Shown: positions 1 through 64,000 of the stretch, piece by piece
Numbering within the stretch: position 1 is the stretch's first letter
How the letters are laid out: every line of letters begins with the position of its first letter
Assembly (NCBI RefSeq): GCF_023169885.1
Contig: NZ_AP025516.1
Span: 3,327,501 to 3,391,500 of the forward strand
Length of the DNA stretch: 64,000 nt
Source: Desulfofustis limnaeus
Lineage (GTDB): Bacteria > Desulfobacterota > Desulfobulbia > Desulfobulbales > Desulfocapsaceae
Reading direction: 5' to 3'
Translations under genes and position numbers: made by a program
The notes under the pieces: model-generated
What the model was told of the DNA's origin: nothing
What the model saw: the letters and a program-made list of their open reading frames with translations, nothing else
The model's database searches: none

Positions 1-61
1 TTTTTTCTTCCTCCTCAAGTCTTTTCACAAGAAGGCGATCATTCAACGGACGAATTTTCAT
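1..61 (-). CDS. groES: Co-chaperonin GroES, N-terminal fragment (cut by window edge)
   Basis: Reading leftward from the ATG at 59-61 gives MKIRPLNDRLLVKRLEEEEK, the highly conserved start of the 10-kDa chaperonin that caps GroEL. A strong AGGAGG ribosome binding site lies 5 bases before the ATG. Only 20 codons are in the window, so GroEL, expected directly downstream, cannot be seen. No CIRCE (HrcA) palindrome was found in the 150 bases upstream, so the mode of heat-shock control is not visible. The assignment rests on a short but very characteristic N-terminus. Confidence 0.85.
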   Translation of the reverse strand, partial: MKIRPLNDRLLVKRLEEEEK

Positions 62-194
62 TGTTTCCTCCTATACTGCGTCAAGCTGTAATTATGTATG
101 TATCGGAACCATCTCGCCTGATCCGGCAGGGTCCCACTCGATGCGCCCGCCCATGGGGGGGCTCTTTCAGAACAGGGCAAACTATAGGGGTGGA

Positions 195-242
195 TAAACA
201 AAAATCAAGGGGCGGCTGCATTTTTTTTGCAACCGCCCCTTG
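195..242 (-). terminator. Intrinsic terminator of ilvE
   Basis: An inverted repeat of 14 bases with one wobble pair (206-219 against 229-242) encloses a loop of T residues. Read on the minus strand, the stem is followed by a T-rich tract (TTGATTTTTGTTT). It lies about 60 bases beyond the ilvE stop and before the groES promoter region, so it separates the two transcripts. Confidence 0.8.
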
Positions 243-304
243 GGGTTTCGTAAACCTGCGAAAGAACGTACCGGTGTACCGAAACGAACCGGATTCAACC
301 GCTA

Positions 305-1381
305 TCAGCCGACCCGCATCCTCCAATTGAAGGGGTCCTCGCCGCGACCATACTGAATCGCCTGCAGTTCCGCAAACAGTCGCTCCGCCAGCGGGCCGGC
401 GGCGCCGCCGTTGATCGGATACGAGGTCTCGTCGCAGAACAATTCGCCGACGGGCGAAATGACTGCGGCGGTACCGGTGGCGAAGGCCTCCTTGAGCCGA
501 CCGTCACGGGAGGCGGCCAGCACTTCGTCGATGGTAATCGGCCGCTCCTGCACCGTCATCCCCCAGTTCTGGGCCAGATTGATCACCGAGTCCCTGGTGA
601 TACCGCCCAGGATCGACCCGCCCAGCGGCGGCGTCACCACGGTGTCGTCCAGAACGAAGAAAATATTGCTGGTTCCGACCTCCTCCACATACTTTCGCTC
701 GCAAGCATCCAGCCACAGGACCTGGGTATAGCCGGCCTTGTTGGCCATGTCGTAGGCCAGCAGGGAGGCTGCGTAGTTGCCGGCGGTCTTCACCTCTCCG
801 ACCCCACCCTTGACCGCCCGCACGTAATCGCGGCAGACGTAGATCTTGGTCGGGCTGAAGCCACCCGAGTAGTAAGAGCCAACCGGGCTCATTATGATAT
901 AGAAGGTGTAGGTGTCGGCCGGCTTGAGCCCCAGGTAGGGATCGACACCGATCATGGTCGGTCGCAGGTACAAAGAAGCGCCGTTGACCGCCGGAATCCA
1001 ATCACGGTCCAGATACACCAGCGCCTTGAGACCCTTGAGCACCAAATCCACGGAAAAGCGCGGCATGCTCATGCGAACCGCACCTCGGTTCATCCGTTCC
1101 AGATTATCCTCCGGGCGAAACAGATAGATCTGCCCGTTGTCACCCCGATAAGCCTTCAACCCCTCGAATATGGCCTGACCGTAATGCAGCACCGTGGCGG
1201 CAGGATCCATGTGAAACGGCTGGTACGGACAGATCCGGGCCTGATGCCAGCCCAGCTCGCGATTCCAGTCCATGAGAAACATGTGATCGGTAAAATGCCT
1301 GCCGAAACCGAGCTTGTCGGCCTCCGGTTTGTCCTTCAGCTTCGTTGTCTTTTCAACCGCAATATCAATATTTTTCCACAT
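305..1381 (-). CDS. ilvE: Branched-chain amino acid aminotransferase
   Basis: 358 residues, the usual size of the long (type II, BCAT) form of this fold-type IV PLP enzyme, which interconverts Leu/Ile/Val and their 2-oxo acids. Visible landmarks are the LHYGQAIFEGLKAYR segment, the catalytic lysine in GEVKTAGNYAASL, the EVGTSNIFFV motif and the GSILGGITRDSV phosphate-binding region. It is monocistronic: its own terminator follows and a divergent permease gene lies upstream. No T-box or leader peptide is apparent in the 160 bases before the start. Confidence 0.93.
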   Translation of the reverse strand: MWKNIDIAVEKTTKLKDKPEADKLGFGRHFTDHMFLMDWNRELGWHQARICPYQPFHMDPAATVLHYGQAIFEGLKAYRGDNGQIYLFRPEDNLERMNRGAVRMSMPRFSVDLVLKGLKALVYLDRDWIPAVNGASLYLRPTMIGVDPYLGLKPADTYTFYIIMSPVGSYYSGGFSPTKIYVCRDYVRAVKGGVGEVKTAGNYAASLLAYDMANKAGYTQVLWLDACERKYVEEVGTSNIFFVLDDTVVTPPLGGSILGGITRDSVINLAQNWGMTVQERPITIDEVLAASRDGRLKEAFATGTAAVISPVGELFCDETSYPINGGAAGPLAERLFAELQAIQYGRGEDPFNWRMRVG

Positions 1382-1544
1382 CAGGCCATCTCCACGCAGC
1401 GTGAAATTTGCTTTTGCATTGCAACGTACCGGCAGCTATAGTACGGGTATTATCAAAAAGCGCCGGGTTATCAAAATAACTCAGCACCATCGTGAAATGC
1501 AATGAGAATTGCGCCTCCCGGCCCGGTAACCGCAACCCGAACGC

Positions 1545-2642
1545 ATGCCAGAAGATTCCCCGCGCCACCATTACCCAGCTGACGGGCCCAGTCCGATGCA
1601 GGTCCGTTATTTCCTGCTGGTGCTGCTGGTGTCGCTGTTCTTCCTTGGCCGCGTGCTTATACCGTTCTGGTCGATATTGGTCCTTTCCTTTCTGTTGTCC
1701 AGTTTTTTTCGCCCGGTCTATCTCTTTTGCAATCGCCGACTATCTTCATCCTTGTCCTCGATCATCACCTGCCTGCTGATCACCGCCATCGTCTTCGTCC
1801 CCCTCATCCTGTTCATCGGTGCCCTCTCCAACGAAGCCCTCAGCGTCTATCAATGGGGCCGGGACAGCAGGTTCTGGCTGAAGCTGCAGACCTTCATCCA
1901 GGAGAGCGAATTGATCGGCCAGGCCCAGGAATATCTGCGGGATTTCGGCATCGATTTCGACGCCACGCAGATCTCCAACACGCTGGCCGATGTGGTCAAG
2001 GTAGCCGGCTTGATGCTCTATAACCAGGCCAGCGCCTGGGCGGCCAATATCATGCAGTTCCTCTTCCTGTTCATCATGATGATCCTGATCATCTTCTTTC
2101 TGCTGATCGACCTGCCGCGCCTGGTGGAGTTCATGATTCGCATGTCACCGCTGCCGGACGACGAGGACCGGCTGCTGGTGAAGAAATTCGAGGAAATCGC
2201 CACGGCGGTCCTGAAGGGAAACGGCATCTGCGGCCTCATTCAGGGGGTCATCGGCGGCATCGTCTTTTACCTCCTCGGGATTAGTTCACCGATTCTCTGG
2301 GGATTCATCATGGGCGTCCTGGCCTTCCTGCCGATTCTCGGAATCGGCGCCGTCATGATCCCCGCCTCGCTGATCCTCGCCCTCAACGACCGGCTGCCGG
2401 CCGGCATCTTCCTCTTTTGCTTCTACCTGTCCCTGTCGCTCCCCGTGGAGTACCTGCTCAAACCGAAGCTGGTGGGCTCCCAGGCGCAGATGCACACCCT
2501 ACTGGTCTTTCTATCCATCATCGGCGGCCTGAGCGTTTACGGTGTTCTCGGCATCATCTACGGTCCGCTGATCCTCACCGCGTTTCTCACGCTGTCCGAC
2601 ATCTATCTGAAAAAATACGAATACTACGTGCAGCACTTCTAG
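1545..2642 (+). CDS. AI-2E family transporter (YdiK/PerM-type permease)
   Basis: 365 residues with about seven to eight hydrophobic helices in the AI-2E/PF01594 pattern: paired N-terminal helices, a soluble central segment (about residues 80-150), then a C-terminal membrane block containing the conserved PILGIGAVMIPASL and SVYGVLGIIYGPL stretches. Family members are inner-membrane permeases; the name comes from TqsA, and true substrates are mostly unknown. The start is uncertain: ATG 1545 and ATG 1596 both lack a clear ribosome binding site, and the later one would begin directly in the first helix. It is convergent with the aminotransferase gene at 2755. Confidence 0.85.
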   Translation: MPEDSPRHHYPADGPSPMQVRYFLLVLLVSLFFLGRVLIPFWSILVLSFLLSSFFRPVYLFCNRRLSSSLSSIITCLLITAIVFVPLILFIGALSNEALSVYQWGRDSRFWLKLQTFIQESELIGQAQEYLRDFGIDFDATQISNTLADVVKVAGLMLYNQASAWAANIMQFLFLFIMMILIIFFLLIDLPRLVEFMIRMSPLPDDEDRLLVKKFEEIATAVLKGNGICGLIQGVIGGIVFYLLGISSPILWGFIMGVLAFLPILGIGAVMIPASLILALNDRLPAGIFLFCFYLSLSLPVEYLLKPKLVGSQAQMHTLLVFLSIIGGLSVYGVLGIIYGPLILTAFLTLSDIYLKKYEYYVQHF

Positions 2643-2754
2643 GCGAAGTCCAGCCGCCGCAGTTGCCGGAAAGCGCCCACAGAGCCGTGGCACACCCCCC
2701 GGTAGAAGCCGGGCAGAACGCTCGGCGGCACTTCCCGGAAATGCCGGCGCAGGA

Positions 2755-3960
2755 TCAACGCTCGATGAATGCCTTCAAGCGCTGGAGACCTTCTTCAATG
2801 GCCGCCACATCGATGCCCGAGTAGGCAAGGCGGAGGAAAAAGCGGTTTTCGCCAGGAAGCGGCGTCCCGAAGTGGGACCGGGCGCACATGGAAACGCCGG
2901 TCTCCTGAAGAACGGTGGCGAGAAACGGCTGATAGGCGGTAAACCCCTTGCCCCCCATCGCCTCGGTGATGTCCGGCCAGAGGTAGAAGGTGGCATCCGG
3001 CCGGAAACAGGTGATGCCCTCGATATCGTTGAGCAGATCAACACACCGGTCCCGCCGTTGCTTCAGCACCTGCAGGATCTCTCGCACCGGTTGTTGATCT
3101 CCGGTGAGAGCTTCCAAGGCAGCCCATTGGACGAAATGGGTGGAGCAGGACTCATCGTTGACGTTGAGCTTGCCTATGACCTGGATAATCTCCTTTGGCC
3201 CGAGAGCCGCTCCGAGCCGCCAGCCGGTCATGGCGAAGCGTTTGGAGAAGGTGTAGAGGATGACGCTACGCTCTTCCATGCCCGGTTCGGAGACGATCGA
3301 TGTTGATTGGCCGTCATAGTGAATATCGAAATAGGCCTCGTCGAGAAGGACCAGCAGATCGTGACGAATGGCCAACTCGGCAAGACGGCGCCGGTCTTCG
3401 GCGCTGCATTCGGCACTGGTTGGATTATGCAGGTCGTTGACGATGAGGATCTTCGTCCGCTCGGTGATGGCCGCTTCCAGTCCATCGATGTCGAAGGTGA
3501 AGTTGGTCGTGCCGGGAACAACTCCGTAGGGCACCGCCACACCGCCGTGAAACTGGATCTGTGATTCGTAGATGGGGAAGCCGGGATTCGGGTAAAGGAC
3601 CTCATCGCCGGGATTCATCACCGTCAGCAAAAACTTGGAGATGACCGGCTTACCGCCCGGTTGAATGGCGACATTTTCGGCGGTATACGAGGTGCCGCGC
3701 GTCCTGCGGAATTCTTCGGCCAAGGCCTCGCGCAACTGCGGGATACCGACATTGGCGGTGTAGCCGGTCTTGCCGTCGCGCAGGGCACGACAAGCGGCCT
3801 CGACGATGTGCGGGGGAGTCGGCAGATTCAGGTCCCCGAGATGAAACGGGAAGACTCGGTTTCCGGCAGCTGCGTGCGCAGCGGCCTGCCCGGCGACGAC
3901 AAAAGCGGTCTCGACGCCGAGCTTGCCCACTCGGTCAGCCAATCGGTAGTCTGTCTTCAT
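2755..3960 (-). CDS. PLP-dependent class I/II aminotransferase
   Basis: 401 residues from the ATG at 3960, chosen because GGGGAAAGGA precedes it; an in-frame upstream extension has no homologous look. Fold-type I features are NDLHNPTSAECS (cofactor-contacting Asn), LLDEAYFDIHY (Asp that pairs with the pyridine nitrogen) and YTFSKRFAMTGWRLGA (Schiff-base Lys). It resembles aspartate/alanine-type aminotransferases of the AspC/MalY superfamily; the amino donor cannot be deduced. It has no partner gene in the same operon. Confidence 0.85.
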   Translation of the reverse strand: MKTDYRLADRVGKLGVETAFVVAGQAAAHAAAGNRVFPFHLGDLNLPTPPHIVEAACRALRDGKTGYTANVGIPQLREALAEEFRRTRGTSYTAENVAIQPGGKPVISKFLLTVMNPGDEVLYPNPGFPIYESQIQFHGGVAVPYGVVPGTTNFTFDIDGLEAAITERTKILIVNDLHNPTSAECSAEDRRRLAELAIRHDLLVLLDEAYFDIHYDGQSTSIVSEPGMEERSVILYTFSKRFAMTGWRLGAALGPKEIIQVIGKLNVNDESCSTHFVQWAALEALTGDQQPVREILQVLKQRRDRCVDLLNDIEGITCFRPDATFYLWPDITEAMGGKGFTAYQPFLATVLQETGVSMCARSHFGTPLPGENRFFLRLAYSGIDVAAIEEGLQRLKAFIER

Positions 3961-4237
3961 GCGTCCTTTCCCCCTGGCGGTGCGACACTGGCACCAATCA
4001 ATCGTTTTCGGCTCAACCGGCCCGATGGGCCGGTCTACAGCGGCCGGCTCTGCTGCGGTTTTTACCCCACTTTCCGTCAACAGGCAAGATGCGCGCTCGG
4101 AAATCGCCAAGAACCCGGCCGTCTAACCGGGCAGGCAGGAAGCCCGTTTTCGTCCAGTTTCTGCGGCGCACGCCACCGAAATGGTTGCTATCGTCCCGGC
4201 TCAATGGAGGTCCAAGGGGCAGTTTCGGTGCCGTTAT

Positions 4238-5440
4238 TCAACGACGATAGGCGGGGTCCGGCCGGCCAAAACGATATATGGCTTCCAGGTAGGAGAGCTT
4301 ACGCGGCAATTGGGCCGGAGTACCACGGGTCACGAGGAAATGGGCCGGCCGTCCCGGGGCGAGCCGGCCCCACTGCCGGTCCAGGCCAAGCAGGGACGCA
4401 TTGACCGCAGTGGCGGACCCGAGCGCTTCCTCCAGGCGGTAGCCGGCCCGCATCAACAGCTTCATTTCCTCCACCACTGCTTCACCGTGCAACACGCCGG
4501 TGCTGCCGGCATCGGTCCCCAGAGCCACGCGCACCCCAAGCTGACGCGCCACGGTCAGCTGCTCCAGCTGGTGCTCCAGAGTTCGTTGCACCACCGTCCG
4601 ATCAACCCGCTCCGGCTGCCGATCGGCCGCTTCTCCGTAGGCCTTCATGGTATAGGCGGTCGGCACCCAGAACGTTCCCCGATCCGCCATCAATGCCAGG
4701 TTCTCCCGTCCCATGAAATAACCGTGCTCCACCGAATCGCAGCCGGCCAGCACCGCCTCGCGCACCGGCAGGCAACCGTTGGCGTGGACCATGACCGTCC
4801 GCCCTTGGGCGTGAGCCAACCGCACCAGCTCGCCCAATTCGGTGCTGCTGAACTGCGGCTGGGTCTGACGGCCAAAATCGGTAAGGCTGTTCAAACCGGA
4901 ATTGACCACCTTGACCTGATCGACAGGTTGACCGTCCTGCTCATAGGCAACAACCAGCCGTTCTCCGGCCACCGGCCGGCCGCCGATCAGACGGCCGTAG
5001 CGTCCCTGACGATAATAGGCCCGTCCCGCCCGGCGGACCAGCACCCGCTGCCCGATCAACTCCGACTCATAACCAAGCAGGCACCCGAGGCGGTCGCCGC
5101 CATCACGCACGGCCAGTACCCCGTGGCTGAAGAGTTGACGCAGGTGCTCCTTTGCCACCGGCCGCAAACGGTCGCAATCGGCCTCCTGCTGCTCCTTGCG
5201 GAAGTTCCGGTCGATGGTGCCGGACATGCAGAGATGAACGTGGGCATCGATCAAGGGCGGTACCACCACCGCATGCGACAAATCGGTCGCCAGTTCGGGG
5301 GCAGGCCGGTCACCGGCCTGAAAAGGGGTTATCGAGCTGATAATGCCGTCGCGGACATGCAGCACCTGGTTTTTCCGGGCCGGGCTGCCGCTCCCGTCAA
5401 TCAACCAACCGACAAGGATATGGTGAAAATCGCCGTTCAT
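4238..5440 (-). CDS. Metal-dependent amidohydrolase
   Basis: 400 residues with the complete ligand set of the amidohydrolase superfamily (imidazolonepropionase/prolidase-like subgroup): HVH after the first strand (DAHVHL), a candidate carboxylated Lys in QVKVV, His in MVHANG and VEHGYFM, and Asp in LGTDAGS. It presumably hydrolyses a cyclic amide or a C-N bond in a small cytoplasmic substrate, but none can be named. There is no signal peptide. Its ATG overlaps the stop of the upstream unknown gene by four bases, so the two are translationally coupled. Confidence 0.85.
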   Translation of the reverse strand: MNGDFHHILVGWLIDGSGSPARKNQVLHVRDGIISSITPFQAGDRPAPELATDLSHAVVVPPLIDAHVHLCMSGTIDRNFRKEQQEADCDRLRPVAKEHLRQLFSHGVLAVRDGGDRLGCLLGYESELIGQRVLVRRAGRAYYRQGRYGRLIGGRPVAGERLVVAYEQDGQPVDQVKVVNSGLNSLTDFGRQTQPQFSSTELGELVRLAHAQGRTVMVHANGCLPVREAVLAGCDSVEHGYFMGRENLALMADRGTFWVPTAYTMKAYGEAADRQPERVDRTVVQRTLEHQLEQLTVARQLGVRVALGTDAGSTGVLHGEAVVEEMKLLMRAGYRLEEALGSATAVNASLLGLDRQWGRLAPGRPAHFLVTRGTPAQLPRKLSYLEAIYRFGRPDPAYRR

Positions 5441-6351
5441 GGGAGCTCACGCAGGAGCCGCTCCAACTCCGCCTCGCCATCGACGCCATCGGGCTCATCG
5501 GAAAACAGGTAGGGCCGGGCCGGCAACGGCAACCCAAGGATACCGGTAATCAGCCGCTCGATCATCGCCAACTCCCGGCGCACCGTCTCTTCCGACTGGT
5601 ACGGAACCGGGTAGCGATGCATGAGCAGATACTCCATGCCGTATTGTTTGCGCTTGCGCTCAAAATCCAAAAGATCGTCGAGACTCGTCAACAACTGCGA
5701 ACGCTTGTCCAGCAGGTAATCATCCAGGGCCTTGTTGGCCGGTTTGGCCCCGATCATTTCGAGAACCGGATCGAGCACTTCGTCGAACATCATTCCCACC
5801 GTCTCCGCATGCCGGAAAAACGTCTCGAGAAAGAGACGCGCCTCGGCATCGATCCTCGTTTTCCGGCTCCGCATCGCCACCCGGACCGCAATCATCCGCT
5901 CTTCTGCAAACAACTCCCGCAGCAACGAAGCCAGATCCCCATCGAGCTGCTGTTCGAGATTTAACCGATCCACCAAAATCGCAGCCAGCTCAACGGTCAG
6001 GGAAATGTCGGTCAGTCGCCGGCCGTCAGCAAGGACCAGCGTCACCGAGTCCCGCTCTGCGGCCAGGCGGCCGGCAAGTTCCGCAGCGTTGACGACACCG
6101 TTCTGCTCGCGCCCGAGGATGTGTTCAACGGCCCGGCGCAAAGACAGCTCCGGGGAGAACAGCAGGGACAAGACCATATCCCGGCTCTCCCACTGCTCAT
6201 CGGCAAGAGCCGCCGCCAATTGGTCGTCGGTGACGCCGCAACTCGATTCGACGAACTCGAGGGCCGCGCGATCAACCATTACCCCCCTGGCCAGCTGTTC
6301 CAGGAGACAGCCGAGAAGCGCTGTAGTCACATCATTTTGTTCTTTCACCAT
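5437..6351 (-). CDS. Hypothetical protein coupled to the amidohydrolase
   Basis: 304 residues, not recognised. It is acidic and predominantly helical with many Leu/Glu/Arg, has no signal peptide or membrane segment, and ends in a Glu-rich tail (GEAELERLLRELP). The middle (about residues 150-240) is rich in paired charged residues and could form long helices. The stop codon overlaps the amidohydrolase ATG (ATGA), so both are probably made in fixed ratio and may act together. Codon use resembles that of neighbouring host genes. Confidence 0.7.
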   Translation of the reverse strand: MVKEQNDVTTALLGCLLEQLARGVMVDRAALEFVESSCGVTDDQLAAALADEQWESRDMVLSLLFSPELSLRRAVEHILGREQNGVVNAAELAGRLAAERDSVTLVLADGRRLTDISLTVELAAILVDRLNLEQQLDGDLASLLRELFAEERMIAVRVAMRSRKTRIDAEARLFLETFFRHAETVGMMFDEVLDPVLEMIGAKPANKALDDYLLDKRSQLLTSLDDLLDFERKRKQYGMEYLLMHRYPVPYQSEETVRRELAMIERLITGILGLPLPARPYLFSDEPDGVDGEAELERLLRELP

Positions 6352-6474
6352 GGATTTTCCTCATCATGACCGGCGTTGTGGAGGCACGACAAGACAGACT
6401 ACCGTCTCTCGAGTATAATCACCAAAGAGAATGGCTGCAGCAATCGATGCACACCCATAACCGGAGGATTGCCG

Positions 6475-7554
6475 ATGTTCTACCCCTCCTGCCTGCCGAT
6501 CCTCATCGGCAGCCTACCCCTCACCGATCACCGTGAGGCCGTACGCACGGTGTTGGCCTGCACGCCGGAAATCCCGAACTGGCCTCAACTGCCGAGACTC
6601 GCGAAGGAAGGGATGGTGCGGCAGTTTCTTGACGGATTACCGGGACTCGTGGAAGCGGGAGCGCGGTTTTGGATCGACACCGACCAGCCCGGCTTCAGCG
6701 ATGAAATGACTTCGTTCTACGAAGAAATCCTCTCCCTCCCAGGTTCCGAACCGTTGCCCGAGACCGGTCGTTTCACTCTCGACCCACACGCGGCCCCTGG
6801 TTTCTTCACGCTCTGCGCGACCCTGATCGACCACGACCGCCGCCCGTTGACCGTCAAAGGTCAGATAACCGGGCCGATCACCTGCGGCATCGGCGTGCGC
6901 GATCAACACGGTATCCCCATCTTTCACGACGACAACCTGCGGGATATGCTGATCAGGCTACTCAGCCTCAAGGCCCGCTGGCAGGTCGAGCGACTACGCC
7001 GGTGGTGCCGGGAGATACCGCCGATCCTGTTCATCGACGAACCGGGCATGGTCAGTTACGGTTCGACAGCATTTTCCGGCATCTCGCGGGATACGGTCGG
7101 CTCGGCCATGGCGACGCTGATCGAGGCCATCAAAGACGCGGGCGGACTGGCGGGTATCCATATCTGCGCCAACGGTGACTGGGCGCCGGCCTTGCAGTCG
7201 GAAACGGACATCATCAGCTTTGATGCCTTTTCCTATTTCGATAACTTCATCCTCTATCGGGAGCCGCTGCTCTCCTTCCTCACGCGCGGCGGCATCCTCG
7301 CCTGGGGCATCGTGCCGACCGGCGACCCGAACGTTATCGCCGCCGCCACCCGGGAAGACCTGCTGCGCCGCTGGCAGGAACAGGTGCAGCGCGTCGAGCA
7401 ACTCGGCTTCCCGGCCGCCCGCCTCCGTCGCCAGGCCCTGATCGCCCCGGCCTGCGGCACCGGCTCGCTCGACCCGGAACTGGCCCGGCACGTGCTGTCG
7501 CTTACCAGTTCCCTGTCACAGCAGATTCGGCAGCTCTATTTCGATCCCGCTTAA
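6475..7554 (+). CDS. MetE/UROD-superfamily methyltransferase-like protein
   Basis: 359 residues from ATG 6475, chosen for the GGAGG located 8 bases upstream. The barrel carries FIDEPGMVSYG, a His-x-Cys pair in GIHICANGDW and a downstream Cys in APACGTGSL. This H-x-C...C arrangement matches the zinc and thiol-binding site of cobalamin-independent methionine synthase C-domains and MtaA-type corrinoid methyltransferases. It is much shorter than MetE (about 750 residues) and lacks its N-terminal half. A role in methyl transfer to or from a thiol is likely; the donor is unknown and no corrinoid protein is adjacent. Confidence 0.72.
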   Translation: MFYPSCLPILIGSLPLTDHREAVRTVLACTPEIPNWPQLPRLAKEGMVRQFLDGLPGLVEAGARFWIDTDQPGFSDEMTSFYEEILSLPGSEPLPETGRFTLDPHAAPGFFTLCATLIDHDRRPLTVKGQITGPITCGIGVRDQHGIPIFHDDNLRDMLIRLLSLKARWQVERLRRWCREIPPILFIDEPGMVSYGSTAFSGISRDTVGSAMATLIEAIKDAGGLAGIHICANGDWAPALQSETDIISFDAFSYFDNFILYREPLLSFLTRGGILAWGIVPTGDPNVIAAATREDLLRRWQEQVQRVEQLGFPAARLRRQALIAPACGTGSLDPELARHVLSLTSSLSQQIRQLYFDPA

Positions 7555-7592
7555 GCACGGCCGTGGGCCAGGCAAACCTTCTCAAGCTCCTT

Positions 7593-8000
7593 TCAATACA
7601 GCAGCCGGTGGCGTATCTCCTTCGGCACATGCGCCGCCAGGGAGGCCAACACAAAGGCGGCCAGCACGGCCACAGTCGCCGGCAGGATGCCGTGAAAGGC
7701 AAGGCCGATGAGGCACACCTTCACCAGGGTGGCGATCCCGGCCGTTTCCCGATAGACCTGCCGATGTCGCATGGCCTCGGCGGCCAGCAACAAAATGCCG
7801 CTGATCACGGCGAGATAGAGGTAACCGGCCGGCATGCGGCCACCAGTTCCCGTCAGATAAAACGTGAGAAACACGGCGGCCCCCACCTGATGTGCCGCCC
7901 GGATCACCACCGAGAACAGCAGGACCCAGTAGGGGCGGACCCCGATCCGTCCGCAGGACGAGCCCTTGCCCCCGTCTCCGTCCGATGAGAACGATACCAT
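7593..8000 (-). CDS. Hypothetical four-helix membrane protein
   Basis: 135 residues from the ATG at 8000, selected for the GGAGGAGGG ribosome binding site before it. After a Gly/Ser-rich N-terminus there are about four hydrophobic segments (VLLFSVVIRAAHQVGAAVFL, a YLAVISGILLLA helix, a TLVKVCLIGLAFHGILP helix and a VAVLAAFVLASLAAHV helix). It looks like a small inner-membrane protein with no recognised family. It is convergent with the MetE-like gene and divergent from the ABC operon. Confidence 0.6.
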   Translation of the reverse strand: MVSFSSDGDGGKGSSCGRIGVRPYWVLLFSVVIRAAHQVGAAVFLTFYLTGTGGRMPAGYLYLAVISGILLLAAEAMRHRQVYRETAGIATLVKVCLIGLAFHGILPATVAVLAAFVLASLAAHVPKEIRHRLLY

Positions 8001-8280
8001 GACTGCCCTCCTCCGCTTCGTGCCGATAGGCACCTACCTGAGACGATATTCGTGGGTATCGTACCATATTTTTCCCTTGCTACCCGGTGAAAACTGGTGG
8101 TGCCGAGCCCGGCAGGTGAAAATCGTGCCCCGGGTCATCCGCTGCCGCCACTACCGGTACCAGCCTCACCCATCGCTTGACATTTTTTCTTCTGTTTTTA
8201 TTATTTTCGCCGATCCGCAAACAGATCGAGCCAGTGCTGACGAGGGTGCATCCACCATTAGTTAAGTTAACGGAGAAACG

Positions 8281-9231
8281 ATGATGATTCAGGTTGACTC
8301 CATCACCCGGGCCTATGGCGATTTTCTGGCCGTCGACCAGGTGTCGTTCGCCATCTCCCCCGGCGAGATCGTCGGCCTGCTCGGCCATAACGGGGCAGGC
8401 AAGACCACGGTTATGAAGATGATGACCGGCTTTCTCGAACCCACCGACGGCACCATCACCATCGACGGTCTCGACGTCATCCGCAATCGCCGGGAAGTCC
8501 AGCAGATGATCGGCTACCTACCGGAAAACTGCCCGGTCTACCCGGACATGACGGTTATCGATTACCTCGACTATGCCGCCGCCCTGCGCGGACTGGACGA
8601 GCGGCAGCGCTCCCGGCTCCTGGCCGAGACCATCGCCAGAACCGGCCTGCAGGAAAAAGCCGGCCATCCCATCGCCACCCTGTCGCGGGGGTACCGGCAG
8701 CGGACCGGGGTCGCCCAGGCTATTCTCGGCAAACCGAAACTGCTGATCCTCGACGAGCCGACCAACGGACTCGATCCCACGCAGATTCAGGAGATGCGTA
8801 GCCTGATCTCCGCCCTGGCCAGCCAGGCCACGATCATCATCTCCACCCACATCCTGCAGGAAGTGCAGGCCGTCTGCGACCGGGTCATCATCCTCAAGGA
8901 CGGCAGGAAGGCGCTTGATGCACGGCTCGATGAGTTGCAGCGCAGCAGCCGGCTGCTGGTGAGCACCGATCAGCCAGCCGAGAAGGTGCTGGCCACGCTT
9001 GCCAAACTGCCGGAATTGGCGGCTGTCGAAGCGGTCCAACCCGACCCACGGCTGCCGAACAGCTATCGTTATGCGCTTTCTCCGGCCCAGCAGGATAGTC
9101 ACCGGGAAACCGCCGCCGTCGTCGCCAAGACCGTTCAGCACCACGACTGGCACCTGTTCTCCCTGCACTTCGAGACCCGGACGCTGGAGACCGTGTTCGC
9201 CGATATCAGCGTGCCCAAGGGAGGGAAGTAG
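8281..9231 (+). CDS. ABC transporter ATP-binding protein, GldA-like
   Basis: 316 residues: Walker A GHNGAGKTT, signature LSRGYRQR, Walker B LLILDEPTNGLD and the switch His in IISTHILQE are all present. The roughly 80-residue C-terminal extension is typical of the NatA/CcmA/GldA branch that pairs with ABC-2 permeases. It begins an operon: its stop is followed directly by the permease start (9232), and a DUF4340 gene follows. A GGAG lies 5 bases before the ATG. It powers the membrane component encoded next. Confidence 0.9.
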   Translation: MMIQVDSITRAYGDFLAVDQVSFAISPGEIVGLLGHNGAGKTTVMKMMTGFLEPTDGTITIDGLDVIRNRREVQQMIGYLPENCPVYPDMTVIDYLDYAAALRGLDERQRSRLLAETIARTGLQEKAGHPIATLSRGYRQRTGVAQAILGKPKLLILDEPTNGLDPTQIQEMRSLISALASQATIIISTHILQEVQAVCDRVIILKDGRKALDARLDELQRSSRLLVSTDQPAEKVLATLAKLPELAAVEAVQPDPRLPNSYRYALSPAQQDSHRETAAVVAKTVQHHDWHLFSLHFETRTLETVFADISVPKGGK

Positions 9232-12147
9232 ATGAACACCATTGCCCGTATCGTCTGCAAGGAATTCGCCGCTTTTTTCAGCAGTCCGGCCGCCTTCATC
9301 TTTCTCGGTACCTTTTTGGCGGTCAACCTGTTCATCTTTTTCTGGGTGGAGACCTTTTTCTCTACCAACATCGCCGAGGTCAGGGCCCTGTTCATCTGGA
9401 TGCCGATCCTGCTGATCCTGCTGACCGCCGCCATCACCATGCGCTCCTGGTCCGAGGAACGACGGGCCGGGACCATCGAATTTCTGTTGACCGCGCCAGT
9501 ATCGCCGCTGGCCCTGGTGCTCGGCAAATTCATCGCCTGCCTCGGCCTGGTCGGCGTTGCCTTGACGCTCACCCTGCCCCTGCCCGTGACCGTCTCCCTG
9601 CTCGGGCCACTGGACTGGGGGCCGGTTATCGGCGGGTACCTGGCGACTCTGTTCCTGGCCGCCGCCTACATCAGCATCGGACTCTTCGTCAGCGTCAAAT
9701 CGGAGAACCAGCTCGTCAGCCTGATCACCACCACCATCGTCTGCACCCTGTTCTACCTGATCGGCTCCGACCTGCTGGTCGCCTTTTTCGGCAACCGGGT
9801 TACCGAGTTGCTGCAGCTCTTCGGCAGCGGTTCACGGTTTCAGTCGATCACCCGCGGCGTCATCGACCTGCGCGACCTCTATTATTACCTGAGTATCATG
9901 GGCGTGTTTCTGACCCTCAACGTCTATGGCCTGGAAAAGCTCCGCTGGGCAGACAACCCGGATAACCGGCGCCATCGGGCATGGCGAGCGGCTGCCGGCC
10001 TGCTCATGGCCAACGCCGTCGCCGCCAATCTCTGGCTGGCCCCGATCGGCGTGCTGCGCACCGACCTGACCGAGGGCTCCATCTACTCCATCTCCGAAAC
10101 CACCCGGAACTACCTGCGCCAACTCAAGGAGCCGTTGCTCATCCGCGGCTATTTCTCGCCGCAGACCCACCCCCTGTTAGCGCCGCTCGTTCCCCGACTG
10201 CGCGATCTCCTCGAAGAGTACGCCATCGCCGGTGGGAACCGGGTGCGGGTGGAATTCATCGATCCGCTGGAAAACCCGGAGTTGGAGCAGGAGGCCGGCC
10301 AGCGCTACGGCATTAGGCCGGTACCGTTTCAGACGGCCAGTAAATATCAGTCCGCCGTCACCAATTCCTACTTCCATCTCCTTATCCAGTACGGGGACCA
10401 GTTCGAGATCCTCAGCTTTCGCGATCTGATCGATGTCAAGGTGCGCGGCGAGGAGCATATCGACGTCGACCTCGGGAATCCCGAATACGATATCACCCGC
10501 ACCATCAAAAAGGTCTTGTATAACTACCAGGGAGGCGGCGACCTCTTTACCGCCGTCGACCAGGACCTGCACTTCACCGGCTACCTGTCCCTCGACACCA
10601 TGCTCCCGGAAGAGTTGGTCCGACTGAAAGCGGAGCTCTACGGCCTGCTCGATGATCTGCAGGCCAAGAGTCGGGGGCGACTCCAGGTAACGGTGGTCGA
10701 CCCTGATGCCGAAGGCGGGACTGTGGCCCGGCAGATTGAGGAGCAATACGGCTTTCGGCCGATGGCTCTGGGGCTCTTTGATCCCCGTTCGTTCTGGTTT
10801 TACCTGACTCTGTCCAGCGGTGACCAGACCGTCGAAATTCCGCTGCCCGACGATCTGTCCCGCGACGGCCTGAAACGGTCCATCGATGCCGGCGTCAAGC
10901 GCTTCGCCAGCGGCCTGACCAAGACCATCGCCCTGCACGCCCCGAGTCTGCCGCCGGAGATGATGCAGTTCGGCATGACCGGAGGTTCCCGGCAGTTTGT
11001 CCTGCTGAAAAACATGCTCACCGAACAGCATCGCATCGTCGAGACTGATCTGCAAAAAGGCCAGGTCCCCGCCGAAGCCGACTTGCTGCTGGTGAGCGCA
11101 CCGGACTCGCTGAACGAGAAACAGATCTTCGCCGTGGATCAGTTTCTGATGAAGGGCGGCACCGTTATTGTGGCGGACTCACCCTACAACGTTCTGCTGG
11201 AGGGCAGCCTGGCCGCCGAATCTCACGCTTCGGGCCTGAACACGTGGCTCGCTTTCCACGGCATCGGCGTCGGTGACTCGATGGTGCTCGACCCGCAGAA
11301 CAGCTCCTTTCCGGTCCCGGTCGAACGAAACGTCGGCGGCTTCACCATCCAGGAGACTCGCCTGGTCAACTATCCCTATTTCGTCGATATTCGGCCGGAC
11401 GGGATGAATCAGGACAGCGGCATCACCAGCGGTTTGAACCAGGTCACCATGAACTGGGCTTCACCGATCAGCATCGATCAAGAGAAAAACCGGGCGCGCA
11501 CGGTCACCCGGCTGCTGGAAAGCTCGCCGCAGAGCTGGACCGCACCCGGCACCATGATCCAGCCCAATTACCGCACCTATCCCGATCTCGGTTTCAAACC
11601 GGGCGATGAGCACGGTCGGGAACTGCTGGCGGTGGCTATCGAGGGCACTTTTTCTTCGTATTTCGTTGGCAAACCGTCACCGCTTCTAGACCAGCAGGAG
11701 CAAAGGCTGGACGACCCGTCCGGCACCGACGAATCCATGGACGATGCCGAACCGGAAAATCAGCCCCCGGTGATCGCCAGACAGATCGACAAGTCGCCGG
11801 AAACGGCACGGATCATTCTCTTTGCTTCACGGAACTTCCTTGACGACACCATCCTTGGCATCGGCACCAGCATGATGGGCACCGGCTATTTCTCACCGCT
11901 GCAGCTGGTGGCCAACAGCGTCGACTGGTCTCTCGAAGATCGCGGGCTTCTGGAGATCCGAGGGCGCAGTCAATTCGCCCGATCGCTCCTGCCGCTGACT
12001 AGAGATACCCAACTGTTCTGGGAATACCTCAATTACGGCCTGGCCTTTGCCGGACTGCTTGTGGTCTGGCTGCTCCGGAGTTATTTCACGAGACACCGCC
12101 GAGCCGCCTATCTTCAGATTCTGCAGCAATCCAACGGGAGGGTCTGA
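9232..12147 (+). CDS. GldF-GldG fusion: ABC-2 permease with Gldg-type periplasmic domain
   Basis: 971 residues. Residues 1-235 form an ABC-2 permease with six helices (NosY/GldF-like). The rest is a large extracytoplasmic region of the GldG/IFT52-like ABC auxiliary type, starting after a helix near residue 250 (AAGLLMANAVAANLWL), containing LTEGSIYSISETT and VIVADSPYN segments, and ending in a C-terminal helix (FAGLLVVWLL). GldF and GldG are separate in Bacteroidetes gliding systems; the fused form is common in other phyla, where it is not tied to gliding. Substrate unknown. Confidence 0.85.
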   Translation: MNTIARIVCKEFAAFFSSPAAFIFLGTFLAVNLFIFFWVETFFSTNIAEVRALFIWMPILLILLTAAITMRSWSEERRAGTIEFLLTAPVSPLALVLGKFIACLGLVGVALTLTLPLPVTVSLLGPLDWGPVIGGYLATLFLAAAYISIGLFVSVKSENQLVSLITTTIVCTLFYLIGSDLLVAFFGNRVTELLQLFGSGSRFQSITRGVIDLRDLYYYLSIMGVFLTLNVYGLEKLRWADNPDNRRHRAWRAAAGLLMANAVAANLWLAPIGVLRTDLTEGSIYSISETTRNYLRQLKEPLLIRGYFSPQTHPLLAPLVPRLRDLLEEYAIAGGNRVRVEFIDPLENPELEQEAGQRYGIRPVPFQTASKYQSAVTNSYFHLLIQYGDQFEILSFRDLIDVKVRGEEHIDVDLGNPEYDITRTIKKVLYNYQGGGDLFTAVDQDLHFTGYLSLDTMLPEELVRLKAELYGLLDDLQAKSRGRLQVTVVDPDAEGGTVARQIEEQYGFRPMALGLFDPRSFWFYLTLSSGDQTVEIPLPDDLSRDGLKRSIDAGVKRFASGLTKTIALHAPSLPPEMMQFGMTGGSRQFVLLKNMLTEQHRIVETDLQKGQVPAEADLLLVSAPDSLNEKQIFAVDQFLMKGGTVIVADSPYNVLLEGSLAAESHASGLNTWLAFHGIGVGDSMVLDPQNSSFPVPVERNVGGFTIQETRLVNYPYFVDIRPDGMNQDSGITSGLNQVTMNWASPISIDQEKNRARTVTRLLESSPQSWTAPGTMIQPNYRTYPDLGFKPGDEHGRELLAVAIEGTFSSYFVGKPSPLLDQQEQRLDDPSGTDESMDDAEPENQPPVIARQIDKSPETARIILFASRNFLDDTILGIGTSMMGTGYFSPLQLVANSVDWSLEDRGLLEIRGRSQFARSLLPLTRDTQLFWEYLNYGLAFAGLLVVWLLRSYFTRHRRAAYLQILQQSNGRV

Positions 12148-12149
12148 TC

Positions 12150-13157
12150 ATGCAGCGCATCATCACCATCGCCGCCATCCTGCTGGTGATCCAAATCGGC
12201 CTGGCGGCCTTTGTTCTCACCAGAGGCACCGGCAAACACGAGGCCTTCGTCCCGGAAGGGTCCTTTCTCTCCTTCGACCCGCAGCAGGTGACCTCCCTGA
12301 GCCTCGGCAGCGGCGAAGGAACCACCTTGTCTGTGCAGAAAAACGGAGACTCCTGGGTCGCAGCAAGCGCTGCCGATGCCCCCGTCGACGCCACCCAGAT
12401 CGAGGCATTGTTGCAGCGGTTGGCCGCAGAAAAACAGGGCCTCGCCGTCGCCACCACCGCCAGCGCCGCGCCGCGCTTCCACGTGGCCCCTGATGCCTTT
12501 TCCTCGCACCTGGTGCTGGCCGGCGAAAGCGGCGTGCTTGCCGATTTCTACGTGGGTACCGGAGCCGGCTACCAGCGCTCCCATGCCCGCCGCAGTGACA
12601 GCGACGACATCGTCATCATCGGCGTCGGTGAATTTGAACTCGACCCTGCCCTGGACAACTGGTTGGATAAAAATGTCTTGAAACGGGATCGCGACCAGGT
12701 GGTCCGCGTGGTCTTCCCCGACTTCACCCTGGCCCGCCAGGATCAAGGATGGGCACTGGAATCGGCATCTCCCGGAGAGACGGTACCGGACAAACGAATC
12801 GAGGATCTGCTCGACAGCGTCTGCGGCCTGTCCCTGCAAACGCTCGTCAGCCCGGCGGAAGCGGTCCCGCTATTCGACCAGCAGCCGGTGCTCGAATACC
12901 ACGTGGAGGCCCGCAACGGCACCCGGACCACCTATACTTTCGCAGCCTTGGCCGATGACGACAGTGCCTTTGCCCTGCGCTTGTCGGACCAGCCTTTCTA
13001 TTTCAAGATCTACGGCTGGCTGGTGAAAGACCTGCAATCCTTCACCAGAGAGAGGCTGACCGCCCCGGAGGAAGAACTGCCGGCCGCCGAGTCGACATCG
13101 ACTCCGGCCATCGAACCGCCTGGTGAAGCCGGGACAAGCCTGCAACAGCAGCCCTGA
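12150..13157 (+). CDS. DUF4340 domain protein, third gene of the Gld-type ABC operon
   Basis: 335 residues with one N-terminal membrane anchor (residues 4-22) and a periplasmic region containing repeated beta-rich DUF4340 units (LDNWLDKNVLKRDRDQVVRV is characteristic). A Pro/Glu/Ser-rich tail closes the protein. DUF4340 proteins accompany GldA/GldFG-type transporters. The ATG lies 2 bases after the permease stop. The gene ends only 7 bases from the convergent gnd stop, leaving no room for a separate terminator. Confidence 0.85.
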   Translation: MQRIITIAAILLVIQIGLAAFVLTRGTGKHEAFVPEGSFLSFDPQQVTSLSLGSGEGTTLSVQKNGDSWVAASAADAPVDATQIEALLQRLAAEKQGLAVATTASAAPRFHVAPDAFSSHLVLAGESGVLADFYVGTGAGYQRSHARRSDSDDIVIIGVGEFELDPALDNWLDKNVLKRDRDQVVRVVFPDFTLARQDQGWALESASPGETVPDKRIEDLLDSVCGLSLQTLVSPAEAVPLFDQQPVLEYHVEARNGTRTTYTFAALADDDSAFALRLSDQPFYFKIYGWLVKDLQSFTRERLTAPEEELPAAESTSTPAIEPPGEAGTSLQQQP

Positions 13158-13164
13158 TACGGGT

Positions 13165-14619
13165 TTACCGAGAGTAGGGGGTGGACGTGGTGGCACCCCC
13201 TTGTCCGGTCCAGTCGGTGTGATGGAATTCGCCGCGCGGCCGGTCGGTCCGCTCGTAGGTGTGGGCACCGAAATAATCGCGCTGGGCCTGCAGCAGGTTG
13301 GCCGGCAACCGCACCGAACGGAGGCTGTCGAAATAGCTGAGTGCCGCGGCGAAACAGGGAACTGGCACCCCATGCATGGCGGCCAGTCCGACCACGTTGC
13401 GCAATTTGGTCTGGGCCTTGTTGATCCGGTTGCTGAAATAAGCCGCCAGCAGCAGGTTTTCCAGTTCCGGCAACCGTTCGTACGCATCAGCGATATGGTC
13501 GAGGAAGATCGAACGAATGATGCATCCGCCTCGCCAGATACGAGCGATCGATGCATAATCAAGATGCCATCCATACTGTTCCGAGGCCTCCCGGAGCAAC
13601 ACGAAGCCTTGGGCGTAGGAGATAATTTTGGCGCAATAAAGCGCCTGTTCCAAGTCCCTTATCAAGTGGTTCTGGTCCCCGGAAAACGGTAAATCTGGCC
13701 CCCGCAGGATCTGGGACGCATGCTGGCGCTGCTCCAGTTGCGCCGAGATGCAGCGAGCAAAGACCGATTCGCTGATCAGGGAGAGCGGGATACCGTGCTC
13801 CAAAGCGGCTGCCACCGTCCACTTGCCGGTCCCCTTCTGGCCGGCGGCATCGAGGATTCTCTCCAGCAGCACCGATCCATCCGGCTCCCGATGGTCGAAA
13901 ATATCGGCCGTAATCTCTATCAGATAGCTGCTCAAGTCACCGCTGTTCCAGTCCCTGAAAATGGTATGCATCCGGCCGGCCGACAGCCCGAGCAACTGCC
14001 GCATGATCTGATACGTCTCGCCGATCAATTGCATGTCGGCATACTCGATGCCGTTGTGCACCATCTTGACGAAATGGCCGGCCCCGCCTCCGCCCATCCA
14101 GGCGCAGCACGGTTCATCGTTGCCGGCCCGGGCGGCAATGGCGGTAAAGACCGGTTCAACCATCGGCCAGGCCGACACGTCGCCTCCGGGCATGATCGAC
14201 GGTCCCCGCAACGCGCCCTCCTCTCCTCCTGAAACCCCGGTACCGATGAAGCGCAAACCCTGGCGATGCAGCTCTTCCCCGCGCCTGACGGTGTCCAGGT
14301 AGTGGGAGTTGCCGCCGTCGATGACGATGTCTCCTTCTTCGAGCAATGGCACCAATTGCGCGATAAAGCCGTCCACCACCTCGCCGGCCTTGAGCATCAT
14401 CAATATCCGGCGCGGGCGCTCCAAAGCCTGGACGAAATCGGAGACCGAATGATGCCCGGTAATCGGCAACCCCCCGGCCCGTCCGGCCAGAAAGGCATCG
14501 ACCTTGGCGGTGGTACGGTTGTAAACGGCCACCGAGAAGCCTTTGCCGGCCATGTTCAGCACCAGGTTCTCGCCCATCACGGCAAGTCCGGCAACACCTA
14601 TCTGCGCAAGAGTAGTCAT
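13165..14619 (-). CDS. gnd: 6-phosphogluconate dehydrogenase (decarboxylating)
   Basis: 484 residues from ATG 14619, preceded by AAGGAGC; this start places the Rossmann motif GVAGLAVMGENL at residue 8 as usual. Other landmarks: DGGNSHYLDTVRR, GTGVSGGEEGALRGPSIMPGG (substrate loop), VKMVHNGIEYADMQ (catalytic Lys and Asn) and KGTGKWT. The length matches the long form of the oxidative pentose phosphate enzyme, which makes ribulose 5-phosphate, CO2 and NADPH. It stands alone on the minus strand. Confidence 0.95.
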   Translation of the reverse strand: MTTLAQIGVAGLAVMGENLVLNMAGKGFSVAVYNRTTAKVDAFLAGRAGGLPITGHHSVSDFVQALERPRRILMMLKAGEVVDGFIAQLVPLLEEGDIVIDGGNSHYLDTVRRGEELHRQGLRFIGTGVSGGEEGALRGPSIMPGGDVSAWPMVEPVFTAIAARAGNDEPCCAWMGGGGAGHFVKMVHNGIEYADMQLIGETYQIMRQLLGLSAGRMHTIFRDWNSGDLSSYLIEITADIFDHREPDGSVLLERILDAAGQKGTGKWTVAAALEHGIPLSLISESVFARCISAQLEQRQHASQILRGPDLPFSGDQNHLIRDLEQALYCAKIISYAQGFVLLREASEQYGWHLDYASIARIWRGGCIIRSIFLDHIADAYERLPELENLLLAAYFSNRINKAQTKLRNVVGLAAMHGVPVPCFAAALSYFDSLRSVRLPANLLQAQRDYFGAHTYERTDRPRGEFHHTDWTGQGGATTSTPYSR

Positions 14620-14788
14620 CGGTTGCTCCTTCAGCTCGGGTCCTTGATTACCGTGTTCGGCCTTCACCACCCGGCCGATTGGTCATTATTCATGATAAAA
14701 GCAGCAATGCCGTTTCGTCAACCGCTCGTTGTCTCCCCCGATCTTCGATGACAGAGCGAAGGTGTCATCTGGTAAAAGCAGGGAAAAT

Positions 14789-16264
14789 ATGGCAGGATAC
14801 CAGAATGAACCCCCTGCCCATCGGTACCCCATGAAAACTGTCCTGATCACCGGAGCCACCGGTTATATCGGCCGCCGACTGACCCAGCGGCTGCTGACCG
14901 GCGGCCGCCACCGGATCCGCCTGCTGGTGCGTAACCCGAGGAAGGTGCAGGTCTCGGTGGCTGACCGGGTTGCTATCCGCACCGGCACCACCTTCGATAC
15001 AGCCTCACTGACGGCGGCTCTGGAAGGGGTAGACACCGCCTTCTATCTCATCCACTCCATGGGGGAAAAGGACGATTATCGTCGGCTCGACAGGGAGAGT
15101 GCCGAGAACTTCCGCCGCGCCTGCATCGCGGCCGGGGTCCGCCGCATCATCTACCTGGGTGGACTCGGCATACGCGACAGCGCCAGCAAACATCTGCTCA
15201 GCCGCATCGAGACCGGCGAAGTCCTGGTAGCCGAACCGCAACGGATCGACACCATCTGGTTACGGGCCGGCGTCATCATCGGCTCAGGGAGTGCCAGCTT
15301 CGAGATCATCCGTAACCTGGCCCAGAAACTGCCGGTCATGGTCACCCCTCGCTGGGTCCGCACCAGGACCCAGCCGGTGGGAATCGAGGATGTACTCTCC
15401 TATCTTGAACAGGCGATCGACCTTGATTACCGCGGCACCCTGACGGTGGACATCGGCAGCGCCCCGCTCAGCTTCCAGGAGATGCTCATCCAGGCCGCCC
15501 GGGTCATGGGTCTGCGCCGTTTCCTGTTTCCGGTACCGGTGCTCTCGCCACGGCTCTCCTCCTACTGGCTGATCCTGTTTACCCCGGTGCCCTACCGGCT
15601 GGCATCAGCGCTGGTGGAAGGGTTGAAGAGCGAGACGGTCCTGCAGAACGATCATGCGGCCAGATACTTCCCGGCGATCCGGCCACTCGATTACCGGACT
15701 GCGGTACAGGCGGCACTCGCCGAAATGGAACACAACCAGGTAGTGAGCCGCTGGTGCGACAGCAGCGGTCTCCAGGCCTGCGACATCACCGATTTCGATG
15801 ACCCGACCGGAGCCATCCTCCGCGATGTTCGCATCGTCCCTTTCAGCCAAGGAGAGAGCCAGGAGGCCGTCTTTCACAGCGCCTGCCGGCTCGGCGGTGA
15901 GCACGGGTGGTTTCGTTACAACGCGCTGTGGCGGCTGCGCGGCTTGATTGACAAACTGCTCGGCGGCTATGGCCTGTCCCGCGGCCGACGGCAAACAGGG
16001 GAGCTGCGGGTCGGCGATGCCATCGATTTCTGGAAAGTGGTCGATCTTCGCGCCAACAAGCGCCTCCTTCTCTACGCCCAGATGAAGCTCCCGGGACAGG
16101 CCTGGCTCGAGTTCGACGTGCAACCCGACCAGCTGGTTCAGACCGCCCACTTCATTCCGCGCGGCCTGCTGGGCCGGCTCTATTGGTACAGCATCATCCC
16201 CCTGCACAACCTGGTCTTCGCCGACCTGGCCCGAGCGGTGGTACGAGCAGCCAGCCGCGAGTGA
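14789..16264 (+). CDS. NAD(P)-binding SDR (NmrA-like) with C-terminal DUF2867 domain
   Basis: An atypical extended SDR: residues 15-35 carry VLITGATGYIGRRL, followed by LVRNPRKV and YLIHSMG, with a YLGGLG segment near the active-site region. The C-terminal 170 residues (HGWFRYNALWRLRGLIDKLLGG, then FWKVVDL and GLLGRLYWYSIIPLHNLVF) are DUF2867. The family is found in many bacteria without an assigned substrate. Two starts are possible: 14789, with an AGGGA ahead, or 14831, which begins exactly at the Rossmann fold. No operon partners. Confidence 0.83.
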   Translation: MAGYQNEPPAHRYPMKTVLITGATGYIGRRLTQRLLTGGRHRIRLLVRNPRKVQVSVADRVAIRTGTTFDTASLTAALEGVDTAFYLIHSMGEKDDYRRLDRESAENFRRACIAAGVRRIIYLGGLGIRDSASKHLLSRIETGEVLVAEPQRIDTIWLRAGVIIGSGSASFEIIRNLAQKLPVMVTPRWVRTRTQPVGIEDVLSYLEQAIDLDYRGTLTVDIGSAPLSFQEMLIQAARVMGLRRFLFPVPVLSPRLSSYWLILFTPVPYRLASALVEGLKSETVLQNDHAARYFPAIRPLDYRTAVQAALAEMEHNQVVSRWCDSSGLQACDITDFDDPTGAILRDVRIVPFSQGESQEAVFHSACRLGGEHGWFRYNALWRLRGLIDKLLGGYGLSRGRRQTGELRVGDAIDFWKVVDLRANKRLLLYAQMKLPGQAWLEFDVQPDQLVQTAHFIPRGLLGRLYWYSIIPLHNLVFADLARAVVRAASRE

Positions 16265-16453
16265 TCATTCCGGACTTTCAAAAAAAGCAAGTCCCCGCCT
16301 TATCTGGCACACTTTTTCCTTCAGAGCCGCAAAAACACCTTACAAACCCCTAACAATTCCGGTAGGCGCACTATAGCTCTTTTTTCAGTCAGGCAAAAAC
16401 GGGTTGCCTTACCAGGCAAAGGATCGACCGGAGACTGCTTGATAATGACATAA

Positions 16454-17140
16454 GTAAACATCCGCACCCGTAGGGTGCGGCTTTAAATATCCCCCCATAG
16501 GGGGGACAAGGCCCGGCCCCCAGAGGGGGCGGGCCGGGAGTCATGCCGCGTTATGTCTTCTATTCAAACAACCGTAACTGTTCCAGCTGCTTCTCTTTCT
16601 TCTCCTGATAGCGGACATACTTGCGTATCATGTCCGCATCAAGACCTACCGTATCGACACAATAACCTTTCGCCCAAAAGTGGTTGCCCCAGTATGGCTT
16701 CTTCTTCAGATAGCGGAACTGGTGGAAAAACCGCATCGATGTTTGACCCTTTACCCGACCCATCAATTGCGAAATCGACACCTTCGGCGGAACCATCAGC
16801 ACCAGATGGACATGGTCTGGTTGCACATTCATTTCAACAACTTCACAACCGACAAATCCGCATATCGCGTGAATCGCCGTTTCGCATGCTTCTTTTACCG
16901 CTCCGGTTAAAATACGGAACCGGTACTTCGGCACCCATACGATATGATACTGACAGTGCCATATCGAATGTGATAACTTACGGAATCTGCTCACTGCTCC
17001 CTCCTTACATTCTGATGTTGCGGCAACAACTCGATGTAAGGATAGCAGTGGGCGGCCTTCCTGGCCATACCCATACGGGACTGGCCTAGCCAATCCCTAT
17101 TACCCTACCCGTAGGGTAGGGGTTTCCACTTCGTACTAAA
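16454..17140 (-). mobile_element. IS200/IS605-family insertion sequence, copy 1
   Basis: A 687-base unit repeated, as far as can be read, without change at 36979-37665; flanking sequences differ immediately outside. The ends carry foldback structures rather than terminal inverted repeats: CCGCACCC-GTA-GGGTGCGG at 16462-16480 and CCCTACCC-GTA-GGGTAGGG at 17103-17121, as expected for single-strand (HUH) transposition. On the tnpA strand both copies read TTTAG at the left junction and TTTAC at the right, probably target and cleavage pentanucleotides. No target duplication. A GC-rich hairpin at about 16510-16540 probably insulates tnpA. Confidence 0.88.
16560..16994 (-). CDS. tnpA: IS200-type transposase TnpA (Y1 HUH), copy 1
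   Basis: 144 residues from a GTG at 16994, chosen for the AAGGAGGGAGCA before it; the longer reading frame upstream would cross this ribosome binding site and the element's hairpin. The HUH motif is H61-V-H63 in QPDHVHLVL and the nucleophile is Tyr126 in IRKYVRYQEKK; YHIVWVPKYR and FWAKGYCVDTVG are further family blocks. The enzyme cuts and rejoins single-stranded DNA at the element ends. No TnpB/IscB accessory gene is present, so this is the minimal IS200 type. Confidence 0.92.
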   Translation of the reverse strand: MSRFRKLSHSIWHCQYHIVWVPKYRFRILTGAVKEACETAIHAICGFVGCEVVEMNVQPDHVHLVLMVPPKVSISQLMGRVKGQTSMRFFHQFRYLKKKPYWGNHFWAKGYCVDTVGLDADMIRKYVRYQEKKEKQLEQLRLFE

Positions 17141-17197
17141 ATCTAACCACTTGAAAAGAAGGAGCATAACCGGAACTCAATTCTTAGAGGGGGAATT

Positions 17198-17788
17198 ATG
17201 TTTCTGGTTCGCACGCTCGTTGCCATCGTCTTAATTTCGTTGACCGCCGCCATCTCGACGCAAGCGGATGAGCGCTGCCGAGAGTCTGTTGGTACCTTGG
17301 CGGCCATCGAGGGCCGGGCGGAGGTACGCCCGGCCGGCCAGGCCGGATGGGAACCGGTGCGGCAGCACCATGTCTTTTGTCCCGGCGATGTGCTCCGAAT
17401 CGTCAACGGCAGCGGGGTCGCGATCGTTCTCGTCAACGAGACCGTGCTGCGTCTCAAACAAAACAGCACCCTCTCCTTTGCTGGTGAACCGGCCGAACGC
17501 TTCCTGCTTCAATTGCTCAACGGGGCCTTGCACATCTTTAGCCATCGGCCTCGCTCTTTGCAGGTGATCACGCCATTTCTCAACGGCGCCGCGGAAGGGA
17601 CCGAGTTTCTGGTTGTTACCGAAACCGACCGGTCCCAGCTCATCGTCTTTTCCGGTCTGGTTCGGGCCTCCAACAAGCAAGGGACCGCAGAAGTGGCAGG
17701 CGGTCAGTCAGTGGCCGCCACAGCGGTCCCCCCGCACGTCTCGCTCACTGTCACACCACGTGATGCAGTGCAATGGACCGTCTACTAA
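17198..17788 (+). CDS. FecR-domain exported protein, truncated by a stop codon
   Basis: 196 residues with a Sec signal peptide (about residues 1-23, ending in STQA) and a FecR fold (residues about 28-160: GTLAAIEGRAEVR, then FCPGDVLRI, NSTLSFAG and AEGTEFLV). A strong GAGGGGG ribosome binding site precedes the ATG. The protein ends at AVQWTVY, a point where FecR-TPR proteins as I recall them continue (VQWxxYYP) into tetratricopeptide repeats. The TAA at 17786 sits where Tyr is expected and the frame stays open afterwards, so this is probably a nonsense-truncated remnant. It is immediately downstream of an IS200 copy. Confidence 0.7.
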   Translation: MFLVRTLVAIVLISLTAAISTQADERCRESVGTLAAIEGRAEVRPAGQAGWEPVRQHHVFCPGDVLRIVNGSGVAIVLVNETVLRLKQNSTLSFAGEPAERFLLQLLNGALHIFSHRPRSLQVITPFLNGAAEGTEFLVVTETDRSQLIVFSGLVRASNKQGTAEVAGGQSVAATAVPPHVSLTVTPRDAVQWTVY

Positions 17789-17923
17789 CCGAGCACTCTG
17801 GCCGATGCTAGAACCGCCAGCCCAACCGAAACGCAAAGAGCCCTGCACTTCATAGCAGAAAAACTCAAGACCGGGCAAGCCAGCGAAGCAAAAGAACTCT
17901 GTGAGCAACGAACACCTGTCTGA
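17789..17923 (+). pseudogene. Lost continuation (TPR start) of the FecR-domain gene
   Basis: In the same frame as the FecR gene, 44 further codons are open after TAA 17786-17788 and end at TGA 17921. They begin P-S-T-L-A-D and include RALHFIAEKLKTGQASEAKE, which resembles the first helix pair of a tetratricopeptide unit. The sequence then stops abruptly next to the likewise truncated 3' end of the sigma-54 pseudogene, so a deletion between two convergent genes is likely. Confidence 0.5.
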
Positions 17924-19223
17924 TCTTGTCGGATAGCATATCCACCTGAATGGTCCGATCCCCCCCGGCCATGGTAACCGCTCGAGCCATCTCGTTCTCC
18001 AGTTCGCGCATTGCCGGGTCAATCGAAGCGAAGCAGCGTTTCCAGTGCCGAGGGTGATAACGCCGGGACCGGACGCCCGTATTTACCGGCACTCTTTTGC
18101 AAAAAATGGGCCGCGAGATCAGAGCTGTCCTCTTTCCGACGGCGCAGGGGCGGGGCAGTGATCCGAAAAACATTGATGCGATAATAGAGGTCCTGGCGAA
18201 ATGTCCCTTTTTCCAGCTCTTCGGCCAGATCGCGATTGGTCGAAGCGATAAGCCGCACCCGAACATCGTGGAACCGACTGCCGCCAACCGGACGAAACTG
18301 CCCTTCCTGCAGCACTCTGATCAGCTTGACCTACATGGCCGGCGCCATTTCGCCGATCTCGTCGAGGAAGATGGTACCGCCGTCGGCGATTTCGAACAGC
18401 CCCTTCTTATCGGCGACAGCCCCGGTAGAAGCACCCTTCACATGGGCAAACAGTTCGCTTTCCAGCAAATTTTCCGGCAACGCACCGCAGTTTTCGGCAA
18501 CGAACGGCTTTTCACGCAAGACACCATGGTAATGGATAACCCTGGCAACAAGCTCTTTTCCCGTCCCTGTCTCGCCCTGAATGAGCACTGCAGCGGTGGT
18601 GTCCATGACCTTGCTCATCAACTCAAACATCCGCCGCATCGGCAGGCCCGAACCGATAATGCCATTGAATCCGGAACCGGATTCCACCTTGGCAAGCAGC
18701 GATTGCCGCTCCCGCTGCAACGCATGAACATGGTCTTTGAGATCTCCGTAGAGCCGTGCGTTTTCCAAGGATACCGCTATGGTATCTGAAAGTATTTCCA
18801 GCAACCGTCTATCCCGTTCACGAAAGTCTCCCTGCTGTTTGTTCAGGGCATACAATACGCCGAGGAATCCCCTCCGGGTACGCAGTGGTACGCATACCAT
18901 CGATCTGGTCAGAAACCCCTGAATTCTGTTGAAACCGTTGTAATAACGCTCGTCCCCGGACACATCGTTGATCTACACCGAGCGGCCATGTCTCATAACC
19001 CAGCCGGCTCCCCCCTTGTGATCGGGAAAACGCGGTCCGTTCTTGTCAAGAAAAGTCTCAAGAACCCCTGATTCAACCATCCGAATGAAATAAAACTTTT
19101 TTTCAGCGAATCGTGCAGCGCGATGGAGGCACCCTCGATATCAAAGATCGTGGAAATTTTGATGGTGGGGGACTCCAGACCGCCAAAATATGATACAGTC
19201 CGCCGCCGAAAAAACACAACCAC
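17865..19223 (-). pseudogene. Decayed sigma-54-dependent transcriptional activator (GAF-AAA+)
   Basis: Piecing frames together gives a GAF sensor (about 19170-18780), a linker coiled coil and a sigma-54 AAA+ domain with Walker A GETGTGKELVA, Walker B GGTIFLDEIG and the RLIASTNRDL sensor region. Lesions seen: a frameshift in the T run at 19097-19103, TAG at 18973-18975 (in SV*INDV), TAG at 18331-18333 (in PAM*VKLIRVLQEG, expected Gln), TGA at 18019-18021 (in FD*PGN, expected Trp), and a two-base deletion about 10 bases later. The GAFTGA loop reads GASTGA. The Fis-type HTH is missing. Confidence 0.85.
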
Positions 19224-19237
19224 GAGGAGGTATGGTC

Positions 19238-19432
19238 ATGTTGAATAGTGCTGATTTCATCGTCTATCTGTGGATCCTTCCGGTAACCCTTTTCATCCTG
19301 CTGCCGCTGGCACTACTTTCGATCTGGACGGTGGTCAGGACGACACAAGCTTTTGTCGGAATGGTTTCTGCAAAAGAATCGGTTGCTCCAGCGACAACAG
19401 AAGCTTCGGTCGCCGCCGGCGCCAGAACCTGA
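19238..19432 (+). CDS. Small single-pass membrane protein
   Basis: 64 residues. ATG 19238 is preferred because GAGGAGG ends 7 bases before it; the ATG at 19232 is too close. One strong helix (residues about 6-30, VYLWILPVTLFILLPLALLSIWTVV) is followed by an Ala/Thr-rich hydrophilic tail. A TATGAT hexamer at 19189-19194 could be its -10 box, although no good -35 was seen. A hairpin terminator follows. Function unknown; it is divergent from the dead sigma-54 gene and could once have been its neighbour-regulated target. Confidence 0.55.
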   Translation: MLNSADFIVYLWILPVTLFILLPLALLSIWTVVRTTQAFVGMVSAKESVAPATTEASVAAGART

Positions 19433-19468
19433 ATCGACAACCGCTCCAAAAAAGCAACGGGGGGAGAG

Positions 19469-19512
19469 GCAGCGCCGCAACTGATCAACAGCAAAGCTGC
19501 GGCGCTGCTTTG
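19469..19512 (+). terminator. Hairpin terminator after the small membrane protein gene
   Basis: An 11-base perfect stem (19469-19479 with 19498-19508, GCAGCGCCGCA) is followed by TTTGT on the plus strand. The T tract is short, so termination may be partial. It lies in the gap between the small plus-strand gene and the convergent GST gene and could serve both. Confidence 0.55.
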
Positions 19513-19530
19513 TGCTGGGTTAGCTTCGTT

Positions 19531-20154
19531 TCAAAATGGCTTGTGGTACTCCAGATTCTCCTTTTTGTAACCAGCCCGAAATTCGGGAAGCACCGACACC
19601 TCGTCAATCAACCGCTTGACATTGTTGCCCAGGACAATGCCGGCGTCCGGAAAATTTTTCCCCCAACTCGCATAAACCGCCGCCAGGTAATCGACAATCG
19701 TCGGTTCATCACCGGTGATGAACCGCTTCCTCTCCAGTTCCTTATCAAGGATTGCCCACAAACTTGACACCTGTCCGGCCAGCTGTTTGAGCACTCCAGT
19801 TCGCTCGTTCTCATCCATCCGAACCCGGAAACGGATGGCAAACATCCTGCCGTAGGCCGGATGCATCGTGGCGTAATCAAACATCAGCCAACGCAGAAAC
19901 TCCGCTTTGCGCTCGAGATCACCCGGCAACATGGGGGCTTCATGTTTCTCCAGCAGGTAGAGTACAATCGCCGCTCCTTCGGTGACAATCTGGCCCTCGG
20001 GAGTCCGTAAAGCCGGCACCTGATTGGTCGGCACCAGTTCGGCATAATTCTCAACATCCTCTCGTTTGACAGGCGTATAGGGAACCTGCAGCTTTTCCAA
20101 CAAGACCGTAATACCAGAAGAACAGGATCCGGGAATCGTATACAGTGTGTACAT
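19531..20154 (-). CDS. Glutathione S-transferase family protein
   Basis: 207 residues with a thioredoxin-like N-domain (YTIPGSCSSG at the active-site position, cis-Pro in NQVPAL, and EGAAIVLYLLEKH as the SNAIL-like helix) and an all-helical C-domain containing ITGDEPTIVDYLAAVY, the capping box region. A strong TAAGGAGGAG precedes the ATG. Such proteins conjugate or reduce small electrophiles with glutathione or a related thiol in the cytoplasm. Substrate unknown. Confidence 0.88.
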   Translation of the reverse strand: MYTLYTIPGSCSSGITVLLEKLQVPYTPVKREDVENYAELVPTNQVPALRTPEGQIVTEGAAIVLYLLEKHEAPMLPGDLERKAEFLRWLMFDYATMHPAYGRMFAIRFRVRMDENERTGVLKQLAGQVSSLWAILDKELERKRFITGDEPTIVDYLAAVYASWGKNFPDAGIVLGNNVKRLIDEVSVLPEFRAGYKKENLEYHKPF

Positions 20155-20308
20155 GGTTTCTCCTCCTTACCATTAACCCGTCGAGTAGACTCGGAGATGA
20201 GCGGATTTTTTCCTCTTGTTCCTCCCATCCAGACGCGCCTCAATTGCGCTTGAGGTTACAAGGTAATTATCATTGACAAATCAACCAGACGAAAGTGACT
20301 AAGAAGAA

Positions 20309-20461
20309 ATGAGACCGACACTGAAAGACTTCAAAAAGAAAGCCCTGTCCAATCCGGTAATAAAAGAAGAATACAAAAGACTGGCCCCGTCCTATGAACG
20401 GCGTCGCCAATTGCTCAAAATCCGGAAAGAAGCAGAACTCGTTCAAGACAAAAAGGACTAA
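20309..20461 (+). CDS. 50-residue ORF resembling the N-terminus of HigA/Xre-type antitoxins (probably truncated)
   Basis: The ATG at 20309 (AAGAAGAA ahead) opens 50 codons beginning MRPTLKDFKKKAL and containing EEYKRLAPSYERRRQLLKIRK. This follows the helix pattern that normally precedes the Cro/C1 HTH in HigA-like antitoxins (...EYxxLxPxxxxxRxLIxARxxAGLTQ). It stops where the HTH would begin (AELVQDKKD), so no DNA-binding domain remains, and no RelE/HigB toxin frame lies upstream. Either a degraded antitoxin or a short protein; its last codons overlap the tRNA-Pro terminator stem. Confidence 0.45.
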   Translation: MRPTLKDFKKKALSNPVIKEEYKRLAPSYERRRQLLKIRKEAELVQDKKD

Positions 20462-20486
20462 CAGCCTGATTCCGCTGTTAGTCCTT
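20443..20486 (-). terminator. Intrinsic terminator of tRNA-Pro
   Basis: Perfect 12-base stem (20453-20464 with 20475-20486, AAGGACTAACAG) and 10-base loop. Read on the minus strand it is followed by TTTTTGTCTTG and lies 12 bases beyond the tRNA 3' end, so it terminates tRNA-Pro. The distal arm forms the last codons of the 50-residue ORF on the other strand. Confidence 0.8.
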
Positions 20487-20497
20487 CTCTTGTGATC

Positions 20498-20575
20498 TGG
20501 TCGGGGCGGCAGGATTCGAACCTGCGACCTCCTGCTCCCAAGGCAGGCGCGCTAACCAGGCTGCGCTACGCCCCG
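20498..20575 (-). tRNA. tRNA-Pro (anticodon TGG)
   Basis: Minus-strand reading gives acceptor CGGGGCG paired with CGCCCCG, a D-arm with GCGC, an anticodon stem CCTGC/GCAGG enclosing CTTGGGA (anticodon TGG), a T-arm GGTTCGAATCC and an encoded CCA. The length is 78 bases including CCA. Confidence 0.97.
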
Positions 20576-20791
20576 CCGCGGTAACGCGTATGAAAGACCT
20601 TTCTTAACCCTTCTCCCTATGGATGTCAATTAAGAATGATTATAAGTGTGAAGCTGGCCTCTCAAGCCCCGACGGGGCGATGCTGTACGGATCATCCGCA
20701 GGCGTTCAGGTAGGGCTAGAGTGATTGCGGAAAATATGCTACTCTTTTCAATTTCGCCACAATCCGATTCCGTAAGCCACCGACAGGAACT

Positions 20792-21997
20792 ATGAAACAA
20801 GGGCCCCATTCGCTCGGTAAAAAAATAGTGATCTTTATCGTCCTGGCCATAGCGGTCGTGGCAGCAATGCTGTGGACAAGACACGAGAAACAAGGAGGAC
20901 TGCCAGGCCCCTTGCGCGAACAGGCCGTGGTTGGCATCCAGGCAGGCACGGTGGAGCGGCGGAATCTTGCTGATGTGCGTGTGTTCAGCGGCACGTTGTC
21001 GGCTGAGAAACAGTACGATGCTGCCTTTAAGGTCAGTGGACGAATTCGTGAGATCGCCGTCCATCTCGGCGACTGCCTCGAACGCGGGGCGCTCATAGCC
21101 CGATTGGACAGCGAGGAATATGAGCAACAACTGGCCCAAGCCCGTGCCGAACTCGATGTGGCCGAAGCGGCACTGGCCGAAGCTCAGAGTAGCCTGGTGG
21201 CGGCGGAACGGGACTATCAACGGGCGCTCAAGCTGCGTGACCAGAAAGTAGCCTCAGCTGCCGAGCTGGAAAGCGCCGAGACTGAACAACTGGCCCGCCA
21301 AGCGGGAGTCAACCTGGCCCAGGCCCAGATTAAGCAGCGTCAGGCGGCTCTGCGCGCCGCCGAGGTCCGGCTGTCCTACACGACACTGACGGCGGACTGG
21401 CACAACGGTCCCGAAACCGCCTGTCGTTTTGTCGCCGGCCGGCATGTGGATGAAGGCGCCACCGTGGCCGCCAATGCCCCGGTGGTGACGCTGGTCGACC
21501 TGTCACTCCTCAAGGCCGAAATCAACGTTGCCGAGCGTGATTACGCCCTTTTGCAAACCGGTCAACAGGCAAGGATCACCATCGACGCAGTCCCGGATCG
21601 CTCTTTTGCCGGGACGGTCGTGCGCCTGGCCCCGGTTTTCGAAGAGACCAGCCGTCAGGCCCGGGTCGAGATCGCTGTCGACAATCCCGATTATCTGCTG
21701 AAAGCGGGGATGTTCGCCCGGGTTTATATCGAACTGAGTCGAGCCGACCAGGCCGTGGCCGCACCGATTACCGCGGTCATCAGACGACTCGGGACAACCG
21801 GAGTCTTCGTGGTCGAAGAGGGGGTGGCCCGATTCGTCGAGGTCAATCCCGGTATCGAACATGACGGTTGGGTTCAGGTCGACGGTCTCGAGGTAGGCCA
21901 ACAGGTCGTTACCCTCGGCCATCACCTGCTCAGCGACGGAGTCCGCGTGACCACCGGCGGGGAAGCGGACCAAGCGCCTCGGCAGGTGAACCCGTAA
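20792..21997 (+). CDS. RND efflux periplasmic adaptor (membrane fusion protein)
   Basis: 401 residues. An N-terminal anchor (about residues 10-28) is followed by the lipoyl/barrel-sandwich half-motif (GRIREIAVHLGDCLERGALIARLD), a long alpha-hairpin (about residues 110-195, rich in Ala/Glu/Gln), the second half-motif and a beta-barrel domain (VPDRSFAGTVVRLAPVFEETSRQARVEIAVDN). It bridges the inner-membrane pump and the outer-membrane channel encoded just downstream (18-base gap). This is the first gene of a three-gene efflux operon. Confidence 0.92.
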   Translation: MKQGPHSLGKKIVIFIVLAIAVVAAMLWTRHEKQGGLPGPLREQAVVGIQAGTVERRNLADVRVFSGTLSAEKQYDAAFKVSGRIREIAVHLGDCLERGALIARLDSEEYEQQLAQARAELDVAEAALAEAQSSLVAAERDYQRALKLRDQKVASAAELESAETEQLARQAGVNLAQAQIKQRQAALRAAEVRLSYTTLTADWHNGPETACRFVAGRHVDEGATVAANAPVVTLVDLSLLKAEINVAERDYALLQTGQQARITIDAVPDRSFAGTVVRLAPVFEETSRQARVEIAVDNPDYLLKAGMFARVYIELSRADQAVAAPITAVIRRLGTTGVFVVEEGVARFVEVNPGIEHDGWVQVDGLEVGQQVVTLGHHLLSDGVRVTTGGEADQAPRQVNP

Positions 21998-22015
21998 GCA
22001 GGGAAGAGATCGTTC

Positions 22016-25000
22016 ATGAACATCAGCGCTTTCACCACCTCGCGACCGATCTTCACCATCATGGTGACGCTGATCGTCATCCTCATCGGCATCGTCTCGT
22101 TGAGCCGCCTGCCCATCGACTTGCTGCCAGAGATCTCTTATCCGGCCCTGAGTGTCAGTACCGACTACGGCAATGCCGCCCCGGAAGAAGTGGAAAAGCT
22201 GGTCACTGAGGTGATCGAGGGGGCGGTGTCAGCCATTCAGGGGATCGAAGAGGTCACCTCCGAGTCATCCGAAGGCAATAGCCAGGTGCGGGTCTCCTTC
22301 ACCTGGGGCACCGATCTCGATGCCGCCACCAACGACGTGCGCGACCGGCTGGACCGGATAATCGACAACCTGCCGGAAGATGTGGACCGCCCTCAGATCC
22401 GTAAATTTGACCCGAACAGTGCGCCGATCCTGATCTACGGCGCCGCCTCCGACCTGGACCCGATCGAGCTGCGGCGGCTGATCGACGATCAGGTCAGCTA
22501 TCGTATCGAACAGGTGCCCGGTGTCGCCTCGCTCGACGTCTGGGGCGGGTTGGAACGCGAGATCCGCATCGAGATCGACCCCGACCGGCTGCAAGCCCTG
22601 CGGTTGTCCCTGGATAGGGTGCGTGACGCCATCCGTAACGCCAATATCAGCCTACCGGCCGGGACCATCGAGTCGGGTAACACCGAGATCCGCCTGCGCA
22701 CTCCCGGGGAACTGACCAGCGTCTCACAGCTGCTCGATCTGGTGATCGACCGCCGCGGCACCGTTCCCATCTACCTCAAGCAGGTGGCTTCGGTCTCCGA
22801 CACGCACGCCGAGATTACCCGGATCGTCCGCATCAACGGGAAACCAGGCGTCCGCCTCGGCGTTCGCAAGCAGTCCGGGACCAACACCGTCGAGGTGGCG
22901 CGACAGGCCAAGGAGGTGGTGGATCAGATCAACCGCGATTTTCCGCAGATTCAGTTGATCCCCATCATCGATACCTCGGAATACATCGAGCGGTCACTGG
23001 CCAACGTGGGCCGCACCATCCTCTACGGCGGCATGCTCGCCATCCTGGTGCTGCTCGCCTTTCTGCGCAACATCCGAGCCACCTTGGTGGTCACTACCGC
23101 CATTCCGGTCGCCATCATCAGCACCTTTGCCATGATGTATTTCGGCAACCTGACCCTCAACCTGATGACGCTGGGCGGCCTCGCCCTGGGCGTCGGGATG
23201 ATGGTCGACAACTCGATCGTGGTACTGGAAAATATCCTGCGCCGCCAGCAGACCTTGAACGAATCGCCCAAGGAGGCGGCGATCAACGGCACCCGCGAAG
23301 TAGCCGGAGCCATCGTGGCCAGCACCTGCACCACACTCGCCATCTTCGTACCCATGCTCTTCGCCCAGGAAATCTCGGGGCTCCTGTTCCGCCAGTTGAC
23401 GTATGTGATCGCCTTCTCCCTGATCTGCTCCCTGGTTGTCGCCCTGACGCTGGTGCCAATGCTGACCAGGCTGTTTCTCGGTATCCGCCGGGAAAAAGGC
23501 GGCCTGCTCAAGCGGTTGGCGGAACGTCTGGGCCACCTCCATGAACGACTCAACACCGCCTATGCGGCGCTGCTCGACAGTGCTCTGGCTCACCCGGCCA
23601 CATCGGTGCTGGTCGTGCTCATCCTCTTCGGCTCGACCTTGACCCTGATCCCCCGGATCGGTACCGAGTTCATGCCCGCCTCCGATGAAGGTGAGGTACG
23701 GGTCGACCTGCAGATGGCTGGCGGCACGCGCCTGGAGGTGCTCGACCAGACCATGGCGGAATTGGAACAGGTGGTCAACGGCGCCGTTCCGGAGATGCGT
23801 GCCGTCGTCGTCTACCACGGATCATCCGGTGGGCGGGGTGACTCGGCCGGCGGAACGATCCGTTTGTCTCTGGTCCCCCTGAGCGAGCGGGAGCGGTCCA
23901 GCGCTCAAGTGGCCGCCGACCTGCGCCGTGAAATCGGTATTGTTCCAGGTTCAGAAGTGCGGGTCCGGGCCGGCCAGGGCATGTTCCTGCTGTCGCGGCT
24001 GCTCGGCAGCGGCGAGGAGAACCTGGAGATCGAAGTGCGCGGCTACGACCTGGATACCCTGGACCGACTGGCCGCCACCGTGGAAGATCGCATCCAAGAC
24101 CTGCCCGGCATTACCGACACCCGGCGCGGCCGCGAACAGGGCGTCCCGCAGCAACTCCTGGAAATCGACCGGGCCCGGGCCGATGACCTCGGCCTCAGTG
24201 TCGCCCAAATTGCCCGTACCCTGGAGACCGCCCTGTCCGGCACCTCCGCCGGTCAATTCCGTGACGGCAGTGGAGAGGAAGTGGATATCCTGGTGAGGCT
24301 GAAGGACGCCAAGCTGCTCACCATCGAAGAGTTGCTGACCCTGACCATCACCAATGAGGCCGGCCAGGCGGTGTCACTGCGCAACCTGTTGACCCCAAGG
24401 CCAAGTCTTGGTCCGGTGGAGATCGAACGCAAGAACCAGCAACGGCTGGTTGTAGTCAGTGCCAACGTGACCGATCGGCCCCTCGGCGAGGTTGCCGCCG
24501 AGGTCCAGCAGCAGTTGAACAATATTCCCCGACCTCGCGGCTACGAGATCGTCATGGCCGGCGACGTGGAAGAACAGGCCGAGTCTTTCCGGGAAATGCT
24601 GATCGGCATCATCCTCGCCACGGTGCTGGTCTACATGGTCATGGCCTCGCTCTACGAGTCCCTGCTGTCACCCACCGTGGTCATGTTTTCCGTACCGCTG
24701 CCGCTGATCGGCGTGGTGCTCACGCTACTGGCGACCGGCACCACCTTCAACGTGCAGAGCTTCATCGGCAGCATCATGTTGGTGGGGATCGTCGTCAACA
24801 ACGCCATCCTCATCGTCGATCGGGCCAATACCCTGTTTCGCGACAACGGATTCCCCTTGCTGGAAGCCGTGCAGCAAGCGGGGCGGGACCGGCTGCGGCC
24901 GGTATTGATGACCTCGCTGACCACGGTACTCTCCCTGCTGCCGCTGGCCCTGGGCATCGGTGAAGGAAGCGAGATGCAGGCGCCGCTGGCCCGGACCGTA

Positions 25001-25111
25001 CTGGGCGGCCTGCTCAGCGCCGCACTGATCACGCTGGTCTTCATTCCGGTTTTGTACCTGCTGTTCAACCGACGCAACGAGCGACTCCGCGACGCGCATA
25101 CCAGCGAGTAA
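22016..25111 (+). CDS. RND-family efflux pump (HAE1/AcrB-like), inner membrane
   Basis: 1031 residues, standard for the family, with twelve predicted helices and two large periplasmic loops. The N-terminus FTTSRPIFTIMVTLIVILIG and the TM4 segment LALGVGMMVDNSIVVLENI, carrying the proton-relay Asp, are typical. The C-terminal half has IGSIMLVGIVVNNAILIVD and GRDRLRPVLMTSLTTVLSLLP. It exports lipophilic compounds using the proton gradient; drug range cannot be inferred. Flanked by its adaptor and outer-membrane channel with 18- and 5-base gaps. Confidence 0.94.
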   Translation: MNISAFTTSRPIFTIMVTLIVILIGIVSLSRLPIDLLPEISYPALSVSTDYGNAAPEEVEKLVTEVIEGAVSAIQGIEEVTSESSEGNSQVRVSFTWGTDLDAATNDVRDRLDRIIDNLPEDVDRPQIRKFDPNSAPILIYGAASDLDPIELRRLIDDQVSYRIEQVPGVASLDVWGGLEREIRIEIDPDRLQALRLSLDRVRDAIRNANISLPAGTIESGNTEIRLRTPGELTSVSQLLDLVIDRRGTVPIYLKQVASVSDTHAEITRIVRINGKPGVRLGVRKQSGTNTVEVARQAKEVVDQINRDFPQIQLIPIIDTSEYIERSLANVGRTILYGGMLAILVLLAFLRNIRATLVVTTAIPVAIISTFAMMYFGNLTLNLMTLGGLALGVGMMVDNSIVVLENILRRQQTLNESPKEAAINGTREVAGAIVASTCTTLAIFVPMLFAQEISGLLFRQLTYVIAFSLICSLVVALTLVPMLTRLFLGIRREKGGLLKRLAERLGHLHERLNTAYAALLDSALAHPATSVLVVLILFGSTLTLIPRIGTEFMPASDEGEVRVDLQMAGGTRLEVLDQTMAELEQVVNGAVPEMRAVVVYHGSSGGRGDSAGGTIRLSLVPLSERERSSAQVAADLRREIGIVPGSEVRVRAGQGMFLLSRLLGSGEENLEIEVRGYDLDTLDRLAATVEDRIQDLPGITDTRRGREQGVPQQLLEIDRARADDLGLSVAQIARTLETALSGTSAGQFRDGSGEEVDILVRLKDAKLLTIEELLTLTITNEAGQAVSLRNLLTPRPSLGPVEIERKNQQRLVVVSANVTDRPLGEVAAEVQQQLNNIPRPRGYEIVMAGDVEEQAESFREMLIGIILATVLVYMVMASLYESLLSPTVVMFSVPLPLIGVVLTLLATGTTFNVQSFIGSIMLVGIVVNNAILIVDRANTLFRDNGFPLLEAVQQAGRDRLRPVLMTSLTTVLSLLPLALGIGEGSEMQAPLARTVLGGLLSAALITLVFIPVLYLLFNRRNERLRDAHTSE

Positions 25112-25116
25112 AGACG

Positions 25117-26781
25117 ATGAACCGATCCGCCACCGCACTCCTTGTCAGCAGCCTCTTCCTGCTTGGCGGCTGCCTGAACAACGTTTCGCAAGCCCCGATC
25201 GTCACCACCCGTGCGGTCGACATGGCAGCGGCACCGACACTGTCGCAACAACAGCCTCTGGGAGAACCATCGCCAAGCGACCCCGAAGCTTTTACCGATG
25301 AACGTCAGGAATTCGCATTTCACCCGATCGCACCCCAACTGGAGAAACCACCAGCCGACCATCTTCTGGACCTGAGTGTCGAGCAAGCGGTCTTCTCGGC
25401 GCTGCGGCATAATCGCGCTCTGGTGGTCGAGCAGTTCAATCCGGTGATCGCCAATACCTTTGTCGAGACGGAACGCGCCATTTTCGACCCGCTGTTGTTC
25501 GCCAGAGGCAGCCTCGAAGACAACCGGGACCGCTCCTTTTCCCCGACCGACCACCGCTTTTTCTCCATCGACGAGTCCAGCCGGTCCATCAGCGGTGGCG
25601 CCACCGCTTTTTTCCCTTCCGGAACCGAGGCTTCGCTCGAACTCAGTCAATCAAGAGACGAAAGCGAAAACTCCCGCACCACCGAGGAGGCCCGCGTCGG
25701 TCTCAACGTGACCCAGGCCTTGCTCCGTGGCGGCAGCGTCGCTGCCAATCTGGCCGCTATTCACCGGGCGCAGGCGGCGGCTCTGGCATCGGCCTACGAA
25801 CTGCGCGGCTTTACTGAAAACCTGGTGGCCAGTGTGGAGTCGGCCTATTGGGATTACGCCCTGGCGATCCGTCAGGTGGAAATCTTCGAAGAGTCCTATG
25901 ACCTGGCAAAGCGGCAGCGGGATGACATCCATACCCGCATCACCGTCGGCCAGATCGCCGAGACCGAAGAAGTGGTCGCCAGCGCCGAACTGGCTTTACG
26001 CCGGCAGCAATTGATCGATGCCCGCAATGACCGGGAACAGGCCCGGCTCACCCTGCTGCGCCTGCTCAACCCGCCGGCGGCGCACGGTTGGGACGAGCAG
26101 GTCACCCTCACCGACCGGGCCGTCATCCCCGAGGTGAGTCTGGGCAGCCCCGAGGAGCATGAAGCGCTGGCCGTTCGCCTCCGGCCGGAGCTGAACGAGG
26201 CTCGTCTGCAAGCGCGTCGTGGTGAGTTGGAGACCATTCAGACCAAAAACGGCCTGTTACCTCGGCTCGATCTGTTCATCACCTTGGGCAAGACTGGCTA
26301 CGCGCGCAGCTTCAGCGGCAGCCTTGAGGATCTGGACGGTCCCGGTTACGATTTTTCGGCCGGGCTTGATTTCGAATTTCCGGTGACCAACCGGGCCGCC
26401 CAGGCTCTTGATCGCCGCGCTCGAGCCAGCCACCAGCAGGCCCTTTTCAGCGTCGAAAACCTCAAGCAGTTGATCGCGCTCGAGGTGCGTACCGCTTTGC
26501 TCGAAGTGGAGCGCAGCCTGCAACAGATCGATGCCAGCGCCGCTCGACGGGTCCTGCAGGAGGAGGTGCTGCGCGCCGAAACCGTGCGTTTCCGCGTTGG
26601 CACGGCAACCGCCCTGGATGTGGCCCGGGTCGGCCGAGATCTGCTGGAGAGCCGGATCAACGAAGTGGAGGCCATCGTCAACTACCGCCAGGCCTTGATC
26701 AACCTCTACCTGCTCGACGGCACACTGTTGTTACGCCGGGGCATTCAAGGCCCGGGCGCGGAAGAGGTGGTGCTACCCTAA
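25117..26781 (+). CDS. TolC-family outer-membrane efflux lipoprotein
   Basis: 554 residues with a lipoprotein signal (LFLLGGC, Cys at about 19). Two repeated OEP domains form long helices, with QALLRGGS and VESAYWDYAL in the first half and FEFPVTNRAAQALDRRA and VARVGRDLLESRINEVEA in the second. The first 110 residues are a Gln/Pro-rich extension longer than in TolC itself. It is the outer-membrane duct of the operon. Its 3' end overlaps the convergent glycosyltransferase gene by 9 bases. Confidence 0.9.
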   Translation: MNRSATALLVSSLFLLGGCLNNVSQAPIVTTRAVDMAAAPTLSQQQPLGEPSPSDPEAFTDERQEFAFHPIAPQLEKPPADHLLDLSVEQAVFSALRHNRALVVEQFNPVIANTFVETERAIFDPLLFARGSLEDNRDRSFSPTDHRFFSIDESSRSISGGATAFFPSGTEASLELSQSRDESENSRTTEEARVGLNVTQALLRGGSVAANLAAIHRAQAAALASAYELRGFTENLVASVESAYWDYALAIRQVEIFEESYDLAKRQRDDIHTRITVGQIAETEEVVASAELALRRQQLIDARNDREQARLTLLRLLNPPAAHGWDEQVTLTDRAVIPEVSLGSPEEHEALAVRLRPELNEARLQARRGELETIQTKNGLLPRLDLFITLGKTGYARSFSGSLEDLDGPGYDFSAGLDFEFPVTNRAAQALDRRARASHQQALFSVENLKQLIALEVRTALLEVERSLQQIDASAARRVLQEEVLRAETVRFRVGTATALDVARVGRDLLESRINEVEAIVNYRQALINLYLLDGTLLLRRGIQGPGAEEVVLP

Positions 26782-27765
26782 CATCTCCCGGTATACCGCC
26801 TCATATTTTCCGACTATCGCCGCCAGCAGAAAGTCCTGCGCCCGCTCCCGGCGCAACGCCGCGAAACGTGCCAGGCAGTCCGGATAGTCCCGATGTACCT
26901 GTTCGATCTTTTCCGCCAGCCGGTGCTGTTCGGCCAGCAGTTCCGGGGGCAGCACCTCGACAACACCGCCGACCGGCGTCGAGATCAACACCTTGGCGTA
27001 GAAGAGGGCCTCCACCATAACCTTGGGAAACCCTTCGCTGTGCGACGAGATGACCACCAGATCGGCCTGGTGCATCCGCACCGGCACGTCATCCTTAAAG
27101 CCTTCCAGAAAGACCCGGTCCTGCATAGCGAGACGGTGGATGACACCGCGCAACCGCTCCTCTTCCGGTCCGGTGCCAATGATCGAGAGACGATAGGCGA
27201 AAGGCAGCCGGGCAACCTGCTCGATCAGTTCCGCAAAACCCTTGATGGCGTCCAGACGACCGACGGAGATCATGCTGAATGGGCCGCTTCTCGGCAACGC
27301 CGGCACCGGCACCGGCTGCAAACCATTGTTGATGACGCGGACCGTCGCTCCCGGACGTACCAGCACCGACCGGCAAGCTTCTTCAGAGACGGTGGTGACC
27401 CAGGGCAACCGGTTGAAGATCCTGCCCTTCCGGGCATTATGTTTGGTGGCCAGGTGGCGCACCGGGCAGAACAGCGACGCGCGGCGTATCAACAACGCCG
27501 CCTTGGCGGCGTGCGTATGGACGATATCGGGCCGGAGCTGCCGGAGAGCACAGACCAATTCCCGGACCAACAGGGGGTTGTGGCTGGTCGGATGGGCCCG
27601 CAGTTCGACCACCTTGACGGGATCGGCAAAACGCTCCCGGTACTCGGTCTGGCGCAGCAACAGGGCGATCACTTCGTGATTCCGAGCCAGCTCATTGGCC
27701 AGTTCCACAAACACCTTTTCCGCCCCGCCCCAGCGCTGTGAGGCCATGAATTGGACAATCCGCAT
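26773..27765 (-). CDS. GT4-family glycosyltransferase
   Basis: 330 residues from ATG 27765, which starts directly at MRIVQFMASQRWGGAEK, the normal N-terminus of this GT-B family. The C-terminal domain has SVGRLDAIKGF and the E-x7-E-like motif SHSEGFPKVMVEAL, which binds the sugar nucleotide. It transfers a sugar to lipid or polysaccharide intermediates in the cytoplasm. The gene follows a methyltransferase gene by 13 bases, suggesting a small surface-glycan operon. Confidence 0.85.
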   Translation of the reverse strand: MRIVQFMASQRWGGAEKVFVELANELARNHEVIALLLRQTEYRERFADPVKVVELRAHPTSHNPLLVRELVCALRQLRPDIVHTHAAKAALLIRRASLFCPVRHLATKHNARKGRIFNRLPWVTTVSEEACRSVLVRPGATVRVINNGLQPVPVPALPRSGPFSMISVGRLDAIKGFAELIEQVARLPFAYRLSIIGTGPEEERLRGVIHRLAMQDRVFLEGFKDDVPVRMHQADLVVISSHSEGFPKVMVEALFYAKVLISTPVGGVVEVLPPELLAEQHRLAEKIEQVHRDYPDCLARFAALRRERAQDFLLAAIVGKYEAVYREMLG

Positions 27766-27778
27766 CCTGCCCACCGAC

Positions 27779-28519
27779 TCAACGCCGCCCCGCAAACCGG
27801 GCGATGCAGAGAATATCGTTGCGCAGCAGGGGATGGCGCCGCAGGTACCAAGTCTTGAGCACCGACTGCCGGTTGATCGTCCCGTGTCGGCAAAGCAGCA
27901 CCTTCTCCAACTCAAGGCCGGCATTGACCATCATCTTCGCCGCGGTGTAGGGGGTGAACCAATGGCAATGATCGCTGTTGATCGCTTCGATGCCCCGCCT
28001 GGCCAGCCGGCAGTTATCCCGTGCCAGGGCATTTGGCACGGTGATGATCACCGCGGGGAAGGTCTTGCCGTGGTGGGCCGCCACCTGACGCAGGAAACCA
28101 GTCGGGTCCTGCAGGTGCTCGAGCACCTCGGGAATGAGCATGAAGTCCCACTGCTCCCCGCTGATTGTCTCGGCAAAGGCATCTCCGAGGATATCGGCAC
28201 AAGACACATCCGTGAGACCGAGTTCCTCCTTGATAAAGGTGATGCCGTCGCCCTGGATGTCGACCCCGTGACACCGGGCCGCACTCTCGCAGAGCCGGGC
28301 GTGCAGCCATTTCCGGCGCTGGAGCTTGTGGCGGATGGTGTCGATGGTGTGGTCAACGCAGCCCACATGGACCACCCGCTTCCCTCGCACCAAGTCGCAC
28401 AACCAGTCGATCTGGGTCCGGTAACGCCAGTCTTCCGGCTCGAACCGATAGTCGATCTTCACGGTGTTGGCATACCGCTCACCGCGCAGGTACGCCAGCA
28501 GCTCGTCATCCAGTTTCAT
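27779..28519 (-). CDS. Class I SAM-dependent methyltransferase
   Basis: 246 residues from ATG 28519, five bases after the upstream stop. Motif I is degenerate but recognisable (KRVVHVGCVDHT), with Asp in VDIQGDG and motif II/III-like FMLIPEVLEHLQDPTGFLRQV, as in UbiE/Methyltransf_11/23 proteins; HWFTPYTAAKMMVNAG is a common C-terminal block. It probably methylates a glycan or small molecule together with the next gene, the glycosyltransferase. Substrate unknown. Confidence 0.78.
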   Translation of the reverse strand: MKLDDELLAYLRGERYANTVKIDYRFEPEDWRYRTQIDWLCDLVRGKRVVHVGCVDHTIDTIRHKLQRRKWLHARLCESAARCHGVDIQGDGITFIKEELGLTDVSCADILGDAFAETISGEQWDFMLIPEVLEHLQDPTGFLRQVAAHHGKTFPAVIITVPNALARDNCRLARRGIEAINSDHCHWFTPYTAAKMMVNAGLELEKVLLCRHGTINRQSVLKTWYLRRHPLLRNDILCIARFAGRR

Positions 28520-28524
28520 CGTTG

Positions 28525-29433
28525 TCAGCACCCATTGCCGGCCACACCACCTTCCATATTGTTGATCCTGGCCAGCACCCGATAGAGTCCTTGAGTGCCG
28601 AGATTTTCATAGCCCATGGCCTGAGCGACCACATAGAACTGATTCACCAACGCCAGTCCGGGTAGGCTGAGATTCATGCGCTGCGCCTCGGCCAAAGCGA
28701 TCCCCATGTCCTTGACGAAGTGCTTGATGTAGAAGCCGGGCTGGAAATCCCCTTTGGCGATCCGCCGCCCGAGGTTATTGATCATCCAGGAACGGGCCGC
28801 GCCCTGCCCGATCACGTCGATGACCGCATCGAGGTCCATGCCCATCCGCTGAGCATAAAGCAACGATTCGACGGTGCCGATCATCGTCCCGGCGACGAGG
28901 ATCTGATTGCACATCTTGGTGTGCTGACCGGCCCCGGCGCCCCCCATGTAGGAGATGTTGTTGCCCATGACGGCAAAGAGCGGCCTGACCCGCTCAAAGA
29001 CATCGCGGTCGCCGCCGACCATGATCGCCAGGGTCCCCTCCCGGGCACCCACATCGCCGCCGGATACCGGGGCGTCCAGGGCGGCCACCGAGCGAGCGGC
29101 GGCCTCAGCGTGGATGGTCCGGGCCAATTCCGGACTGGAGGTGGTCATGTCCACCAGAACCGTTCCCGCTCGGGCCCCGGCCAGAGCCCCGTTGTCCCCG
29201 AGCAGCACACTTTCCACATCGGGAGGGAAACCGACGATTGAGAAGACAATTTCGCTGTTTTGTGCCAGTTCGCTCGGCGACTCACACCAGACGGCGCCTC
29301 TGGCGATCAGATTGTCGGCCTTGCTTCTGGTTCGATTGTAGACGCTCACGTGATGACCGGCGTCGAGCAGGTGGCCGCACATGGAGTTGCCCATGACACC
29401 GGTACCGATCCAGCCGAGTTTCATTTTCTCCAT
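28525..29433 (-). CDS. NAD(P)-dependent beta-hydroxyacid dehydrogenase family protein
   Basis: 302 residues. Rossmann motif GWIGTGVMGNSM, the substrate signature DAPVSGGDVGAREGTLAIMVGG, and catalytic Lys in GAGQHTKMCNQ identify the 3-hydroxyisobutyrate dehydrogenase/tartronate semialdehyde/GLYR/YihU family. These enzymes reduce small aldehyde acids or sulfonates. A GGAGGAAGAA site precedes the ATG. The gene order aminotransferase, alanine dehydrogenase, this enzyme on one strand suggests that it reduces the aldehyde released by transamination. Confidence 0.88.
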   Translation of the reverse strand: MEKMKLGWIGTGVMGNSMCGHLLDAGHHVSVYNRTRSKADNLIARGAVWCESPSELAQNSEIVFSIVGFPPDVESVLLGDNGALAGARAGTVLVDMTTSSPELARTIHAEAAARSVAALDAPVSGGDVGAREGTLAIMVGGDRDVFERVRPLFAVMGNNISYMGGAGAGQHTKMCNQILVAGTMIGTVESLLYAQRMGMDLDAVIDVIGQGAARSWMINNLGRRIAKGDFQPGFYIKHFVKDMGIALAEAQRMNLSLPGLALVNQFYVVAQAMGYENLGTQGLYRVLARINNMEGGVAGNGC

Positions 29434-29695
29434 TTCTTCCTCCGTCTCCGTTCTGCTTTTTCCCGAGTGGACCGCCGGACCACACCGGTCTCATCCATGG
29501 CGATCGCTCCTCATCATGCCACATCCAGGCGCTGTCTGCCACCATCCGGTGCTTGCAGCAGCCCCATTTTCGATGAACTACGGACGCCACCGGCCGGAGC
29601 AGGGCAGCTCCGTGTGCAAGACAGGAAACGAGGGCTTGTCTGCCGCTCTTCTGAACCAGCCGCTCAGATGAGGTCATCGGGCCGGCCACAGTTGA

Positions 29696-30808
29696 TCACA
29701 GAAAGCTATCCACCGGGGTATAGGCAAGCTCGAACGCCTCGGCAACCGCCTGGTAGGTCACCGCTCCGTGAATCACGTTGGCCCCCTTTTTGATCTCTTC
29801 ATTTTCCTGCATCGCCTTTTTCCACCCCTTGTTGGCAATTTCTAAAGCGTAGGGCAGAGTGGCATTGGTCAGGGCGATGGTCGAGGTGCGGGCCACCGCG
29901 CCCGGCATGTTGGTCACACAATAATGGACCACGCCATCGACAACAAAAGTCGGATCGGCGTGCGTCGTGGGTTTCGAGGTCTCGGCACAGCCGCCCTGGT
30001 CGATAGCCACGTCGACGATGACCGACCCATCCTTCATGGCGGGCAACATGTCCCTGGTGATCAGTTTCGGCGCCTTGGCCCCGGGGATGAGGACGGCGCC
30101 GATTACCAGATCGGCCTTGGTGACATATTCCCGGAGCAGCGCCGGATTGGACATCACCGGCAGACAATTGGCCGGCATGATGTCGTCCAGATACGCGAGC
30201 CGTTCCAGGTTGGTATCAAGGATATAGACCAAAGCACCGAGACCGCAGGCCATCTTCGCGGCATTGTAACCGACAACACCACCGCCGATTACCACCACCG
30301 TCGCCGGCGCCACCCCCTTGACCCCGCCGAGCAGCACCCCGCGCCCACCCTGAGGCATTTCCAGACAGCGGGCCCCGACCTGGGTCGCCATCCGTCCGGC
30401 GACCTCGCTCATCGGGACCAGCAGCGGTAGCGAACCATTCTTCTTTTCGATCGTTTCATAGGCGATGTTGACCGACCGGGCCGTGATCAAGGCCCGCGTC
30501 TGTCGTTCGTCGGCGGCCAGGTGCAGGTAGGTGAAGACGATCTGGTTCTCCCGGATCGACTCGTATTCGGACGGTTGCGGCTCCTTGACGTGCATGATCA
30601 TATCACAGGCGCCATACACCTCGCCAGGCGTCTCGACGATGGTGGCGCCGGCGGCGCGATACTCATCATCCGCAAAACCGGCACCGGCACCGGCGCCGGT
30701 TTCCACGAGCACCTGATGCCGATTGGCAACCATGGTGGCTACCCCGGTGGGGATCATGCATACCCGATTCTCCATCACTTTGACCTCTTTCAAGACACCG
30801 ATTTTCAC
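29696..30808 (-). CDS. ald: Alanine dehydrogenase
   Basis: 370 residues, the family length. Landmarks: GVLKEVKVMENRV at the N-terminus (substrate Arg/Lys), the MHVKEPQPSEY segment, the dinucleotide fold VVVIGGGVVGYNAAKMA, and DVAIDQGGCAETS. It converts alanine, NAD+ and water to pyruvate, ammonia and NADH. It lies about 100 bases after a pyruvate-type class III aminotransferase, so it can regenerate the pyruvate acceptor, as in the Bilophila taurine pathway. Confidence 0.94.
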   Translation of the reverse strand: MKIGVLKEVKVMENRVCMIPTGVATMVANRHQVLVETGAGAGAGFADDEYRAAGATIVETPGEVYGACDMIMHVKEPQPSEYESIRENQIVFTYLHLAADERQTRALITARSVNIAYETIEKKNGSLPLLVPMSEVAGRMATQVGARCLEMPQGGRGVLLGGVKGVAPATVVVIGGGVVGYNAAKMACGLGALVYILDTNLERLAYLDDIMPANCLPVMSNPALLREYVTKADLVIGAVLIPGAKAPKLITRDMLPAMKDGSVIVDVAIDQGGCAETSKPTTHADPTFVVDGVVHYCVTNMPGAVARTSTIALTNATLPYALEIANKGWKKAMQENEEIKKGANVIHGAVTYQAVAEAFELAYTPVDSFL

Positions 30809-30912
30809 TGTTTTTTTCTCCTCGCTAAGAAAAGACGTGGATCAGCTGGTTCCGCAGGCCGACAGACCGGCGGCTTCCCGCCTTTCGACCTGTACGCACT
30901 TTCGAGAACCTT

Positions 30913-32307
30913 TCAAGCTCCGCTTTCCGCGGCCTTCCGCACCGCCTCGACCACCCGGTCAACCTGCTCTCTGCTGATGGTCAGGGCCGGGGCGAAGTTC
31001 ATCACCGTATTGAGCCCGGTGATGCTGCTGTTGGTCCGGGCGACAATAACATTCTGGGCAAACACCTTGCCGACGATCCTGGCCATCTCTGCTTCGGATA
31101 CCGGCTCCTTGGTGGCCTTGTCACGAACGAACTCCACGCCGCAGAACAACCCGACACCGCGAACGTCACCGACTATCGGCAACTCCAGCAACTCCTGCAA
31201 TCGCTGGAGCAGATAGGCGCCCATGTCCCGCGACCGCTCCACCAACCCCTCATCTTCGATAATCTTCATCGTCTCCAGGGCAGCCGCCATGGGCCCGGTG
31301 CAGCCACCGTACGTGCTGATATCACGAAAAAAATTCAACCGTGTCCGGGGATCGTCCGGATCGTTGAGAAACAGGTCGTAGATATGCTGCTTGACCACTG
31401 TGGCCGAAAGCGGCTCATACGAGCTGGCCATCCCTTTGGCCATGGTCACCATGTCGGCATCGACGCCGTAGTGCTCGTGCCCCCAGAACCTTCCGGTACG
31501 ACCGAACCCACAGACGACCTCATCAAGGATCAACCACACCTCGTGCTTCCGGCAAATCTCCTGGATGATGGGAAAATATTCCGGAACCGGAGCGATTATC
31601 CCGCCACCGGCGGTGACCGGTTCAACGATCAGGCCGCCCACCGTCTCCGGGCCTTCTTGTTTAATAATATCATCGACAACCCTGGCACACTCGATGGAGC
31701 AGCCGGGATACGCCATATCGAATGGGCAGCGGTAGCAGCAGCAGTGGGGAAACTCGACAAAGCCTTCCAGCAGCGGCTCGAAATGCTTTTTCCGCTCGAC
31801 ATGCCCGGAGGCACTCATGGCCCCAAAGGTGGTGCCGTGATAATCGCGGTCCCGGAAGAGAATCTTGAACTTGCCTTGCCGCGCCGAGACAAAACGGGCG
31901 GCCTGACGAATCAGTTTGAATGCCTTCTCGTTAGCCTCCGAGCCGCTGTTGGAGAAATAGACCTTTCCCATCCCCGGCAATTTTTCGAGCAGGTTTCGAG
32001 CCAGCGTAATGGCCGGCACATTACCGTAGGCACCGGCAAAATAAGGCATCGTCTGCAATTGCTCGCAGACAACCCGGGCTATTGACTCCCGTCCGTACCC
32101 GACAATCACGCTCCACACACCACCCGAGGTGGCATCGAGAAATTCCCGCCCCCTGATGTCGGTGACGATCAGCCCTTCACCCTTGACGGGGATAAGCTGT
32201 TCGGCGGTCTTAAATACCTGGTGCTGTTTCAGATGATGCCAGAGGTACTCTTTATCACCTTTGACCATCTCTTCGGGGTCATATGCCGGTGCTTTCATTT
32301 TCTCCAT
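30913..32307 (-). CDS. Class III aminotransferase, taurine/beta-alanine:pyruvate-type
   Basis: 464 residues from ATG 32307 (GGTGAG ahead; ATG 32298 is an alternative). PLP-site features: GSEANEKAFKLIRQAAR, LILDEVVCGFGRTGRF, MVTMAKGMASSYEPLSA (Schiff-base Lys) and YGGCTGPMAAA. A Cys-rich loop (CCCYRCPFDMAYPGCSIECAR) resembles that of omega-amino acid and taurine:pyruvate aminotransferases, as I recall them. It moves an amino group from a primary amine to pyruvate, giving an aldehyde and alanine. Alanine dehydrogenase and an aldehyde-reductase-type gene follow. Confidence 0.82.
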   Translation of the reverse strand: MEKMKAPAYDPEEMVKGDKEYLWHHLKQHQVFKTAEQLIPVKGEGLIVTDIRGREFLDATSGGVWSVIVGYGRESIARVVCEQLQTMPYFAGAYGNVPAITLARNLLEKLPGMGKVYFSNSGSEANEKAFKLIRQAARFVSARQGKFKILFRDRDYHGTTFGAMSASGHVERKKHFEPLLEGFVEFPHCCCYRCPFDMAYPGCSIECARVVDDIIKQEGPETVGGLIVEPVTAGGGIIAPVPEYFPIIQEICRKHEVWLILDEVVCGFGRTGRFWGHEHYGVDADMVTMAKGMASSYEPLSATVVKQHIYDLFLNDPDDPRTRLNFFRDISTYGGCTGPMAAALETMKIIEDEGLVERSRDMGAYLLQRLQELLELPIVGDVRGVGLFCGVEFVRDKATKEPVSEAEMARIVGKVFAQNVIVARTNSSITGLNTVMNFAPALTISREQVDRVVEAVRKAAESGA

Positions 32308-32740
32308 AAGGTGCTCACCATACGCTTCGCTTGGCGTTATTTGCCACAGCTGATTTCTCCAGTGTGTCTCCGGTCCGTGTCCCTGATACGGGCATCCTCC
32401 GTGCCCGGATAACCACGCCGGGGGAAAGGGGTTGCCACCTCTTTCGAGGTGCCCTCTATCAATTATTTCGAGAAGATGCTTGTATTTTTCTGGACATCTA
32501 ACACCTGGTGCACCGTCTGGCAACCTCTGACTTCCCCCGGTGCGTTTTCTTTGCCCCTCCCGCTTGCTCGGTACCGGCCCGACAACCGCAGCTCAGCACC
32601 TACGTCCTGCTCAGACGGAGATGGGCCGTTCGACAAGAAGACGTGTTTTCACCGGCAGCGACAAAGGACATGGAATAGTGTCGGCATTTCAGGTATCATA
32701 AACCTCTGATATATTCATCCGCCCAACAATCCCACCGACT
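32308..32740 (+). other. Intergenic region between divergent aminotransferase and receiver-LpxC genes
   Basis: 433 bases with no convincing gene. The aminotransferase frame stays open leftward-to-rightward up to 32523, but this extension has low-complexity, non-conserved sequence. No riboswitch, terminator or clear sigma-70 or sigma-54 promoter was recognised. It should contain the promoters of both divergent transcripts. Confidence 0.5.
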
Positions 32741-34075
32741 ATGGATGCCATGAACCCCATTTGTATCGTAGACGATCAACCGCTCATCTGTTCAACCGTT
32801 GCCGGCATACTCAAGGACGAGGGGTACCATGCCGTTGCCTTTTCCGATGCGGAGAGCTTCTGGCAGCAACTCGACACCATGGAACCGGCATTGGTGATGC
32901 TCGATATCTGGTTGCCTGGCACGGATGGACTGCAGCTCCTCAAACGCCTCCATGACCGACTTCCCGAATTGCCCATCATCATGATGAGCGGACACGCTGG
33001 CATCGAAACGGCCGTCACCGCCTTGAAAACCGGGGCCTCCGACTTCATGGAGAAACCGTTGGATCTCGACGTCGTGCTGGATAAGGTTAAATCCGCCCTC
33101 AATCGGCAATCACATGAGAGCAGCGACATCGTGTCTCCCGACACTCGACTCGAAATCATCAAGGCCGACCGGCTCCTGCCGCCCGGCATGGTGGAGTTGG
33201 TTGATTCCGCCACCCCACAGCGCACCCTCAAAGAGAATATCGTTCTCAACGGCATCGGGCTTCTCAGCGGGCGAAAAACGGGAATCATCCTTAGCCCCCT
33301 CGAGGCCGACGCCGGAGTCGTCTTTCAAACCCTGGACGGGCAGACGATCCGCGGCCACATCACCTCACTGAAGGATTTTTCCCAGACCGTCTCCACCAAC
33401 GCCTTCTCGGCCAATTCAACGACGCTGGTAAACGGCCGCCAGCAGGTGCGCACCGTCGAGCACCTGCTGGCCGTCATCGCCATGTACGGCATCACCAACG
33501 TGCTGATCAAAGTCGGTGACGAGGTGCCCAACGTGGACGGCTCGGCCAAGGATTTCTGTGACCTGATCAAGCAGGCCGGGACGGAGGAGCAGGCGGCGCC
33601 CACCCGGATGGCGGTCATCCGCCGGACCTTTGGGGTGGGCAACCGGAACAAGGCGGAGAAGCACCTCTACGCGGAGCCGTTCAACGGCTTCGAAATCTCC
33701 ATGCGGGTCGACTATCCCCTTCCCATTGGTGAGCAGACCTATCTGTTCAACCCGGAGAGGGGCTCCTTTGCCGAAGAGATTGCCCCGGCCCGCTCCTTCA
33801 ACACCTTCGAGAATATTGAAATGGCCCAGAAGCTGGGCAAGGTCGGCGCCGGGTATCTCAATTCCCACATCATCATGCACGAGGGAAAGGTCATCAATAC
33901 CGAGCTCCGTTTTGTCGACGAATTCGTCCGGCACAAGGTGCTGGATCTGATCGGTGATCTCTCCCTGCTCGGCTACCCCATCCGCGGACGGATCATCGCC
34001 AACATGACCTCGCACGGCTTCAACCATGCCCTGGTGGAACACATCTATTGGGCGCTTCAAGGCAACCCCGAATAG
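32741..34075 (+). CDS. Response-regulator receiver fused to LpxC deacetylase
   Basis: 444 residues. Residues 1-122 are a CheY-like receiver with the full phosphorylation set: D11-D12, phosphoacceptor D55 (VMLDIWLPG), S83 and K105 (MEKPL). After a linker of about 35 residues, residues 160-440 are LpxC, the zinc UDP-3-O-acyl-GlcNAc deacetylase that commits lipid A synthesis. Zinc ligands H241 (VRTVEHL), H398 and D402 (VRHKVLDLIGD), base E240 and a histidine near 425 are kept. The usual GLHSG reads GLLSG. LpxC normally has no receiver. No histidine kinase gene is adjacent. Confidence 0.9.
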   Translation: MDAMNPICIVDDQPLICSTVAGILKDEGYHAVAFSDAESFWQQLDTMEPALVMLDIWLPGTDGLQLLKRLHDRLPELPIIMMSGHAGIETAVTALKTGASDFMEKPLDLDVVLDKVKSALNRQSHESSDIVSPDTRLEIIKADRLLPPGMVELVDSATPQRTLKENIVLNGIGLLSGRKTGIILSPLEADAGVVFQTLDGQTIRGHITSLKDFSQTVSTNAFSANSTTLVNGRQQVRTVEHLLAVIAMYGITNVLIKVGDEVPNVDGSAKDFCDLIKQAGTEEQAAPTRMAVIRRTFGVGNRNKAEKHLYAEPFNGFEISMRVDYPLPIGEQTYLFNPERGSFAEEIAPARSFNTFENIEMAQKLGKVGAGYLNSHIIMHEGKVINTELRFVDEFVRHKVLDLIGDLSLLGYPIRGRIIANMTSHGFNHALVEHIYWALQGNPE

Positions 34076-34129
34076 CCGCTGCTGCACTAACAGGGACGCT
34101 GCCTGATCAATAGCTGGCGGCGTTGCCAG

Positions 34130-35374
34130 TCATGTGCTGCCACGAGCCTGCGGCACGGTCTTCATTACCATCATCAGGACCACCGCCATAAAGCTCAAGG
34201 CAGCGCAAAGCTGATAGATCGTCGAATACCCCCACTGTGCTACGATCGGTGCACCGAGAATCGGCCCGAGAAAAAAGCCGGCCTGAAACATCTGGGTGCC
34301 CAGGTTGATGTTGAACGCCCGGAAACGCTGTGGCGATACGTCAAAGAGCAGGCTGTTGAAGACCGGCATGGCAATCCCCCAGCCCAGGCCAAAGAACAGC
34401 CCGAGAGCCAAAAGCAAGAAGTTGCCGGGCAGATGGGCCAATACCAGGTAGCACAGAGACAAGCCAGCCATAATCCAGATGGCCAGCCGGGCTTTGTCGC
34501 CCCGATCGAAAATCGATCCGGCAATCACCCGCACCCCGATCTCACCAAGCGTGGAGAGGGTGAGGAAAAGCCCGGTAAAAGCTATACCGATGGATTTCCC
34601 GTAGCCGTCGAGAAAGAAAAAAATCAGCGCATGGCCACAATACAGCAGCAGCATCGCCAGAAGAAGTATGACTATAGATGGATTTTTGAGATTTTCCCAA
34701 ATCTCGCCGAGCAGAAGACGACGCACCTGCCCCTTGCTCTCATGGTGAGCCCCCGAACCCTCCACTGCCCAAACCAAAGGAAACATGAGCAAGGTCAGTG
34801 CGGCGAAGGCCAGAAGAACGTTATTAAAGCCACCCAACAGGGTTTCGAGAAAGGGCAGGAAAGGCGGCACCAGGGTGTTGGGAATGAGCGTCATCACCGA
34901 GATATACCCAAAAAACTGGGCACTGCGATCCGGGGGAATGGCATCGACAACCAGCGTCATCAGAGCGGTGCCGACCACCGCAAAGGACATACCGTGGAAT
35001 ACACGGACCAACAGGAGGCTCCAGAACCCGTCTGCCAGTGAATAGGCGGCAAGCGAACCAGCCGCCAGAAACGTCCCGATAAAGAGCAGCGACCGGGCAT
35101 TGCCGACATGAAAAAACGGACTGATGAGTGGTCGCAGCACCAGTGCGGTTGCCGCCAAAACTCCGATCAACAGACCGAAGTCGTCAGGATCGATGGTTGT
35201 GCTGCGAAGGTGATCATAAAACCCAAAGAACACCGAGATATTCGCATACGCCACAAAAGCGGCGCCCATTAGGCACAAAAACTTTCGGGAACGCAGGAGA
35301 CTGGCAACGGTCCTGGTGGTCAGGTCGCCGTCTTCGGAAGGTCGATCGGTTGAACTCCCTGGATTTTTTCTCAT
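34130..35374 (-). CDS. MFS transporter
   Basis: 414 residues with twelve predicted helices in two six-helix halves and a charged central loop around residues 205-225 (GSGAHHESKGQVRR). The cytoplasmic loop 2-3 equivalent (FFHVGNARSLLFIG) and the PPDRSAQFFGYISVMTLIPN segment after helix 5 fit the MFS_1 drug/sugar exporter type. Substrate unknown. It is convergent with the receiver-LpxC gene; only 54 bases separate the stops and no strong terminator is seen. Confidence 0.87.
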   Translation of the reverse strand: MRKNPGSSTDRPSEDGDLTTRTVASLLRSRKFLCLMGAAFVAYANISVFFGFYDHLRSTTIDPDDFGLLIGVLAATALVLRPLISPFFHVGNARSLLFIGTFLAAGSLAAYSLADGFWSLLLVRVFHGMSFAVVGTALMTLVVDAIPPDRSAQFFGYISVMTLIPNTLVPPFLPFLETLLGGFNNVLLAFAALTLLMFPLVWAVEGSGAHHESKGQVRRLLLGEIWENLKNPSIVILLLAMLLLYCGHALIFFFLDGYGKSIGIAFTGLFLTLSTLGEIGVRVIAGSIFDRGDKARLAIWIMAGLSLCYLVLAHLPGNFLLLALGLFFGLGWGIAMPVFNSLLFDVSPQRFRAFNINLGTQMFQAGFFLGPILGAPIVAQWGYSTIYQLCAALSFMAVVLMMVMKTVPQARGST

Positions 35375-35877
35375 ACAAAGTGCCGGATGTTATTTTGTAA
35401 ACAGCTCTTGCCGTCATGCAAGCGGCGCTGCAGCGGATTGTCGACCAGTACCGGTTGGTTTTTCCTGCCGGCGAACGCCCGGTCACGTCCGTACCAACCG
35501 CTTGGACCAACGGGGCCTGAAACCGATGGTTGTTTCCATCCCGACACGACTATAGCAAACTCTCTTTGAGAAGGGAATTATCACCCGGAAAGTCGCGTTA
35601 ATATGAAAAAGAGGGCGGTTGCTGCCGTTCAACAATGGTTATCCCTGTTCTTCGGCACGAGCCCATCGCGTTCCCGGACAAGACCGCGGCCACGACCACC
35701 CACAAACCGGCGCCACAGCTTGACTAACTCCTTGATGTGAAATACTATCGCTTATCGTTTACGGCAACCAGTGAAAATGATGAACGGCCATCTTGGCCCT
35801 GGATCGTTCCTTCCGACCACTGCGCTGAACGATCATATTCAATTTCAAGGCAGCCGAAAGATGTGGGGGATGTCACC
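35375..35877. other. Intergenic region upstream of the GNAT-like gene
   Basis: 503 bases with no supported gene. The GNAT-like frame is open back to an ATG at 35737, but that part has no homologous look and ATG 35878 has the better ribosome binding site. No structured RNA, repeat or promoter was recognised with confidence. Confidence 0.45.
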
Positions 35878-36930
35878 ATGAAAACTGCCAGAGAGGCGTG
35901 TTTGGCGGCACTGCGGAATGCACCGCATGCCATTGAACCCGGCCAAAAGTACACGGTCGACAATTTTAAACCGGATGATGCGGTGGGTGTCGCACGCCTC
36001 TACTATGCCGTGTACGGCGAGATGTTTCCCATCGATGCGGTATATGATCCCGAAGCATTGGTGCGGCTCAATTCCGGAGGAGAACAGCACCAGGTCGTGG
36101 GACGGACTGACACAGGCGACATCATCGGCCTTTACGGCATCTTTCGCAACCCACCTGGACGGAGGATCATGGAAGCTGGCTCCTGGATCGTCCACCCGGC
36201 GTATCGCAAGACAACCCTGGCCATGCGCATGGCTGAGAGGATTCACCTGCATCCGCCGGAGTATCTCGGCCTCGACGTCATGTTTGGTCAGAGTGTCACC
36301 GATCACCAGATCACCCAGAAAATGGCCCACAAGTTTCACAGTTTGTCCTGCGCCCTGGAGATTGAAGCCATGCCACCCCGACCGGAACATGAAGATGGCT
36401 GGTCCGCCGGCCGCATCTCCCTGCTCGACGTCTTCGCTGTCTATCATGACCGGCCGCACACGGTCTTTCTTCCCCGTTTCTACGCCGACACCTTGCGTTC
36501 CCTCTACGCAGCGTGGCGGCTCAATCGCTCCTTTTCTTCTGATCGGGCGCCGGAACACCGGCAAACACGCGGGACAATACAGCTCGTTGACCAAGCGGAC
36601 CTGCTGAAAATCACGATAGAGCAGTCGGGATCGGACATGAGCGAATACCTGGCGAGGCTGGAGGCACAGCATCCGGGCCACCATGTGTATCAGCTTATCC
36701 TGCCCCTGTGGCAACCGGGAAGTTCTCTGGCCGTGGAGGCCGCTCGCTCTGCCGGCTACTTTCTCGGCGGTCTGCTGCCGTTGTGGTTCGACAAGGACGG
36801 GTTGTTGCTGCAAAAAGTTGCCGGCGATCCGGATTTCACCCAGATCCAGCTTTTTACCGAGGAGGCCAAGAGCCTCCTGAGTCTCATTATTGCCGATCGG
36901 CGATCACTGCCGCCCCCCGCCGGATTGTGA
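35878..36930 (+). CDS. GNAT-like protein, paralogue of the middle segment of the 1323-residue fusion
   Basis: 350 residues from ATG 35878 (GGGGGAT ahead). It aligns end to end with residues about 410-760 of the ligase/ammonia-lyase fusion: both have KP(D/E)DAxGVARLxYxVYG, TGDIxGxxGxF, a V/I-HPAYR block and a C-terminal G-YF-GG-LP-WFD-DGLL-Q motif. The first half looks like a GNAT acyltransferase, but the RxxGxG/A pyrophosphate loop reads RKTTLA, so acyl-CoA binding may be altered. The second half may be another GNAT-like unit. No signal peptide. Possibly in the same pathway as the fusion. Confidence 0.65.
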   Translation: MKTAREACLAALRNAPHAIEPGQKYTVDNFKPDDAVGVARLYYAVYGEMFPIDAVYDPEALVRLNSGGEQHQVVGRTDTGDIIGLYGIFRNPPGRRIMEAGSWIVHPAYRKTTLAMRMAERIHLHPPEYLGLDVMFGQSVTDHQITQKMAHKFHSLSCALEIEAMPPRPEHEDGWSAGRISLLDVFAVYHDRPHTVFLPRFYADTLRSLYAAWRLNRSFSSDRAPEHRQTRGTIQLVDQADLLKITIEQSGSDMSEYLARLEAQHPGHHVYQLILPLWQPGSSLAVEAARSAGYFLGGLLPLWFDKDGLLLQKVAGDPDFTQIQLFTEEAKSLLSLIIADRRSLPPPAGL

Positions 36931-36978
36931 CCATGAGGCGACACCCGACACGCGTCTTATCCCTCTGTCCACTCTCTT

Positions 36979-37665
36979 GTAAACATCCGCACCCGTAGGG
37001 TGCGGCTTTAAATATCCCCCCATAGGGGGGACAAGGCCCGGCCCCCAGAGGGGGCGGGCCGGGAGTCATGCCGCGTTATGTCTTCTATTCAAACAACCGT
37101 AACTGTTCCAGCTGCTTCTCTTTCTTCTCCTGATAGCGGACATACTTGCGTATCATGTCCGCATCAAGACCTACCGTATCGACACAATAACCTTTCGCCC
37201 AAAAGTGGTTGCCCCAGTATGGCTTCTTCTTCAGATAGCGGAACTGGTGGAAAAACCGCATCGATGTTTGACCCTTTACCCGACCCATCAATTGCGAAAT
37301 CGACACCTTCGGCGGAACCATCAGCACCAGATGGACATGGTCTGGTTGCACATTCATTTCAACAACTTCACAACCGACAAATCCGCATATCGCGTGAATC
37401 GCCGTTTCGCATGCTTCTTTTACCGCTCCGGTTAAAATACGGAACCGGTACTTCGGCACCCATACGATATGATACTGACAGTGCCATATCGAATGTGATA
37501 ACTTACGGAATCTGCTCACTGCTCCCTCCTTACATTCTGATGTTGCGGCAACAACTCGATGTAAGGATAGCAGTGGGCGGCCTTCCTGGCCATACCCATA
37601 CGGGACTGGCCTAGCCAATCCCTATTACCCTACCCGTAGGGTAGGGGTTTCCACTTCGTACTAAA
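36979..37665 (-). mobile_element. IS200/IS605-family insertion sequence, copy 2
   Basis: Same 687-base unit as 16454-17140, offset by 20525 bases and in the same orientation. The subterminal foldbacks are at 36987-37005 and 37628-37646. It has inserted between the GNAT-like gene (stop 36930) and the fusion gene (start 37853), 48 bases after the former, and separates two genes that may once have been co-transcribed. Confidence 0.88.
37085..37519 (-). CDS. tnpA: IS200-type transposase TnpA (Y1 HUH), copy 2
   Basis: 144 residues from the GTG at 37519, with a translation identical to copy 1, including H61/H63 and Tyr126. Apparent lack of any difference between copies implies recent transposition or gene conversion. 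It should be functional. Confidence 0.92.
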   Translation of the reverse strand: MSRFRKLSHSIWHCQYHIVWVPKYRFRILTGAVKEACETAIHAICGFVGCEVVEMNVQPDHVHLVLMVPPKVSISQLMGRVKGQTSMRFFHQFRYLKKKPYWGNHFWAKGYCVDTVGLDADMIRKYVRYQEKKEKQLEQLRLFE

Positions 37666-37678
37666 CCTCTTTAGGGAA

Positions 37679-37811
37679 CCTTGAAAAATTGCCATTTCGT
37701 CCAATCTCATCGTTGCGCAATCGAATTTTATCCTCGGAATATCATGTATATGCCTGCGGTAAAATTCTCTCGCGCGCCTCGATCTTGAACGAAATTTCGA
37801 ATTTTTCAAGG
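37679..37811. repeat. Inverted-repeat-bounded 133-base element (MITE- or REP-like candidate)
   Basis: Perfect 12-base terminal inverted repeat CCTTGAAAAATT at 37679-37690 and 37800-37811, with a further matching ATTTCGT block just inside each arm offset by one base. The inner side of the right arm contains the short palindrome CGAAATTTCG. The enclosed 90 bases have no coding capacity. It ends 41 bases before the fusion gene ATG and begins 13 bases after IS200 copy 2. It could be a non-autonomous mobile element or an mRNA leader structure. Confidence 0.45.
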
Positions 37812-37852
37812 CCCCCTTTATTCAATTCAGATGCCTTGAGAAGGAGACGGTA

Positions 37853-40800
37853 ATGGAGCAGCTTTTTCTTGATTATGATGATTTTTTCGTCGTAACCCGC
37901 GGCCTGGTCTTTGGAGAGATCAAAAAAATCCGGAAAATCTCCGATGTCTTCGGCGATGAACTGCAACTGTCACCGGACAGCACGTTCGGCACGGATGTCC
38001 TGGCAGTGACTACCGAAGAGCGAGCCGCACTAGCCGCTCGAGTCAGCGGTTTCTTCGGCCTTGACCGGGAAAAATCCGCCGATTTGGCCGGCTTGCCGAC
38101 CCTCGATCTCTGGGCGCGCTATCTGCAAGAGCAGGTCGATTCCCGGCCGAACATCATTACCTTTTCCACCTCCGGCAGCACCGGCGAGCCCAAACTGATT
38201 GTCCGCGACTTTTACTTTCTCGAGCAGGACGCCATGCATCTCGGAGAAATGCTGCAGGGAAGCAAACATGTCATCGGCCTGGTGCCGCCGCACCATATTT
38301 ACGGTTTCATCTATACCATCCTCATTCCAAAGGTATTGCAGGCACGGCGCAGCGACCAGCGCTTCAGACGGCCGGCAGCAATCATGAGAGACCTGAAGCC
38401 GGGTGACGCACTGATCGGTTTCCCCCATATCTGGCAACTCTGCGCCAAAACCAAGGAACGCTTTCCCGCTTCAGTCATCGGCACCACCTCGACCGGGCCT
38501 TGTCCGCCGGAAGTCATCCGCACCCTGAGGCGCCTGGGACTGCAGACGATGATCGAGATCTACGGTTCCTCGGAGAGCGGCGCCATGGGGTATCGCACCA
38601 ATCCCGACGATCCGCTCACCCTGATGTCGACGTGGCAACGCTGGGGCGACGATCGCTTTGTCCGCACCCTTGAAGATGGCAGTCAGTCTGAGCCCTTTTC
38701 CTTCCAGGACGTTCTGGAGTGGGTGGACGAGACTCGTTTTCGGGTCACAAAGCGTCTTGACAGCGCCGTTCAGGTGGCAGGAATCAATATCTACCCGGCC
38801 CGGGTCTGCGAGACCCTGCGCAGCCATTCGGCCGTTGCCGACTGTGCGGTACGGCTGATGCGCCCGGAGGAAGGCGATCGCCTGAAAGCCTTTGTCGTCC
38901 TAAAGGAGGGCATATCTCCGGGCAGTGCTCTTACCGACGACCTGCGCACCTTTCTGGCGAAGCGGCTGAGCCATCTTGAACAACCGAAATCGATCGTCTT
39001 TGGCCCAGCCTTGCCGCGCAACGAGATCGGCAAGTTGGCCGACTGGACCATCGAGTCCAAGACGGTCGCCATGACACTTGACCAGGCGCTGGACAAGCTC
39101 AAAGCCGAGCATCGCCCGGTCCCCGCCGGCCAATCATTCGCCGTCGATCTGCTGAAACCGGAAGACGCCTGGGGAGTGGCCCGCCTCTTTTACGAGGTGT
39201 ACGGCACCTCCTTTCCGTTTGAAACCTATTATATCCCGGACCGGCTCCTGGAGGAGAACCGGTTACGTCTGCTGTTCAGTATCGTGGCCCGCACCCCGAC
39301 CGGTGACATCGTCGGCTACGGCGGCATGTTTCGCAGTTCAGCGCCGCACCCCGGGGTCTATGAAATAGGCTCCCACGTCATCCATCCGGCTTACCGCAGC
39401 TCCCGCGTCGCCCTCGCGCTGCAGGAACACATCAAGGACGTGCTGATCCCCCAACAAAACGTCGAAATGTCCTTCAGTGAAGCCCCCTGTCATCAGGTGG
39501 TCACCCAGAAATTCGCGGCCATGAGCGGCCTGGTTGAGACGGCCCTGGAGATCGGCCTGATGCCAGCGGAAGCCTATGGCCCGTCTCCGGACTATCCGAA
39601 GGATCGGGTTTCCGCGCTCCTTCTATTTGGCAAGACTTCGGACCACCAGCGTCGCCTCTATGTTCCGGACAGCTACCAGGACGCCCTGGAGTTTCTCCTC
39701 CAGGGGCTGACGCTCGACCGACTGGTGTTGCCCGCCCTCCAGGAACCACCGGCCAGCGTCATCACGCGGGTCGCAACTGAATACTTCGACTTTGCCAAGG
39801 TGGCCCGGGTCCATGTACTGACCATGGGCCAGGATTTCTCCCGATCTCTCGCCGGGTTCGAGGCCCAGGCGGTGAAGTCGGGGGCCCGGGTGCTGCAGGT
39901 ATTCGTCAATCTCGGTGAAGCCTGGTGCGCCGCCGGAATCGAGACCCTGCGGGAGCAGGGTTATTTCTTCGGTGGGTTCCTGCCGCGCTGGTTCGATGAC
40001 GATGGCCTGCTCATGCAGCGCGTTTTCGATCTGCCGAATATCGACTCAATCAAGCTCTATTCACAACGGTCGCACCGCATCCTCGATCTCATTCGCCGGG
40101 ATATCGAAGCCAACCCAGCCTGCACAGCGCTGAACAAACGGCCGACGGTCAGGCCGACGGCGGAGGCGCGCTTCAAAGCCGCCGATCTCTCCGAGGTGGT
40201 CCTGTCCGGCGAAGGGCTCACCATCGAGGAGGTCATGGCCGCAGCGCGCTATGGCCGTCCCGTTTCTCTGACCAGGGACGGGGCCATCCTCGCCCGGGTC
40301 GACGGCTCGGCCTCGTTCATCGAATGGGCGGTGCGAACCGGCGAGCCCATTTACGGGGTGAACACCGGCTTTGGCGGCATGGCCAATGTGATGATCGCCG
40401 AAAGCGATCTCTGCGCCCTGCAAAACAACCTGCTCCGCTTTTTGCAGGTCTGCGCCGGCGACCATCTGCCCCTGGAGGACGTCCGCGCCGCCATGCTGCT
40501 CCGCGCCAACTCGCACCTGCGCGGGGCTTCGGGAGTGCGACGTGAACTGATCGAGCGCATCCTCATCTTTCTCAACAACGGCGTGGTGCCGCTGGTGCGC
40601 AATATGGGATCGATAGGAGCGAGCGGTGATCTGGCGCCGCTGGCTTCGATCACCGGGGCGCTCGTCGGAGCCGACGCCTGTTTTCAGGTGAGGATGGGAG
40701 AAGAAACCATAAGTTGTCTGACCGCCCTGCAGCGCCTCGGTCTCAAGCCGCTCACCCTCGGTCCCAAAGAAGGGTTGGGCATGGTGAACGGCACGTCGGT

Positions 40801-41824
40801 GATGACCGGTATCGCCGCCAACTGCCTCTACGATGCTCGCCGGCTGACCGCTCTGGCCCTTGGTTTCCACGCCCTGGTTATCCAGGGATTGCGCGGCTCG
40901 AACCAGTCGTTTCACCCCTTTATCCAGCAACTCAAGCCGCACCCGGGCCAGATCCTGGCGGCAGAGATGATGCTCCACCTGCTGGACGGCTCGACCATGT
41001 GCCGCAACGAACTCGATGGCCACCATGACGCCGAAGACGGGCAGCCGGTTCAGGACCGCTATTCCCTGCGCTGCCTGCCGCAATTTGTCGGGCCGGTCCT
41101 CGACGGCTTGAGACAGGCGGCGGTCGCGATCCAAACCGAGATGAACTCGGCCAACGACAATCCGCTCATCGACGGCGACAACTGCCTCAGCCTGCACAGC
41201 GGCAACTTCCTCGGCCAGTACGTGGCGGTGTGGATGGATCACCTGCGCTATTACCTGGGGCTGATGGCCAAGCACATGGATGCCCAGATCGCCCTGTTGG
41301 TCGCTCCCGAGTTCAACTCCGGTCTCCCGCCGTCGCTGGTCGGCAACCCGGCCCGGCGGGTAAATATGGGCCTGAAGGGCCTACAAATCGCCGGCAACTC
41401 GGTCATGCCCCTGCTTTCCTATTACGGTGCCCCGATAGCCGACCGCTTTCCGACCCATGCCGAGCAGTTTAATCAGAATATCAACAGCCAGGGCTTCAAC
41501 TCAGCCAACCTGGCGCGCAAGACCGTGCAGACCCTGGAAACGTATCTTGCCATTTCCTTGCTATTTGGGGTGCAAAGCGTTTCCCTGCGGGCCGCCCAGA
41601 TGACCGGCTCTCATGATCCGCGGCCCCTGCTCTCGCCGGCAACAGCCGGGCTCTACGAAGCAGTCCTTGCCGTTCTCGGTCACCAGAAGAGCGCCGACCG
41701 CCCTTTGATCTACAACGACGACGAGCAATCGCTGGAAGCCATGATCGAGACCCTGACCAGAGATATCGCCAGCGACGGTAGGACCATCTCGCCTCTGGGA
41801 CAGGTTATCACCAGACTCTGGTAA
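37853..41824 (+). CDS. Acid:CoA ligase / GNAT-like / aromatic amino acid ammonia-lyase fusion
   Basis: 1323 residues in one frame; GAAGGAGACGG precedes the ATG. Residues 1-400 are an adenylate-forming ligase: P-loop STSGSTGEPK (about 103-112), YGSSESGAMG (about 236), RVTKRLDSAVQVAG (about 300) and the C-terminal Lys in RNEIGKLADW (about 392). Residues 410-760 match the GNAT-like protein at 35878. Residues 780-1323 are a HAL/PAL/TAL lyase: YGVNTGFG, the MIO triad A923-S924-G925, GMVNGTS and NSANDNPLID. Selectivity positions F863-L864 match phenylalanine lyases. Expected product: cinnamate, then its adenylate or CoA ester, perhaps passed to the GNAT-like segment. Confidence 0.88.
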   Translation: MEQLFLDYDDFFVVTRGLVFGEIKKIRKISDVFGDELQLSPDSTFGTDVLAVTTEERAALAARVSGFFGLDREKSADLAGLPTLDLWARYLQEQVDSRPNIITFSTSGSTGEPKLIVRDFYFLEQDAMHLGEMLQGSKHVIGLVPPHHIYGFIYTILIPKVLQARRSDQRFRRPAAIMRDLKPGDALIGFPHIWQLCAKTKERFPASVIGTTSTGPCPPEVIRTLRRLGLQTMIEIYGSSESGAMGYRTNPDDPLTLMSTWQRWGDDRFVRTLEDGSQSEPFSFQDVLEWVDETRFRVTKRLDSAVQVAGINIYPARVCETLRSHSAVADCAVRLMRPEEGDRLKAFVVLKEGISPGSALTDDLRTFLAKRLSHLEQPKSIVFGPALPRNEIGKLADWTIESKTVAMTLDQALDKLKAEHRPVPAGQSFAVDLLKPEDAWGVARLFYEVYGTSFPFETYYIPDRLLEENRLRLLFSIVARTPTGDIVGYGGMFRSSAPHPGVYEIGSHVIHPAYRSSRVALALQEHIKDVLIPQQNVEMSFSEAPCHQVVTQKFAAMSGLVETALEIGLMPAEAYGPSPDYPKDRVSALLLFGKTSDHQRRLYVPDSYQDALEFLLQGLTLDRLVLPALQEPPASVITRVATEYFDFAKVARVHVLTMGQDFSRSLAGFEAQAVKSGARVLQVFVNLGEAWCAAGIETLREQGYFFGGFLPRWFDDDGLLMQRVFDLPNIDSIKLYSQRSHRILDLIRRDIEANPACTALNKRPTVRPTAEARFKAADLSEVVLSGEGLTIEEVMAAARYGRPVSLTRDGAILARVDGSASFIEWAVRTGEPIYGVNTGFGGMANVMIAESDLCALQNNLLRFLQVCAGDHLPLEDVRAAMLLRANSHLRGASGVRRELIERILIFLNNGVVPLVRNMGSIGASGDLAPLASITGALVGADACFQVRMGEETISCLTALQRLGLKPLTLGPKEGLGMVNGTSVMTGIAANCLYDARRLTALALGFHALVIQGLRGSNQSFHPFIQQLKPHPGQILAAEMMLHLLDGSTMCRNELDGHHDAEDGQPVQDRYSLRCLPQFVGPVLDGLRQAAVAIQTEMNSANDNPLIDGDNCLSLHSGNFLGQYVAVWMDHLRYYLGLMAKHMDAQIALLVAPEFNSGLPPSLVGNPARRVNMGLKGLQIAGNSVMPLLSYYGAPIADRFPTHAEQFNQNINSQGFNSANLARKTVQTLETYLAISLLFGVQSVSLRAAQMTGSHDPRPLLSPATAGLYEAVLAVLGHQKSADRPLIYNDDEQSLEAMIETLTRDIASDGRTISPLGQVITRLW

Positions 41825-41828
41825 ACAA

Positions 41829-43714
<1,886 letters not shown>

Positions 43715-43755
43715 GAAAAAAAACGGCCCGTCTTCCGAAGAAAACGGGCCGTTTT
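43715..43755 (-). terminator. Terminator of tRNA-Asn, used as group II intron target
   Basis: Stem of 11 bases, AAAACGGCCCG (43720-43730) with CGGGCCGTTTT (43745-43755), loop of 14. On the minus strand a run of T residues follows, then C, then the intron start at 43714. The hairpin is A/T-flanked on both sides, so before intron insertion it could have served as a bidirectional terminator for the convergent fusion gene too. Confidence 0.88.
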
Positions 43756-43761
43756 GAAAAC

Positions 43762-43837
<76 letters not shown>

Positions 43838-43977
43838 TAACACTTTTTCCCCTATGTTTTTGCTTTTGCAAGCAATTCGAGGAAAAAGACTTTCATGGCC
43901 TGTTGCTAAGTCCCCGTTTTTTCGTGGGCAGCAACCGTGAAAGTGAAGCCCGAATATATCGTGCGGGAGGGAGGCTG

Positions 43978-44487
43978 TCAATAGGTTTTTGGCGGGTCGC
44001 AGAGCCGCGCCACCCGATCCCAGGCAAAGGCATAGAAGCCATTCCAGGTCTGGCGGTGGGGCCGCCCTGGGCGCCAGGCACGGCGATATTGGAGCCAGGC
44101 CGCATCCGCCTGGTCGGGTGCCGGCAGCTGATCCGGCAGCGTCCAGAGCAGCAGCCGGGCATAGACGGTGGCCAGGGCATCGTTATGCTCGACAGCGGCA
44201 TGGCTGACCGCCGGATCGTCCAGGTCGTACTCGAGGCGATCGAGCACCTCACGGATGATCTGCCTTGTGTGGGGATGGCGCATGACGCCGGTGATGCCGC
44301 CGCCCGCTTCGAATTGGTAGAACCCCCGGGCCGGACCATTGCGATGCTGACGTCGGGCCTTGAAGCGCGACTCCTGCAAGCCGATGGCCAGCAACATGGC
44401 CATCGCCTCAGTGCTCGTCATTCTCGGCGGCAGCAACGCCAGACCAGGGCGAATCACCAGCTGCAGGATATCAGGGACGAGCATCAT
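43978..44487 (-). CDS. Phage muramidase/lytic transglycosylase-like protein (endolysin candidate)
   Basis: 169 residues. GLQESRFKARR with a Glu at the SLT-type catalytic position, followed by GPARGFYQFE, resembles the ES...A(R)GxxQ(F/L) pattern of soluble lytic transglycosylases and phage lysozymes. The rest is helical and Arg-rich. As the last gene of the late operon, next to a cysteine-peptidase-like gene and small membrane proteins, a role in cell-wall lysis fits. There is no signal peptide, so it would need a holin. Confidence 0.62.
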   Translation of the reverse strand: MMLVPDILQLVIRPGLALLPPRMTSTEAMAMLLAIGLQESRFKARRQHRNGPARGFYQFEAGGGITGVMRHPHTRQIIREVLDRLEYDLDDPAVSHAAVEHNDALATVYARLLLWTLPDQLPAPDQADAAWLQYRRAWRPGRPHRQTWNGFYAFAWDRVARLCDPPKTY

Positions 44488-44572
44488 CGCGATCCGGATC
44501 GCTGCCGTAAAAATAGCCGCACTTCGGGCAGATCACCCGCTCGCCAGCCTCGGCCGGCTGCCGATCGCCCAT
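44471..44572 (-). CDS. Tiny CxxC protein in the lysis cassette
   Basis: 33 codons between the cysteine-peptidase-like gene and the endolysin candidate. Its ATG (44570-44572) overlaps the upstream TGA and its own stop lies 16 bases inside the next gene, so the gap is fully coding. The product has VICPKCGYFYG, half a zinc ribbon, and an Asp/Arg-rich tail. Such a short frame could arise by chance; the exact overlaps at both ends favour a real gene. Confidence 0.42.
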   Translation of the reverse strand: MGDRQPAEAGERVICPKCGYFYGSDPDRDDARP

Positions 44573-45108
44573 CACCACACCCCGTCGAACAACACCTGAT
44601 GCGTCCAGGAGAGCCGCCACCGGTCGGCCAGATCATCCGGGTTGCGCCCGGCATAAGGCCCGGACAACACCCCCATGTAGGATTCAGTCTTGGCCACCAC
44701 CTCGGAACACACCAGCCACCGCCCGGCCACGCTCAGGTACTTGGACGCCGGCGGCACCAGGTGCAACGGGATCCGCCAGAACGGATAGATCTGCCCCTGA
44801 TGCTCGCGGATCACCCGATTGATCGCCGCCTGCCGGTCGTACCGTTGCACCGGCGACCGGGACACCTTCAGCACCGGCCGGGCGATCAGCACATGCTTGC
44901 CGCGATAGCGGTCCAGCGACCCATAGCGCAACGTTACCAGCGCCTCGAAGGTCGAGCCAAGCGCGTCGACGATCACGCCGCTATGCCCGAATTCCGCTCG
45001 ATCATCCTTGGCGTTGAACCGCTCCACCGCCAGGATGGCAAACGACAACAACCCAGCCGAGCGCACGCAGAACAGATCCCCGGCCCGCAGCTCGATATCG
45101 GCCGGCAT
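44572..45108 (-). CDS. Permuted papain-fold (NlpC/P60 or YiiX-like) protein
   Basis: 178 residues. GDLFCVRS at the N-terminus, FGHSGVIV (candidate catalytic His) and WLVCSEVVAK (candidate catalytic Cys, about residue 133) follow the circularly permuted NlpC/P60 (DUF830/YiiX) order, in which His precedes Cys. Such enzymes cut amide bonds in peptidoglycan peptides or lipids. There is no signal peptide. Its position in the lysis cassette suggests envelope degradation or tail-tip peptidase activity. Confidence 0.65.
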   Translation of the reverse strand: MPADIELRAGDLFCVRSAGLLSFAILAVERFNAKDDRAEFGHSGVIVDALGSTFEALVTLRYGSLDRYRGKHVLIARPVLKVSRSPVQRYDRQAAINRVIREHQGQIYPFWRIPLHLVPPASKYLSVAGRWLVCSEVVAKTESYMGVLSGPYAGRNPDDLADRWRLSWTHQVLFDGVW

Positions 45109-45110
45109 GG

Positions 45111-45515
45111 CTAGGCCTCCGGCGGTGGCGGTGGCGGGGTCGGCTTGTCGGGCACCGCACCAGCAGGCCGCGCCGCCGTCGGCTCCGGGGTGTACCAGGC
45201 CCGGTACGGATCATGCCGCCGGTCAGCCGGAGCACTCCCCGCAGCAGGTGCTACGGGTTGATACGGGGTGCCTTGACCCCGCACCTTCAGCGCCGTCCGG
45301 GCGGCCACCCACAGCGCCGCCAGCCAATAGCCGGCACTCCCCCGCGGCTCCTCGAGGGCCTGCAGCTCGCGGGCCACATCGGCGGCCGTGGTGCGCAGAT
45401 CGAGCAACACCGCCAGCACCTGCCCCACATCGATGCCGAGCCAGTCGCCCCCCCACACCAGCAACACGAAGGCCACGATATACAGCTCGCTCGTCCGCAG
45501 GCTCTTGACGATCAT
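45111..45515 (-). CDS. Phage membrane protein with Pro-rich tail (holin-like candidate)
   Basis: 134 residues. One or two hydrophobic segments lie between about residues 10 and 38 (LYIVAFVLLVWGGDWLGI, then VGQVLAVLLDL), followed by a helix, and the C-terminal 50 residues are Pro/Ala-rich ending PTPPPPPPEA. The ATG overlaps the stop of the upstream zinc-ribbon gene. A small membrane protein next to endolysin candidates may be a holin or pinholin, but nothing in the sequence is specific. Confidence 0.5.
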   Translation of the reverse strand: MIVKSLRTSELYIVAFVLLVWGGDWLGIDVGQVLAVLLDLRTTAADVARELQALEEPRGSAGYWLAALWVAARTALKVRGQGTPYQPVAPAAGSAPADRRHDPYRAWYTPEPTAARPAGAVPDKPTPPPPPPEA

Positions 45516-45703
45516 GACTCACCCTGCGCGTCGCGCCGATAGGAGCGGAAGATGAGGCTGCCGCAGGAATCGCAGATCCGGATCGTGGTGAACCAGTTCT
45601 TCTTGATCTCCGTGCAGTCCCGCTTCATCAGCCCGCATATCGTGCACTCGCCGGGGCCGACATACACCACCTTTTTCGCTACCGCCTGCTGTGACCTGGT
45701 CAT
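45512..45703 (-). CDS. Phage zinc-ribbon mini-protein
   Basis: 63 residues from ATG 45703, with GGAGGAG ahead. Two Cys pairs, CTIC and CDSC, 25 residues apart, form a likely zinc ribbon, with Lys/Arg-rich flanks. It ends in DAQGES and overlaps the next gene by 4 bases. Function unknown; it may bind nucleic acid or regulate late steps. Confidence 0.6.
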   Translation of the reverse strand: MTRSQQAVAKKVVYVGPGECTICGLMKRDCTEIKKNWFTTIRICDSCGSLIFRSYRRDAQGES

Positions 45704-45722
45704 GACTCCTCCGTGGTGTTCA

Positions 45723-46139
45723 TTAATCCGTTTCCTGTTTGATAACGATCCGCAGGTGCTCATTGAGTTGGGTCAACTGCTGCACCAGGGCCGCCTGTTT
45801 GGCCTCCGATACCTGCACCGCCACCGATAGCCGGCTCACCTGGTTGGCAATCTCAGAAATCCTCTGCTCGAGCAACTGGTCACGATTGATGGCAGATCGA
45901 TCAGTGTCCCGGGTGTAGACGAATGATCCGGCGATGACGATGCCGATAAAGGTCAGCACCCCGATCGTACGGTTCATCGCCGTCAACAACTTCGGGATGC
46001 TCTTCACCAACTCGTTCATGTTCTTGCGCCGCTCCACCTCAACGTTGTGAAACGCACAGACTCCGGTTTTTTCGATATCGCAGGATAATCGCTCCATCTC
46101 GCAGGAGCGTGGTCCTGCTCCCGTCACCCGTTCAGCCAT
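45723..46139 (-). CDS. Phage single-pass membrane protein with coiled coil (XhlA/holin-accessory-like)
   Basis: 138 residues from ATG 46139 (GGAGGCGGTG ahead). A hydrophobic helix (about residues 58-76, IGVLTFIGIVIAGSFVYT) separates a Cys-containing N-terminus from a heptad-rich C-terminus (LLEQRISEIANQVSRLSVAVQV, cited by ends). This layout is seen in hemolysin XhlA-type and spanin-like lysis proteins. Topology would place the coiled coil in the periplasm. The exact role is not certain. Confidence 0.5.
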   Translation of the reverse strand: MAERVTGAGPRSCEMERLSCDIEKTGVCAFHNVEVERRKNMNELVKSIPKLLTAMNRTIGVLTFIGIVIAGSFVYTRDTDRSAINRDQLLEQRISEIANQVSRLSVAVQVSEAKQAALVQQLTQLNEHLRIVIKQETD

Positions 46140-46183
46140 CACCGCCTCCATCGCTTAGAATAAGCCGGGATCCATGAGCGCGA

Positions 46184-46855
46184 TTAGAACAAGCCGCCGT
46201 CCTTCTCGACCGGGCTATCGGTCCAGGTTTGATGGGTCTCCCGACTAGCGTCATGGTTGTACTCGTACGGCCGCGACGCATCGAGACTCAAGCCCGAAGC
46301 GTGACCGGTGCTGTTGGCCTCGATGGTCGAATAATCGCCCAGCCAGAAGTGCGCCCGACTGCCGTCACCGGTGCCCAATTCCGAATCGAAGATCAGATTG
46401 TTGCCGTCGCCCTCGACGATCAGATCCGGAGAGCCGGTGCGCTTGCCCCGGTCGTCACCCTCCACCCGGTCCCAGACCTCCAGACCCAGCCGCAGATACT
46501 CGGGCAGCGATCGGTCAAACACGTCGGCCATGGTGCGCGGGGCCTGACTATGCCCGAGCCGGTCGATATAGCCGGCGATCAGCATGCCGCCGAGCGCCTG
46601 CGAGGTCGCCGAATCGTAGTCGATAGACTGGTGCAACCGGACCAGGGCCTCGGCCCGCTTGTTGATCGATTCGTAATGGTTTGCCAGGTTTTCCGACTCG
46701 GCAAACGTGCCCTGTTCGGTCACCGAGGTCACCCGGCCTGGGTCGGCCTTGTCATCATAGTGATAGGTAACCGACTTGCCACCGACACACCCCGCCACCA
46801 GCAGCGACACCACCGGCACCAGCAGCACCCACAACAGCGCACCCAACCGTTTCAT
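46184..46855 (-). CDS. Phage-encoded lipoprotein
   Basis: 223 residues from ATG 46855 (GGGAGGTGAG ahead). The signal peptide ends in the lipobox LLVAGC (Cys about 23), and the mature protein has VTYHYDDKADPG, then a helical segment and an Asp/Gly/Ser-rich C-terminus. Lipoproteins in late operons can be spanins, superinfection-exclusion factors or moron products. No family was recognised. The start overlaps the upstream stop region. Confidence 0.6.
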   Translation of the reverse strand: MKRLGALLWVLLVPVVSLLVAGCVGGKSVTYHYDDKADPGRVTSVTEQGTFAESENLANHYESINKRAEALVRLHQSIDYDSATSQALGGMLIAGYIDRLGHSQAPRTMADVFDRSLPEYLRLGLEVWDRVEGDDRGKRTGSPDLIVEGDGNNLIFDSELGTGDGSRAHFWLGDYSTIEANSTGHASGLSLDASRPYEYNHDASRETHQTWTDSPVEKDGGLF

Positions 46856-47286
46856 CACTCACCTCCCGGCACGTCCACGCGCCTGAAAACCAGATCGATC
46901 ACCGCCGTACCGCTGATCCGCACCTCACTGCCCGCCGGCAGGTCATAAGCCGGGCAGAGCGGATAAGCGCGGCTGTACGGCCCGTTGACGCCGTCAGCCC
47001 CGAACAGGGCCGCCATGAAATAGCTGTCGCAGCGCAGCGGATCCGGATCCGGCAGCTCGACGAAAAACGACCGCTGATCCGGCCCAATGTCGGCCACCAC
47101 CGTCACCCGCTCATCACCGGCCAGCCGGTACAGGGCGAACCCGGCCGGCGGCGCCTCCGGATCGGCCGCATAGGAAAACGACACCTCATACTGCGCCGCC
47201 CAGCCGTCGGCCGCCCACAGCAGCGAGCACACCACCCCGAACAGCACCCCGACCACCACCAGCCCCACCTTCAGCATCCGCTCCAT
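46855..47286 (-). CDS. Exported phage protein with fibronectin-like fold
   Basis: 143 residues. Signal peptide: MLKVGLVVVGVLFGVVC, cleavage probably after WAA. The mature part has alternating beta-type sequence (EVSFSYAADPEAPPAGFALYRL, cited by ends; VVADIGPDQRSFFVEL; YFMAALFGADGVNGPYS), like an Fn3 domain with a Tyr/Trp-type core. It lies between the lipoprotein gene and a small hypothetical gene. It may modify the cell surface during infection or lysogeny. Start codon 47286 overlaps the upstream stop. Confidence 0.55.
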   Translation of the reverse strand: MERMLKVGLVVVGVLFGVVCSLLWAADGWAAQYEVSFSYAADPEAPPAGFALYRLAGDERVTVVADIGPDQRSFFVELPDPDPLRCDSYFMAALFGADGVNGPYSRAYPLCPAYDLPAGSEVRISGTAVIDLVFRRVDVPGGE

Positions 47287-47287
47287 C

Positions 47288-47524
47288 TCACACCTCAATC
47301 GTCTTGATGGTACCCACCAGCGCCGAGCCGTCGACAATCCGCCCGCCGGCCACCGTCACCCCTTGGCCCGGCCGCCAGAACCCGTCCGCCGCCACCTCGT
47401 GGACGCCGCCGAACACATCCTGCACCAGGTAGCGGCCGGCCCCGGTCTTGCGCCGCACCGTGCCGGGCCAGCTGGCCGGCCCCGGGGCGGAGAACAGCCG
47501 CCGCAACGCCTCGTTAGCCTTCAT
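47288..47524 (-). CDS. Phage hypothetical protein with short barrel-like sequence
   Basis: 78 residues: a basic N-terminal helix (MKANEALRRLF) and a beta-rich remainder (RYLVQDVFGGVHEVAADG, WRPGQGVTVAGGRIV). The C-terminal strands look like a small OB- or SH3-type barrel. It overlaps the previous gene by 11 bases and could be a tail-tip accessory. Not recognised. Confidence 0.5.
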   Translation of the reverse strand: MKANEALRRLFSAPGPASWPGTVRRKTGAGRYLVQDVFGGVHEVAADGFWRPGQGVTVAGGRIVDGSALVGTIKTIEV

Positions 47525-47828
47525 CCTCGGTCTCCATGGTCAGCATCGTGTCGATGGTGTAGGCGTCACCATCCAGCGTCACGGTGATCTCGTAGCCGGT
47601 CAGCAGCCCCGGCCGCGCCCCCTCGTCCAGCTCCAACAGCCCGTACGACCCCGGGGCGATCCACCCCACCAGCCCGCACACGGCGGTACTGATCAGCCGG
47701 TCCGAACAGGCGTGATCGATCTCGGCAATCCCCCGCGCCACCGCCACCTGCTCGGTGACGATCAGCGGATCACCAATCGGCGGACCCGGCTTGTCCCCCG
47801 GCGGCCGCGCCACCCGTACCGGCTGCAT
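47514..47828 (-). CDS. Phage tail-region hypothetical protein
   Basis: 104 residues from ATG 47828, whose A overlaps the previous stop (TGATG). Pro-rich start, then a mixed alpha/beta sequence with IDHACSDRLISTAVCGLVGW and GYEITVTLDGDAYTIDTML. The frame extends further upstream without conservation, and the overlap decides the start. Probably part of the distal tail; no family assigned. Confidence 0.55.
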   Translation of the reverse strand: MQPVRVARPPGDKPGPPIGDPLIVTEQVAVARGIAEIDHACSDRLISTAVCGLVGWIAPGSYGLLELDEGARPGLLTGYEITVTLDGDAYTIDTMLTMETEDEG

Positions 47829-48346
47829 CACGCCACCCCCATCAGCACCGCCACCCCTACCGGGAACCGCTGCTGCTCGTTGGTCAGCCCGCCGGTCTCG
47901 GCCGGCGGCGTCACCCGAAACAGCGTCACCCGAAACGAATAGCTGATATCCCCCACCGCCGGCACCGCCGCCGCGGTAAGCCGCCGCCCGTCCACCTGCA
48001 ACCGGCCGTCCCGCCCGTACCAGAGCGCCGACGGCCGCCCGAGCGGCACGTGGGACAACTCCACGCTCGTATCGGCAAAAGGAAAAAACGTCCACGCCAG
48101 GGTCCGGCTCCGGCTCTCCTGGCCAACCATCGACACGTTGCCGCCGGTGGCCCGCACCGAGACGATGCGCAGCCCCGGCTCATGGTGCACCCAGAAGTAA
48201 AACGGCTCCCGCGGCCCGAACTCGGTCTTGGCCGTGCCGTCCGCGTTGCGGTTGCGCACCTCGTCCAGCTCCGCCACGGCCAGCGCGGACCCAGCGACCA
48301 CCCCCTCACCGAAGCCGATAACGATCGAATCAAGCGGCCCGCTCAT
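47828..48346 (-). CDS. Phage tail-tip hypothetical protein
   Basis: 172 residues. ATG 48346 or 48349 follows GGAGGTGG. Beta-rich protein with GPREPFYFWVHHEPGLRIV, VELSHVPLGRPSALWY and VGDISYSFRVTLFRV segments. It overlaps the hub-like gene by 17 bases. It may be a distal tail or receptor-binding accessory; nothing specific is recognised. Confidence 0.55.
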   Translation of the reverse strand: MSGPLDSIVIGFGEGVVAGSALAVAELDEVRNRNADGTAKTEFGPREPFYFWVHHEPGLRIVSVRATGGNVSMVGQESRSRTLAWTFFPFADTSVELSHVPLGRPSALWYGRDGRLQVDGRRLTAAAVPAVGDISYSFRVTLFRVTPPAETGGLTNEQQRFPVGVAVLMGVA

Positions 48347-50408
48347 CATCCACCTCCCGGACAAACTGCACATCCTCCACCCGCCCGTTACGGGCCAGCC
48401 AGCGCCAGTAACGGGTCCGGTAGCGCACCAGGGCCAGCGAGGCCCCGGCCACCTCGGCCTGCACCGTGCCGTCCTCGCTGTAGATCAGCGCCCCCAGCTG
48501 CCGCTGCCGCCAGTCCACCGACACCAGCCCGTAACAGGGCTTGCTCAGCCGGCCGACGCCGCCGAACAGCTCCACCTGCTCCTCGACGATCTCCTCCACC
48601 TCGCCCATCGGCTCCACGCTCACCCAGTCCCCGCCGCTGCTGGACAGGGCGAAGCGGCGGCCGTCCACCCGCGGCACGTCATAGCCGCGGATCTCCTTGA
48701 GCGCCCCGGACAGGTCGTTATACTCCAGCCAGGCGTTACGGCTGGAGTCCAGCAGGTTGGAGACGGTGAAGCAGTTGTAGCCGGGCCGCTCGTCGCCCTC
48801 GTCGTCGTGCGAGAACAGGTCATACAGGTCGGAGATAATGAACTCCGGCTCCGCCTCACCCCAGCGGTTGACGCTCACCGGATAGGCGGGGATCACCCGC
48901 AGCGTCCCGTCCGGCGCACTCTGCTTGATGCCCCCGGCGGCCCGGGCCAGCTTGTCGATCACCGCCAGCGGCGTCTCGTTGGTGGCGAACAGCGTATCCG
49001 CCGGCACCCGCCAATCGACGATCTCCCAGCTCACGCTCACCCCGTACGGCGCGGCCAGCTCGGCGGCGATCGCCGAGGCCCACCCCGGCTCGAACTCGCG
49101 GACCAGCACCTCCCGATCGAGCAGCACCGCCGGCGAGGCGGCCGTGATCACCCAGGTGTCCGCCGCCTCGGTGGTCCGGGCCCGGCGCGGCTTGCGCGTC
49201 ACCACCAGGGAGTACACGTCGTCGCCGATCCTCACTTCCATCGCCGCCCACTTCGCGGCCAGCAGCGCATCGGCCTGGCGGGCCGTCGACACCTCGGCCT
49301 CGATCACGTCCTGCTCCCGCAGCGCCGACACGTTGATCACCCGCACCCCGGCCAGCAGCACCCCGCCGATCCGCACCGTGTGCGCCGGCCGCTGCGTCAC
49401 CGAACCGCCCCCGGCCACGGCGTAGAGGTGCGCAAACGCCTTGCGGAACCGGTCGAACTCCATCAGCTCGTAGCCATGCGGCAACTCGAAGCGGAACCCG
49501 GCCCCGGCGATCATATACGACAGCTCCTGCACCAGCCGCAGCCCGGCCCGGATATCATAGCCGCGCTCCGCCTCCACGGTGAAGCGGGCCAGGTCGTGAT
49601 AGAGCCGGTCGAACACCTTGCGCAGCTGCGGCGCGTTGGTGTAGTTGCGGGGAAAGGCCCGCCGGAAGGTGGGCAGGGAGCGGTAATGCAAGGCATGCTC
49701 AAGGCACATGCGCAGGCCGTAGAGATGGTCCTGAACATGAACGAACCGCTCGGTGAGATGATAATAGAGAGGCTGGTCGACAAGAAACCGTTCCGTCAGG
49801 TGATAGAAATACTGGTTCTCGGAGAGAAACCGCCCTAAACTCCCATACTCCAGGTCGTGAACCAGACGAAATCGGACCCCACTCGGCGGCACGTAATCCA
49901 GGTCGATCTGCACCTCGATGTGGCGCACGTTAATATTTTTGGAGGAATTGTAGTTGTTGGCGAACCTGAAAACGATGTAACGATATGCCGTCGTCGTGGA
50001 GATCAGGAAATACTGCGGATCGGAGACGTCGGAGCCCACGTGCCGGGCCGCAGTGAACGATCCCAGCAGGGAGAGGGAGTCGGTGTTGGCATAGGCCGTG
50101 TTGGCGAACGCCGTTGCATTGTTGGTGCCGTACACCTCGAAATCCTTTACTCCCGTATCCGTATAGCTTCCCCCGTTATGGCCGTTCTCAAGATAAATAC
50201 GGGCCGGGATAACCGCCTCGCCCAAATCGAGGGTCAACTTCTGGTTGGTACTGGCGTTCGCTTTCCATGTAGTGCCTGTTTGCGAACCGATCAGTGACAG
50301 AGCTGGATTAACACCGTTATGCGCTGGCCAATCACTGCTTGAGATCGAGGTCGCTTTAACATAGGTCGTGTTGTACGCCGGCGGATAAACCCCCTGATAG
50401 GTAGCCAT
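48330..50408 (-). CDS. Phage tail hub-like protein with N-terminal F5/8 type C (discoidin) domain
   Basis: 692 residues. Residues 1-168 look like a discoidin/F5-8 C carbohydrate-binding jelly roll (ALSLIGSQTGTTWKANAST, LTLDLGEAV, FEVYGTNN, YRYIVFRFANN). Residues about 180-250 contain two near-identical YHLTERF units. The C-terminal 430 residues have a GpD/gp27-type hub look (VRIGGVLLAGVRVINVSAL, YGVSVSWEIVDWRVP, ETPLAVIDKLARAAGG). It probably sits at the tail tip and contacts host glycans. The TGATG junction couples it to the gene before. Confidence 0.62.
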   Translation of the reverse strand: MATYQGVYPPAYNTTYVKATSISSSDWPAHNGVNPALSLIGSQTGTTWKANASTNQKLTLDLGEAVIPARIYLENGHNGGSYTDTGVKDFEVYGTNNATAFANTAYANTDSLSLLGSFTAARHVGSDVSDPQYFLISTTTAYRYIVFRFANNYNSSKNINVRHIEVQIDLDYVPPSGVRFRLVHDLEYGSLGRFLSENQYFYHLTERFLVDQPLYYHLTERFVHVQDHLYGLRMCLEHALHYRSLPTFRRAFPRNYTNAPQLRKVFDRLYHDLARFTVEAERGYDIRAGLRLVQELSYMIAGAGFRFELPHGYELMEFDRFRKAFAHLYAVAGGGSVTQRPAHTVRIGGVLLAGVRVINVSALREQDVIEAEVSTARQADALLAAKWAAMEVRIGDDVYSLVVTRKPRRARTTEAADTWVITAASPAVLLDREVLVREFEPGWASAIAAELAAPYGVSVSWEIVDWRVPADTLFATNETPLAVIDKLARAAGGIKQSAPDGTLRVIPAYPVSVNRWGEAEPEFIISDLYDLFSHDDEGDERPGYNCFTVSNLLDSSRNAWLEYNDLSGALKEIRGYDVPRVDGRRFALSSSGGDWVSVEPMGEVEEIVEEQVELFGGVGRLSKPCYGLVSVDWRQRQLGALIYSEDGTVQAEVAGASLALVRYRTRYWRWLARNGRVEDVQFVREVDDERAA

Positions 50409-50704
50409 CAGCGCACCCCCTCGTATACCGAAAACCGGCAGGCCGGGCAGATCAAAACAGGCTCACGCACGCCTTTCGGCGGTACCATCACAAACCGACC
50501 GCAGGAAGGGCACAGTCGCTCCTTCCCTGTTTCTGCCGCCACTTCCCGCACCGCCAGCGATGGATCGGGAAACACCAGATCCACCTGCGCCAGCGCCTCG
50601 TCTGCCGATACCTCTTTGCGCTTCATATCCGCCAGCAATGACCGGAAGTTCTGCAGGTCTCTCAGGGCGTACGCCGCCAATTTCAGTCGTCTTCTGTTAC
50701 TCAT
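50408..50704 (-). CDS. Phage zinc-ribbon protein
   Basis: 98 residues from ATG 50704. A basic helical N-terminus (NRRRLKLAAYALRDLQNF) precedes CPSC...CPAC, two pairs 17 residues apart, forming a zinc ribbon. It overlaps both neighbours by 1-4 bases. It lies between tail-tip genes, where small zinc-ribbon proteins are not a standard component. Function unknown. Confidence 0.6.
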   Translation of the reverse strand: MSNRRRLKLAAYALRDLQNFRSLLADMKRKEVSADEALAQVDLVFPDPSLAVREVAAETGKERLCPSCGRFVMVPPKGVREPVLICPACRFSVYEGVR

Positions 50705-51675
50705 GGGCACCTATACCGGCAATCGCCGCACTGCGCGCCGTCCTCCGGACCGTTTGGCAGATACGCTGACGGTATTTTGTTTTTTGGGATGTCAAGCGAG
50801 TCCAGAAAATCAAGCAAGGCGATCGATGTCTCATCGGCGCAAACACTGGAACTCCACGTGCCGCCGTAATTAAGCCACCAATGGTTAACCGTATCCCACC
50901 GGTGGGCCCAAAAACCGACGTGGTCGTAGTACCACACCGGCGGGCTGTTCGGCTCTTTGCCGGTACTGATGATATTGCAGTTGGACAGCTTCCAGTGCGC
51001 GCACCCGCCCACCGTATAGCGCAACGGCCCACGCCCCTCGTAATAGTAGGCCCAACAATCGCCGTACCACTCGCCCTCGGTGCTGCGTACCTGATGCGAG
51101 GCCACCGAGCAACCGTCATCAAGCGTGATCGGTGCCGCCCCGCAGGCAAACTCGTGGGCGTACACGGTGAACCCCTGATGCGGACCGTCAACCCAGCCGT
51201 CGCGCTGGTTGTAGCCGTCGAGCGTAAATCCGTTGCCGCGCAGCTTGACCAGCACCGGGAACCGCCCCCCGGTGAAATAGACGTTGCCGTGCTCACCAGG
51301 GGCCAGCACGGAGACCGACCGCTCGGTGTCGATGGCCAACGGCTCCACCTCGTCGCAGCAGTTCAGCCGCCCCTCCCACGTCTCCTCCTTCACCCCGCAA
51401 TCGCCCTGCGGCCCGACCGCATGCAGCTCGACCCCGAGGAACTTCTTGCCGTACTGCTGCTCGTACTCGGCGGCCAGCGCATCGGGATCGAAATCCCACT
51501 CCTCCTGGTCGCGGGAGATAAACCGGCTCACCTTGCCGACATCGGCACACTCGTCCACCGAGACTTCCTCGCAGCACTGGTCGATCTGCTCCTCCTCGGT
51601 GAATTTTTCCGAATCGGCCAGCGGCTCGTATTCCACCTCGGTGGCTACTATGATTCGTTTGACTGGTTCGGACAT
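50701..51675 (-). CDS. Cys-rich phage structural protein of unknown family
   Basis: 324 residues with about 17 cysteines, several as CC pairs (DQCCEE, LNCCDE) and a C-terminal CGDCRYRC. An acidic N-terminus is followed by an aromatic-rich beta region (WYYDHVGFWAHRWDTVNHWW) that looks like a carbohydrate-binding or adhesin surface. Such Cys density is unusual for a cytoplasmically assembled virion protein unless metal-bound. Situated between tail genes; probably tail tip. Confidence 0.55.
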   Translation of the reverse strand: MSEPVKRIIVATEVEYEPLADSEKFTEEEQIDQCCEEVSVDECADVGKVSRFISRDQEEWDFDPDALAAEYEQQYGKKFLGVELHAVGPQGDCGVKEETWEGRLNCCDEVEPLAIDTERSVSVLAPGEHGNVYFTGGRFPVLVKLRGNGFTLDGYNQRDGWVDGPHQGFTVYAHEFACGAAPITLDDGCSVASHQVRSTEGEWYGDCWAYYYEGRGPLRYTVGGCAHWKLSNCNIISTGKEPNSPPVWYYDHVGFWAHRWDTVNHWWLNYGGTWSSSVCADETSIALLDFLDSLDIPKNKIPSAYLPNGPEDGAQCGDCRYRCP

Positions 51676-52619
51676 GGCACCCTGATCAGGTTCTCACTGG
51701 TCTTCTTGCCGGTACACTTATGGTATTTGACCTTCAGCTTGTAGCACTCCGGCTCCGGCTCGTCGTCGTCATCGTCGTCACCGCCGCCGCCACCCTTGCA
51801 ATTCCCTTCCAGATCCGGTGTCTCGACCGCCAGCTCCTCGATGCCTCCGGCATACACCCCGTAAACGGTCGCCGCATAGACGGTGTCCTGGTCATCCTCG
51901 TCGTAGGACTCGGTGCACACCGCCACCCCGTAGCCGCTGCCATCGTCCGACGAGCCGCCGCCGGTGCCCTCGCCGCCTTCACCGGCATAGCTGCCCACCG
52001 AATCGCCGCTGACCGTGCGCGGCGAAATGGCCAGAAACCACACGTCATACTCGACCACGAAGATCACCCGCAGCGTCCCGGTCACCGGCCGGCCCCAGGA
52101 GAGCACCCAGGTCTCGGTGTCCGCCTGGATCTGCGGCCGGGGATAGATAACCGCCCCCAGCTCGTCGTAGACGTTGCCCTCCCACTGCGCGCAGACGATG
52201 CGCACCACGTTCTCCCCGGTGATCGACGCCGAGGCCTCGCCGCGGATCGCCAGCTGCTCCGTCTTCTGGTCGTCGGCCGACTGGGCATGGTCATGCTGCC
52301 ACCGCCCCCTGGTCGCATCGAGCCGGTAGGGCAGATCGGGCGCCGATTTATGCACCCGGATCTCGGCAACGAACTCGCCCTCCTCGTTGCAGTAGGAGCG
52401 CCACTCCTCGTAATAGGCCATCATCTGAGCCCAGGAGGCGGCCTCGGTTGCCCCGTATTTCGCCCGGTACCAGTCGCCGAAGTTCATCCCTGAAGCGGGC
52501 CCCTCGAGCGGCGCCTGCTCCAGCCGCAGCCAGCTGCCGTCCTCGGGCCCCGGCTGCGTACCGGGCCCCAGCCCCACCTCCGGCGCCCGGTAGACGGCAA
52601 GCAGGGACGGATTACTCAT
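51648..52619 (-). CDS. Phage tail-region protein with Gly/Asp-rich low-complexity segments
   Basis: 323 residues. The N-terminal 200 residues are mixed alpha/beta (NFGDWYRAKYGATEAASW, WVLSWGRPVTGTLRVIFVV). The C-terminal third has two flexible stretches, GEGGEGTGGGSSDDGSG and GGGGGDDDDDDEPEPE, before a basic Cys-containing end. The acidic run may bind cations. It overlaps the next gene by 28 bases. Not recognised. Confidence 0.55.
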   Translation of the reverse strand: MSNPSLLAVYRAPEVGLGPGTQPGPEDGSWLRLEQAPLEGPASGMNFGDWYRAKYGATEAASWAQMMAYYEEWRSYCNEEGEFVAEIRVHKSAPDLPYRLDATRGRWQHDHAQSADDQKTEQLAIRGEASASITGENVVRIVCAQWEGNVYDELGAVIYPRPQIQADTETWVLSWGRPVTGTLRVIFVVEYDVWFLAISPRTVSGDSVGSYAGEGGEGTGGGSSDDGSGYGVAVCTESYDEDDQDTVYAATVYGVYAGGIEELAVETPDLEGNCKGGGGGDDDDDDEPEPECYKLKVKYHKCTGKKTSENLIRVPCPNQSNES

Positions 52620-53628
52620 CGAGCCCCTCGCCGTCCACCACCAGCTTGATCACGTTGCTCGGCAGCGTCGCGCAGCCGGGCGGCACCCGCCGGCAGGTCC
52701 ACAGCGGCACCATGGCCGGGTGGGTCGGCATCGTCAGCGTGTCATCCTGGACCCAGGTCCCGGTCCAGAAACCGGGTTCGATGGTGAACAACGGCTTGGA
52801 GAAGAAGCTGTTCATCGGCACGAAATTCGCGGCGATGTTGCCCGAGCCCACCGACGCCCCGGCCGCCGTGCGGCAGGTGAAGTTGCCGGCGTTGTCGTCG
52901 AAGGTGAAGGTAAACGTCTCCTCGGGCGTACCGATGTTATCGAGGATCGGCGGATAGCCGCCGTCGTCGAACGCCCCCGCCGCCGAGATCGTGGTGATCG
53001 TGCCCAGCGACGGCCGCACGTCATCCTCCGGCTGGTAGATCGACATGAACCGGGCCCCGGCCGCCACCGTGTAGCCGTTCACCAGCGGCTCGGCGAGGTT
53101 GATCGTCACATCGTTGCCGGCCACCGAGGTGGAACTCACCGTCACGAACTCCTCGTTGCCGGCCACGTCGGTCGGGTTGGCCTTGTCGGTGATCCGCCCC
53201 GGCCCGTTGGGGAAGATGAAGTGGTTGCCGCTGGCCAGCTCGGCGTCCTCAACCGTCACCACAAAGGAACTGGCTCCGGCGAGCACATCGGTCTTCAGGT
53301 AGGCGCAGCCGTATTTCTGCGCCGCGTCCACCAGGTCGCCCTGGGTGTCGGTCATCGTCCCGGCCTGGAAAAAGGCCCAGTCCTCGCCCGGCGTCGGCTT
53401 GTCCAGCCAGAACATGGGCGAGATGAACAGTTCGTCGGCGTCGTTGGCGTTCTTGAAGAACTCCTTGCGCCACTTGCGCGATCCGGCCGTCCGCTCGGCC
53501 CGCGGCACGTGCGGCCAGAGGCCGCCCACCTCGCCCGGCGGCACCACCGTGTTGCTCGGCTTGCCGCCGTTGGACGCATCGTCGGAAACGGTGGCGGATC
53601 GGTAGAACAGCAGGTCGGTCAGCAGCAT
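52612..53628 (-). CDS. Phage tail-tip structural protein
   Basis: 338 residues from ATG 53628 (GAGGAG ahead; the longer open frame is a GC artefact). Beta-rich with FYRSATVSDDASNGG at the start, a central Ig-like strand pattern (NEEFVTVSSTSVAGNDVTINL, cited by ends) and TTISAAGAFDD, then a CRRVPPGCATLPS C-terminus. Related-looking proteins sit after the tape measure as distal tail components. The family is not recognised. Confidence 0.58.
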   Translation of the reverse strand: MLLTDLLFYRSATVSDDASNGGKPSNTVVPPGEVGGLWPHVPRAERTAGSRKWRKEFFKNANDADELFISPMFWLDKPTPGEDWAFFQAGTMTDTQGDLVDAAQKYGCAYLKTDVLAGASSFVVTVEDAELASGNHFIFPNGPGRITDKANPTDVAGNEEFVTVSSTSVAGNDVTINLAEPLVNGYTVAAGARFMSIYQPEDDVRPSLGTITTISAAGAFDDGGYPPILDNIGTPEETFTFTFDDNAGNFTCRTAAGASVGSGNIAANFVPMNSFFSKPLFTIEPGFWTGTWVQDDTLTMPTHPAMVPLWTCRRVPPGCATLPSNVIKLVVDGEGLDE

Positions 53629-53638
53629 GTCTTTCTCC

Positions 53639-54022
53639 TCAGCACTCCATAAGCGTAATCGTTCCGGTATAGGGATGGCCCGCCGGCGGGTCGGTGCGGT
53701 CGCCGACCGCCTCCACCGCCACGCCGTCCATCCGCACCACCACATCGGCCGTATAGCCGTGATAGGTGAAATTGAGCACCGTCCCGGCGTCGCGCCAAGC
53801 GCGGATCTGCTCCACCTGCTCCCGGGTGAAGCGGCCGATCAGCCGGCTGCCGTCGAGCCGCGCGGTCAGCGTGATCAGCCGGCCGGCCCCCTCGGGCGAG
53901 CGCTGGATGATCACCTGCCGCCCCAACGTCAGCCGCTCGGACCCCGAGGCCCGCGAGGCGCTCACGAAATCGGGCGCGATCAGGTTGCCATCCAGGGTCA
54001 GCCCGCCGAGCGTAATGGTCAT
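53639..54022 (-). CDS. Phage distal tail-like protein
   Basis: 127 residues, all-beta (MTITLGGLTLDGNLIAP, RLITLTARLDGS, GTVLNFTYHGYTADVVV). Size, fold type and position directly after the tape measure fit a distal tail (Dit/gpM-like) protein that starts the tail tip. Its ATG overlaps the tape measure stop by 4 bases. Confidence 0.55.
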   Translation of the reverse strand: MTITLGGLTLDGNLIAPDFVSASRASGSERLTLGRQVIIQRSPEGAGRLITLTARLDGSRLIGRFTREQVEQIRAWRDAGTVLNFTYHGYTADVVVRMDGVAVEAVGDRTDPPAGHPYTGTITLMEC

Positions 54023-56517
54023 GACGACCTCCGGGCAAAGCGCCGCAGTTCACGCACCGTCTGGGCCACCTGTCGGCGCGAGCCGGTCAGCCTGGTCTGC
54101 TCGCCGCCGGCAAAGGCCAGCTCGAGCCGCACCGTATCGAGCGCCCCCGCGCCGTTACCGGCCGGCAGCGCCCGCAGCGGCGCCAGCCCCTGGGCCAGCA
54201 CCTGGCCGCCCAGGGCCGCCCGCACCGGCTCCAGCCCGGCGTTGTATCTCAGAAAGCGGGCCGCCCCGAACTTGCGCACCGCATACTTGTTGATGATGAT
54301 CTCCCCGGCTTCGAGCAAGGCCTTGATCTTATCGCCGCCTCCCCAGCCGGGCAGCTTGCCCCGCCGCCGGGGCCAGCCACCAAACCCGGCAATACCGCCG
54401 GTGGAGTGTTTGTCGACATACTCCCTCTCGATCGTCATCTTGTGCGGCATCGTGATCCGCCGCTCAAACTCGTCAAGCTCCCGGGCCGCCTCAACTCCAA
54501 ACTTATTGATCTGGTCGACCAACATGTCGCCCATCTCAATGGCGGCATCGGACACCTCGCCAACCCCCTCGGCCACATCCTTCACCTGTTTGGAGAGCCG
54601 ACCGTCGGCGGCAACGTCAAGCTGCTTGGCCGCCTCTGCCGCCTTCTCTTTCTGCTGCTCGAGCACGCCGATGGCCAGCTCCCCGGCCCGCTTCACCCCA
54701 TCGGACGCCGCCTTGAGCGCCGCCTGCTGGGAGACGATGACCCGGTCGCCCTCTTTCACCTCGCGATTCAGCTCGGCATACTTCTCCCGGGCTTGGTCGG
54801 CGAACTCCACCGCCTGGTCCAGATCCCCGGCCTGCTGCGCCTTCTGCGCCGCCTGGTAATACTCCTCCGCCTCCCGCTTCAGATCCCGCCAGGCCGAGCC
54901 CTCGCTCATCCCGGAGCGGCCCATCTCGCGGAGCTGCTCGGATAAGGACTGTTCCCGGCCGGCGATCTCGTCCATCAAGCGCTTGACCTCGTCGACGAAC
55001 CCCTTGTACTGGTCCTTCATCTTCTCCAGCTCTTCGCCGGTGATCTGCCGCTGCGCCTGCGCCGAGTCCTTGGCGGCCGCTGCCACTTGCTCATAGGACT
55101 CCCGGCGCTGTCCGGACCCCTTGGTATAGGTATCCGTCTCCTTGTCGTAGTCGATCAGGCCGTCCTTATAGGCCTGCTGCACTTCCCGCCAGGAAGACAA
55201 GACGACCCCGGCAGCCTCAGACGCCCGCTTCAACCGCGCCTGATACCGGGCCTCGGCCGCTTCGGCGTTCTTGGCCGCCTCGGCCGCCTGCTGTTGGGCA
55301 TCTCTCATCTCGCGGTAGGCCTGCACCGCCTCGATCACTTTGGATCCGGACCAGAAAACCAGAGCGGCCGCCCCCAATGCCTTCAAAGAGGTGGCCATCA
55401 ACGTGGTGCTGGACGCCGCCGCCAGGGTCGCCGCCCGTAACTCGGCAAACCAGGTGATCAGGCGCCCTCCGGTCATGGCGACCATGGCCGCATTCATCGC
55501 GTTCCACAAGGTGGTCACCGCCGACACGGCGCGGGCCAGGAAGCCCAGCGCAATGACCGCGCCGGCGGTCTTGGCGATCGCCTCACCATGGTTGACGGCA
55601 AAGGTCAGCACTGCATCAGCCAATTCGAAGAAGCGATTCGACAACTCGACGATCTGAGCTCTGATCTTCGGGTCATTGAACGCCGCCGCCAGGTTTTTCA
55701 TCTTCCCGGTGACCAGGTCGAGGAACCCGCTCTCGGCGATACTCCCGCGCAGATCGAACCAGGCGTTGCTCAGGCGGTTAAAAGCGGCAATCGCGGAATC
55801 GGAGTGCTTCTTGGCGTCCTCGCTGAAATTCTTGCGCAGCGCCTCGGCAAACTTCGGCAGGAAATCTTCGGCGACGATCTGGCCGGTCGAAAGCATCTTG
55901 TCCAACTCGGCGGTGGTCACCCCCATCGAATCGGCGGCGATCTGGAAGGCGCCGGGCAGCCGCTCGCCGAGCTGGCCGCGCAGCTCCTCGGCAGAAACCT
56001 TGCCCTTGCTGATCATCTGCGAGATCGCCAGCAAGGCCCCTTCCGTTTCATCGGCCCGCAGGCCGAGCACCGTCGCCGCCTCGGAGATGCCAAGAAAGAT
56101 CTCCCGAGTCGTCCTGCCCTCGATCTGCGTACCCTTGGCGGCTGCAGCCAGGTTCTTGTACGCCCCGATCGTGGTCTGGAACTCGAGGCCCAGATCGTTT
56201 GCCACCTGGCGCACGAAATCGATCTCCTCACCGGCGAGCTGGCTCGACCCGGTAATCGAGGTGAACGTCTGCTGCAGGGATTGCAGGGCGGTACCGGCCT
56301 CCCAGATCGACTTGGTGAAGAGCGTTGCCGAAATACCGCCGAAGAGCGCGGAAAACTGCCCGACCATCGACGTCATTTTCTTGCCCAGAACGCCGAGCCC
56401 CTCGTCAGTGGTGGCCATGCTCTTGTTGAACGCCTTCAGGCCGCCCGACGCCTTGCCGAACGCCGTCGAAAACCCTCTCGCGTTTGCCGTCAAGATGAAT
56501 TGGAACTTCTTCTGCAT
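54019..56517 (-). CDS. Tail tape measure protein
   Basis: 832 residues, the longest phage gene. Residues about 75-270 match the tape-measure N-terminal domain (GEEIDFVRQVANDLGLEFQ, LLAISQMISKGKVSAEELRGQLGERLPG, cited by ends), two hydrophobic segments follow around 310-400, and then long coiled coil rich in Ala/Glu/Lys/Gln (450-680). It sets tail length; by rule of thumb about 0.15 nm per residue gives roughly 125 nm. It starts 12 bases after the frameshifted chaperone stop. Confidence 0.9.
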   Translation of the reverse strand: MQKKFQFILTANARGFSTAFGKASGGLKAFNKSMATTDEGLGVLGKKMTSMVGQFSALFGGISATLFTKSIWEAGTALQSLQQTFTSITGSSQLAGEEIDFVRQVANDLGLEFQTTIGAYKNLAAAAKGTQIEGRTTREIFLGISEAATVLGLRADETEGALLAISQMISKGKVSAEELRGQLGERLPGAFQIAADSMGVTTAELDKMLSTGQIVAEDFLPKFAEALRKNFSEDAKKHSDSAIAAFNRLSNAWFDLRGSIAESGFLDLVTGKMKNLAAAFNDPKIRAQIVELSNRFFELADAVLTFAVNHGEAIAKTAGAVIALGFLARAVSAVTTLWNAMNAAMVAMTGGRLITWFAELRAATLAAASSTTLMATSLKALGAAALVFWSGSKVIEAVQAYREMRDAQQQAAEAAKNAEAAEARYQARLKRASEAAGVVLSSWREVQQAYKDGLIDYDKETDTYTKGSGQRRESYEQVAAAAKDSAQAQRQITGEELEKMKDQYKGFVDEVKRLMDEIAGREQSLSEQLREMGRSGMSEGSAWRDLKREAEEYYQAAQKAQQAGDLDQAVEFADQAREKYAELNREVKEGDRVIVSQQAALKAASDGVKRAGELAIGVLEQQKEKAAEAAKQLDVAADGRLSKQVKDVAEGVGEVSDAAIEMGDMLVDQINKFGVEAARELDEFERRITMPHKMTIEREYVDKHSTGGIAGFGGWPRRRGKLPGWGGGDKIKALLEAGEIIINKYAVRKFGAARFLRYNAGLEPVRAALGGQVLAQGLAPLRALPAGNGAGALDTVRLELAFAGGEQTRLTGSRRQVAQTVRELRRFARRSS

Positions 56518-56528
56518 GGCCTGCTCCC

Positions 56529-56663
56529 TTATGCGTTCCGCTCTGTCGCTTCCTCAGCCGCCGTCCGGTACAAGGAAAACGGGTAGGCCCACACCAAGTG
56601 GTGCCCCGCCAGGATCAATTGGCAGACGTTCCGGTCGAGCTGTTTGACAAGCTCTCGGAATGT
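56529..56663 (-). CDS. Probable -1 frameshift extension of the tail assembly chaperone (GT part)
   Basis: Frame -1 relative to the chaperone gene is open for 44 codons after the AAA codon at 56663-56665 and ends in TAA at 56529-56531, just before the tape measure. It encodes TFRELVKQLDRNV...HHLVWAYPFSLYR... and has no ATG or GTG of its own upstream. AGAAAAC (56662-56668) lets tRNA-Lys re-pair one base back on AAA. The predicted fusion is about 158 residues, matching the G/GT arrangement of long-tailed phages. Confidence 0.6.
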   Translation of the reverse strand, partial: TFRELVKQLDRNVCQLILAGHHLVWAYPFSLYRTAAEEATERNA

Positions 56664-57004
56664 TTTCTGATCGCTCCCTTCATCTCCTGGTAGAGCTTCA
56701 ACCTCCGTTGAATCAGGCCCGTGAAGAAAGGGTTTGCCTGTTCTACCTCCTTGGCCAACTCGTCAAGGGCGGATGGTTGATGCTGCGCCAACTCGTCAAG
56801 GGGCATCCCGGTTGACAAAGCAATGGCAGCCGCCGGCATCTTGCTGTCCAGCAGCTCATCGATAAAATGCCCGGCCGGGTTATTCTCCAGATCGTCCATG
56901 ATCTGCCGGACCTGGGAAACGGTCAGCTCCTGGACAACAACGTCCGTACCGGCAAAGGAAACCTGCTTGCCGGCGGAGAAATGCACGTCACCGTTGTTTT
57001 TCAT
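56615..57004 (-). CDS. Tail assembly chaperone (G-like)
   Basis: 129 residues, acidic and helical (VVQELTVSQVRQIMDDLE, PSALDELAKEVEQANPFF). Position between the major tail protein and the tape measure, and the -1 overlapping frame, fit the gpG chaperone that coats the tape measure before tube polymerisation. Start overlaps the upstream stop (ATGA). A minority of ribosomes would give the longer GT form. Confidence 0.7.
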   Translation of the reverse strand: MKNNGDVHFSAGKQVSFAGTDVVVQELTVSQVRQIMDDLENNPAGHFIDELLDSKMPAAAIALSTGMPLDELAQHQPSALDELAKEVEQANPFFTGLIQRRLKLYQEMKGAIRKHSESLSNSSTGTSAN

Positions 57005-57162
57005 GCCACCAGCCCCTTCTTTTTCAAACGCTCAGCCTGCGCCTCGCTCACCTCGGCGGTGGCGCCGACCGCCATGGCCACGCCGCGGTGCACCCACCCC
57101 GGCTTGACCACCTTCACCTCGACCCGCTGCGCTGGGCTCTCACTCTGTTTTTTTGCCGGCAT
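57001..57162 (-). CDS. Small basic phage protein
   Basis: 53 residues: MPAKKQSESPAQRVEVKVVK at the start and EAQAERLKKKGLVA at the end. ACGGAGGCAGCG precedes the ATG, and the TGA overlaps the chaperone ATG by 4 bases, so it is a real coupled gene although short. The pattern (strand, Gly/Val turn, AERLKKKGLV helix) resembles small proteins found next to tail tube genes in other prophages. Function unknown. Confidence 0.6.
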   Translation of the reverse strand: MPAKKQSESPAQRVEVKVVKPGWVHRGVAMAVGATAEVSEAQAERLKKKGLVA

Positions 57163-57196
57163 CGCTGCCTCCGTTTATGCTTGGTTACAAGGGAGC

Positions 57197-57242
57197 GGCC
57201 GATGATCCGGGCGGTCAGGGGAGAGCGCCCGGATCACCGGCC
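57197..57242 (-). other. Strong RNA hairpin downstream of the major tail protein gene
   Basis: Arms 57197-57213 and 57226-57242 pair over 17 bases on the minus strand with a single G-U wobble and a 12-base loop. No U tract follows, so it is not a standard terminator. It lies 14 bases beyond the major tail gene stop and may stabilise or process that mRNA. Confidence 0.65.
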
Positions 57243-57255
57243 AGGGGAAAACACG

Positions 57256-58017
57256 TTACGCCTCGGCCACCACGGTGAACACCGGGCTGCCGTCGGTCGG
57301 CACGTTGCAGGTCAGATCCATCTGGATCGAGGCCGGATCGGTGCCGACGATGGAAAAACCGCCGGAGGGCTTGACCGATGCTCGGGGCACCTGGACGATC
57401 GAGCGCTTGTTGTTGAAGCGGTTGATGCCCCGGCCCCACAACTTGATGAACTTGGAGCTCTTGGTCCCGGCCTTGAGCAGCCAGCCGCTCGGCGCCGCCG
57501 CGTCATAGTCGGCATGGATGGTGCCGGCGGCGATCGTGCCGCCCTCGGCGGCCGTCTTGACCCGCACCAGCCCCAGGGCGGCGTCGACGATCTCGTAATC
57601 GTCACCGACGTCATAGGTCACATCGCCGGCCACGTTGGTCAGCACCAGCTCGGAGACATCCAGGTGAGCGAGCTTGAAGATCTCGCCCGGCACCGCCGCC
57701 ACCTCCTCGTTGGTCACCTCGGTGATCGTGCCGGTGCGGGCCTCCACCTCGCCCATGAAGGCGAGCGCCCAGCTATCGATGTTGAACCGGTTGACGGTGA
57801 AGTTGCCCTTGGTCGGCTTGGCCTCGATCATCGAGTCCAGCGCCTGGCCGTAGTCGGCGTTGCCGGTGGAGATGATCTCCATTTCCTCGGCGTCCGGCAC
57901 CAGCTCGAATCCGGTGACGTTGCCGGCCGGGTAGACCGGCCCGAAGCTGCCGTCGGCCTGCTCCACCTGGTAGTACAGGTCAAGGCTGCCGCGGAACCCC
58001 TGCATCTGCTTGCTCAT
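57256..58017 (-). CDS. Major tail (tube) protein
   Basis: 253 residues. Beta-rich with ending Ig-like strands: FRGSLDLYYQVEQADGSFG, GNVTGFELVPDAEEMEI, KGNFTVNRFNIDSWALAFMG, and MDLTCNVPTDGSPVFTVVAEA (cited by ends). This resembles tube proteins of lambda-like prophages. Position before the chaperone pair and tape measure supports the call. A hairpin follows the gene. Confidence 0.78.
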   Translation of the reverse strand: MSKQMQGFRGSLDLYYQVEQADGSFGPVYPAGNVTGFELVPDAEEMEIISTGNADYGQALDSMIEAKPTKGNFTVNRFNIDSWALAFMGEVEARTGTITEVTNEEVAAVPGEIFKLAHLDVSELVLTNVAGDVTYDVGDDYEIVDAALGLVRVKTAAEGGTIAAGTIHADYDAAAPSGWLLKAGTKSSKFIKLWGRGINRFNNKRSIVQVPRASVKPSGGFSIVGTDPASIQMDLTCNVPTDGSPVFTVVAEA

Positions 58018-58031
58018 GGCGTTCTCCTTCC

Positions 58032-58544
58032 TCAGTAGTTTGTGAAAACCGGCTCCTGGGTGAACACCAGATCAGCCGTGACATAGTACAGATCCGGCTC
58101 GGGCTGCTGGCCGTCCTCGTCGCCGAGCCACCACTTCATCGCCTCCAGCGAATAGGGGCTGTAGTTGCCGTCCGCCCCCAGGGCCCGAATCGCCGTCAGC
58201 AACCGGCCGACATCCCGCTCGGCCCGCGCCAACCGGCCATCATCGCCGTCCGCCGCATCCTCCACCGTCCCGTCGCCGTCCAGGTCCTCACCGGCGGCCG
58301 GATTGACCCACAGCCCGCCGATGATGCGCACCCGCAGCTTGCCGTCCTGGTGCGTCTCGTCGCCGCCCAGCAGCCGGATCACCGCGAACGGGTAGTCCTG
58401 CCCCTGGGCCGCGGTCTCCCGCTTGGCCGGCAGCCCGAGAACGAAGGTGCGCAGCGGGCGCACGCCGCCGTCCGGATCGTCAAAGCTCTGTCCGGTCAGC
58501 AGTCCGGCCAAACGGGACTCGACTTTTCTCGGCAGATCAAACAC
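58032..58544 (-). CDS. Tail terminator-like protein
   Basis: 170 residues from a GTG at 58544. Mixed alpha/beta with VESRLAGLLTG at the start, YPFAVIRLLGGDE, RVRIIGGLWVN and YYVTADLVFTQEPVF, the strand order of lambda gpU/tail completion proteins. An Asp-rich loop (GEDLDGDGTVEDAADGDDG) is inserted and could bind Ca2+. It overlaps the gpZ-like gene by 8 bases. Confidence 0.62.
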   Translation of the reverse strand: MFDLPRKVESRLAGLLTGQSFDDPDGGVRPLRTFVLGLPAKRETAAQGQDYPFAVIRLLGGDETHQDGKLRVRIIGGLWVNPAAGEDLDGDGTVEDAADGDDGRLARAERDVGRLLTAIRALGADGNYSPYSLEAMKWWLGDEDGQQPEPDLYYVTADLVFTQEPVFTNY

Positions 58545-59235
58545 GGGGCAGCACTCCTTCTTTCTTCAGGTAGTAATCGGCCTCATGGGCCATGTTCTTG
58601 TCCAGCGTCTCGCCGATGAAATCATCGAACGGGATATGGTCTGCATCTGAATCAAGAATGCGAAGGGCCGACGGCCCGTACAGTTCCTCGATCACCGTGC
58701 GCCTCGAGCGCTTTCCCTTCCGACCATCTTTTGCTCGTCGAAAGACGCCAACATGTCCTGATGGCATCTTTGCCACAAATGCTCCATCTACGACCTTTCT
58801 ACTCCCTCGATGAATTTCGACGCTGATACCCCTCAAGGGGAAATATTTATTGGTCCCCGGAAGCGTTCTCTTGCGGGTAGTCCGCATCCCTCGCCGGCCG
58901 ACGATAGAGACTCGAAAGCCCTCCATCTGCCTTGTCGACGGAGGCGTATCTGGATCAGGCGAGTATTTCATTAAGGCTACCCCCGGTCCGCCAAACAGCA
59001 CCGCCTGCGGCCGGTTGAAGTTAGCTTTTGAAATGGTGATGGAGGCGCGAATATCCTTTGCCTTGAGGTTGTATTTTTTGGGAACTGCTTTCACCAACCA
59101 GGCCCGGCCCGAGACCGCCGTCTTGTTCAGCGCTGAAACGACGGCCCGCTTCAGTGCCTTCTCGGCCACAGCTATCCCTTTGGTCAACTCCCGCAGCTCA
59201 TCGATATCGCCGGTTATTTCAAATCCGTTCAGCAT
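58537..59235 (-). CDS. Prophage minor tail protein Z-like
   Basis: 232 residues. The N-terminus (IAVAEKALKRAVVSALNKTA, then WLVKAVPKKYNLKAKDI) is the characteristic opening of the lambda gpZ/minor tail Z family, which acts at the head-tail connection. The protein is basic throughout. GC content is slightly lower than in adjacent phage genes. ATG follows directly on the upstream stop. Confidence 0.72.
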   Translation of the reverse strand: MLNGFEITGDIDELRELTKGIAVAEKALKRAVVSALNKTAVSGRAWLVKAVPKKYNLKAKDIRASITISKANFNRPQAVLFGGPGVALMKYSPDPDTPPSTRQMEGFRVSIVGRRGMRTTRKRTLPGTNKYFPLRGISVEIHRGSRKVVDGAFVAKMPSGHVGVFRRAKDGRKGKRSRRTVIEELYGPSALRILDSDADHIPFDDFIGETLDKNMAHEADYYLKKEGVLPRV

Positions 59236-59531
59236 CAGCCCACCCCCCGCTCCAACACCAGCACCCGGGCCGCGCCCACCACATCGGCGGTCAACACCGC
59301 CCAGCGCTTACCGCGGAAGGTGACGATCTGCCCCGGCACCTTCCGCGGCACCTCGGCGGCCAAACAATGGACCCGCAGCCGCTCCACCAGGGAGCGCTCG
59401 AACTCGCCGGCGATCAGCTCCACCGGGCTGGCGAGCATGGTGGCGGTCACCGAGTCAAGCGTCTCCGCCACCCCGGCATCGGCCAGGGCGGCGGACAGAT
59501 CGGCAGTCAGGATGGCGGTGCGATCGGCCAC
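59235..59531 (-). CDS. Head-tail joining/connector-like protein
   Basis: 98 residues from a GTG at 59531 (AAGGGGATGAC ahead). Helical first half, beta-type second half (KVPGQIVTFRGKRWAVLTADVVGAARVLVLERGVG, cited by ends). Size and position between the DUF2190 gene and the gpZ-like gene fit a lambda gpFII-type or similar head completion protein. Confidence 0.55.
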   Translation of the reverse strand: MADRTAILTADLSAALADAGVAETLDSVTATMLASPVELIAGEFERSLVERLRVHCLAAEVPRKVPGQIVTFRGKRWAVLTADVVGAARVLVLERGVG

Positions 59532-59540
59532 GTCATCCCC

Positions 59541-60209
59541 TTACGCGTTGAGCTTGATCTCGACGGTCGCCGCCGCGGCCAAGGCCCCGGCCACGGCGAT
59601 ACCGGCCCGGGTGTTGCCCTCGGCGGTCTTGTTCAGCTCGCCGTCCCCGGCATCCCAGTAGACGACGTCGCCCTGGTCGATGGCCAGTTCGGTGTTCTTC
59701 GGCAACGTCGCGATCCCGGCGATGGTCACCGTACCCTCCGCCGTGCTGGCGATATCGGCGTCGGCCACCCCGACCAGCGCCCCGATCACCACCACATCGC
59801 CCTCGTCCACATCGGAGCCGGTGCCATTGGTCCAGGTCACATAACTGTCCTCGGGCACGTAGGTCTCCACCGTCACCGCCGGCATCAGCTTCACCCGCAC
59901 GGTGGCCGCCGCGGCCGCCGCACCGATGAACGCCGCCCCGGCCAGGGTGTTGCCGGCCGAGGTCTTGGTAATCGCCTCGTCGTCCGCATCCCAATAGACC
60001 AGGTCGCCCTGGTCGATCTCCAGGGCCGCCGCCTTGGGCAGCTCCCAGACGCCGTCCAGCGCCACCTGGCCGGTCGCGCCGTTGGCAATATCGCCGAGCG
60101 CCACACCTACCAGCGCCCCGACCGCCACCACGTCACCGGCCGCCACGGCGGCCCCGGTGCCGTTCGTCCAAGGCATCACCGCGCCTGCCTGTCGATAATT
60201 CTGAGCCAT
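59541..60209 (-). CDS. Duplicated DUF2190-type capsid accessory protein
   Basis: 222 residues formed by two tandem units of about 110. Each runs WTNGTG...V..GDVV.(V/I)GALVGVA..DIA...G.V...G...LPK...L.IDQGD(L/V)VYWDA.D......K.(S/A).GNT.AG.A. DUF2190 proteins usually have one unit and are thought to decorate or cement capsids. High Ala/Gly/Val and repeated strands fit a trimeric beta fold. Located next to the major capsid gene. Confidence 0.75.
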   Translation of the reverse strand: MAQNYRQAGAVMPWTNGTGAAVAAGDVVAVGALVGVALGDIANGATGQVALDGVWELPKAAALEIDQGDLVYWDADDEAITKTSAGNTLAGAAFIGAAAAAATVRVKLMPAVTVETYVPEDSYVTWTNGTGSDVDEGDVVVIGALVGVADADIASTAEGTVTIAGIATLPKNTELAIDQGDVVYWDAGDGELNKTAEGNTRAGIAVAGALAAAATVEIKLNA

Positions 60210-60248
60210 GATCGTCTCCTTTTCTGGCTTGATTCCCTGCTTCTTTTA

Positions 60249-60278
60249 CGGCCGGGCCGCCTGCGCCGCCCGGCCGTC
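60249..60278 (-). other. RNA hairpin downstream of the major capsid gene
   Basis: A perfect 10-base stem (60249-60258 with 60269-60278, ACGGCCGGGC) and 10-base loop lie 19 bases past the capsid stop. There is no U tract on the transcribed strand, so it resembles a 3' stabiliser or processing site rather than a terminator. The major tail gene has a similar element. Confidence 0.6.
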
Positions 60279-60296
60279 ACCGCTTACCGGTTGCCG

Positions 60297-61916
60297 TTAC
60301 TGGCCGGCCGGCCCGCCGTTCTTATAGCCGGCCACATGGTCGACCAGGCCGGCGCCGAAATCGTGGCGAACCTTGATCTTCAGCGCGTCGGAATCGAAAT
60401 CGATCTCCTCCTCGATATACGGCTGCTCCTCGCCCTCCAGATAGGCCACCTCGATGAGCGCCACCTGGTTGGGATGGGCGGCCAGATACCAGGCCTTCGG
60501 ATCGGCGGCGTCGAGCCGCGGATCGGCGATCGGCGTCAGCTTGCCGGCCCACGGGTTATGCACCCCGGCCGAGTAGTCGGCGGTCGGCAGCGCCGCCGAG
60601 CGCAGCAGCACCTCGGCTTCGGTCTCCATCGCCACCGGGGTGATCAGAAACGCCGGCTGCACGTCGATCGCCTCGCCGTTCAGGCCGACCTGGGCCCGCA
60701 TCGCCGCCCGTCCGGCGGACAAGGTCGCCGAACTGAGCGTCCCGCCGGTCCCGGCCAGGTTGTAGTGGCCGGCGTCGAACACCGCCACGCCGTCGGCCAT
60801 CAGCGGGTTGCCGGTGATCAGCGAATAGACGGCGTCGCCCTCCATCCGCTTGGCGGCGGTGCCGAACAGCTGCGGAATCCGGGTGAAGGCCCGCAGATCG
60901 TCGTTGATGATCATCTGCCGGGTCAGCGCCACGATCCGCCCCTTGGTGACCACCCGGTAGCTCTCCTTGGCGTCGGTGAAGGTGGCGTGCTGGTACTCGC
61001 CGTTCTCGTTCAAGGCGAGCAGATCCGGCGAACCGGAGAGCTTGATCGCATGCAGCTCTTTGAAGTCCACCGCGTCGGTCACCGCCACGAACGGCCGGAA
61101 GGTGGACGGCCACTCGATGTAGGCCTTGAGCAGGTGCTTGCCGACCAACGCGCTCATCAGCTGCGGGAAATCAGAGGTCGACCCGGCGGCCAGCGCCCGG
61201 CCCACCAGCTGCAGCCGGCCCATGGACCGGGTGGCGACCCCGGCCAGCTCCAGCGACTCGCGGCAGATATCGATCAGCGACCGGCCGCGAAACTCCCGCG
61301 CCCCGTCTGCCGGCTTCTCGATGCGGATCCCCGAGCGCAGGCACAGCCCGTCCAGGACGGCGGCGCGGAACTTCTCCGGCGCCTCGACACCCACCGACAT
61401 CGAGCCGTAGGCCCCGGCGCCGATCGCCGGGTTGCGCTGCTGCAGCCGGCCCAGGATCAGCGAGGCGGCCCGCTCCACGGAACAGCCGGGGTCGTCGAGC
61501 AGCTGCCGGCGAAACGCCCCGCGCTCGTCGTCGTAGAGGCCCACGGCCCGCAGCCGGTCCTCGATCTCGGTGCAGCGCTTGCGGTCGGCGATCACCGCGG
61601 CCCGGGCAGCCTCGGCCACCTGCTCGGCGGTCAGTCCCGGGGCGGGCGGCTCGGCGGCCTGCCGCTGCCCACCGGTCCCGGCTCCGTCCCCAGCGCCAGC
61701 GCCAGCAGCAGCCCCAGCCCCGTCACCACCCGTGCCGGCGCCTGCAGCGGGTCCACCACCCCCGGCGGATCGCTGGCCGGGCTCGACGCCCGGGTCGATC
61801 CCGGGAAAGTCGACGCCGTCGGCCCGCAGCTGGTGGTACAGGGCCCACGCCTCCGCTTCGCTCGCGTCACGCTTGAGCCCGTTGGCCTCGAGAAAACTCC
61901 TCAGTTTCGGATTCAT
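60297..61916 (-). CDS. Major capsid protein with Gly/Ala-rich N-terminal region
   Basis: 539 residues from ATG 61916 (AAGGAGGAAG ahead). Residues about 1-100 form a scaffold-like part with a Gly/Ala/Asp low-complexity linker (about 45-80) and a helix (AEQVAEAARAAVIADRKR). The capsid part follows: DFPQLMSALVGKHLLKAY, VTKGRIVALTRQMIINDDL, LFGTAAKRMEGDAVYSLI and KVRHDFGAGLVDHVAGYKNGG, similar to Mu gpT-type/HK97-fold capsids. The protease gene just upstream probably removes the N-terminal part during maturation. Confidence 0.8.
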   Translation of the reverse strand: MNPKLRSFLEANGLKRDASEAEAWALYHQLRADGVDFPGIDPGVEPGQRSAGGGGPAAGAGTGGDGAGAAAGAGAGDGAGTGGQRQAAEPPAPGLTAEQVAEAARAAVIADRKRCTEIEDRLRAVGLYDDERGAFRRQLLDDPGCSVERAASLILGRLQQRNPAIGAGAYGSMSVGVEAPEKFRAAVLDGLCLRSGIRIEKPADGAREFRGRSLIDICRESLELAGVATRSMGRLQLVGRALAAGSTSDFPQLMSALVGKHLLKAYIEWPSTFRPFVAVTDAVDFKELHAIKLSGSPDLLALNENGEYQHATFTDAKESYRVVTKGRIVALTRQMIINDDLRAFTRIPQLFGTAAKRMEGDAVYSLITGNPLMADGVAVFDAGHYNLAGTGGTLSSATLSAGRAAMRAQVGLNGEAIDVQPAFLITPVAMETEAEVLLRSAALPTADYSAGVHNPWAGKLTPIADPRLDAADPKAWYLAAHPNQVALIEVAYLEGEEQPYIEEEIDFDSDALKIKVRHDFGAGLVDHVAGYKNGGPAGQ

Positions 61917-61944
61917 CATCTTCCTCCTTTGGTTGATGAAGGTT

Positions 61945-62562
61945 TCAGCGGCCCGCGCCGCACAACGTCCGCACCTTGGCGAGCACGTCGGCTCCAACGG
62001 GTGTGACGCTAAATTCTTTGAGCAGCCAGGAATAGCTCACCTTGAGCGGCCCCTGGAACACCCGGCCGCCGATCGCGGCCTCCTCGCCGTCCGGGATCCA
62101 GACGGCCTTCAACACCTGATAGCCCACCGAGCCGTCGAGCAGGTGCCGGTCGACCACCTTCTGCCGGGTGCGCCGGCTCTTCTCATCGGCGGCGAAATAG
62201 ACCCGGGCGTCCTTGGCCAGGAACTGACCCTGGGTCGCATCGACAAAATCACGCACCGAGCCGAGCACGTCGTCGCAGCTCCACCGGCTATGCGAATCGA
62301 GCAGCGGCACCTGGCCCACCGCCGGCACCAGCATGCCCGCCATCAGCAACACCTCGGAGACGAAGTCGTAGCGCTCCCAGTCCCACACCGTCGCCGGCAT
62401 CTCGGTGGTCAGCGTCCACAGCAGCCCCTCGTCATCGCCGGGCGGCTCGGCCCGCTGGCCGGCCTGCGCGGTGCGCGTCACCAGCCCGGGGCGGATGCCC
62501 ACCTGGCGGAATTCCTGGTCGATCAACCGCCGCCGCTCAAGACTCGATAGCCGTATCGGCAT
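61945..62562 (-). CDS. Prohead protease (U35/HK97-type serine protease)
   Basis: 205 residues. The catalytic His lies in VPLLDSHSRWS, and downstream strands with VLGSVRDF and GYQVLKAVWI, with a candidate Ser in RHLLDGSVGYQV, follow the H...S order of HK97 prohead proteases. GGAGGAGG precedes the ATG. It cleaves scaffold/capsid N-termini. Located between portal and capsid as usual; overlaps the portal gene by 26 bases. Confidence 0.75.
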   Translation of the reverse strand: MPIRLSSLERRRLIDQEFRQVGIRPGLVTRTAQAGQRAEPPGDDEGLLWTLTTEMPATVWDWERYDFVSEVLLMAGMLVPAVGQVPLLDSHSRWSCDDVLGSVRDFVDATQGQFLAKDARVYFAADEKSRRTRQKVVDRHLLDGSVGYQVLKAVWIPDGEEAAIGGRVFQGPLKVSYSWLLKEFSVTPVGADVLAKVRTLCGAGR

Positions 62563-64000
62563 GCCCCTCCTCCAATCGTTTACGCCGGGCCCGCAGCTCG
62601 GCCAGTTTGATCAGCTTCTCTTCCTCGTCCATCTGCCGCTCGACGATGTCGTCGAACACCTGGCCGCGCTCGGCCGCCTGGTCGGTGCGGGTGTCGATCA
62701 CCAGGTTGATCCGCTTCTCGGCGGCGGTTGCGTCGTTGTTCGGGTCCACCCAGGTCCAGCCCGGCATCTGGCCGCAGGCCTGCTCGTGCCAGAACAGCGG
62801 GTCCTCGGCGTAGCCGGGCATCGGCGCCGGGGCCATGCCGGCCAGCCAGGCCGCCTCGATGAACCAGCCCACCACCCGCCGGTTCATTTTTTCCTCAAGG
62901 AATTGCTGCTGCCCCTGGTAGCTCAGACGCTCCTCGAGCGCCCCGGAGCGGGCCGAGGCGTAACTCGCGTCGGTATAGTTGTTGGCGAACGCCTCAAAAC
63001 TCATGCCCAACCCGGCCGACTGCCAGCGCTGCGAGTCCTTGACGAACGGCTCGTAGGTGTCGCCGGGATGGCTGGGCGAGATCGCCTGCACCTCGGTGCC
63101 CGAGGGCAGCCGCTGCACCATCGGCGCATTCAGCTCCAGCTTCGCGTCAGCCGCGCCGCCGGTGGCCGCCGGGGTATACGGCGTCGCCTGCCCGCCGGCC
63201 GGGATGCCCGGCCCGAGGGTGAAATTAGGGAATTGCGACTTGAGGAAATAGGCGAAGATCGCCTGGGCCCGCGCCGTGTCCTGGGTGATGTGGCGGAACT
63301 CGTCCATCCGGTATCCCTCCATCACCACCGCATGCAGCCAGGCGATGCCGGAATACTGGGAGATCATCTCCCGGTCCCAGACGTGGATGATGTCCGCCGC
63401 CGGGATCCGCCGCGCCGAGGCCCGCCGGCCCCGCGCCAGGTAGTCGCCGGGATGGTTGTCCAGCACGTGATAGAACACCGGCCGCCCGGTGCCCTTGTCA
63501 TACTCGACGCCGCGCCGGGCCACATTGCCGTTGCTCAGCTCACCGTCCACGAGCCGGTCCAGCTGCTGGCACTCGATCAGCTCGAGGCGCAGCGGCACCA
63601 CGCCGGGCAAGGAGTCATCCCACACCCGGTGCACCAGATACTCGCCGTCGAACCACATGTGGCGCAGCCCCAAAAACTGCAACGAGCCATACGAGTCATG
63701 GCCGGTGATATCGCAGTACAGGGCCCAGCGCCGGAACATCGTCTCCCAGGCGGCGTTCACCGCCCGGTCCAATTTATGCTCACGGGTCCGGAACAGAAAC
63801 TGCGGATAGATCCCCTTGCGCACCACGTTGGTGCACATCCGCTCGACACCGCCGGCGATCAAGGAGTTGTTCTGATACTGGTCCCGGCACCGCGCCATGG
63901 TCAACCGCGCCCCGGCCTTCACGTCGGCGTCCGCCGAACGCAGCCGCGGCCGGAACTGCTGATCCGCCCCGGTCGCCGAGCCGGATACATAGCCGCGCAA
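62537..64000 (-). CDS. Phage portal protein, lambda family (5' end beyond window)
   Basis: At least 487 residues. VERMCTNVVRKGIYPQ, FDGEYLVHRVWDD, LELIECQQLDRL, AADIIHVWDREMISQYSGIAWLHAVV (cited by ends) and SYQGQQQFLEEKMNRRVV match lambda gpB-type portal proteins, which form the dodecameric DNA gate of the head. The frame is open to the window edge, so the true start lies beyond. The C-terminal tail is Glu/Arg-rich. Terminase should lie to the right. Confidence 0.88.
   Translation of the reverse strand: MRGYVSGSATGADQQFRPRLRSADADVKAGARLTMARCRDQYQNNSLIAGGVERMCTNVVRKGIYPQFLFRTREHKLDRAVNAAWETMFRRWALYCDITGHDSYGSLQFLGLRHMWFDGEYLVHRVWDDSLPGVVPLRLELIECQQLDRLVDGELSNGNVARRGVEYDKGTGRPVFYHVLDNHPGDYLARGRRASARRIPAADIIHVWDREMISQYSGIAWLHAVVMEGYRMDEFRHITQDTARAQAIFAYFLKSQFPNFTLGPGIPAGGQATPYTPAATGGAADAKLELNAPMVQRLPSGTEVQAISPSHPGDTYEPFVKDSQRWQSAGLGMSFEAFANNYTDASYASARSGALEERLSYQGQQQFLEEKMNRRVVGWFIEAAWLAGMAPAPMPGYAEDPLFWHEQACGQMPGWTWVDPNNDATAAEKRINLVIDTRTDQAAERGQVFDDIVERQMDEEEKLIKLAELRARRKRLEEGHADTAIES

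Follow-up and report, generated by a model that had tools for sequence, protein, structure and literature searches.

The window analysed here is a stretch of 64,000 nucleotides from Desulfofustis limnaeus (contig NZ_AP025516.1, positions 3,327,501 to 3,391,500), and it contains at 37853 to 41824 on the plus strand, as are all parts of the gene given below, a single gene encoding a three-part fusion protein of 1,323 amino acids plus stop. The frame starts with an ATG, directly 5' of which lies an AAGGAG sequence, and has zero internal stops across 1,323 codons. Domain search and comparison with orthologs divide the protein into an AMP-forming aryl-acid:CoA ligase (residues 1-405), a GNAT-fold acyltransferase-like part (residues 406-775) and a MIO ammonia-lyase (residues 776-1323). 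The next gene upstream, as in all four fusion loci found, encodes a stand-alone GNAT paralog of about 350 amino acids (35878 to 36930, plus strand); its homologs start at 35878, and the open reading frame itself opens with GTG at 35737. Divergent from the paralog lies a gene that domain search identified as an MFS transporter (34130 to 35374, minus strand), which is 77.6% identical to its counterpart in the fusion neighbourhood of genome G091. Paralog and fusion are separated in the window by an IS200/IS605-type element (36979 to 37665; transposase at 37085 to 37618, minus strand) of which a second copy, identical along its 687 nt, lies at 16454 to 17140; G091 and G014 have gaps of 89 and 95 nt, respectively, between the two genes. 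A role in anti-phage defence was rejected, as PADLOC matched neither the fusion nor the adjacent upstream gene. A plasmid search yielded 610 matching records, every one below 60% identity and none reaching 80% query coverage.

Four genomes from two bacterial families were found to carry the fusion. G014 encodes the entire three-part protein with 82% identity to that of the window, whereas the identities of the ligase, GNAT and lyase parts are 86, 88 and 93% in G091 (the contig of L068, a Desulfobulbaceae MAG) and 61, 64 and 77% in L069, a Desulfovibrio MAG. All three further fusions are stop-free, the catalytic residues checked are conserved in four of four, and dN/dS amounts to 0.06-0.22 across the ligase, GNAT and lyase domains of the six fusion pairs. 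Since the gene occurs in four genomes, each time 3' of the GNAT paralog and with these low ratios, both an assembly error and gene decay can be dismissed. The genome scan for fusions was based on two peptide patterns from the GNAT part, with the best 80 of 233 matches used, so that it reports fusions which carry these patterns. The single uninterrupted frame of 1,323 codons described in the first-pass annotation is confirmed in the window, its three-domain assignment agrees with the Pfam matches, the motifs and the predicted GNAT fold, and the architecture recurs across genomes.

The C-terminal domain (40178 to 41821) was assigned by Pfam, NCBIfam and PDB sequence comparison. Lyase_aromatic (PF00221) matches residues 789-1270 with an E value of 8.7e-142 and 473.5 bits against a cut-off of 27.3, and together with the MIO-forming triad Ala923-Ser924-Gly925 (40619 to 40627), which was found exactly where it had been claimed, this places the domain in the family. 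The top match is the phenylalanine ammonia-lyase (PAL) of Anabaena/Nostoc with 688.7 bits, and the nearest solved structures are 2nyn/3czo and 2nyf (E 4e-206 to 3.5e-199), the former two of which we take to be the A. variabilis enzyme. Among the best 25 of 78 NCBIfam matches, the PAL equivalog TIGR01226 stays below its cut-off (383.8 versus 519.15 bits). Residues Phe863-Leu864 (40439 to 40444) align with the FL pair of Anabaena PAL; a selectivity pair at this ring-binding site separates Phe-type lyases according to the rule given in a section of PMC9002059, and the Phe-type pair is conserved in four of four fusions. Since the nearest relative is a cyanobacterial PAL and the pair is of the Phe-type, cinnamate is the predicted product. 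Thus, the domain is predicted to be PAL-like (phenylalanine to cinnamate) and not TAL- or HAL-like, which would narrow the originally suggested choice of Phe, Tyr or His to Phe. PAL relatives were detected in 11 of 395 sampled genomes of the phylum at E <= 1e-75, the best one besides the window's own reaching 267 bits versus 1,221, and therefore this sample contains no unfused sequence closely related to the lyase.

The N-terminal domain (37853 to 39067) is a short ANL ligase according to Pfam and NCBIfam. AMP-binding (residues 104-253) and AMP-binding_C (residues 322-394) both exceed their Pfam cut-offs, and the core motifs and the C-terminal lysine of the ANL superfamily are present. The adenylating-ligase motifs were thus rightly recognised, with the loop TSGSTGEPK at residues 106-114 (38168 to 38194), and so was the C-terminal lysine, whose exact position in a GK motif is 394 (39032 to 39034) instead of near 392; its catalytic role is presumably that of the ANL family. 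The top model among the best 25 of 78 NCBIfam matches is the 4-coumarate--CoA ligase TIGR02372, which matches residues 14-396 with 246.7 bits and hence below its cut-off of 334.7, so that the acid substrate is an assumption. None of 297 sampled genomes of the phylum contains a TIGR02372 member above cut-off.

The middle part (39068 to 40177), originally described as about 350 residues resembling an acyltransferase, indeed adopts a GNAT fold in AlphaFold2 models and PDB comparison, but lacks the acetyl-CoA motif and comprises a second, truncated half in addition. Acetyltransf_1 matches residues 457-532 with 15.1 bits in the full protein and 17.8 bits in the segment versus a cut-off of 20.7, which makes the GNAT call weak from sequence alone, different from AMP-binding and Lyase_aromatic. 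The call is rescued by the family members L060 and L066, which exceed the cut-off, and by the fold: the model of the GNAT part (pLDDT 94.6) aligns with 1yvo_B over 162 residues (Z 13.1, rmsd 2.8). When the GNAT profile was run against PDB sequences, only weak hits to GNATs came up (best E 0.018). The C-terminal half (pLDDT 94.9) matches GNATs weakly (Foldseek E 6.6e-4) and AtNUDT7/antizyme-like domains with Z 8.4 to 7.0, and therefore it is likely, though not certain, to be a second, truncated GNAT-like half. Glu504 (39362 to 39364), located in strand four of the modelled fold, is the proposed general base, as we assume by analogy with GCN5. All 85 aligned family members share it, along with Gln552, Pro605, Gln682, Phe714 and Asp717. 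The acetyl-CoA loop, which we take to be defined as [QR]xxGx[GA], is present in two of the 85 members and missing in 83, and the fusion reads RSSRVA. Fused GNATs moreover deviate at two positions: residue 547 is His (Asn in 66 of 85 members), and residue 548 is Gln (His in 78 of 85). Due to the missing motif and these changed residues catalysis is not assured, and the low dN/dS in every domain shows that the GNAT part is more than a linker in decay. At best, Pfam and NCBIfam recognise its subfamily as a general GNAT. At all four loci, Gln replaces the family Glu140 (numbered as in the model; fusion residue 543) in the upstream GNAT, which retains His145, whereas the fused GNAT retains Glu140 and has Gln at 145. 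On the tentative reading given further below, this swap might reflect a pairing of the two copies as complementary half-sites.

In the family tree the fused GNATs form one clade (support 100/100), which is nested in a clade of 33 rows (support 89/94, below the 95/80 star mark of the tool). Of the 91 tree rows, 29 non-fused members of this clade were compared with 49 members of the next one; outside the comparison are the four fusions, four upstream-type rows (L060 among them), the row L084, two KASIII-linked and two HATPase-GNAT rows. A ligase-like gene lies within 4 kb in 20/29 members versus 2/49, and a carrier-protein gene in 19/29 versus 1/49, counts that ignore relatedness and are lower bounds, since some loci end at contig edges. 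A first operon count covered 73 of 78 loci, the other five, including the L069 fusion, having no plus-strand ORF labelled GNAT. Among the five non-fused relatives closest to the fusions (L070, L071, L072, L077, L079), three have a ligase-like gene and none a carrier within 4 kb, and therefore the set of ligase, carrier and GNAT is a trait of the wider clade and not of the closest relatives. Trichlorobacter thiogenes offers one example of such a row of stand-alone ligase, ACP and GNAT genes. Five of six carrier proteins tested (13 aligned) exceed the Pfam cut-off, the ligase beside a GNAT in G014 exceeds the cut-off of the benzoate-CoA ligase family, and a PPTase gene adjoins one tested relative of the wider clade. 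Near the four fusions a motif scan revealed no module-type carrier, and profile matches in G000, G014 and G091 sit elsewhere. No separate module-type ligase was found in the window genome: the G014 ligase has 19 matches there, the best being 31% identical (132.5 bits), and, apart from the fusion itself, none lies in its vicinity. Furthermore, the GNAT family co-occurs with a set of HisC-like, molybdenum-hydroxylase and MFS genes, for which no description was found in the open-licence literature, and a HATP3 gene is present in all four fusion genomes and in 6 of 93 family genomes, the very six with strong GNAT-family matches.

From the domains, the catalytic motifs, the conservation of the fusion, the selection on each domain, the ligase/carrier linkage and the partner co-occurrence, all supported at the sequence level, we infer the reactions, their order, the acceptor and the export as follows. 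With a probability of roughly 57%, the fusion is a self-supplying aryl-acyl transferase leading from phenylalanine via cinnamate and cinnamoyl-CoA to an N-cinnamoyl product. The C-terminal lyase would take ammonia off L-phenylalanine to give trans-cinnamate, the N-terminal ligase would form cinnamoyl-AMP and then cinnamoyl-CoA, and the GNAT part, with Glu504 as base, would move the cinnamoyl group to an amine. A deaminase, an activating enzyme and a transferase in one chain had already been proposed at first sight; this proposal is supported in part, as it fits the domains and the gene context, and is refined here to a putative Phe/PAL-type. In many non-fused relatives the last two steps are apparently shared out among three proteins, namely a ligase-like enzyme, a small carrier and a GNAT on its own. 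The fusion has a 4-coumarate:CoA-ligase-like domain instead, with no carrier protein found, and would add its own acid supply. Since none of the five nearest relatives was seen with a carrier, its loss may predate the fusion. Synthesis or modification of the acceptor probably falls to the HisC-like aminotransferase, the molybdenum hydroxylase and the HATP3 protein, and the MFS protein may export the product.

Alternatively, the GNAT part could be a built-in regulator that acetylates Lys394 and thereby switches the ligase off, leaving an enzyme that makes only cinnamoyl-CoA. Stand-alone protein acetyltransferases act in this way on AMP-forming acyl-CoA ligases, and the linkage of GNAT and ligase-like genes as well as the conservation of Lys394 would agree with it. 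However, 83 of 85 members lack the acetyl-CoA motif, the rarity of ligase-like genes in the other large clade (2/49 within 4 kb) leaves no obvious acetylation target there, and the carrier-protein neighbours of the wider clade together with the PPTase neighbour suit thioester chemistry over protein acetylation, which renders such a regulator quite unlikely. The missing motif can also be read as decay of function, in which case the GNAT part would be a dead scaffold tying lyase and ligase together, and the released cinnamoyl-CoA would perhaps be used by the upstream GNAT. The altered residues 547-548 point in this direction and the adjacent paralog could do the transfer, though it departs from the family motif as well; yet six residues are the same in all 85 members, and the dN/dS of the GNAT part (0.12-0.22) resembles that of the ligase (0.12-0.21), so that we consider a scaffold improbable.

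An active GNAT part could also serve signalling, if it coupled cinnamoyl-CoA to an amino-acid-derived acceptor similar to the LuxI-type synthesis of aryl-homoserine lactones. Synthases of the LuxI type are members of the GNAT superfamily and use acyl-ACP or acyl-CoA donors depending on the enzyme, as stated in a part of PMC4234381, and these are the two donor types assumed for the GNAT relatives and the fusion. In addition, STAS/SpoIIE/HATPase/NMT1-like neighbours occur in 12/49 members of the other GNAT clade, but this clade is without fusions, and the fusion clade has such neighbours in 1/29. Acetyltransf_1 is the sole Pfam family found for the GNAT segment (E <= 10, HMMER filters on), hence no LuxI-type family, and NCBIfam assigns no family to the upstream paralog, which makes a signal of this kind unlikely. 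Finally, a precursor of a chromophore or pigment, as in photoactive yellow protein (PYP) or aryl polyene pathways, could be assumed from the top ligase model TIGR02372 (among the best 25 of 78 matches) and from three related ligases of the phylum that adjoin genes which by eye look ketosynthase-, thioesterase- or dehydratase-like. Against this, the lyase appears to be of the Phe- and not the Tyr-type. Aryl polyene clusters contain ketosynthase, dehydratase and thioesterase genes, but none of these was detected among the six scanned neighbours, further ones being read by eye. The window genome gave no PYP match, and no PYP above the family cut-off exists in any of the four fusion genomes, three weak matches (<=23.1 bits) in G014 lying inside long frames. 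A PYP partner, which the earlier comparison with that route had brought up, is therefore not supported, and a chromophore or pigment precursor in general is highly improbable.

Apart from the self-supplying transferase itself, it is tentatively suggested that the GNAT subfamily works with aryl thioesters, bound to ACP in many relatives and to CoA in the fusion, and forms together with HATP3, the HisC-like protein, the molybdenum hydroxylase and the MFS transporter a new N-aryl-acyl class of products, perhaps signals. Within that reading, the fusion may be one exposed part of a larger, so far undescribed biosynthetic system in anaerobic bacteria. Fused genes hint at enzyme partnerships, and here the fusion and the ligase-carrier-GNAT rows of the wider clade suggest a chemistry from aryl thioester to amine for the subfamily. 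This would imply that sulfate reducers and related anaerobes possess a pathway of which no account was found in the open-licence literature, neither for the three-part fusion nor for the ligase-ACP-GNAT gene set. If true, phenylalanine alone feeds the aryl half of the product, one gene may cover work that usually needs several, and this single gene would offer a compact means of making cinnamoyl amides.

Compared with known systems, the fusion lyase has the MIO triad, the catalytic Tyr and the FL pair in common with the cyanobacterial PALs of A. variabilis (2nyn/3czo) and Nostoc punctiforme (2nyf), but it is one domain of a three-part chain and below the NCBIfam PAL equivalog cut-off. Likewise, the ligase is a short ANL ligase with core motifs such as TIGR02372, presumably the ligase type of PYP operons, from which it differs by its score below cut-off, its fusion and the lack of a PYP above cut-off in the four genomes. 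The link between GNAT and ligase is shared with AcuA and Pat, protein acetyltransferases of the GNAT type by which AMP-forming ligases are regulated, whereas the GNAT family of the fusion is without the acetyl-CoA motif in 83/85 members and has carrier-protein neighbours in the wider clade. The LuxI-type acyl- and aryl-homoserine lactone synthases, for which parts of PMC4234381 describe the GNAT superfamily and an acyl group from ACP or CoA, differ from the fused GNAT, as the latter has no specific Pfam family match, has a second GNAT-like half and is predicted to receive its donor from its own chain. The pyp operon of H. halophila, in the main text of whose description the words acetyltransferase and GNAT are absent (PMC12826048), leads from the amino acid via the aryl acrylic acid to the CoA ester, according to passages of that source, and these are the same two chemical steps that are predicted for the fusion. 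In H. halophila, however, they are encoded by separate TAL and pCL genes, start from Tyr and end on a protein Cys as acceptor.

The gene at 37853-41824 on the forward strand has an ATG start, a good ribosome site and an intact frame of 1,323 codons, which bears out the single uninterrupted frame described by the first-pass annotation. AMP-binding (residues 104-253), AMP-binding_C (322-394) and Lyase_aromatic (789-1270, E 8.7e-142) all lie above the Pfam cut-offs, whereas the GNAT-like segment noted earlier leaves a trace at residues 457-532 that stays below its cut-off. The key residues are TSGSTGEPK (106-114), Lys394, Glu504, Phe863-Leu864 and A923-S924-G925; the MIO triad had been placed exactly, while the ligase lysine, Lys394, had been put two residues off. 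The same three-part architecture, for which a search had been suggested, recurs in two family genomes (G014, G091) and in a Desulfovibrio MAG (L069).

The closest solved proteins to the lyase part are the PALs of Anabaena and Nostoc (E 4e-206 to 3.5e-199), and it falls below the NCBIfam PAL equivalog cut-off. It retains the FL pair of these PALs (Phe863-Leu864), and the exchange of His89 of a TAL for Phe switched the substrate from Tyr to Phe (PMC9002059); together, these predict Phe as the substrate, and the sequence makes a strong case that the lyase would convert Phe to cinnamate. For the ligase part, the top model is TIGR02372 (4-coumarate--CoA ligase), with a score below its cut-off, and related ligases in the phylum (L062-L064) adjoin genes that by eye resemble ketosynthase-type genes, from which we infer an aryl-acrylate-like acid. 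There is good reason to assume that this part would turn cinnamate into cinnamoyl-CoA. G091 also carries a second, apparently unfused ligase with about 56% identity to this domain, split across two contig ends (L051 1-1020, reverse strand, and G091:C59:17479-17733).

The structure predicted for the GNAT part (pLDDT 94.6, built on an 85-row alignment) identifies its first half as a GNAT (structure match Z 13.1), and the second half appears to be a truncated GNAT-like unit with a weaker match. From gene context and conservation it is probable that this part performs the transfer, in which cinnamoyl-CoA would yield an N-cinnamoyl conjugate with the participation of Glu504. The main rivals are a built-in lysine acetyltransferase, a dead scaffold, and a signal-type conjugate as the product, the last being a special case of the N-cinnamoyl reading. 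Of the 85 aligned family rows no more than 2 have the acetyl-CoA loop, but Glu504, Gln552, Pro605, Gln682, Phe714 and Asp717 are invariant in all 85 rows, and dN/dS is 0.06-0.22 across all three domains in all six fusion pairs, with dS above 1 in 12 of the 18 domain comparisons; the closest pair has dS 0.42-0.54 and dN/dS 0.08-0.14.

Searched with the ligase-GNAT part, the fusion is found in 3 of 93 genomes of the window's family. Identity to the window's protein is 82% overall in G014, 86, 88 and 93% (ligase, GNAT, lyase) in G091, whose contig is that of L068 from a Desulfobulbaceae MAG, and 61, 64 and 77% in L069. A GNAT paralog is the next gene upstream in all four loci, at a distance of 89 nt (G091), 95 nt (G014) and 39 nt (L069). 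In the window this gap holds an IS200/IS605-type element (36979-37665), whose 687 nt are identical to a copy at 16454-17140 and which may uncouple expression of both genes. A group II intron reverse transcriptase/maturase (41900-43300, reverse strand; TIGR04416 above cut-off) has a frame ending 75 bases past the fusion stop, and some frames beyond it resemble phage genes by eye.

A GNAT profile scan of 84,980 species genomes matched 335 stretches, 233 of them encoding relatives, and the best 80 of these 233, in 78 loci, were retained. Most are labelled as Deltaproteobacteria or groups within them, and a few as Verrucomicrobia, Chlorobiaceae, Nitrospiraceae, Thiodictyon and Selenomonadales. Two of the 78 loci hold the fusion; no join to a ligase or lyase was seen in the 72 of the other 76 with a called GNAT ORF, the remaining four (L074, L096, L117, L140) having no labelled one. 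One GNAT frame (L125) reaches 764 aa, with an N-terminal stretch resembling a wrong-frame extension. In the tree the four fused GNATs group together (support 100/100), with five non-fused rows as sister (99/98), nested in a 33-row clade (89/94). Among its 29 non-fused rows a ligase-like gene lies within 4 kb in 20, a small carrier-protein gene in 19 and both in 17, in contrast to 2 and 1 of 49 for ligase and carrier in a 49-row clade (Fisher 8e-10 and 5e-10, rows treated as independent despite kinship). The order ligase-ACP-GNAT holds in 13 of 14 loci examined closely, and 5 of 6 ACPs tested exceed the Pfam PP-binding cut-off. The GNAT-adjoining G014 ligase used as query (L053) is above the benzoate-CoA ligase family cut-off; the other neighbour ligases were assigned by similarity to it or to the L057 ligase. 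However, of the five nearest rows (L070, L071, L072, L077, L079) 3 are accompanied by a ligase-like gene and none by a carrier, which runs counter to a simple ligase-carrier-GNAT story. In L072 the ligase lies downstream of the GNAT, unlike the usual order; the L070 GNAT adjoins a phosphopantetheinyl transferase gene, and an L071 neighbour resembles one by eye.

Several other neighbourhoods were seen by reading. In Desulfobacter vibrioformis (L079 3980-9068, forward strand) ligase-like, saccharopine-dehydrogenase-like, class-III-aminotransferase-like and GNAT genes stand in a row, a possible clue to an amine acceptor. At L056 5428-8750 and L092 ~13856-16000, by reading and similarity, GNAT-family genes adjoin FabH-like genes, of which L056 has two together with an ACP-like frame; the arrangement resembles that of a small cluster for polyketides or fatty acids.

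A motif scan found no carrier near the four fusions. Module-type carriers occur elsewhere in G091, G014 and the L069 genome (59.8-70.1 bits), and the latter holds a ligase-ACP-GNAT row (L163). In the window's genome carrier matches are weak, at most 34.3 bits versus 120.6 in the Desulfobulbus elongatus genome, whose locus supplied one row of the model, and no ligase exceeds 31% identity to that of G014 over most of its length. With such weak carriers and no closer ligase, that genome may have no ligase-GNAT of this kind besides the fusion, and the simplest choice of donor is a CoA thioester instead of an ACP one.

The GNAT family is often accompanied by HATP3, a HisC-like aminotransferase, molybdenum hydroxylase subunits and an MFS protein. 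HATP3 (about 430 aa) matches HATPase_c_2 weakly (21.0 bits versus 27.4) and in three loci also the GNAT family (E 1e-6 to 2e-4); the one HisC-like protein tested exceeds the TIGR01141 cut-off, and the xanthine-dehydrogenase-like hydroxylase subunits are below every cut-off listed. HATP3 occurs in 6 of the 93 family genomes, and exactly these six show a strong match to the GNAT family (at least 135 bits); two others (G034, G061) have weak matches below 58 bits, in HATPase-GNAT proteins. Identical sets of six have a chance of 1.3e-9 under independent genomes, though these are in fact related. All four fusion genomes have HATP3, at 31% identity in that of L069. The window's genome carries HATP3-HisC-MoL-MoS (L146) about 0.53 Mb from the fusion, and in G091 a divergent MFS-MoS-MoL set adjoins the GNAT-fusion pair. 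Proteins of about 500 aa in L061, L066 and L067 combine a HATPase_c_2 domain (above cut-off in L061 and L066) with the same GNAT family. By reading, GNAT genes in L054, L102, L133 and L145 stand in a row with STAS, HATPase, NMT1-like and SpoIIE-like genes adjoining MFS and molybdenum hydroxylase genes, and resemble a partner-switching set.

Another fusion in the window (32741-34075, forward strand) joins a response-regulator receiver domain to LpxC, the lipid A deacetylase, in a 444-aa frame; with at most 18 candidates scored per genome, 25 of the 93 family genomes gave a match, which in 23 of them was nearly full length.

Each domain of the three-part protein is individually known, and the literature searched yielded no description of the triple fusion or of the ligase-ACP-GNAT combination. 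TAL and CoA-ligase genes lie near each other in pyp operons (PMC12826048 and PMC9664959), and LuxI-type GNATs are one family that can use either ACP or CoA thioesters (PMC4234381).
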